From contig SHVT01000012.1 in the NCBI GenBank assembly GCA_009694125.1, positions 1 to 34,433 on the forward strand: DNA of 34,433 nucleotides. The letters run 5' to 3'. Source of the DNA: Rhodospirillaceae bacterium (GTDB taxonomy: Bacteria > Pseudomonadota > Alphaproteobacteria > CACIAM-22H2). The position numbers and the translations under genes were made by a program. Within the stretch, counting starts at the first letter, position 1; each line of letters starts with the position of its first letter. Positions 1 through 34,433 of the stretch are shown here, piece by piece. The notes under the pieces are model-generated. The model was not told the origin of the DNA, made no database searches, and saw only the letters and a list, made by a program, of their open reading frames with translations.

Positions 1-131
1 GCGTTTCGGTTCCTGATCACGGCTTCCAGACGAACCCGGTCAGCCGACGTGACGGTGATGGATATCCCGGTGCGCATGCGCCAGACTCGCACGCGCAACG
101 CACGAGGGGAATCCCAACCAGGACTCTTTCG

Positions 132-929
132 TCAGGCAGGGGCCACTAGCTCCGGCGCGGTCGTGCCGCCGGCGCTGGAGGCTTCCTCTTCCTTGGGCGC
201 GGCCGCCGCGGCGGCGGGCGCGGAACCGAACAGTTTGGCCGCGCGCGCGATCATTTCGGCGAAGGGCACGTCTTCCTTGTTCGTCGCGAAAAACCAGACA
301 TGGCCGAAGGGATCGACGAGCTTTCCGGAGCGATCGCCATAGAACTGGTCGGCGACCGGGCGCAACACCCGCGCCCCGGCGGCGACCGCCTGAGCGAACA
401 GGGTATCCACATCTTCGACATATAGATGGATGGTCACCGGCGAACCGCCCAGGGCATGCGGGCTGAGCACATCCATGTCGGGATATTCCTCGGAAATCAT
501 GATCGAGGCGTCGCCGATCTTGAATTCGGCATGGCCGATCTTGTCGCCATGCGGCATGCGCATCAATTCGAGGGCGTTGAACGCGCGGCCATAAAATTCA
601 AGAGCGGCGGCGCAATCGCGGACCGCGAGATAAGGCGTGGCGACGCGGCGGTTGTCCGGGATCAGCTTGGGTTTCGACGGAAGCGGGGCCGCTTTGCGTT
701 TGGCCGCGGCTTTGGCCGGCGCGGTCCTGGCTTTGGTCTTGGTTTTGGCCGCGGCTTTACGCGCGGGCGCTCGTTTGGCCGCGGCTGGGGCCAGCCGCTT
801 GGCGGCGGCTTTCTTGCGTGGCGGCGCGCGTTTGACCGTTTGGGCCTTGGCCGGCGCCTTGGCCGTCATCTTGGGCCGGGCTTTGGCTTTTGCCTTGGGC
901 TTTGACTTGGGTTTTGCTCGAGCGGCCAT
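132..929 (-). CDS. VOC/glyoxalase-like (PhnB-type) protein with long Lys/Ala/Pro-rich N-terminal tail
   Basis: ORF 132..971; likely start MAARAKPKSK at 929. C-terminal domain TPYLAVRDCAAALEFYGRAFNALELMRMPHGDKIGHAEFKIGDASIMISEE...FGHVWFFAT is typical of PhnB/VOC; residues ~1-85 are AKPK/AAAKR repeats. Confidence 0.85.
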   Translation of the reverse strand: MAARAKPKSKPKAKAKARPKMTAKAPAKAQTVKRAPPRKKAAAKRLAPAAAKRAPARKAAAKTKTKARTAPAKAAAKRKAAPLPSKPKLIPDNRRVATPYLAVRDCAAALEFYGRAFNALELMRMPHGDKIGHAEFKIGDASIMISEEYPDMDVLSPHALGGSPVTIHLYVEDVDTLFAQAVAAGARVLRPVADQFYGDRSGKLVDPFGHVWFFATNKEDVPFAEMIARAAKLFGSAPAAAAAAPKEEEASSAGGTTAPELVAPA

Positions 930-1146
930 GTGAGTCTCCCGGCTTTCTGCGATGACGACAACGTGGCGCAAGCCAATGGCGAAATCGGACCTACACTATT
1001 CGCGCGGCCATCGCCGGTCAAATGACGGCCGCGCGCAAGCAACCCAAGGACTTCACAGAATTATCGCGAGATGATAGAAAACGGGCTTTCGGTCAACCGG
1101 TACCTGCCTCAAGTGCTTGCCTCGATGAAAGGAGAACTGTCGGAAC

Positions 1147-1350
1147 GTGCAAGTCATCGTCCGCGACAACAATGTCGATCAAGCCCTCCGCGTGCTGAAA
1201 AAGAAGATGCAGCGCGAGGGCATCTTTCGGGAAATGAAACTCCGCCGTCATTTCGAGAAGCCATCGGAACGCAGAGCCCGCGAAGCGGCCGAGGCGGTTC
1301 GCCGCCAGCGCAAGCTGGTGCGCAAGCGCATGGAGCGTGAGGGCTTCTGA
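1147..1350 (+). CDS. rpsU: 30S ribosomal protein S21
   Basis: [43 protein letters not shown] is the S21 signature; GTG start preceded by AAGGAG. Confidence 0.97.
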
Positions 1351-1840
1351 CCACCCCTCCGGACCCAGGCGGACTCGGACACTTCCCAAAACGCCGGTTC
1401 TCGCCACGGAGCACGCCGCCATACCCGCCCGGCGTCGCCGTTCGCGCGCCATCATCGTCCACACCATCGATCATGCCCGCGCCGCGCTGGGCGCCGCGGC
1501 CGAACTTGGCGTGACCGTGACTTTGCTGAGTCCGCCGGGAGCGGCGGGTTACGCCGGGATCGGGTATTTCCACAAGACGATCGAGTTGGCCGCGGCCGAA
1601 CATCCAAATGTTGCCTTCTCCGCGATCCTCGATTGCGCGGCGGAGGCGGGCAGGGTGCTGGCGGCGTTTCGACGCGGCGTGAAATGTGTGCGTTTCCATG
1701 GGGCGGCGACGGTGGCCGTGAAACTGGCCGCGATCGGCGCACAATCCGGCGCCACATTGGCTTCGCGCACGCCGCGCGCCCTCGATTTGCGCTGGGTCGA
1801 GGACCCGGCGGCGGCATGCCGGGCCTGGCTCGCCGCCTAG
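1337..1840 (+). CDS. conserved hypothetical protein (true start probably downstream of 1337)
   Basis: Open frame with coherent protein from ~[53 protein letters not shown]; the N-terminal overlap with rpsU suggests a later start. Confidence 0.6.
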
Positions 1841-1894
1841 AATTGCGCTGCGGCGCAACCTACGTATACCGGCCGGAAGGTTGACCGAGACGCC

Positions 1895-2536
1895 ATGACA
1901 ATCGCGCGCTGTCGCCTCTATCTGATAACGCCGCCACGGATCGACGCGGCCGTCTTTAAGCTGGCGCTGGCCCAGGCCTTGGATGCGGGCGGTGTGGGTT
2001 GCGTGCAAATCCGCATCAAGGACGAAGACGACGATGCCGTGCGCGCCGCCATCCGCGCCCTCCAGCCCGTCTGCCAAGACCGCGGCGTGGCCGCGATTCT
2101 CAACGACCGTCCCGACCTCGCCGCCGAGTTCGGTCTCGACGGCGTGCATATCGGCCAGGAGGACTGCCCCTATGCCGAAGCACGGCGGCTGGTCGGGCGC
2201 GATGCAATCGTGGGCGTGACCTGCCACGGCTCGCGTCACCTCGCCATCGACGCGGCGGATGCGGGCGCTGATTATGTCGCATTCGGCGCGTTCTATCCGA
2301 CGGCGACAAAGGTGGCCAAGGACGAGGCCAACCCCGAAATCCTGAGATGGTGGAGCGAGACGATGACCGTCCCCTGCGTCGCCATCGGCGGCATCGCGGT
2401 TGAAAATTGCGGGCCGCTGGTGCGGGCGGGCGCCGATTTTCTCGCCGTCTCCAGCGGCGTATGGCTCCATCCCGGCGGTGCCGCGCAGGCGGTCAAGGAT
2501 TTCAACGCGGCCATCGACCAAGCCCTTGCGGCCTGA
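1895..2536 (+). CDS. thiE: thiamine phosphate synthase
   Basis: [65 protein letters not shown] motifs of ThiE. Confidence 0.93.
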
Positions 2537-2678
2537 GCGCTCGTGGCGCCAATTATCCCCGGCGGATGGCAATCCGCCCCCGGCGACGCCATACTCTGTT
2601 AGAGTGTCGGTCCGCTCAGGATACCCTTTTGCTGCACTGGGATATGTGCAAGCGGCGAGATTCGGCCAGGAGGCCAAT

Positions 2679-3122
2679 ATGAAGAAGAACAATCCGTTCG
2701 GCGAAATCGACGTCGCGGCGATGATGGAAAAATTCAAGGTTCCCGCCACCGACATCGGTCAGATGATGGCCGGCCAGCAGAAGAACATGGAAGCGATGAA
2801 GGCCGCCAGTCAGTTGATGGTCGAGGGCATGCAGGCGATGGCCCAGCGCCAGACCCAGATGCTCCAGCAGATGATGAGCGAACTCATGTCCAATGGGACG
2901 GCCAAGGACGAAGCCGGCGAACCCAAGGACAAGGGCCGCGAGGCACTCCGCAGCATGGTCCTTAACATGCTGGAATTGCAGGCGATGGCGACCAAATCCA
3001 AGGACGCGGCCATGGTTCCGATCTTCAAGCGGATGAAGGAAGACATGGCCGAGAAGCGGATCGCCAAGGGTAAAGGACTGGTCGCGGAAAAAGGCCCGAA
3101 GGCGCAATTCGCCGGGAAATAG
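2679..3122 (+). CDS. phasin family-like protein
   Basis: Start MKKNNPFGEIDVAAMMEKFKVPATDIGQMMAGQQKNMEAMKAASQLMVEGMQAMAQRQTQMLQQMM at 2679 after a CCAGGAGG RBS; Met/Gln-rich helical phasin pattern. Confidence 0.8.
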   Translation: MKKNNPFGEIDVAAMMEKFKVPATDIGQMMAGQQKNMEAMKAASQLMVEGMQAMAQRQTQMLQQMMSELMSNGTAKDEAGEPKDKGREALRSMVLNMLELQAMATKSKDAAMVPIFKRMKEDMAEKRIAKGKGLVAEKGPKAQFAGK

Positions 3123-3163
3123 ACCCCCCCCCGCCGCTGGGAATTGAACACTCGACGCAGTAT

Positions 3164-3190
3164 CGTTGGAGCGCAAGCGACGCTCCAACG
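3164..3190. other. perfect 10-bp stem, 7-nt loop inverted repeat
   Basis: CGTTGGAGCG-CAAGCGA-CGCTCCAACG. Confidence 0.85.
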
Positions 3191-3219
3191 CCTGCCGTTC
3201 GAGACTTGTCGGCTTTCAA

Positions 3220-3248
3220 TCGGCGGTGCTCCGCCGAGGCCTTTTTTT
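3220..3248 (+). terminator. rho-independent terminator
   Basis: TCGGCGG-TGCT-CCGCCGA stem followed by GGCCTTTTTTT. Confidence 0.75.
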
Positions 3249-3370
3249 GACCGGCGCGGCAACGCGGCCGGCGGCGCGCCCCCGGCGCCGGGCGAGGGCG
3301 ACGGCGCGGTTGTGCCGTCCCGGTCAAGCTGGTAGGGTCCGCCCCGCTTTTCATTCCCCCGGACATTTTC

Positions 3371-3937
3371 ATGAAGATCAACGGCAACGAAATCCGCATC
3401 GGCTACGTCATCGAGTGGCAGGGTCGCCAATACACGGTGATCAAGGCCAACTACGTAAGCCCAGGCAAAGGCGGCGCCTTTACCCAGTTGGAAATGCGCG
3501 ACGTGCGCGGCGGCTCCAAGACCAACGTCAAGGTGCGCTCCGACGAAACCGTGGAGCGCCTCCATGTCGATGAAAAGGACTGCACCTATCTGTTCGCCGA
3601 CGGTGAAAACCTGACCTTCATGGACACCGAAAATTACGAACAGATGTCGGTCAGCAAGGACCTGGTCGGCGAGGCCGCGGATTTCCTGCAAGACGGAATG
3701 CCGGTCACGGTCAACACCATCGAAGGCTCCCCGGTCGCGGTGAACCTGCCGACCAGCGTGACGATGGTCGTGGCGGAGGCCGACCCGGTGGTGCGGGGAC
3801 AGACCGCCGCCTCGTCCTACAAGCCGGCGATCCTGGAAAACGGCGTGCGCGTCATGGTCCCGCCCTTCATCGAAAAAGGCACGCGCATCGTCGTCAACAT
3901 CGCCGAGCGCAGCTATATGGAACGGGCGAAGGATTAG
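3371..3937 (+). CDS. efp: elongation factor P
   Basis: MKINGNEIRIGYVIEWQGRQYTVIKANYVSPGKGGAFTQLEMRDVRGGSKTNVKVRSDETVER; full-length EF-P. Confidence 0.97.
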   Translation: MKINGNEIRIGYVIEWQGRQYTVIKANYVSPGKGGAFTQLEMRDVRGGSKTNVKVRSDETVERLHVDEKDCTYLFADGENLTFMDTENYEQMSVSKDLVGEAADFLQDGMPVTVNTIEGSPVAVNLPTSVTMVVAEADPVVRGQTAASSYKPAILENGVRVMVPPFIEKGTRIVVNIAERSYMERAKD

Positions 3938-3965
3938 CGCCGGTCCGCGTGGAGCCGGATAAAAT

Positions 3966-4778
3966 ATGGCAGTCCGCTCCCCCACCATCAACATCATGGA
4001 AAAGGCCGTGCGCAAGGCCGCGCGCGGACTCGTGCGGGATTTCGGCGAAGTCGAGCATCTTCAAGTTTCGATCAAGGGACCGGCGGATTTCGTCACCTCG
4101 GCCGATACCAAGGCGGAGAACATTCTGCGCGGCGAGCTGCGCCAGGCCCGGCCCGATTACGGCTTCCTGATGGAGGAGGCCGGCCGCGTCGATGGCGACG
4201 GCCGCCATCGTTGGCTCGTCGATCCGCTCGACGGCACCACCAATTTCCTGCACGGCATCCCGCATTTCGCCATTTCGGTCGCGCTTGAACGCGATGGCGA
4301 GCTGGTGGCGGCGATCATTCTCGATCCCCTGCGCGACGAGACCTTCTGGGCGGAAAAGGGTGGCGGCGCCTTCGTCAACGACCGCAGGCTGCGTGTCTCC
4401 GCCCGCCGCGAGATCGCCAACGCCGTCATCGCCACCGGCATCCCCCATCGCGATCGCGGCGATCATGCGACCTATCTGCCGATGCTGACGCGGGTCATGG
4501 AAGCTACCGCCGGAATCCGCCGTTTCGGCTCGGCCGCGCTCGACCTCGCCTGGGTCGCCGCCGCCCGTTACGACGGATTTTTCGAAACCTCCCTCAGCGC
4601 CTGGGATATCGCAGCCGGCATCCTGCTGGTGCGCGAGGCGGGCGGTTATGTCAGCGAAATCGGCGGCGGCCACGACATGCTGGGCAGCGGCACCGTCCTC
4701 GCGGCCAACACCCATCTCCACTTGCCGCTCGGCCATTTGCTGCGGCCGGCGACTCCCGGTTCGGCCGTGAAGCGGTAG
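3966..4778 (+). CDS. suhB: inositol monophosphatase family protein
   Basis: WLVDPLDGTTNFLHGIPHFAISVALERDGELVAAIILDPLRDETFWAEKGGGAFVN and SAWDIAAGILLVREAGG. Confidence 0.93.
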   Translation: MAVRSPTINIMEKAVRKAARGLVRDFGEVEHLQVSIKGPADFVTSADTKAENILRGELRQARPDYGFLMEEAGRVDGDGRHRWLVDPLDGTTNFLHGIPHFAISVALERDGELVAAIILDPLRDETFWAEKGGGAFVNDRRLRVSARREIANAVIATGIPHRDRGDHATYLPMLTRVMEATAGIRRFGSAALDLAWVAAARYDGFFETSLSAWDIAAGILLVREAGGYVSEIGGGHDMLGSGTVLAANTHLHLPLGHLLRPATPGSAVKR

Positions 4779-4886
4779 AGCCGTGAAGCGGTAGAATCGC
4801 CGGCGCGGGCCGGGGAATAGCGGTTTGCCATGATTTTGGCCAAATCAGTTGTTCCAATGGCGGCGCTTCGTTATTCTTCATTCCAG

Positions 4887-6137
4887 ATGGACGATTCGAC
4901 GCGCAACATGAGCCGCGATCAGGTGAAATCGCGCGTAGCAGAAGGCACGGCGGAGATCTTCCACGCCGGCCCTGGGCGCGTGGCGTTCCGCGCCTTGCTT
5001 GGCGCGGTTTTCGCGCTGGTCGCATTCGACGCGCTGGCGCAGCAGCAATTCCTCAATCGCGGCCGGCGCGGCGCCGACGTGACCGTCGATCCAAGCGTGA
5101 TCGAGGATCTCGGTCCGCGGCGTACGCTCCAGCAGCTTCTCCTGCCCGATTACACGCGGCAGAGCGTCGCCCCGGTCAGGCTGCGGCCGCCGGCTCCCGC
5201 GACAACCGCGTCTCGCCAGCCCGCCGCCAACACGGCGCGCCCCCCGGCCAACCGGTCGGCGACGGCCGCGGCGCCACCGCGAACGATCGCGCCCCAAACC
5301 GCGCAGCCGGCACCGGCGGCCCCAGCGCCTGAGTCGGCCGGGCAACGCCCGCCCCAAACCGCCGCGTTGCCCACCTTGCGCCCGCCGGCTTCGGATTCAG
5401 GCCGGCCTCGCCCGGCGGCTCCGGATTCAGGCGGGCCTCGCCCGCCGGCTCCAGACCTAAACGTGCCCCGACCGGCGGGCCCGCTCGCGACGCTGCAGCC
5501 GCCGCCGGCGCCACAGCGCCCACCGGTCGCCAGCGCGCCCCCGGCCAGCCCACCGGCAGCTGCGCCGCCGCCCGTGGCCAATGCGCCGCGCCCGGCGCCG
5601 GGAGCCACGGCCCCGCCCCCACCCGACATAACGCCCAGCCCGCCGCCGCAGGTTCCGCCGCGCGCACCGGTGACGGCGCAGGCGACCGCGCCGCCGCCAC
5701 CCTTGCCGCCAGCCGCCACGTCCACGCCTCCCGCCGCCGCGCGTCCGGCCCCGCCGGCTTCCGCTCCTCCGACCGCGGCGCGGCCCGCCGCGCCCAATCT
5801 CGCCGCGCTGCCGCCGTCCGGTGCCGCCGCGCCGACCGCCCGCGTTGACTTCAATCTCAATTCCGCCGAACTGTCCGAAACCGGCAAGTCCGTGATCGCC
5901 AACATCGCCGATCAATTGATGAAGGATGACAATTTACGTCTCCAGGTCGTCGCTTATGCCACCGACGGCGAATCGGTGGCCGAAGCCCGGCGCCTGTCGC
6001 TGTCGCGCGCGCTCACCGTGCGCAGCCTGCTTATCGACAAGGGCGTGCGCAGCACGCGCCTCGATGTCAAGGCGCTCGGCACCAAGGCCGATGACGGGCC
6101 CTCCGACCGTGTCGACCTGGTTCTGGTCAAGCGGTGA
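4887..6137 (+). CDS. OmpA-family C-terminal domain protein with long Pro/Ala-rich linker
   Basis: MDDSTRN start; hydrophobic segment AFRALLGAVFALVAFDALAQ; ~200-residue P/A-rich linker; C-terminus VDFNLNSAELSETGKSVIANIADQLMKDDNLRLQVVAYATDGESVAEARRLSLSRALTVRSLLIDKGVRSTRLDVKALG. Confidence 0.85.
   Translation: MDDSTRNMSRDQVKSRVAEGTAEIFHAGPGRVAFRALLGAVFALVAFDALAQQQFLNRGRRGADVTVDPSVIEDLGPRRTLQQLLLPDYTRQSVAPVRLRPPAPATTASRQPAANTARPPANRSATAAAPPRTIAPQTAQPAPAAPAPESAGQRPPQTAALPTLRPPASDSGRPRPAAPDSGGPRPPAPDLNVPRPAGPLATLQPPPAPQRPPVASAPPASPPAAAPPPVANAPRPAPGATAPPPPDITPSPPPQVPPRAPVTAQATAPPPPLPPAATSTPPAAARPAPPASAPPTAARPAAPNLAALPPSGAAAPTARVDFNLNSAELSETGKSVIANIADQLMKDDNLRLQVVAYATDGESVAEARRLSLSRALTVRSLLIDKGVRSTRLDVKALGTKADDGPSDRVDLVLVKR
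5380..5470 (+). repeat. in-frame tandem repeat (~30 nt unit) in Pro-rich linker
   Basis: PASDSGRPR / PAAPDSGGPR / PPAPDLNVPR coded by near-identical gcttcggattcaggccggcctcgcc / gctccggattcaggcgggcctcgcc. Confidence 0.7.
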
Positions 6138-6180
6138 AATGGCCGCCGGACTCATCGCTTAGACCCGGGGGGAGGCGGCG

Positions 6181-7470
6181 TTGGTGTCATCGCCCGCGGT
6201 TCCGATAACACCTCCGGGCCAACCGACGGGCGGCAACCGGGCGCGGCGCGGCCTTTTGGGAATGCCGGGTCCCACTCTGGGCGCCGGCGGCGGTTCGGGT
6301 TTCCCGGCGGCGCCCGGGCTCGAGCCGATGAACCGGCCGAGCCGATATCTGACCCGGATGATTCTGTTCCTGGTCGCCGTCCTGGCGATCTGCGCGTTGC
6401 TGTGGGGGCCTCTGGTTCGCGCCTTCATGAACAACCCGCCCCTGAACGGGATGATTCTGGGCGTCCTCATACTCGGCATCGCCTATGTCTTCCGTCAGGT
6501 GATCATGCTCGGCCCCGAGGTCACGTGGCTTGAGAATTTCCGCCGCAACCAGCCCAACCTCAGCACCCAGGCCGCGCCGCATCTCCTGGCGCCGATGGCC
6601 ACGATGCTGGGCGAACGCAAGGGCCGGCTGACCCTATCGACGGCCTCGCAGCGCTCCCTGCTCGACAGCATCGGATCGCGGCTGGACGAGAGCCGCGACA
6701 TCTCGCGTTACCTGATCGGATTGCTGATTTTCCTGGGCCTACTCGGCACGTTTTGGGGCCTGCTCGAGACCGTCAACGCGATCAGCGACGTGATCGGCAA
6801 GCTGACGGTGTCCTCCACCGATGTCGGCCAATTGTTCAACGACTTGAAAGCCGGGCTCAAGGCGCCGCTGTCCGGCATGGGCACGGCCTTCGGAACCTCG
6901 CTGTTCGGTCTCGCCGGCTCGTTGGTGTTGGGTTTTCTCGATCTCCAGGCCAGTCAGGCGCAAAACCGCTTTTACAACGACCTCGAAGAGTGGCTTTCGG
7001 GCATGACCCGCCTGTCGAGCGGCGGCCCCGTGGGCGACGGCGATCAGCCGATCCCGGCCTACATCCAGGCTTTGCTCGAACAAACCGCCGACGGGTTGGA
7101 AAATCTTCAGCGCATCATGGTCCGCGGTGAGGAAAACCGCATTTCCTCGGGCAGCAATCTGTCGGCCCTCACCGAACGCCTGTCGGCGCTGACCGACCAG
7201 ATGCGGGCGGAGCAGAGCCTGATGGTGAAGCTCGCCGAGAATCAGATGGATCTAAAGCCGTTGATCCTGCGTCTATCCGACATCGCGGGCAAATCCGGCT
7301 TCGGGATCGACGATGCGTCGCGTGGCCATATCCGCAACCTCGATCTGCACATGGCGCGCATGATCGAAGACATGACCAACGGCCGCTCCCAGATCATTCA
7401 GGAGCTGCGCAGCGAGATCCGGCTGCTCGCTCGCACCATCGCGGCACTGGCCGAAGAAACCGAGAACTGA
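6181..7470 (+). CDS. MotA/TolQ/ExbB-like proton channel family protein
   Basis: LLGTFWGLLETVNAISDVIGKL...LKAPLSGMGTAFGTSLFGLAGSLVLGFLDLQ matches the MotA/TolQ/ExbB core; TTG start with GGGGGGAGG RBS. Confidence 0.85.
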   Translation: MVSSPAVPITPPGQPTGGNRARRGLLGMPGPTLGAGGGSGFPAAPGLEPMNRPSRYLTRMILFLVAVLAICALLWGPLVRAFMNNPPLNGMILGVLILGIAYVFRQVIMLGPEVTWLENFRRNQPNLSTQAAPHLLAPMATMLGERKGRLTLSTASQRSLLDSIGSRLDESRDISRYLIGLLIFLGLLGTFWGLLETVNAISDVIGKLTVSSTDVGQLFNDLKAGLKAPLSGMGTAFGTSLFGLAGSLVLGFLDLQASQAQNRFYNDLEEWLSGMTRLSSGGPVGDGDQPIPAYIQALLEQTADGLENLQRIMVRGEENRISSGSNLSALTERLSALTDQMRAEQSLMVKLAENQMDLKPLILRLSDIAGKSGFGIDDASRGHIRNLDLHMARMIEDMTNGRSQIIQELRSEIRLLARTIAALAEETEN

Positions 7471-7473
7471 TCC

Positions 7474-8709
7474 ATGCGCGGCGCCAGCCGACGGATCGTG
7501 CGCCAGACCGATATCTGGCCGGGATTCGTCGACGCTCTCGCCACCTTGTTGATGGTCATCATCTTCGTCTTGATGATCTTTTCGCTGTTCCAATTCTATC
7601 TGAGCGACGCCCTGACCGGCCGCGACGAGGCGCTGCTGAAGCTCAACGGCCAGATCGTCGAACTAGGCGACATGCTGGCGCTGGAACGCCGGGCGAGCGC
7701 CGATTTGCGCGCGACCGTGGCCCAGCTTTCGGCGGAACTCCAATCCTCCACCAGCAACCGCGACTCCTCGCAGCAATCCTTGGCGGAGTTGCGCGCCTCG
7801 CGCGACGCGCTACAGCTTGAACTCAACCAACTGCGCGGGCGCGCCGACATCAACGCCGCCGCGGCCGGCCGCGTCTCCAGGGAATTGGAGGACGCCAACA
7901 AGCTGATCGCCGCCGATCGCGAAAAAATCGAGATTCAACTCGGCGAAATCGCCAATCTCCGCAACCAGGTCGAATCGCTCAGGCTGCTGCGCCAGGAGCT
8001 CGAGTTGCAGGTCGCGGCAAAGGCCAATGAGATCGGCCGCACGCAGCAGGAATTGAGCACCGAACGCCGCCAGTCGATCGAGGCTCAGGCCCGCATCGAT
8101 CTCATGAACCGCCAGCTTGCCGCGTTGCGCGACCAGATGGCCTCGCTGAACGCCCTGCTCGAGGCCTCGGAGGCGAAGGTCAAGGAAAGCCAGACCCAGG
8201 TCGTGGACCTCGGCCGCCGGCTGAACGTGGCGCTGGCCGGCCGCGTGGAGGAGCTGGCGCGATACCGCTCCGAATTCTTCGGCCGCCTGCGCGAAGTGCT
8301 CGGCGACCGCGCCGATATCCGCGTCGTCGGCGACCGTTTCGTTTTCCAATCCGAAGTTTTGTTTCCATCGAGTTCGGCGGAGCTCGAACCCGAAGGCCAG
8401 GGCCAGCTCGCGCAACTGGCCGAATCGCTGAGGCAGATCGCCGATCGCATCCCGCCCGAGTTGAACTGGGTTCTGCAGGTCGACGGCCACACCGACCGCC
8501 GGCCGATCTCGACGGCCACATTCCCGTCGAATTGGGAGCTGTCGACCTCGCGCGCCACCTCGGTGGTGAAGTTCCTGGTGAGCCGCGGGGTTCCGCCGCA
8601 GCGACTAACGGCCGCCGGGTTCGGAGAATTTCAGCCGCTCGACCCACGCGACGACGAAATCGCCTATCGCCGCAATCGCCGCATCGAATTGAAGCTGACC
8701 AACCGCTGA
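7474..8709 (+). CDS. MotB/OmpA-like peptidoglycan-binding protein with one N-terminal TM and long coiled coil
   Basis: WPGFVDALATLLMVIIFVLMIFSLFQFYLSDAL; heptad-rich middle; NWVLQVDGHTDRRPI...LSTSRATSVVKFLVSRGVPPQRLTAAGFGEFQPLDP...YRRNRRIELKL. Confidence 0.9.
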   Translation: MRGASRRIVRQTDIWPGFVDALATLLMVIIFVLMIFSLFQFYLSDALTGRDEALLKLNGQIVELGDMLALERRASADLRATVAQLSAELQSSTSNRDSSQQSLAELRASRDALQLELNQLRGRADINAAAAGRVSRELEDANKLIAADREKIEIQLGEIANLRNQVESLRLLRQELELQVAAKANEIGRTQQELSTERRQSIEAQARIDLMNRQLAALRDQMASLNALLEASEAKVKESQTQVVDLGRRLNVALAGRVEELARYRSEFFGRLREVLGDRADIRVVGDRFVFQSEVLFPSSSAELEPEGQGQLAQLAESLRQIADRIPPELNWVLQVDGHTDRRPISTATFPSNWELSTSRATSVVKFLVSRGVPPQRLTAAGFGEFQPLDPRDDEIAYRRNRRIELKLTNR

Positions 8710-8733
8710 AGCGCCCGCGGGCGACACCAACGG

Positions 8734-9251
8734 CTAGCTTTTCTTGTGGAACGCGAGATGGTCGAGATAGACGAGCATCAGCCCCGACAACACGAAGGTC
8801 AGGTGGATGACGACGAGCCACATCAGCTTGTCGTTGGGAATTGCCTCGACATTGAGGAAGGCGCGCAGGAGATGGATCGATGAGATCGCCACGATCGAAC
8901 CGGCAAGCTTGATCTTGAGGCTGCCGGGATCGAGCTTCGACAACCCTGAGGGTTTGTCCCCGTCATCCCCGATATCGATGCGCGAAACGAAATTCTCATA
9001 GCCGCTGATGATCACCATGATCACCAGATTGGCGACCATGACGACATCGACGAGGCTGAGAACGCCGAGCACCATGTCGGCCTCGCCGGCCTCCCAGACC
9101 GCGCCGCGAGGTGATACAGCTCCTGGAAGAATTTGACGGCGAAGATCAGGAAAACGCCGATTAGGCCGACATACAGCGGAACCTGGAGCCATCGGCTGGC
9201 GAGGATCGCCCTCTCCAGCGTCTGTTCCGCCCGCGCTGGCACGCGACTCAC
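8734..9251 (-). pseudogene. yqhA: YqhA family (UPF0114) membrane protein, frameshifted near 9099-9105
   Basis: N-terminal half [49 protein letters not shown] lies in frame 9021..9443; C-terminal half MVLGVLSLVDVVMVANLVIMVIISGYENFVSRIDI...SIVAISSIHLLRAFLNVEAIPNDKLMWLVVIHLTFVLSG in frame 8734..9192; together they match YqhA. GTG start overlaps the aroG stop (GTGA). Confidence 0.85.
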
Positions 9252-10627
9252 GATGCCAGTCTTTTGGCCAGACCCGCGCGTTCGGTCTTCAGATATTCGG
9301 CGAGCAGGAAGGCGAGTTCCAACGCCTGGCTCGCATTCAGCCGGGGATCGCAGTGGGTGTGATAGCGGTCGGCCAGGCGGTGCTCGGTGATCGCCTGGGC
9401 GCCGCCGATGCATTCGGTCACGTCCTGGCCAGTCAGTTCGCAATGGATTCCGCCGGCATAGGTGCCTTCCGCCCGGTGCACGGCGAAGAAGGCGCGGACT
9501 TCGGCAAGGATGCGGTCGAAGGGCCGCGTCTTATACCCGGTCGATGACGAGACGGTGTTGCCATGCATGGGATCGCACGCCCAGGCGACGCGGCGATCCT
9601 CCCGCTTCACGCGGCGGATCAACGGCGGCAGCTTGGCCTCAACCTGGTCGGAACCCATGCGGCTGACGAGCGTGAGCCGGCCCGGCTCGTTTTCCGGGTC
9701 GAGCAGCTCGATCAATTTCATCATGTCGTCGGGCTTCGTCGATGGACCGAGCTTGATCGCCACCGGGTTCTTCACGCCGCGCAGGAATTCGACATGGGCG
9801 CCATCGGTCTGGCGCGTGCGGTCGCCGACCCACAGCATATGGGCGGAGCAATCGTACCAGTCGCCGGTCGTGCTATCGATCCGCGTCAACGCCTGCTCAT
9901 AGGGCAGCAACAGCGCCTCGTGCGAGGTGAAGAAATCGGTCTCGCGGATTTGCGGCGTGGTCTCGGACGTCAGCCCGCAGGCCTCCATGAAGGCGAGCGT
10001 CTCGCTCAACCGGTCGGCCAATTCGCGATAGCGGGCGCCGGCCGGGCTTTTGTCCACAAACCCCAAGGTCCAACCATGAACGCGGTGGAGATCGGCATAG
10101 CCGCCTTGGGCGAAGGCGCGCAGCAGGTTAAGCGTGGCCGCGGACTGGCTGAAGGCCTGTTGCATGCGTTCGGGATCGGGCCGGCGCGCGGCGGCGGCGA
10201 ATTCGATGCCGTTGACGATGTCGCCGCGATAGGACGGCAGCGTCACATCGCCTTGCGTTTCGGTATCGGCGGAACGCGGCTTGGCGAATTGCCCGGCCAT
10301 GCGCCCGACCTTCACCACCGGGCAGGCGGCGCCATAGGTCAGAACGACCGCCATTTGCAGCAGGACCCGGAAGGTGTCGCGGATGTTGTCGGGGTGGAAT
10401 TCGGCGAAGCTTTCCGCGCAGTCGCCCCCTTGCAGCAGGAAAGCCCGCCCCGCCGCGACATTGGCGAGCGAGGCCTTCAGCCGCCGCGCCTCGCCGGCAA
10501 AAACCAGCGGCGGCATACGCCTAAGCCGCGCCTCGACCGCCTCCAAAGCGGCGGCATCGGGATAATCCGGCATCTGCTGCGCCGGCTTCTTCCGCCAGGA
10601 ATCGGGCGCCCATTTGGTGGCCGCCAT
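9248..10627 (-). CDS. aroG: class II 3-deoxy-7-phosphoheptulonate synthase (DAHP synthase)
   Basis: [19 protein letters not shown]...[15 protein letters not shown]...[12 protein letters not shown]...CDPMHGNTV...[18 protein letters not shown]. Confidence 0.96.
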
Positions 10628-10726
10628 GGGTTCTAACTCACTCTTCGCGACCGCGGGACAAAGCCCAAAGTAATCGCGCCGGCCTTATGGTGCAATGCGG
10701 TAGTTGATGCGGGCATGGGTGGAGAA

Positions 10727-10868
10727 TCAGGCGCCCGGCTGATCGTCTCCGCCGGAGAATACCTTCATGATCTCCTCCGGCAACGGATCATCGAAGTCCG
10801 GCGACATCCAAACGCGGCCTTCCCAGCCTCCCCGCTGACGGCGAACAGGCTTCCCCCGCCAAGGAGCG
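10727..10868 (-). pseudogene. antitoxin-like C-terminal remnant
   Basis: Minus-strand frame LGGAPWRGKPVRRQRGGWEGRVWMSPDFDDPLPEEIMKVFSGGDDQPGA* with an upstream in-frame stop and no start codon; RVWMSPDFDDPLPEEI resembles the C-terminus of Phd/DUF2281-type antitoxins. Confidence 0.55.
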
Positions 10869-10900
10869 CCACCAAGCCTTTACACGATGAGTGAATCGCA

Positions 10901-12273
10901 TCACTCCGCCGCCTTGGCCTGGGGATCGGGGATGGGCCCGCGCATCAGCACGAATTCCTCGGCCGCTGTAGGATGCAGGGCGATGGTTGCGTCGAAATCG
11001 CGTTTGGTCAGCCCGGCTTTCACTGCGATCGCGATGGCCTGGATGATTTCGGGCGCATCCGGCCCGACCATGTGAACGCCCAGAACACGGCCCGTTTCCC
11101 GCTCCACCACCAGCTTCATCATCACACGCTCGTCGCGGCCGGACAAAGTGTGCTTCATCGGCCGAAAGGCGGCGCGGTAGACGTCGACGCCGCCATGGCG
11201 CTTACGCGCATCGGCCTCCGACAGGCCGACGCTGCCCACCGGCGGCTGCGTGAAGACGGCTGTGGGCACGTTGTCGAGCGCGACAATCCCAGGGTTTCGG
11301 TTGAACAGGGTTTCGGCAAGCGCGCGGCCCTCGGCGATGGCGACCGGCGTCAGATTGAGCCGGTCGGTGCAATCGCCGATGGCGTAGATACCGGGCAGGC
11401 TGGTGCGCGAAGCCGCGTCAACCTTCACATCTCCCTTGGCACCCAGCGCGACACCGGCTTCGGCCAGCCCCATGCCTTCGGTGTTCGGCCCGCGCCCGGT
11501 GGCATACATCACGAGATCGGTCGCGACCGCGTCCTGCGCCGCGGTCCGGAGCCTGAATTGGTCGCCTTCCCTCGCGATGCCGCGCACACTCGTTTCAGCG
11601 CGGATGACGATGCCCTTCTTGATCAGCTCGGCAGCGAGATGGCGCGGATATCGTCATCGAAGCCGCGCAGCACCCTGTCGCCGCGGATGACGACCGTAAC
11701 CGCGACCCCGGCGGCGGCGAAGATCGAGGAAAATTCCAGTGCGATATAGCCGCCACCCACGATTACCATGCTTTTGGGCAGCGCCTTGAGGTCGAGCGCC
11801 CCGTCCGAGGTGATGGCGTGTTCGATGCCGGGGATCGTGGGCAACACGGGCTTGCCGCCGGTGGCGATCAGGATGTGCTTCGCGCGGATGCGGCGGCCAT
11901 CGATTTCGACGGTATGGGCATCGACCAGCTTTGCGAAGCCCTCGATGAGGGCGACGCCGGAATCGCGCAGCATCCGCAGATAGACCGAATTGAGGCGGTC
12001 GAGTTCCCGGTCCTTGGCCGCGATCAGCTTCGCCCAATCGAGCCGGCCGGTCACCTCCCAGCCGAAGCCGCGCGCATCCTCGATCTCCTCGGCGAAATGC
12101 GAGCCATAGACGAGCAGCTTCTTCGGCACGCATCCACGCAGCACGCAGGTGCCGCCGACCCGCACCGATTCGGCGATAGCCACCTTCGCGCCATGGGAAG
12201 CGGCGCGACGGCTGGCCGCAACACCGCCGGAGCCGGCGCCGATGGTGAACAAGTCGAAGTCTTCGGAGGGCAT
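10901..12273 (-). pseudogene. gor: glutathione-disulfide reductase, frameshifted near 11641-11646
   Basis: N-terminal ORF 11623..12273 (GGTCVLRGCVPKK redox motif) and C-terminal ORF 10901..11587 join through the alternate frame HLAAELIKKGIVIRAETSVRGIAREGDQ; one missing base restores the frame. Confidence 0.93.
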
Positions 12274-12328
12274 GGCGTCTCTCCAGGACCGGGCGAAAAA
12301 GCCTTATTATTCGGTAACGCTTCTCCTC

Positions 12329-13588
12329 TCAGGTCTTAACGATCATACCATCGGCCAGCGACAAGCGGAAAGCGCGGATGGCCGGGAATAGCCCGGCAAG
12401 GACGCCCCCACCCAGAACCGCCGCGAGGGCCGCCAGGTCCGCCGCCGATGGCGCCTCGATCGGCAGATAGAGTCCGTAACGGGAATCGACGACCGGGCGC
12501 ATGATCGAAAGTACGGTGTAAAGCAGCGCGGCACCGAGCGCGACGCCGGACCCCGTCAGCATCGCCGCCTCCGCCGTGAGCAGGCCGAGGATGGTCGCCG
12601 GGCGCGCGCCGACCGAGCGCAGAATAGCCATCTCGCGCCGCCTTTCGTTGAGCGTAGCCAGGATCGTCGTGACCATGCCGAGCAACGCGGTCAGCACGAC
12701 CATGAAGGAAACCGCGGCGAGCGCGGTTTCCGCGGTGCCGACCAGGGACCAGAGCTGCTGTAACGCCACGCCCGGCAGGATCGCCGACAGCGACTCTTCC
12801 TTGTATTCGTTGATCAGACGCTGCAATTGGAAGGCGTCGAGACGCGAGCGCAGCCCGATCATCGCCGCGGTCACGGATTTCGGCGCCAACTCCATTCGAC
12901 GCACTTGCTCCGCGTCGACCGTGCGACCGGGGATGCGCGCGCCGGTCTGCCAATCGACATGGATCGCCTCGATGCCTTCCAGGCCGACATGCACCGTGTG
13001 ATCGACCGGAGTGCCGGTCTTGGCGAGGATGCCGGCCACCCGGAATGGCTTTTCGTCATGCGGAGCGAAGGACGTGCTGCCGATGCCATGGCCGACGATG
13101 ATGGCGTCGCCAAGCCTATAGCCCAGTGCCGCCGCGACATCGGCGCCGAGCACGGCATCGAACAGATCGGCGAAGGGCACGCCGGCGGCGAAGGCGAGGC
13201 CTTGGCCTTGGCGATAGCGGTAGTGCTCGAAATATCCGGTCGTCGTCCCCATCACGCGGAAGCCGCGATGGCTGTCGCCCAGAGAGATCGGCACGATCCA
13301 GGCGATTTCCGGGAGCGCGGCGATCTCGCCATAGCTCTTCCAGGCGATGTTGTTGGTCGCGTCGCCGATGCGGAAGACGGAATAGAGCAGAAGCTGCACA
13401 TCGCCGGTGCGCGCGCCGACAATGAGATCGGTGCCGGAAATGGTATCGGCAAAGCTCTGCCGCGCGCCGTTTCGTACTTTCTCCACGCCCATCAACAGCA
13501 TCACGCTCACCGCGATTCCGAAGATGGTGAGCGACGCCGTGGGCCAGCGATTGAGCAGCGATTTCAGCGCGAGCCGCCCGACGATCAT
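12329..13588 (-). CDS. FtsX-type ABC transporter permease (PA4065-like)
   Basis: SGTDLIVGARTGDVQLLLYSVFRIGDATNNI...PISLGDSHRGFRVMGTTTGYFEHYRY; C-terminal FtsX TM segments; ATGA overlap with the ATPase gene. Confidence 0.9.
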   Translation of the reverse strand: MIVGRLALKSLLNRWPTASLTIFGIAVSVMLLMGVEKVRNGARQSFADTISGTDLIVGARTGDVQLLLYSVFRIGDATNNIAWKSYGEIAALPEIAWIVPISLGDSHRGFRVMGTTTGYFEHYRYRQGQGLAFAAGVPFADLFDAVLGADVAAALGYRLGDAIIVGHGIGSTSFAPHDEKPFRVAGILAKTGTPVDHTVHVGLEGIEAIHVDWQTGARIPGRTVDAEQVRRMELAPKSVTAAMIGLRSRLDAFQLQRLINEYKEESLSAILPGVALQQLWSLVGTAETALAAVSFMVVLTALLGMVTTILATLNERRREMAILRSVGARPATILGLLTAEAAMLTGSGVALGAALLYTVLSIMRPVVDSRYGLYLPIEAPSAADLAALAAVLGGGVLAGLFPAIRAFRLSLADGMIVKT

Positions 13589-14340
13589 GGCTGCCAACTG
13601 ATCGCCGCGACGCGCTCCAGCGGCACCGCGCGGTCGAAATGCGGGCGCAGGCTTTCGTCATGGCTGACCATGACGATGGTGGCGCCGACCCTCCCCGCTT
13701 CCTGGAGCAACAAATCGAGAAAGGCCTGCTGGCGTTCGCGGTCGAGCGATGAGGTCGGCTCGTCGGCGACGATGATTTCCGGCGCGCCGATCAGCGCCCG
13801 TGCGGCGGCGACGCGCTGTTGCTGGCCCACGCTGAGCGACGCGGCCGGGGGGCCGTCATGCAGCTTGGCTTCGAGCCCCAGCCGCGACAGGAGCCGCCGC
13901 GCTTCTTCGGATTCCGACGCGCCCGGTGAAATGCGCGCGCGCCGCGCCTTGGAAAAGCGCAACGGCAACAGGACATTGTCGATCACCGAGGCGTAGGGCA
14001 GCAGGTTGAGCATCTGAAAAACGATTCCGAAATGATCGGCGCGGAACCGATCACGCGCCGCGCCCGACAGAAGCACGATATCGGTGCCGAGCACCCGGAC
14101 TCTGCCGGCCTGCGGCGTCACCACTCCGCACAGCAGGCTGAGCAAGGTCGATTTACCGCTGCCCGACGGGCCGAGGATCAAGAGCTTCTCACCGCGTGTG
14201 ACGGCGAAATCATCGACACGCAGGCCGAAACCCTGGGCGCCGGGCCAGCGGAATTCGACGCCGCTCAACGCAAATGCCGGCGTCGCAGGCAGGATCGGCG
14301 CAACTGCGGCCTCGGGCACGAGTGCCGACAACAGGTTCAC
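13585..14340 (-). CDS. ABC transporter ATP-binding protein (LolD/MacB-like)
   Basis: Walker A GPSGSGKST, signature ASLSVGQQQRVAAARAL, Walker B IIVADEPTSSLD. Annotated GTG start abuts the IS-flanking CTAG. Confidence 0.92.
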   Translation of the reverse strand: MNLLSALVPEAAVAPILPATPAFALSGVEFRWPGAQGFGLRVDDFAVTRGEKLLILGPSGSGKSTLLSLLCGVVTPQAGRVRVLGTDIVLLSGAARDRFRADHFGIVFQMLNLLPYASVIDNVLLPLRFSKARRARISPGASESEEARRLLSRLGLEAKLHDGPPAASLSVGQQQRVAAARALIGAPEIIVADEPTSSLDRERQQAFLDLLLQEAGRVGATIVMVSHDESLRPHFDRAVPLERVAAISWQP

Positions 14341-14344
14341 CTAG

Positions 14345-15630
14345 CAGGCTGTTGAAAAAACCGTAGCGATTTTGCCGGCTTCATGATTCCCTGGATTTGG
14401 AATTGTGTCGAGGGGTTGCGGGATGCGTGGACCGGATGAACGCTGTGGATCGCTGTTTTCCTATGTCGGTCTGGAGGATCGGGTACCGCGGAGCCATCCG
14501 CTGCGGGCGATCTGCGAGATCGCCAACGGGGCGCTGTCGGACTTGAATGCCGATTTTGAAGCGATGTATGCGCCCCTTGGCCGTCCGTCGATCCCGCCGG
14601 AGAAGCTTCTGCGCGCATCGTTGTTGCAAGCCTTCTATTCGATTCGTTCGGAACGTCAGCTGATGGAGAGATTGGAGTTCGACCTTCTGTTCCGCTGGTT
14701 CGTTGGGCTTGGCATTGACGATCCGGTCTGGGACCATTCTGTGTTCTCGAAGAACCGTGACCGTCTGCTTGAGGGCGAGATTGCCGCCAAATTCCTGGCG
14801 GCCGTCCTGACGCAACGTGAGGTCAAGCGGCTTCTGTCCACTGAGCACTTCTCGGTCGACGGCACGCTGGTGGAAGCTTGGGCCAGCATGAAGAGCCTCA
14901 AGCCCAAAAATACCGACAACGCCAACGGACCTCCCTCGGGTGGCGGACGTAACGAGGAAGTCGACTTCCGTGGCGAGAAACGGAGCAACCGGACGCACGC
15001 CTCGACCAGCGATCCCGATGCCATGCTCTATCGCAAGGGGGCTGGAATGGAGGCCAAGCTTTGCTTCATCGGTCACGCTTGATGGAAAACCGGCACGGTC
15101 TGTTTGTCGATACGCGGCTGACAAAGGTCTCGGGTTATGCTGAGCGGTTGGCTGCACTCGATATGATTGAGCCTCGCGCCGACAGACCGGAAGCGATCAC
15201 GCTGGGCGGCGACAAGGGCTTCGACGCGGCGGACTTCGTGATGGAGTTGCGCGAGATAAACGTCACACCGCATATCGCTCGGAACACCAGCCGTCGTTCC
15301 GCAATCGATGGACGCACGACCCGCCATCCCGGCTATGCTATCAGCCAGCGCATTCGCAAGCGGGTCGAAGAAGGCTTCGGCTGGATGAAGACCATCGCCG
15401 GTCTCAAAAAGACAAAATATCGAGGCCTCGACAAAGTCGGATGGGCCTTTACCTTCGCGGCCGCAGCCGACAATCTCATCCGGCTGCCAAGACTGATGGC
15501 GGAGACCGCGTGATGGCGCAGAAGAAAACCCCGGCTTTGGCGCGTGCGCTCAACGGTCGCTGGCGGATTGCCGCGATGGACCCTTGCGACAAAGGCGCCT
15601 CGACCCGGCAGTGACTTCTTCAACAGCCTG
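14345..15630 (+). mobile_element. IS5-like insertion sequence with terminal inverted repeats, flanked by CTAG
   Basis: Left end CAGGCTGTTGAAAAAACC; right end reads CAGGCTGTTGAAGAAGTC on the minus strand; CTAG at 14341-14344 and 15631-15634; contains a DDE transposase. Confidence 0.93.
14423..15513 (+). pseudogene. IS5-family transposase, frameshifted near 15075-15082
   Basis: MRGPDERCGSLFSYVGLEDRVPRSHPLR...SIPPEKLLRASLLQAFYSIRSERQLMERLEFDLLFRWFVGL...HFSVDGTLVEAWASMKS, stop TGA at 15080, then LMENRHGLFVDTRLTKVSGYAERLAALDMIEPR...GGDKGFDAADFV...RKRVEEGFGWMKTIAGLKKTKYRGLDKVGWAFTFAAAADNLIRL in the next frame. Confidence 0.92.
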
Positions 15631-15667
15631 CTAGTCCACCCTTCGGGACGGGCACTCCGACGCTGGC

Positions 15668-15840
15668 TCATACGCCGCCCATGCAGAGATATTTGACCTC
15701 GGCGAATTCCTCAATGCCGTATCATCTGGGGCCTTTGGGACCAATGCCGGATTCCTTCATGCCGCCGAAGGTGGCAACTTCGGTCGACACCATGCCGGCA
15801 TCGATGCCGACGATACTGCATACGAACGGCTCGCACGGCA
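15668..15840 (-). pseudogene. C-terminal remnant of a succinate-semialdehyde dehydrogenase paralogue
   Basis: Minus frame CSIVGIDAGMVSTEVATFGGMKESGIGPKGPR*YGIEEFAEVKYLCMGGV* aligns with ECGIVGINTGIVSTEVAPFGGMKESGIGREGSKYGIEEFVEIKYLCMGGV* of the intact gene at 16738; internal TGA at 15722-15724. Confidence 0.9.
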
Positions 15841-16019
15841 ACCTTCCCCCGACCGAGACGACCGAAGCGTCGCTGCGGGTCTTTCGCTCGGTCCCCGGCT
15901 GCAGATCGCCCGCGATCGGGCGATTGCTGCCCACATTCGAAGGGTCTAGGACCTTCTTCGGGCGTATGCGCCGGCCTGCACCGCGGGCGCGACGACCGCT
16001 ACGGGTGGAGGCGTAGAGA

Positions 16020-16724
16020 ATGGTTTTCACTCGGGCGCGAGCGATCATGGTGTTATGCGCCATCGGTTCTGCGGCGCTTTACGGCCTCTATTCGCTCACG
16101 CTTGAGCAAGGTGCCCTCACGGCGGACACGGCCGCCACGGATGCTCAGACACTCGATTGGTCCGACCTCATTCCACGCGAGGAGGTGGACGCGGGCATGC
16201 GAATCCGCGATGGCAGCCTGGCCAGAGGCGTTGTCGAGCATGGCGGGTTGCTGCCGAAATCGGGGGAAGTGCCGACCGTCGATACGGTGCCTTCAATCCC
16301 CACGCCCCATGAACTTGCCACCGGATTGGGGGCCTATAACAGTCTCGACGCGCCGCCGCGCCGGCTCGCCGATGCGTTTGGTGGAATCGGGAATCTTCGC
16401 TTTCTGCAACCGCGGGGCGGGTCGATACGGTCGGATCTCGATGGCAAATTGGTTCGCATCGCCGGCTTCGTCGCGCCGCTGGCCTTCGATGGCGGCAGGA
16501 TTTCCGAGTTCCTGCTCGTTCCCTATGTCGGCGCCTGCATCCATGTGCCCCCGCCGCCCGCCAATCAGATCGTGTATGTGTCCAATTTCGGTACATACAA
16601 GCTCGATGGCGGCTTGCTCTACCCGGTCTGGGTCACCGGCAGGCTGGTCGCCGCCCCCCTGGAAACCGGCCTGGCCGATGTCGGGTATCGCATCGAGGGC
16701 GCCCGCGTCAGCCGCTACGAGTAA
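16020..16724 (+). CDS. DUF3299 domain protein
   Basis: LVRIAGFVAPLAFDGGRISEFLLVPYVGACIHVPPPPANQIVYV...PVWVTGRL...DVGYRIEGARVSRYE, typical DUF3299; N-terminal hydrophobic segment. Confidence 0.88.
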   Translation: MVFTRARAIMVLCAIGSAALYGLYSLTLEQGALTADTAATDAQTLDWSDLIPREEVDAGMRIRDGSLARGVVEHGGLLPKSGEVPTVDTVPSIPTPHELATGLGAYNSLDAPPRRLADAFGGIGNLRFLQPRGGSIRSDLDGKLVRIAGFVAPLAFDGGRISEFLLVPYVGACIHVPPPPANQIVYVSNFGTYKLDGGLLYPVWVTGRLVAAPLETGLADVGYRIEGARVSRYE

Positions 16725-16737
16725 GAGCCCGGCCTGC

Positions 16738-18222
16738 TTATACCCCGCCCATGCAAAGATATTTGATCTCGACGAATTCCTCGATCCCGTATTTCGAGCC
16801 TTCGCGGCCGATGCCGGATTCCTTCATGCCGCCGAAGGGTGCCACCTCGGTGGACACGATGCCGGTGTTGATGCCGACGATGCCGCATTCCAGCGCCTCG
16901 GCGACTCGCCAAACGCGGCCCATGTCGCGCGAATAGAAATAGGCGGCCAGGCCGAATTCGGTGGCGTTGGCCAGGGCGATCGCCTCGGCTTCGGTCTTGA
17001 ACCGAAACAGGGCCGCGACCGGGCCGAACGTCTCCTCATGGGCCAGCGCCATCGAGGAATCGGCATCGGCGAGCACCGTCGGCTCAAAGAACGTGCCGCC
17101 GAGCTCGTGTCGTTTGCCCCCGAGCACGATGCGGGCGCCCTTGGCCACGGCGTCGGCGACATGGAATTCGACTTTCTTCAACGCCTTGTCGTCGATCAGC
17201 GGGCCCTGGCCGACGCCCGGTTCGAGCCCATCGCCCACCTTGAGCCGGCCCGCGGCGGCGGCGAGTTTCGCGGCAAAGGCGTCATAGATGGAATCCTGGA
17301 CCAGGATGCGGTTGGCGCAGACGCAGGTTTGCCCGGTGTTGCGATATTTCGACATCACCGCGCCTTCGACGGCGGCGTCGAGATCGGCGTCGTCGAAGAC
17401 GATGAAAGGCGCATTCCCGCCCAACTCCAACGAGATCTTCTTCACCGTCGCCGCACATTGCGCCATCAGCTTCTTGCCCGTCTCGGTCGATCCGGTGAAG
17501 GACAGCTTGCGCACGACGGGGTTCGCCGTCAGCTCGCCGCCGATGGCCTCGGCCCCGCCGGTGAGGACATTAAAAACGCCCTTGGGCAAACCCGCCCGCT
17601 CCCCAAGTTCCGCCAGCGCCAGCGCCGAAAACGGAGTCTGCGAGGCGGGCTTCAAGACCACCGTGCAGCCGGCCGCGATCGCCGGACCGGCCTTGCGTGT
17701 GATCATCGCCGCCGGGAAGTTCCAGGGCGTGATGCAGGCGACGACACCGATCGGTTCCTTGGTTACGACGATGCGCTTATCGGGCTGATGGCCGGGGATA
17801 ACATCGCCATAGATGCGTTTGGCTTCCTCCCCGAACCATTCGAGGAAGGCGGCGGCATAAGCGATCTCGCCCTGCGCCTCGATGAGCGGCTTGCCCTGCT
17901 CCGATGTCATCAAGACGGCGAGATCGTCCTGGTTCTCCATCATCAACTCGAACCAACGCCGCATGACGCGCGCCCGCTCCTTCGCCGTCTTGGCCCGCCA
18001 TGCCGGGAAAGCGGCGGCGGCGGCGGCGATGGCGCGGCGGGTCTCGGCCGCCCCCATGTTCGGGACGGTGCCGAGCAGCCCGCCATTGGCGGGGTTGCGA
18101 ATGCTAAACACGGCACCGGAATCGGACTCGGTCCAGGCGCCGTCGATGTAACACTTCCGAGAAAACAGGCGGGCATCGGCGAGGTCGAGCCCTGGTTTGA
18201 TCTTGGCGATGGCGCCGGGCAT
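16738..18222 (-). CDS. gabD: NAD(P)-dependent succinate-semialdehyde dehydrogenase
   Basis: CITPWNFPAAMITRKAGPAIAAGCTVVLKPASQTPFSALAL, FTGSTETGKKLM, SLELGGNAPFIVFDDADLDAAVEG, GQTCVCANR catalytic Cys. Confidence 0.96.
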   Translation of the reverse strand: MPGAIAKIKPGLDLADARLFSRKCYIDGAWTESDSGAVFSIRNPANGGLLGTVPNMGAAETRRAIAAAAAAFPAWRAKTAKERARVMRRWFELMMENQDDLAVLMTSEQGKPLIEAQGEIAYAAAFLEWFGEEAKRIYGDVIPGHQPDKRIVVTKEPIGVVACITPWNFPAAMITRKAGPAIAAGCTVVLKPASQTPFSALALAELGERAGLPKGVFNVLTGGAEAIGGELTANPVVRKLSFTGSTETGKKLMAQCAATVKKISLELGGNAPFIVFDDADLDAAVEGAVMSKYRNTGQTCVCANRILVQDSIYDAFAAKLAAAAGRLKVGDGLEPGVGQGPLIDDKALKKVEFHVADAVAKGARIVLGGKRHELGGTFFEPTVLADADSSMALAHEETFGPVAALFRFKTEAEAIALANATEFGLAAYFYSRDMGRVWRVAEALECGIVGINTGIVSTEVAPFGGMKESGIGREGSKYGIEEFVEIKYLCMGGV

Positions 18223-18303
18223 GTCGAAAGCCTTTATTCCGGGAAGCGGGAGGCGTGCTTCAATATAATACCGCCACCATGAGCTTTTAACGGGCGGGCG
18301 GCG

Positions 18304-19407
18304 ATGACCAACAATTTGGACGAACTGCCCGACGGCATTCCGGTCACCGTGCTAACCGGCTTTCTCGGCAGCGGCAAGACCACACTGCTTGCCCATCTGC
18401 TGCGCGATCCCGCATTGAAGGATACCGCCGTCATTATCAATGAGTTCGGCGAGATCGGCCTCGATCATCACCTGATCGAGCAGGTCAACGGCGAAGTCGT
18501 GGTGATGGAAAGCGGCTGCGTCTGCTGCACGATCCGCAGCGATCTCGGCAACACGCTGCGCAGCCTCTATCTGCGCCGCGCCCGCGGCGATGTGCCGGCG
18601 TTCAAACGGGTGGTGATCGAAACCACCGGCCTCGCCGACCCCGCGCCCATCGTCCAATTATTGATCGAAGATCCCCTGGTCGAGGCCTATTACCGGCTCG
18701 ACGGCATTATCGCGACCGTCGATGCGGTGAACGGGAAATGGCACCTTTTCACCGAGCCGCACGCTGTCAAGCAGGTCGCCGTCGCCGATCGCATCGTCCT
18801 GACCAAGACCGATCTGGCGCCGCGCGAGGCCGTCATTGAAATCGCGGGCCAAATCCAAGCGCTCAACCCCGCACCGCTGATCTTGGCGCTACATGGCCAG
18901 GTGGCGTCGGCGGCGCTGTTCAATGTCGGGCTCTATGACCCGACGACAAAAAGCGTCGATGTCCAGCGCTGGCTGCGCGACGAGGCCCATGCCGCCAAGA
19001 ACGCTCGCGACGACGCCCATGACCGCGACCATGCCCATGACCCCGCGTCGAAGCATGGCGGGCGGGCCGTCAGTCGCCATGACGCGCGCATCGCATCGAC
19101 CTGCCTTACCGCGACCGCGCCGCTCGATTGGGGCGGCTTTTCCTCGTGGCTAGACCAACTGCTCGCCGAGCGCGGCACCGACATCCTGCGGGTCAAGGGC
19201 ATCTTGAATGTCACCGGCGAAGACCGGCCGGTCGTGATCCACGGCGTGCAGCACCTTTTTCATCCTCCGGCACGGCTTGCGGCATGGCCGGACGAAGATC
19301 GCCGCTCGCGGCTGGTCTTCATCACGCGGGGTTTAGATCGGGCCTCGCTGGAGCGCAGCTTTGCCTCGCACCGGGAGCCGACGGGCTTACCGGCGGCCCC
19401 CGCCTGA
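18304..19407 (+). CDS. COG0523 (CobW/YjiA/ZigA-type) GTP-binding metallochaperone-like protein with His-rich linker
   Basis: TVLTGFLGSGKTTLL, INEFGEIGLDHHLIEQ, ESGCVCCTIRSDL, TKTDLA; linker DDAHDRDHAHDPASKHGGRAVSRHDAR; CobW_C domain. Confidence 0.94.
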   Translation: MTNNLDELPDGIPVTVLTGFLGSGKTTLLAHLLRDPALKDTAVIINEFGEIGLDHHLIEQVNGEVVVMESGCVCCTIRSDLGNTLRSLYLRRARGDVPAFKRVVIETTGLADPAPIVQLLIEDPLVEAYYRLDGIIATVDAVNGKWHLFTEPHAVKQVAVADRIVLTKTDLAPREAVIEIAGQIQALNPAPLILALHGQVASAALFNVGLYDPTTKSVDVQRWLRDEAHAAKNARDDAHDRDHAHDPASKHGGRAVSRHDARIASTCLTATAPLDWGGFSSWLDQLLAERGTDILRVKGILNVTGEDRPVVIHGVQHLFHPPARLAAWPDEDRRSRLVFITRGLDRASLERSFASHREPTGLPAAPA

Positions 19408-19454
19408 GAATGCGCAGGGCCGGCGCTGACGCTGTCGCGTCTCGTGCCGCGCAG

Positions 19455-19468
19455 TTGATCTAGATCAA
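19455..19468. promoter_or_regulatory. FNR/FixK/Anr-type binding site
   Basis: TTGATCTAGATCAA, perfect 14-bp dyad matching TTGAT-N4-ATCAA; TATGTT -10-like hexamer at 19491-19496 places it at -41.5. Confidence 0.8.
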
Positions 19469-19502
19469 TTCATGCCGCGGCCGGATGGCGTATGTTTATT
19501 TT

Positions 19503-19570
19503 GTTCATGTCCCCCGACATGATTCCTCCACGCTAACTCGCCGGGCTCGGACGCCCGGCTTTTTCTTTTT
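19503..19570 (+). ncRNA. candidate small RNA with anti-SD motif (alpha-r8/suhB-like architecture)
   Basis: Hairpin CATGTC-CCCC-GACATG (19506-19521), single-stranded ATTCCTCCACGCTAACTC, then terminator; preceded by FNR box and -10. Confidence 0.65.
19540..19570 (+). terminator. intrinsic terminator
   Basis: GCCGGGC-TCGGAC-GCCCGGC followed by TTTTTCTTTTT. Confidence 0.9.
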
Positions 19571-19654
19571 CCGGCTAGTGCCCTGCCTGGGGCGCGGGGT
19601 GGGCGCGGGCATCGCCATTGATCGCCGCGGGCAAAGCCTTTAGCATGTTTGGTT

Positions 19655-20560
19655 ATGGCGTTCTCGATCCATTCCCTTGCGCGAGTGTTCGGCCTTTTCG
19701 CGGCGCTGGCGGCGGGGCTGGCGGCGGGGCCCGTGCGCGCCGCGGAATTGACCGCCACGCCGGGCAACGGCCTCAAACTTGCCTATGACGTCTACACCGG
19801 CGGGGTCCACGTCGTCGTCCTGGACGTCGGCTTGAGTTACGGCGCCGACGATTACAAGCTGACCGTTGCCGCCGAAACCCGCGGGTTCATCGGTTGGATG
19901 TTCCCCTGGCAATCCAAGATCACCTCCCACGGCCTCTTCAACGCCACCCAGGCGCTGCCATCGCTGTACCGCACCGACAGTTTGTTCCGCGGAACCAATC
20001 GGCTGGTCGAGATCGACTACGCCAAGAACGGGCTGAAAATCCGCATCGAGCCGCCGTCGGACGATGACGAACGCGACCGGGTCGGCGAGGACATGCGGCG
20101 GGGCACACTCGACCCGTTAAGTGGAATTTTCGCGGCCATCCGCGCCATCGCCGATGGCGGCGGTTGCGACCGCACCGTGCCGGTCTTCGACGGACGCCGC
20201 CGTTACGATTTCGTCGTCGATCGCGGCGGCCGCGAAAAGCTGGCGGCTTCGTCCTATTCGAGTTTTGCCGGCGATGCGCTGCTCTGCCATTTCCGCATGG
20301 AGCGCAGGGCCGGTTTCTGGCGTCAGGAACGCGCCGGAGAAGTCCGCGGGCTTGAGGACGGCCTGGTCTGGCTGGCGCCGGTCGCCGGAGGCACGTTGCC
20401 GGTGCCGGTGCGGGTTCAGGCGATCAGCCCCTTTGGCTCGGCATTCATGCATTTGCGCGACGCACAATCGCTGCCGCCCGCCAACGGCAAGATCAAAGCC
20501 TCCGTCCCCATCGGCTCCTCGGGGATCAAACCCGCGTCGCCGGTTGGCTCCAACGGCTGA
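19655..20560 (+). CDS. DUF3108-type periplasmic protein
   Basis: Signal peptide MAFSIHSLARVFGLFAALAAGLAAGPVRAAE; KLAYDVYTGGVHVVVLDVGLSYGADDYKLTVAAETRGFIGWMFPWQSKITSHG. Confidence 0.75.
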   Translation: MAFSIHSLARVFGLFAALAAGLAAGPVRAAELTATPGNGLKLAYDVYTGGVHVVVLDVGLSYGADDYKLTVAAETRGFIGWMFPWQSKITSHGLFNATQALPSLYRTDSLFRGTNRLVEIDYAKNGLKIRIEPPSDDDERDRVGEDMRRGTLDPLSGIFAAIRAIADGGGCDRTVPVFDGRRRYDFVVDRGGREKLAASSYSSFAGDALLCHFRMERRAGFWRQERAGEVRGLEDGLVWLAPVAGGTLPVPVRVQAISPFGSAFMHLRDAQSLPPANGKIKASVPIGSSGIKPASPVGSNG

Positions 20561-21209
20561 TCGCCGCAGGCAACTCTGCAAAACTCTCTATGACAAGATC
20601 GGCGCCCAATTCGCGCGCGGGCGTCTTGGTATACCCGAACGTGACGACGATGACCGGAACGCCCGCGGCGCGGGAGGCGGCCACGTCGTTTTGGCTGTCG
20701 CCGACCATGATCGCCGATTCGGGCGGTTTGCCCATTTTTTCCAGAAGGCCCAGCAGGGAGCGCGGATCGGGCTTGCGCGGGCCGTCACCATCGGCCACAC
20801 CCGCGAAATACCGCCAAAGGTCGAGCGCCTTCAGCAGCGATTCCGTTGCCGCGCGCGGTTTGTTGGTGCAAACGCCCAGGGCAATGCCTTGCGCGGCCAA
20901 TAGTTCCAAAGTATCGACCACGCCGGGAAAGGCGCACGATTGATCGGCGATGCCGGCGTGGTAGCGAGCCAGGAACAGATCGGTCAGCGCCGGCATGTCG
21001 GCCGCCTCCGGTCCCCCGCCCGATTCGGCGAAACCGCGTTCGATCAGCTTAGCCACGCCGTCGCCGATCATGTCGCGGACCAGCAGCGGCGCCAGGGCCG
21101 GCCGCCCGCTTTCGCGCAAGACATGGTTGAGGGCGGCCGTCAGGTCGGGCGCGGTATCGACAAGGGTCCCGTCGAGATCGAAAGCAACTGCGGTCACGGA
21201 TCGGATCAC
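20526..21209 (-). CDS. gph: phosphoglycolate phosphatase (HAD family)
   Basis: AVAFDLDGTLVDTAPDLTAALNHVL; GVCTNKPRAATESLL; KPDPRSLLGLLEKMG; MVGDSQNDVAASRAAGVPVI. Confidence 0.93.
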   Translation of the reverse strand: MIRSVTAVAFDLDGTLVDTAPDLTAALNHVLRESGRPALAPLLVRDMIGDGVAKLIERGFAESGGGPEAADMPALTDLFLARYHAGIADQSCAFPGVVDTLELLAAQGIALGVCTNKPRAATESLLKALDLWRYFAGVADGDGPRKPDPRSLLGLLEKMGKPPESAIMVGDSQNDVAASRAAGVPVIVVTFGYTKTPARELGADLVIESFAELPAAISRWSQPATRV

Positions 21210-21292
21210 GGCAAACTTCCCCCGGTATTATCCGGACGAAGTATTGGAGCCGCTGGCTGCTTATGGCAAGGTGCGCCGCGAGTACGAACGTC

Positions 21293-22669
21293 ATGACAAA
21301 ACCAAAAATCGCCATCGTGGTGCTGGCCGCCGGGCTGGGCATGCGCATGAAGTCCGACGTGCCAAAGGTCCTTCATCCCTTGGCGGGTCGGCCGATCGTC
21401 GCGCATGTCATGGCCACGGCAACCGCGCTTAAGCCGGATCGCACGGTCGTCGTAGTTGGCCCGGAGATGGGCCGAGTCGCCGCCGCCGTCGCCCCGGTGC
21501 GGACCGTCATCCAGGAAGAAAGGCTCGGCACCGGCCACGCCGTGATGGCCGCCCGCCAGACGCTGCAACGTTTCCGCGGCGACGTCCTGATTCTTTTCGG
21601 AGACACGCCGCTGCTGACGCCGGCCACGTTGCGGCGACTCTTGAAGGCGCGGCGATCGAAGCGCCGGACCGCCGTGGCGGTGCTCGGCATGCGGCCGGCC
21701 GATCCCGGCGAGTATGGCCGCCTCATTCTCGCCGCCGACGGCAGCGTCGAGCGCATCGCTGAATTTCGCGATGCGAGCCCGGCCGAAAAAAAGCTGGGAC
21801 TGTGCAATTCCGGCGTCATGGCCGTGGATGCGGCGATTTTGCCCGCACTGCTCGATGGCCTTTCCAACGACAACGCCAAGGGTGAATATTATCTGACCGA
21901 TATCGTCGGCCTGGCGCGGGATAGCGGTCTGTCCTGCGCTCAAATCGAGGCCGATGCCGATGAGCTGTTGGGCGTCAATTCGCGGTCCGATCTCGCCCAG
22001 GCCGAAGCCATCCTGCAAACGCGGCTGCGGCAGCAGGCCATGGCCGGCGGCGCCACGCTGATCGACCCGGCCAGTGTGTATTTCAGCCTCGACACGAAGA
22101 TCGGCAGCGACGTGACCATCGAACCCAACGTCGTCTTCGGCCCCGGCGTCACGGTTGGCGACCGCGTCGTCATCCGCGCCTTTTGCCACATCGACGGCGC
22201 CTCGATCCGCGAGGGCGCCGCCGTCGGTCCGTTCGCCCGGCTGCGACCCGGCACGGAAATCGGGGAGAACGCACATATCGGCAATTTCGTCGAAATCAAG
22301 AAGGCCGACATCGAACCCGGCGCCAAGGTCAATCATTTGAGTTATATCGGCGACGCCCGCATCGGCGCGAAAGCCAACATCGGCGCCGGCACCATCACGT
22401 GCAACTACGACGGCTTCGACAAACACCGCACCGATGTCGGCGAAGGCGCTTTCATTGGCTCCAATACCGCGCTGGTCGCGCCGGTGCGGGTCGGCGACGG
22501 CGCCGTGGTCGGCGCCGGCAGCGTCATCACCCGCGACGTACCCGACGACGCCCTGGCCGTGGAACGCAGCGAGCAGCGTTTCCATCCCGGCTGGGGCGCC
22601 CGTTTTCGCGCGAGCAAACGCCGGGCCAAGGCCGAGCTGCCGCCGGCCAAAGACGGCGAACCCATCTGA
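21293..22669 (+). CDS. glmU: bifunctional N-acetylglucosamine-1-phosphate uridyltransferase / glucosamine-1-phosphate acetyltransferase
   Basis: IAIVVLAAGLGMRMKSDVPKVLHPLAGRP; left-handed beta-helix repeats; NYDGFDKHRTDVGEGAFIGSNTALVAPV. Confidence 0.97.
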   Translation: MTKPKIAIVVLAAGLGMRMKSDVPKVLHPLAGRPIVAHVMATATALKPDRTVVVVGPEMGRVAAAVAPVRTVIQEERLGTGHAVMAARQTLQRFRGDVLILFGDTPLLTPATLRRLLKARRSKRRTAVAVLGMRPADPGEYGRLILAADGSVERIAEFRDASPAEKKLGLCNSGVMAVDAAILPALLDGLSNDNAKGEYYLTDIVGLARDSGLSCAQIEADADELLGVNSRSDLAQAEAILQTRLRQQAMAGGATLIDPASVYFSLDTKIGSDVTIEPNVVFGPGVTVGDRVVIRAFCHIDGASIREGAAVGPFARLRPGTEIGENAHIGNFVEIKKADIEPGAKVNHLSYIGDARIGAKANIGAGTITCNYDGFDKHRTDVGEGAFIGSNTALVAPVRVGDGAVVGAGSVITRDVPDDALAVERSEQRFHPGWGARFRASKRRAKAELPPAKDGEPI

Positions 22670-22670
22670 G

Positions 22671-24494
22671 ATGTGCGGCATCGTCGGTATCATCGGCCGG
22701 GCGGAGGCGGCGCCGCTGCTGATCGACGCGCTGAAACGGCTCGAATATCGGGGCTACGACTCGGCCGGAATCGCCACCCTGGTCAATGGCGGCATCGAAA
22801 GGCGGCGGGCGGAAGGACGCCTCGCCAATCTCGACGCGCTGCTGCGCCGCGAACCGCTGGCTGGATGTATCGGCATCGGCCACACACGCTGGGCCACACA
22901 TGGCGCGCCCAATGAAACCAACGCCCACCCCCATGCCACGCATCGGGTCGCGGTCGTTCACAACGGCATCATCGAGAATTTCCACAGATTGCGGCTGGAG
23001 CTGACCAAACGCGGCTGCCGCTTCGAGACCGACACCGACACCGAGGTGGTCGCGCATCTGCTCACCGTCCTGCTGGACGAGGGCAAGACACCGGAACAGG
23101 CGACCGAAGCCGCTATGAAACGGCTGGAAGGCGCCTTCGCGCTGGCGTTGATCTTCGCCGGGCAGCCCGATCTTCTGATCGCGGCCCGCCGCGGCAGTCC
23201 GCTCGCGATCGGCCATGGCGACGGGGAGATGTATGTCGGCTCGGATGCCTTGGCGCTCGCCCCGCTGACCCAGAAGATCACTTATCTCGAGGAGGGCGAT
23301 TGGGCGGTCGTGACCGCCGCCTCCGTCACCATCCGCGATGCCGCGGGCGAGATCGTGGCGCGGCCGATGAAGGTCACGGCCCTGTCCGGCGCCCTGATCG
23401 GCAAGGGCAATCACCGCCACTACATGCACAAGGAAATCCACGAACAACCCGCGGTGATCGGGGACACCTTGCGCAGCTTCGTCAACACCGCGACCCGTTC
23501 GGTGACCCTGCCGCCGATGGCCTTCGACCTGGCCCGCGCCACGCGGCTGACGGCGATCGCCTGCGGCACCTCTTTCCACGCCTGTATGATCGCCAAATAC
23601 TGGTTCGAGACCATCGCCCGCCTGCCCGTCGAAATCGACATCGCGTCGGAGTTCCGTTATCGAAGCGCCGACATGCCGGCGGGCGGCGCCGCCCTGTTCG
23701 TGTCGCAATCGGGCGAAACCGCCGACACACTCGCGGCGCTGCGTTATGCCCGGTCCCAGAAACAGAACATCGCCGCCATCGTCAACGTCGCGGAAAGCTC
23801 CATGGCGCGCGAGGCCGACGTGGCACTGGTTACCCATGCCGGTCCCGAAATCGGCGTCGCATCGACCAAGGCCTTCACGACGCAGCTTGTCGTGCTCGCC
23901 TGTCTCGCCATCGCCACGGCCCGCGCGCGCGGCGCCATCGACGCAAAACGCGAGGCGGCGCTGGTCGAGGCGCTGACCGAAGTGCCTTCGCGGGCGGCGG
24001 AAATTCTGAACCATGACGACGCTCTACGCGAGCTGGCCCATAGCGTGGCCGAGGCGCGCGACGTGCTCTATCTCGGCCGCGGCACGTCGTACCCCATTGC
24101 GTTGGAAGGCGCGCTGAAGCTCAAGGAGATTTCCTACATCCACGCCGAGGGTTATGCCGCCGGCGAAATGAAGCACGGGCCGATCGCGTTGATCGACGAG
24201 ACCGTGCCGGTCATCGTCGCCGCGCCGACGGACGCGCTGTTCGACAAGATTGCGTCGAATGTGCAGGAAGTCGCGGCGCGCGGCGGCAAGCTCATTATCA
24301 TGAGCGACCGCGACGGCATCGAAAGGCTGCGCCATCTGGCCGTCGCCACGATCGAGCTGCCGAAGGTCGATCCCTTCGTCGCGCCGATCCTGTACGCCAT
24401 ACCGGTGCAGCTTCTCGCCTACCACGTTGCCGTGACCAAGGGTACCGATGTCGATCAACCCCGCAACCTCGCCAAATCGGTGACGGTGGAATAG
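22671..24494 (+). CDS. glmS: glutamine-fructose-6-phosphate aminotransferase (isomerizing)
   Basis: MCGIVGIIGRAEAAPLLIDALKRLEYRGYDSAGIA; C-terminus QLLAYHVAVTKGTDVDQPRNLAKSVTVE; start one base after the glmU stop. Confidence 0.98.
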   Translation: MCGIVGIIGRAEAAPLLIDALKRLEYRGYDSAGIATLVNGGIERRRAEGRLANLDALLRREPLAGCIGIGHTRWATHGAPNETNAHPHATHRVAVVHNGIIENFHRLRLELTKRGCRFETDTDTEVVAHLLTVLLDEGKTPEQATEAAMKRLEGAFALALIFAGQPDLLIAARRGSPLAIGHGDGEMYVGSDALALAPLTQKITYLEEGDWAVVTAASVTIRDAAGEIVARPMKVTALSGALIGKGNHRHYMHKEIHEQPAVIGDTLRSFVNTATRSVTLPPMAFDLARATRLTAIACGTSFHACMIAKYWFETIARLPVEIDIASEFRYRSADMPAGGAALFVSQSGETADTLAALRYARSQKQNIAAIVNVAESSMAREADVALVTHAGPEIGVASTKAFTTQLVVLACLAIATARARGAIDAKREAALVEALTEVPSRAAEILNHDDALRELAHSVAEARDVLYLGRGTSYPIALEGALKLKEISYIHAEGYAAGEMKHGPIALIDETVPVIVAAPTDALFDKIASNVQEVAARGGKLIIMSDRDGIERLRHLAVATIELPKVDPFVAPILYAIPVQLLAYHVAVTKGTDVDQPRNLAKSVTVE

Positions 24495-24512
24495 ATTTGC
24501 GTAGGTCGGGCT

Positions 24513-25136
24513 ATGATATTGGAATTATTCGATTTATTGCGGCCGGTCATCTGGCCAGCTATTTCCATCACTTTGGGATTTGGCGGCGTCTGGTTGGGAG
24601 GAAGGCTTGCCGATCGCCGCGAGGTGGTGAAGCGGCGCTATGAGTTCATTGCACGGCAACTCTCTGAATTCTACGCGCCGCTGCTGGGCATCCGCATGGA
24701 GATTCGTGCCCGGAGTGAGGTGCGCCTTCGGATAGACAAAACCGCCAAAGCGGCCTGGCAGGAACTCTGCGAGCAGTCCCGTGAAATTGGAATCGAAGCA
24801 TTGCAGAAACTGACCAAGGAACGAGCCCCTGAGTTTTCTGCGATCACTGACTATGAAAACAAGCAACTTCGAGAAGCACTCCTGCCGGCATATCGAAAGA
24901 TGGTCGAAATCTTCCGCGACAAGTCGTGGTTGGCCGAAGCTGACACGAGAGATTTCTTTCCAACTCTTGTGGAATTCATTGAAATTTGGGATCGGCATAT
25001 CGGTGAGAGCTTGCCGTTCGAGGTCAATATGGCGCTCGGTCACTCCGAGGAAAAGCTTCATCCGCTATACGACAACCTCCAGACCACGCACGACAGGTTG
25101 CGCAGCATTCTTGCAGCAGGCAACGTTGGGAGTTGA
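24513..25136 (+). CDS. hypothetical protein, one N-terminal TM helix, helical cytosolic domain
   Basis: LLRPVIWPAISITLGFGGVWLGGRLADRREVVKRRYEFIARQLSEFYAPLLGIRMEIRARSEV; lower GC than its neighbours. Confidence 0.7.
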   Translation: MILELFDLLRPVIWPAISITLGFGGVWLGGRLADRREVVKRRYEFIARQLSEFYAPLLGIRMEIRARSEVRLRIDKTAKAAWQELCEQSREIGIEALQKLTKERAPEFSAITDYENKQLREALLPAYRKMVEIFRDKSWLAEADTRDFFPTLVEFIEIWDRHIGESLPFEVNMALGHSEEKLHPLYDNLQTTHDRLRSILAAGNVGS

Positions 25137-25242
25137 GAAAACCTGAAATGCCACCGCAGCGGCCGTCATACAGACCGATCCGGACACCAGACCATAATCC
25201 TGTCTCGCTGGCTGGCATTTATCCACTTGCTCATTGTTCCTA

Positions 25243-25300
25243 TCAACATCGCCGCGAGCGCCAGCAATCTCGGTCTCGTATACAAGGCGCAGGGTCGGGC
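25243..25300 (+). pseudogene. fragment of a kinesin-light-chain-type TPR repeat
   Basis: NIAASASNLGLVYKAQGR matches NVAASANNLGLVYQAQGR of the TPR gene at 26151-26208; surrounding frame is broken. Confidence 0.7.
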
Positions 25301-25397
25301 AATGGCGCGGCAGCGAGCGGCACCGCGATTTGACGGGCCCCGGAACGGGACCTAGGCTGTGCGTGTCACCAACAACTAAAGCAATAGGGGGGTCGCC

Positions 25398-25601
25398 ATG
25401 GCTGTCGCCCGCGTCATCAAGATCACCGCCGCCTCGACAAAAGGCTTTCAGGATGCGGTCGAGACCGGATTGAGTCGTACCGCCAAGTCCGTGCGCGGCA
25501 TCAGCGGCCTCGAAATCATCGAACAGAAGGCAAAGGTCGTGAAAGGCAAGATCGCGGAGTACCGCGTGACCTTGGAAATCACCTTCATCGTCGAGGAATA
25601 G
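25398..25601 (+). CDS. dodecin family flavin-binding protein
   Basis: MAVARVIKITAASTKGFQDAVETGLSRTAKSVRGISGLEIIEQKAKVVKGKIAEYRVTLEITFIVEE. Confidence 0.93.
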   Translation: MAVARVIKITAASTKGFQDAVETGLSRTAKSVRGISGLEIIEQKAKVVKGKIAEYRVTLEITFIVEE

Positions 25602-25662
25602 CGCCGTCGCGGATTCGGGACGCAGCCGGCACGGCGGCGTTCTATCTTTAACGCGGACCGCC

Positions 25663-26889
25663 ATGACGAAGCCGATCCACGCCGCCGGCAACCGGGGCAT
25701 CATCCTCGGCGGCGCAACGGCTGTCATTCTTTGGCTCGCGGCCTTGTCGGCCGGCCCGATCGCCGCGCAGACCGATTCCTGGCAGGGTTTCATGGAGGCG
25801 GGCAACCGGTTCCTCCAGCAAGGCAATCTGACCGAGGCCGAGCGCCAATTCCGGGGTGCGGCCGCCGCCGCCGAGGCGTTCGGGCCGGAAGACATGCGGC
25901 TCGGGCTGAGTCTGGTGTCCATCGGCCGCATCCATCTTCGGCTGGGACGATGGGGGATGGCGGAAGGGCTGTTCCGCCGGGCGCTTGCCATCTATGAAAA
26001 GGGCCGCGGGTCCCAGCATCTCGACGTGGCGCTGATCGCCAACGACCTCGCTGAATCCTATCGCGTCCAAGGGCGCTACACCGAGGCCGAGCCGCTTTAC
26101 CTCCGGTCGCTGGCGATTGCGGAAACGGCCCTGGGCGCCGAACATCCCAATGTGGCGGCGAGCGCCAACAATCTCGGTCTCGTCTACCAGGCGCAAGGAC
26201 GACACGCGGACGCTGAGCGGCTGTTTCGGCACGCACTCGCGATCTTCGACAAGGGAACGCCCGACCCGCCCACTTTGGCGCGCGGTCTCGACAATCTGGG
26301 GCAATCGCTCCACCCCCAGGGAAAATACGCCGAGACGGAGTCGATTTTTCGCCGCGCGCTCGCGATCCGGGAAAGGGCCTTGGGCCCCGACCATATCGAG
26401 GTGACAATCGGCCTCAACCAATTGGCCGTGCTTTTCCAAATCCAGGCCAGGTTCGGGGACGCCGAGCCGCTTTATGCCCGGTCGCTGGCGATCGCCGAAA
26501 AGACCTTGGGACCGGACCATCCGAACGTCGCGACCGGCCTCGTCAATTTGGCCGGGCTGTTCGCCGATGCCGGCAAACCCGCTTCGGCCGAACCGCTTTT
26601 TCGCCGAGCCCTGGCGATCCGCGAAAAGGCGATGGGGCCGAACCACGCCGACGTCGCGAGCGCCCTCGACGGCCTCGCCGGTTTATACGCGGGGCAGGCC
26701 CGGCATGGGGAGGCTGAGCCGTTGGCGCGACGGGCGCTCGCCATCTCCGAACTGGCGCTGGGCGCCGATCACCCCTTCGTGGGCAAGGCGTTGGAGACGA
26801 TCGTGGCGATCCTACGCGCGACCGGCCGCGCCGCCGAAGCCGAACCCCTGGAAGCACGGGCCAAGGCCATCCGCGCTCGACGAATTTAG
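25663..26889 (+). CDS. exported tetratricopeptide (kinesin-light-chain type) repeat protein
   Basis: Signal peptide; ~42-residue repeats of the type LGxxHPNVAxxLxNLAxLYxxQGRxxEAEPLxRRALAIxEKxLG. Confidence 0.9.
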   Translation: MTKPIHAAGNRGIILGGATAVILWLAALSAGPIAAQTDSWQGFMEAGNRFLQQGNLTEAERQFRGAAAAAEAFGPEDMRLGLSLVSIGRIHLRLGRWGMAEGLFRRALAIYEKGRGSQHLDVALIANDLAESYRVQGRYTEAEPLYLRSLAIAETALGAEHPNVAASANNLGLVYQAQGRHADAERLFRHALAIFDKGTPDPPTLARGLDNLGQSLHPQGKYAETESIFRRALAIRERALGPDHIEVTIGLNQLAVLFQIQARFGDAEPLYARSLAIAEKTLGPDHPNVATGLVNLAGLFADAGKPASAEPLFRRALAIREKAMGPNHADVASALDGLAGLYAGQARHGEAEPLARRALAISELALGADHPFVGKALETIVAILRATGRAAEAEPLEARAKAIRARRI

Positions 26890-26917
26890 CCCCTCCTATC
26901 GGGCACGGGGTGTCGGC

Positions 26918-28201
26918 CTAGAGCTGGAAGCGGCGGCAGCCCTCGGGAAGGGGTAGGTGTGCCCACATCCCCTTGATGTCGGCGACGAGTGCGCGCGGCT
27001 TGAGCAGCCGCCCGAGACTAGCCGCGTCGAATGCGCGATAGGAATCATGAGCGACGGCGCCGATGACCGCGTCATAGGGCGCGTTTTTCTCGAGCGATGG
27101 CAACAGCTCGATGCCGCAATGACGGCTGGCGTCGTCGGCCTCGGCCAACGCGTCGTGCACATCGATGTCGTGCCCCCATGTCCGCAAATCCTTGATCAGA
27201 TCGACAACCTTGGAATTGCGCAAATCCGGGACGTTCTCCTTGAAGGTCAGGCCGAGAACGAGGATTCGCGCGCCGCCTCCGCAACCGGCCTCGGCCAGCA
27301 TTCGGGCGATGGCCGTGGCGATATAGGCCGCCATCGAATCGTTGATGCGGCGGCCCGCCAGGATGACATCGGGATGGTGCCCGACCTGCTGGGCGCGGTC
27401 GGCGAGCCAGAAGGGATCGACGCCGATGCAATGGCCGCCAACCAGTCCCGGCGAAAACGGCAGGAAGTTCCATTTCGTCCGCGCCGCGGCCAAGACCTGA
27501 TGCATCGAAATGCCGAGGCGGTGGAAGATCATCGTCACTTCGTTGATGAAGGCGATGTTGATGTCCCGCTGCGCGTTTTCGATGACCTTGGCGGCCTCGG
27601 CGGTCTTGATGTCGTGGGCGATGAAGGTGTTGCCGCCGTTGAGCGACCCGTAAATTTCGGCGAGTTTCTTCGCCACCGCCGGGGTCTGACCGGCCACGAC
27701 CTTGGTTATGCGTTCGATCGTATGTTCGCGGTCGCCGGGATTGATCCGCTCCGGGCTGTAACCGAGATGGAAGTCGCGGCCGCAAACCAGGCCCGACGCC
27801 CGCTCCAGGGCGGGGCCGCAGATTTCCTCGGTCACGCCGGGATAGACCGTGCTTTCGAACACAACGATGGCGCCTTTCGCCATGGCCTTGCCCACGGTGC
27901 GGCTCGCGGCCAGCACCGGGCCCAAATCCGGGCGATTGGCCAGGTCCACCGGGGTCGGCACGGCGACGATGTAGATGTCGAAGCCGGCGATATCCTGGGA
28001 ATCGGATGTCGCCTTCAGCGTCGATTGCTTGAGCGTTTCGGAATCCACCTCGCGGGCGCGGTCGTGGCCGGCGCGGATCGCGGTGACGTGGCTGGCATTG
28101 ATGTCGAAACCGGTCACGTCGTGGCGGCGGGCCAGGGCCACCGCGAGCGGGAGGCCGACATAGCCAAGACCGATGACGGCGATGCGTTGAGTCGTTTCCA
28201 C
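26918..28201 (-). CDS. nucleotide sugar dehydrogenase (TviB/WbpA-like UDP-HexNAc dehydrogenase)
   Basis: RIAVIGLGYVGLPLAVALA; STVYPGVTEE; SPERINPGD; KVIENAQRDINIAFINE; GLVGGHCIGVDPFWLA; GLTFKENVPDLRNSKV. GTG start with GGAGGAAGAG RBS. Confidence 0.93.
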   Translation of the reverse strand: METTQRIAVIGLGYVGLPLAVALARRHDVTGFDINASHVTAIRAGHDRAREVDSETLKQSTLKATSDSQDIAGFDIYIVAVPTPVDLANRPDLGPVLAASRTVGKAMAKGAIVVFESTVYPGVTEEICGPALERASGLVCGRDFHLGYSPERINPGDREHTIERITKVVAGQTPAVAKKLAEIYGSLNGGNTFIAHDIKTAEAAKVIENAQRDINIAFINEVTMIFHRLGISMHQVLAAARTKWNFLPFSPGLVGGHCIGVDPFWLADRAQQVGHHPDVILAGRRINDSMAAYIATAIARMLAEAGCGGGARILVLGLTFKENVPDLRNSKVVDLIKDLRTWGHDIDVHDALAEADDASRHCGIELLPSLEKNAPYDAVIGAVAHDSYRAFDAASLGRLLKPRALVADIKGMWAHLPLPEGCRRFQL

Positions 28202-28325
28202 TCTTCCTCCGGGGTCGCGCGGTGGCCCTTCGTTCTTCGCCCGATTCGGCCCGTCGCGCAAGCTGAGTTATGGGCCGCGAGATCGGCTAGAATGGGTCCC
28301 GGTTTCGGAAACGAAGGTTCTTGAT

Positions 28326-29798
28326 ATGACCGATCGTCGCATTTGGCTGCCGCGCATGGCGCTTGCGGCTTTCGCGTTCGCCCTGGGCGGGTGCGAGATG
28401 AATCCGGCCACCGGCAAACAATCCTTCACCGCCTTCATGGGGCGGCAGGATGAATTGCGGGTCGGCGCCGAGGAGCACCCGAAAATCCTGGCGCAGTTCG
28501 GCGGGGAATATCGCGACCCGGCGATCAGCCGATATATCGGCGAACTCGGCCGGCGAATGGCCGCGAAATCCGAAATGGCCGATTTGAATTTCACCTTCAC
28601 GGTGCTCAACAGCGATGTCGTCAACGCCTTCGCCCTGCCCGGCGGTTATGTCTACGTCACGCGGGGGTTGATGGCGCTGGCCAGCAGCGAAGCCGAACTC
28701 GGCGGCGTCTTGTCCCATGAAATCGGCCACGTCACGGCGCGGCATTCCGCCGAACGCTACAGCAGCTCGGTCGCGGCGGCGATTGGATTGACGCTGCTCG
28801 GCGCCGCCATCGGCGATCGCCAGATCGTCGAAATCGCGCAATACGGCGCCGAGGCTTATCTCGCGTCGTATTCCCGCGAGCAGGAAAGCGAGGCCGACAT
28901 GCTCGGTATCCGCTACCTGACCCGCAATGGCTACAACCCCTTCGGCGTCGCCTCGTTTCTTCGCAAACTCGAATTGGAAAGTGCGCTCCGGGCCAAACTC
29001 GCCGGCAAGCCCGGCGAGGCCGATCGTTTCGACATGATGCAAAGCCATCCGCGAACCTCGGACCGGGTGCAGGCCGCCATCACCCAGGCGCGGGAGGTCG
29101 CGCCCGCCGGCACCGTCCCCGATGGCGGCGAAAATTATCTGCGGGTCATTGATGGACTCTATGTCGATGGCGATCCCGAGAACGGTTTCGTCAAGAGGCG
29201 GCGCTTCATCCACCCGAATTTCCGTTTCCAATTCGAGGTGCCGCCAGGCTTTCGCATCGTCAACGGCGCCCGCCAGGTGACGGCGGTGGGTCCCCAGGAT
29301 TCGCGCATCGTGTTCGACGCCGACCGCAGGCCGCCGAATGCGTCGATGCTCCGCTACGTCCACGACGTCTGGGCGCACAATCTCAGCCTGTCGGCGGTGG
29401 AGCCGCTGACCATCGACGGCATGGAGGCGGCGACCGGCACCGGGCGCGTGACTATCCCCGGCCGCGGCGCCTTCGACGTCCGGCTGGTCGCGATCCGCTT
29501 CGACGCCAACACGGTGTATCGCTTCCGCTTCTACACGGCGCGCGGGCTGACCGAACAACTCGCGCTGCCGCTGCGGCAGACGACCTATAGCTTCCGCCGG
29601 CTGTCCGCGGCGGAAGCCCAGGCGGCCACGCCGTCGCGACTCCGAATCCTCGCCGTGGGCGCCGGCGATACGACCCAAAGCCTCGCCCGCCGCATGGCTT
29701 ATGACGACGAACAGGTCGCCCGTTTCGAGACGCTGAACGGGCTCGCCCCCGGCGAACAGCCGCGCATCGGCAGCCAGGTCAAGATCGTCGCCGATTAG
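28326..29798 (+). CDS. M48-family metalloprotease lipoprotein with C-terminal LysM-like region
   Basis: Lipobox ALGGC; SHEIGHVTARHSAERYS (HExxH); EQESEADMLGIRYL; C-terminal LAVGAGDTTQSLARRMAYDDEQVARFETLNGLAPGEQPRIGSQVKIV. Confidence 0.92.
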   Translation: MTDRRIWLPRMALAAFAFALGGCEMNPATGKQSFTAFMGRQDELRVGAEEHPKILAQFGGEYRDPAISRYIGELGRRMAAKSEMADLNFTFTVLNSDVVNAFALPGGYVYVTRGLMALASSEAELGGVLSHEIGHVTARHSAERYSSSVAAAIGLTLLGAAIGDRQIVEIAQYGAEAYLASYSREQESEADMLGIRYLTRNGYNPFGVASFLRKLELESALRAKLAGKPGEADRFDMMQSHPRTSDRVQAAITQAREVAPAGTVPDGGENYLRVIDGLYVDGDPENGFVKRRRFIHPNFRFQFEVPPGFRIVNGARQVTAVGPQDSRIVFDADRRPPNASMLRYVHDVWAHNLSLSAVEPLTIDGMEAATGTGRVTIPGRGAFDVRLVAIRFDANTVYRFRFYTARGLTEQLALPLRQTTYSFRRLSAAEAQAATPSRLRILAVGAGDTTQSLARRMAYDDEQVARFETLNGLAPGEQPRIGSQVKIVAD

Positions 29799-29799
29799 T

Positions 29800-30600
29800 A
29801 TGGCAGGAAACCAGGGACCGACGCTTTGGGAAGGAGTGCTCCGGCGGCTCCGCTCGCTTTATGAGGGCGACCATGTTGCCGCCTATCGATTTCGTTACGG
29901 TCTTCTCGTGTTCGACGGGTCGACGATTCTGTTCATCATTGTTTCGTCCTTTTTGCCGAGGAGTTCGCTTCTCGAGACCCTCGACCTCGCGATCGGCACC
30001 GTCTTCCTCGCCGATTTCGCCGCGCGGCTGATCGTCAGCCGCAGACGCACGCGTGACCTCTTGCACCCCTCGACCTGGGCCGATGCCGTCGCGATCCTTT
30101 CGTACCTGGCACCGGTGGCCGGGGAGGCGGGCGGCTTTCTCCGCGTCCTGCGTACGTTAAGGCTCCTCCACACCTATCCGATATTGGCGCGGCTGCGCCA
30201 GGATAGCGCGTGGTTCCGCCGCCATGAGGAGATCGGCCTGGCCATCGTGCATCTCGGCGTCTTCCTGTTCATCATGACGGCGATCGTCTACGAGACGCAG
30301 CATCGGGCCAATCCGCTGATCGGCAATTATGTCGACGCGCTCTATTTCACGGTCACGACGCTCACGACGACGGGTTTCGGCGACATCACCCTGCCGGGAA
30401 CGGCCGGCCGGCTTATCTCCGTCCTGATCATGATTTTCGGGGTCACGCTGTTTCTGCGGCTGCTGCGCGCCTTGCTACAGCCGCCGAAGGTGCGGTTCAA
30501 CTGCCCGAGCTGCGGGTTGCAACGTCATGACTTCGACGCGGTGCATTGCAAGGCTTGCGGCGTGGTGCTGAACATTCCCGATGAGGGCGCAGCGTTCTGA
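29800..30600 (+). CDS. voltage-gated-like K+ channel with C-terminal zinc ribbon
   Basis: Selectivity filter TTLTTTGFGDITLPGTAGR; multiple TM helices; C-terminal CPSCGLQRHDFDAVHCKACG. Confidence 0.88.
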   Translation: MAGNQGPTLWEGVLRRLRSLYEGDHVAAYRFRYGLLVFDGSTILFIIVSSFLPRSSLLETLDLAIGTVFLADFAARLIVSRRRTRDLLHPSTWADAVAILSYLAPVAGEAGGFLRVLRTLRLLHTYPILARLRQDSAWFRRHEEIGLAIVHLGVFLFIMTAIVYETQHRANPLIGNYVDALYFTVTTLTTTGFGDITLPGTAGRLISVLIMIFGVTLFLRLLRALLQPPKVRFNCPSCGLQRHDFDAVHCKACGVVLNIPDEGAAF

Positions 30601-30612
30601 GCGACCACCGGC

Positions 30613-31908
30613 CTAATTGACGAACACCGGCGCGAAGCCGCCGCCGGGAGTGCGGAAATTCGTGGTCTGGCCCTGATAGAGGCGAGCGGCGGTCAACAGC
30701 ACGCGCCCCTCATGGACATAAAGCCGGACATCGGTTTTGCGGATCTCGGGGAGCCCGTCGAGTGTGATCGTCCTTTCGCTCGGCGCCGCGAAATCCTGCG
30801 CGACATAACCGCCTTGCGCGATCGTCGCCCAAACCCCCTTGGTGAGTTTGTCGCCGCGATAGACGGCCTTGCCGCCGTGACCGCCATAGGGCTTGAAAAA
30901 CAACGTCTTGCGAGCCGCCCATAACGATGGCGCGTTCTCCGCCGTCACCGGGACCGTGCGCGGCACACCGGCCGCCAGATCGGCGAGCATGTCCAGCCCC
31001 AGGCCCCAGGCTTGGAGCGATGCGCGATCCGACAGCAGCGCCAGATTCCGCTTGTCGGCATAAAGCGCATGAATACGGGGATTGGGGGTGACGACCGCGG
31101 CGCCGCCGAGATAGGCGCGGCGCAAGGCATCGTGCGCGGGATCGTCGAAGGCGAAATCGACGCAGCGGTTATAAACCAGATCGATGGGCTGCCCGTCGAA
31201 GGACAGGCTTCCGTCATCGTAGCGAAGCCCGGCCGCGTCGGCGATGACCGCCTCGATGCCGTGTTTGTGGAAAAAACGCTTGGCCAACATGAACTCCGGA
31301 TAGAGGTATTGTTCCTCCGGCCGCTCGTCCACGATCGCGATTCGCCGTGGTTTTCCGCTCCTGCCCTGGAGCGCCCATTCCCGCGCGAACATCCTCAACA
31401 CGGCCGCTTCGAATTCCCCGGCATCGGATCGGTTCAACGCGAATTCGACCTCGGTGCAGCAGGCGCGTTGCGCCTTGACCAAAAGCGCGTTCAGGAAGGC
31501 CCCGCCAGCGTTGGTATTGACCTCGATCAACTTCGGCCCGTCGGCCGATAAATGAAAGTCGTAGCCCATGAACACGCCGAGCGGGCCGAAGTCATGCCGA
31601 GCGATCGGCGGCGCCCACGACAAAGCCGCCGCCCGATAGCCAGGCAGCCGCGCGGCCGCCTCGATGGCGCGCACGATCCGCAGCATCACATCGGTGTCGG
31701 ATTTGGCCAGGAATACGGGCGTGTTGGAGAACAGATGCGGCCGCGACCGGATGAAGGTCGCCGAGAAAGCCGGGTCGCCGACCTCGCGATCGAGCGCGTC
31801 GAACAGCTTCTCGCGGTCCAGCGTGAGGCAGAAACACCGTTGGTTCAGGCGCTCGGAGGCGGATCGCGCGTCAGTCGCGCCGGACAGATTCGTCGAATTG
31901 TCGTCCAA
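30613..31908 (-). CDS. ATP-grasp-like protein of unknown function
   Basis: FMGYDFHLSADGPKLIEVNTNAGGAFLNALL; FFKPYGGHGGKAVYRGDKLTKGVWATIAQGGYVAQDFAAPSERTI; TTG start with GGAGGAACGG RBS. Confidence 0.75.
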   Translation of the reverse strand: MDDNSTNLSGATDARSASERLNQRCFCLTLDREKLFDALDREVGDPAFSATFIRSRPHLFSNTPVFLAKSDTDVMLRIVRAIEAAARLPGYRAAALSWAPPIARHDFGPLGVFMGYDFHLSADGPKLIEVNTNAGGAFLNALLVKAQRACCTEVEFALNRSDAGEFEAAVLRMFAREWALQGRSGKPRRIAIVDERPEEQYLYPEFMLAKRFFHKHGIEAVIADAAGLRYDDGSLSFDGQPIDLVYNRCVDFAFDDPAHDALRRAYLGGAAVVTPNPRIHALYADKRNLALLSDRASLQAWGLGLDMLADLAAGVPRTVPVTAENAPSLWAARKTLFFKPYGGHGGKAVYRGDKLTKGVWATIAQGGYVAQDFAAPSERTITLDGLPEIRKTDVRLYVHEGRVLLTAARLYQGQTTNFRTPGGGFAPVFVN

Positions 31909-32010
31909 CCGTTCCTCCGATTCCGCGCCGCGCCGGTCCCGGCCGCTGGCATCGCTTCCGTATATGTACGAACCGGAGTCCGTGGCGCAAGGGGCGGCGA
32001 TGGAACGCCG

Positions 32011-32765
32011 TCACGAAGGCGTCAGTGAATCCCCTTCCCAGCGCCGCATGAGTTTCTCGCGTTCCCGTTCCTCTCCCGAATCCACGATCGTTTGTAAGGC
32101 GTTGAGCGCCCCCTTCGCATTGGCGCGGGCGAGGCCATGTCCCGCCCAGGGGCGTCGAAGGGCTGGCGCGAGTCCCGGCAACCGTCGACCAGGGCGAGAA
32201 AGTCGCGATGATCGACGTTCCAGGTCTCCTTCATCGCCGCGTTATACCCCACCGGCAGCCAGGGCGCGGCCCGCCGCAACCGGTCCAACGCAGGCGCGAG
32301 GTAGCGTTTTCGCACGGAAAGCACATTGGCGCCGCCGCCGCGATTCCAGATCACCAATTGGAGTCGGCGGCGCAAGGCGATGATTTCGGCGTAGGCCCAA
32401 ATCATCTTGTCCAAGGGCTGGACATCGACATCTTTCTCGCGCGCGCAATAGACCCATTTTTGGCTGACGCAGACAGGAATATCGGGAAATCGATCGGTCG
32501 CGACATCGGCACCGGCGTCGCCTTGAGCGCCGAGAGCGGCGCCGAGCAATTGCCTTAGATGGGTGCGCCGCGCATTGGCCTTCCATACGGCGTACGCAAG
32601 GACGCCCGCCGTCGGCACGGTATAGAGAAGAAAAAACATCGGATCGTAGTCGTTAAAAACTGACACCAGCGTGGCGATCCCGATTCCGCCAATCGCGCTC
32701 CCGAGCTTAAGCGGGGCGTTCGTTGAGTCGAGCCAAAGCCGTTCGGCGCGCGTTTGCGGCCTCAC
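32011..32765 (-). pseudogene. hypothetical two-TM membrane protein, probable C-terminal frameshift
   Basis: ORF 32022..32765 ends in an uncharacteristic KRSWIRERNGNARNSCGAGKGIH; the alternate frame ANAKGALNALQTIVDSGEEREREKLMRRWEGDSLTPS* (stop 32011) looks native. GTG start overlaps the upstream stop (GTGA). Confidence 0.6.
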
Positions 32766-33621
32766 GCGCTCGCGACCTGCGCCAGGTCCAAGCGCAGCAC
32801 TTGCTCGGCGAAAGGTCGAAGCGCGGCTTTCGCCCGGCGCCCGAAGACGATCGGTTGCGGCCGGCCCTGCGCGTCGAACATGAAGGCGTCGGCCTTACCG
32901 CAATCGCTGGGCAGCGGTATCGGCAACGTCTCCGCCGTCAGCGCCTGGATGCGGGCATAACCGAGCGGCCTTAGCTCCGGGTCAGGCACGATGATCAGCA
33001 CGCGCCGGGGATCGACCCAGCGCGCGACCTTGGTCACTTCCCAGCGCGTGCCGTCGGTGGCTTCGGGCAGCAACACGATCGCCGCCGCGCCGCGCACCAG
33101 CGCCTCGACCCTTTGCTGCCACGTTTCGTCGGCCAGATAGAGGCGCGCGGCGCCCAGCGGCGCCAGGGAATCCCCAGGCGTGCCGACGGCGATGAACGGG
33201 CCGACATGTTTGAGCGCGGCGGCGATACGCTGCTCCTGCGATGCCGGCGCGGATGACCGCGCGATTGTCGGCCGCCAACCCGGCGGCCGACAGGATCGGT
33301 GTAGATGCGGCGCGAATCCTCGACGAAGGGCCTGAGATACACGACCGGATGACGCGTATCGCGCGCCAGCACCGCCTCCGCGCTCGGGGCCAGCATTTGC
33401 CGCCCGACGCCCGCGCAATACAACGCCGCAAGAACGAGAAGGCCGACGATCACGATGTCGAACCTACCGATGCTCTCGACGGCGAAGGCGTCGACGACCC
33501 AGTACACCGCGCCGCCGCCCAGCAGCGCCGCAACCAGCAGCAAGACCAGGCCGCCGAATTTCGAGCGGAAAGGCTGACGCCCCGGACGAGCGCGAGCCGG
33601 TGCCGGCGGATTGGGCGACAT
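32762..33621 (-). pseudogene. hypothetical two-TM membrane protein with cytosolic alpha/beta domain, frameshifted near 33240-33310
   Basis: N-terminal frame (33034..33621) GLVLLLVAALLGGGAVYWVVDAF...VVYLRPFVEDSRRIYTDP; C-terminal frame (32762..33418) EQRIAAALKHVGPFIAVGTPGDSLAPLGAARLYLADETWQQRVEALVRGAAAIVLLPEATDGTRWEVTKVARW. Confidence 0.7.
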
Positions 33622-33654
33622 CGTCCATGTCGATACCCTAACAGAAGCGCGCGA

Positions 33655-34433
33655 TCAGTACCGCGCGTTTCCGGGCGTTCTGGGGAACGGGATGGCGTCG
33701 CGCACATTGGACAGGCCGGTGACATAGGCCAGCGTGCGCTCGAAGCCTAGCCCGAAGCCGGCATGGGGCACGGTGCCGTAACGCCGCAAATCCCGGTACC
33801 AGGCATAGTGCTCCTTGTCGATGCCTCGTTCCGTCATGCGCGAATCCAACACCTCCAGCCGCTCCTCGCGCTGGCTGCCGCCGACGATTTCGCCGATCCC
33901 CGGCGCCAGCACGTCCATCGCCGCGACGGTTTTGCCGTCGTCGTTGACCCGCATGTAGAACGCCTTGATGTCCTTCGGGTAGTTCATGACGATCACCGGC
34001 TTCTTCGCGTGTTTTTCGGTGAGATAGCGTTCGTGTTCGGATTGGAGGTCGATGCCCCATCTCACCGGGAACTCGAACTTCTCCGTGGCCCGTTCGAGCA
34101 CCGCGACGGCCTCGCCGTAATCCATGCGCACGAATTCCGAACCGACGATTCCCTGGAGCTTCGCCACCAGCCCCTTCTCGATCCGTTCGTCGAAGAAGGC
34201 GAGATCGTCCTGCCTTTCGTTCAACAGCGTCTCCAAGGCGTATTTCAGCAGGTTTTCCGCCAGCGTCGCATCGTCGGACAGATCGGCGAAGGCGATTTCC
34301 GGCTCGATCATCCAGAATTCGGCGAGGTGGCGGCTGGTGTTGGAGTTTTCCGCGCGGAAGGTCGGCCCGAAGGTGTAGACCTTGGACAGCGCGAGGCAAT
34401 ACGCCTCCACGTTGAGCTGCCCCGACACGGTCA
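33655..34433 (-). CDS. asnS: asparaginyl-tRNA synthetase (C-terminal part; cut by window end)
   Basis: [51 protein letters not shown]...[34 protein letters not shown]. Confidence 0.97.

Follow-up and report, generated by a model that had tools for sequence, protein, structure and literature searches.

We consider it likely that the window, i.e., the whole 34,433-nt stretch of DNA that was analyzed, contains a gene for a small RNA (sRNA) of ~68 nt that is driven from a class II promoter by a regulator of the FNR/FixK class, and whose product would be a diverged paralogue of a LysR-adjacent, SorX-like sRNA that blocks ribosome-binding sites. On the sequence level, this reading is carried by the regulator box and its geometry, the fold of the RNA, the conservation within the genus, the kinship with LysR-linked RNAs, the regulator genes in congeners, and an Hfq gene in the source genome. 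The locus is probably a genuine and functional sRNA gene.

Regulator box, promoter geometry, and RNA unit

The sRNA block lies in the gap between a CobW-family gene and a DUF3108 gene, both on the plus strand (Table 1), and the cobW stop is followed by the dyad after 47 nt and by the RNA, on the same strand, after 95 nt. The sequence-only reading had stated that no ORF explains the block, and this was upheld, as a 103-aa minus-strand frame over the unit is disrupted in the relatives by indels of 1, 11, and 21 nt, and a short ORF on this strand, with its start at GGAGGAATCATG, varies in length (16, 80, and 67 codons in the three genomes compared) and diverges in sequence. This short ORF is the basis of a very improbable alternative, in which the conserved block represents the Shine–Dalgarno sequence (GGAGG) and the start of a small minus-strand gene, with CCUCC being merely the complement. 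A pattern scan matched such starts in Azonexus, Dechloromonas, and Sulfuritalea, but these read as normal starts of genes encoded on the opposite strand, and, besides the inconsistent frame, the U-run of the terminator on the plus strand and the homology to plus-strand sRNAs with paired changes in the hairpin speak against such a gene, which we dropped as a candidate.

Table 1. Positions of the putative sRNA gene, its predicted promoter elements, and the neighboring genes in the window
Feature	Position	Strand	Basis
CobW-family protein gene, upstream neighbor	18304..19407	+	PF02492 and PF07683
FNR/FixK/DNR-class dyad TTGATCTAGATCAA	19455..19468, center 19461.5	.	exact TTGAT-N4-ATCAA match
-10-like hexamer TATGTT (relatives: TATGGT, TAAGGT)	19491..19496	+	weak; assigned from position
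Predicted transcription start +1	19503, uncertainty ~2 nt	+	assigned from box and -10 geometry
5' hairpin UCAUGUC-CCCC-GACAUGA, 7 bp	19505..19522	+	MFE and centroid fold
Single-stranded linker UUCCUCCACGCUAACUC	19523..19539	+	unpaired in MFE and centroid fold
Intrinsic terminator, 7-bp GC stem and U5CU5 tail	19540..19570	+	terminator scan and fold
DUF3108 protein gene, downstream neighbor	19649..20560	+	PF11306

The dyad TTGATCTAGATCAA is the only exact TTGAT-N4-ATCAA match in the window, in which 0.01 matches are expected from dinucleotide shuffles. Perfect dyads occur 7 times in the source genome (1.67 Mb), and 6 and 14 times in two congeners, which amounts to 27, as compared to none for the pattern read backwards. 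The box is compatible with the published FnrN/FixK consensus TTGANCNNGATCAA (PMC4999443), and its center at −41.5 relative to the start predicted at ~19503 corresponds to the geometry of a class II FNR/FixK promoter. The distance from the box to the −10-like hexamer is 22 nt in all three genomes, which is class II spacing. The perfect dyad, the TATGTT hexamer, and the −41.5 geometry for the predicted start had all been claimed from the sequence, and they were all borne out on that level. Control of the RNA gene by an FNR/FixK-class regulator is a plausible reading of this arrangement. As DNR/NnrR proteins recognize almost the same site as FNR/FixK, the inducing signal at the box could instead be nitric oxide.

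The unit of ~68 nt that begins at G19503 consists of a 5' hairpin, a linker with CCUCC, and a terminator, and it folds with −24.6 kcal/mol, a stability that was not reached by any of 200 shuffles (−13.3 ± 2.6 kcal/mol; z −4.3). In the hairpin, U19505–C19511 pairs with G19516–A19522 around a CCCC loop; the hairpin CATGTC-CCCC-GACATG that had been described earlier is present, and it is one pair longer than claimed. The anti-Shine–Dalgarno motif CCUCC of the linker (19525–19529) is the presumed seed. The terminator stem GCCGGGC/GCCCGGC (19540–19559) is directly followed by U5CU5 on the plus strand, so that the unpaired CCUCC stretch and the perfect 7-bp stem with its U-run were both found as the sequence-only reading had placed them.

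Conservation in the genus and kinship of the RNA

For comparison, the source genome (G000) and two congeners (G001 and G002) were used, and in both congeners the box, the spacing, and the RNA are found in identical arrangement at the same genomic place. Among the three genomes, the RNA is 95–97% identical, in comparison to 83–88% at third codon positions of the neighboring genes, and there is not a single indel from the dyad to the terminator, with indels occurring immediately outside on both sides. UUCCUCCACG is invariant in all three genomes, and the terminator loop varies with the stem being preserved. The box is kept as TTGATCCAGATCAA in G002 and has one off-consensus base in G001 (TTGATCCAGATCAT). 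This conservation supports the sRNA reading, albeit short of proof, as the closeness of the three genomes limits the power of box and hairpin conservation. The joint conservation of box, hairpin, and CCUCC in relatives, on which the first reading had made its claim depend, holds within the genus, apart from the altered base in G001, and the exact hairpin is not kept beyond the genus; when 85,462 species genomes were scanned for the hairpin-plus-CCUCC pattern, the two congeners were the only convincing matches.

The comparison also bears on the possibility that the dyad drives the DUF3108 gene, with the hairpin and terminator serving as an attenuator in its leader. The DUF3108 gene does come next in the same orientation, but the distance from the terminator to this gene differs between the genomes through indels, and a promoter-like TTGATC-N17-TAGCAT (19618–19646; read by eye and below the strength required by the promoter scanner) lies ahead of the gene. 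Furthermore, a synteny search with the DUF3108 protein found the upstream RNA module only in the source genus and not with the homologues in other genera of the bacterial family, and the RNA has its homologues among stand-alone sRNAs. We regard an attenuator as quite improbable.

With respect to the RNA family, the Rfam search, carried out at the gathering cut-off and down to E 10, gave no above-threshold family for the window RNA. The nearest family was SorX (RF02784), matched over its full length with 24.8 bits (E 4.5e-4), which is far under the gathering threshold of 46.6 bits, and the RNAs of the two relatives reached 23.0 and 21.7 bits with the SorX model. The sequence-only reading had likened the RNA by its layout to the alphaR8/suhB (MmgR) family and had proposed a check against RF00519 (threshold 41 bits). 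This assignment failed, as the RNA remained unmatched by suhB at the gathering cut-off and even up to E 10. A diverged alphaR8 (suhB/MmgR/SisA-D) sRNA would account for the common layout, in which a 5' hairpin and a terminator enclose a linker with the anti-Shine–Dalgarno core UUCCUCC, but the window RNA scored only 14 bits with a model built from genuine alphaR8 RNAs of its own bacterial family and, by this score, is not a member. The alphaR8 core 10-mer UUUCCUCCCU is absent, and AUUCCUCCAC is found in the window, with the agreement being limited to UUCCUCC. Without the terminator, the core resembles alphaR8 little more than expected by chance, as 534 to 859 of 5,000 dinucleotide shuffles did equally well. 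Moreover, the congeners own separate, genuine alphaR8 genes, and the copy that was checked, in G001, lies beside an N-formylglutamate amidohydrolase gene, whereas the window RNA is flanked by cobW and DUF3108. An alphaR8 identity is thus highly doubtful, and we dropped it.

A covariance model of the three genus sequences led to a coherent sRNA in many alphaproteobacteria. Of 14 loci that were inspected, 11 have a LysR gene upstream of this sRNA; two of the adjoining LysR proteins that were directly compared are 55% identical. A model of 28 such LysR-linked RNAs (R2), whose members had originally been found with a model of the window RNA and which is to that extent circular, gave 43.1 bits with the window RNA (E 9e-12, positions 1–75) and ~41 bits with the relatives, and at most 18 bits with the alphaR8 controls. 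Despite the circular discovery, the LysR-linked RNAs are a natural family. When the core without terminator was compared with the LysR-linked consensus, only 8 of 5,000 dinucleotide shuffles were as good, and one pair of the hairpin occurs as C-G, U-A, and G-C across the family, with compensatory changes on both sides. In the congeners, a true alphaR8 RNA, a LysR-linked copy (L039 and L040), and the window-type RNA are each found at a separate place; the window RNA has no LysR neighbor, and the LysR-linked copies are located elsewhere. The best reading of these sequence comparisons is that the window RNA represents a diverged, third and FNR-controlled paralogue of the LysR-adjacent, SorX-like sRNA. 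With the LysR-adjacent sRNA (consensus ACGUCUCCCAGACGUGAAGCCUCCCUGUUNAACUNGCCGGGC, alignment A4), it shares a hairpin with C-rich loop, a GA-NN-CCUCC linker, and AACUCGCCGGGC at the start of the terminator, but the linker GCCUCCCUGUU is replaced by UUCCUCCACG, and promoter and genomic place are different as well.

The widespread LysR-downstream sRNA (consensus ACGUCUCCCAGACGUGAAGCCUCCCUGUU; e.g., L033, L036, L039, L045, and L053) is itself under the Rfam thresholds of SorX and suhB, and it seems to have no Rfam family of its own. Its position resembles that of AbcR1, which has been described adjoining LsrB/VtlR (PMC8844928), but the published seed motifs of AbcR differ. We also observed tandem SorX-like sRNAs in single loci (L048, 1500–1570 and 1698–1777; L051, minus strand, 1502–1572 and 1761–1832).

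Recurrence in genus g57

A pattern search for box, CCUCC, and U-run in 385 genomes of the class matched 5 genomes, as compared to 2 for the backwards control, and gave one convincing case beyond the source genus (G073), with the remaining matches being chance-like on inspection. This case belongs to the genus g57 of the family f51, which is probably Azospirillum, and in this family 40 of the 79 sampled genomes match, every one of them from g57. In each of the 25 g57 loci that were fetched by DNA similarity, one or more CCUCC sRNAs are preceded by an FNR box, and as the matched stretch is the RNA alone in many of these loci, the box was outside the search query there. When the box was made a requirement, the set comprised 42 distinct sRNA genes, with between one and three in each locus. 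The first half-site TTGAT is present in 41 of the 42, the best −10-like hexamer is found 21–23 nt past the box in 39, and CCUCC follows 43–46 nt past the box. Tandem copies each have their own box. The arrays are found at L140–L164 (e.g., L164, 1420–1800; L150, 1420–1900), with the unit CUUGUCUCUAACCCUCCCUGUAUUCACUUA plus terminator and near-invariant FNR boxes.

The g57 sRNAs thus share the class II FNR box, the CCUCC linker, and the terminator with the window RNA, but they differ in copy number and in their 5' part CUUGUCUCUAAC, and the LysR-linked model recognizes them only weakly (12–24 bits). Rfam gave no match for the three loci tested, and the alignment of their core with that of the window RNA detected no similarity. 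The missing Rfam match and the weak score with the LysR-linked model give no grounds for assuming a common FNR-controlled ancestor, and promoter class and RNA type seem to have been combined independently in the source genus and g57. FNR-class control of anti-Shine–Dalgarno sRNAs hence seems to recur in Alphaproteobacteria.

The tandem arrangement is also relevant for the alternative that the window RNA is a 3'-UTR-derived sRNA, or mere terminator region of cobW, released by RNase E like SorX from the ompR-1 mRNA, with the dyad adding little or nothing. The RNA does lie on the cobW strand close behind the stop, the LysR-linked relatives are also situated just 3' of a same-strand gene, and SorX, which comes closest among the Rfam families, originates from a 3' UTR (PMC9438474, PMC8625941). 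However, a perfect dyad at exact class II spacing is found in this short intergenic region, the stretch from box to RNA is free of the indels that occur on both sides, and g57 repeats box, −10 spacing, and RNA in tandem. We therefore judge a 3'-UTR origin to be unlikely. Our preferred reading remains a dedicated, predicted FNR-class promoter for the window RNA, in which it would differ from SorX of Rhodobacter sphaeroides, an Hfq-bound sRNA with which it has the CUCC core in common.

Regulator, proposed mechanism, and significance

Genes for an FNR/FixK-type regulator are present in G001 and G002, and in both genomes a TTGATCCAGATCAA box precedes the operon of the regulator gene. The G002 regulator has an N-terminal CxxC...C motif, CDTCGARDHSAC, in place of which the G001 regulator (L074, 159–887, minus strand) has CDTYGVRDHTAC, with one presumed cluster cysteine changed to tyrosine. 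In the source genome, which is 75% complete, no FNR-type gene was recognized, and one Crp-type domain was found. An Hfq gene was found in G000 and G002. As a side observation, a small membrane-protein-like frame follows just past a TTGATCCAGATCAA box in L073, L076, and L077, with a CCTCC in the leader that faces its own GGAGG and that could form a self-sequestering ribosome site. L076 (source genome, contig C33) and L077 (G001, contig C14) are 99.75% identical over 2 kb, in comparison to ~92% for neighboring genes of the two species, and L073 is a second, 90% identical version of the L076 region in the source genome; this probably reflects a contig that was binned wrongly.

Based on the sequence, we infer transcription, an oxygen response, Hfq dependence, and target repression as follows. 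When oxygen is scarce, a dimer of an FNR/FixK-class regulator would occupy the dyad at −41.5 and bring in RNA polymerase by class II activation, and a transcript of ~68 nt would run from ~19503 to the terminator. Its linker UUCCUCC, exposed between hairpin and terminator, would pair with the Shine–Dalgarno sequence GGAGGAA of target mRNAs, probably with the help of Hfq, so that ribosome access would be blocked and selected proteins would not be made at low oxygen. In evolutionary terms, a paralogue of the LysR-adjacent, SorX-like sRNA would have diverged and gained its own FNR-class promoter. Pairing at ribosome-binding sites is the best inference for the window RNA by analogy: SisA, whose SisA-D siblings have unrelated promoters, represses translation at ribosome-binding sites via UUUCCUCCCU with Hfq (PMC12559287), AbcR1/2 act at ribosome-binding sites with two anti-Shine–Dalgarno motifs (PMC8844928), and SorX inhibits the translation of potA (PMC9438474).

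When 343 matched conserved gene starts from the readable portions of two genomes were scanned for duplexes, complementarity to the linker was no higher than to permuted seeds, with 76 to 100 of 100 such controls being equal or better, and we therefore do not claim any target. With this reservation, the top conserved pairing is UGGAGGAAUC ahead of a small secreted protein (L239) that is CusF-like by eye. Some cytochrome-related genes are likewise among the conserved pairings, and two neighboring genes, one encoding a cytochrome c-like protein and the other a flavoprotein that resembles sulfide dehydrogenase (by eye; L188, near 13104–13452, minus-strand offsets), are among the best ones, all being leads from a scan that was overall not above controls.

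FNR-controlled sRNAs are known, including FnrS and others, and FnrS of E. coli represses genes that are unneeded without oxygen (PMC8139620). The likeness to the window RNA is a functional analogy only, as no FnrS-type family matched the window RNA in Rfam and no sequence relation was found. The central idea of the sequence-only reading, an FNR/FixK-driven CCUCC sRNA that works like FnrS, gains support at the sequence level from the conservation in congeners, the regulator genes with their operon dyads, and the g57 set. Its remark that FNR-type control is undescribed for the RNA family needs a correction: in Rhodobacter sphaeroides, FnrL ChIP-seq revealed binding at the promoter regions of RSs0019 and RSs2461, for which an effect on expression is not established (PMC4263372), and RSs2461 is SorX (PMC5036791). 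Taken together, these two reports provide one experimental hint that links the FNR class to a SorX-like RNA. In the literature that we searched, in which few subscription journals were represented, neither an FNR promoter dedicated to a SorX-like sRNA nor the g57 array was found to be described.

We lean towards the view that Alphaproteobacteria repeatedly put CCUCC sRNAs under FNR/FixK-class promoters and thereby possess a separately evolved equivalent of enterobacterial FnrS for repression at low oxygen, which would consist here of a single genus-specific, SorX-like paralogue and in g57 of an undescribed multi-copy array. If true, oxygen control by FNR/FixK and anti-Shine–Dalgarno sRNAs, both of which are well studied in Alphaproteobacteria, would be joined in one circuit, an independent counterpart to FnrS, and regulon maps built on protein-coding genes would have overlooked such an sRNA, an example being the FnrN/FixK regulon text, which makes no mention of sRNAs (PMC4999443). 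It could also account for the FnrL ChIP peak at SorX, which so far lacks an explanation. The better testing ground is g57, with cultivable species that appear to have up to three such genes per locus and near-invariant FNR boxes, and a CCUCC sRNA made at low oxygen may be a recurring strategy in Alphaproteobacteria.
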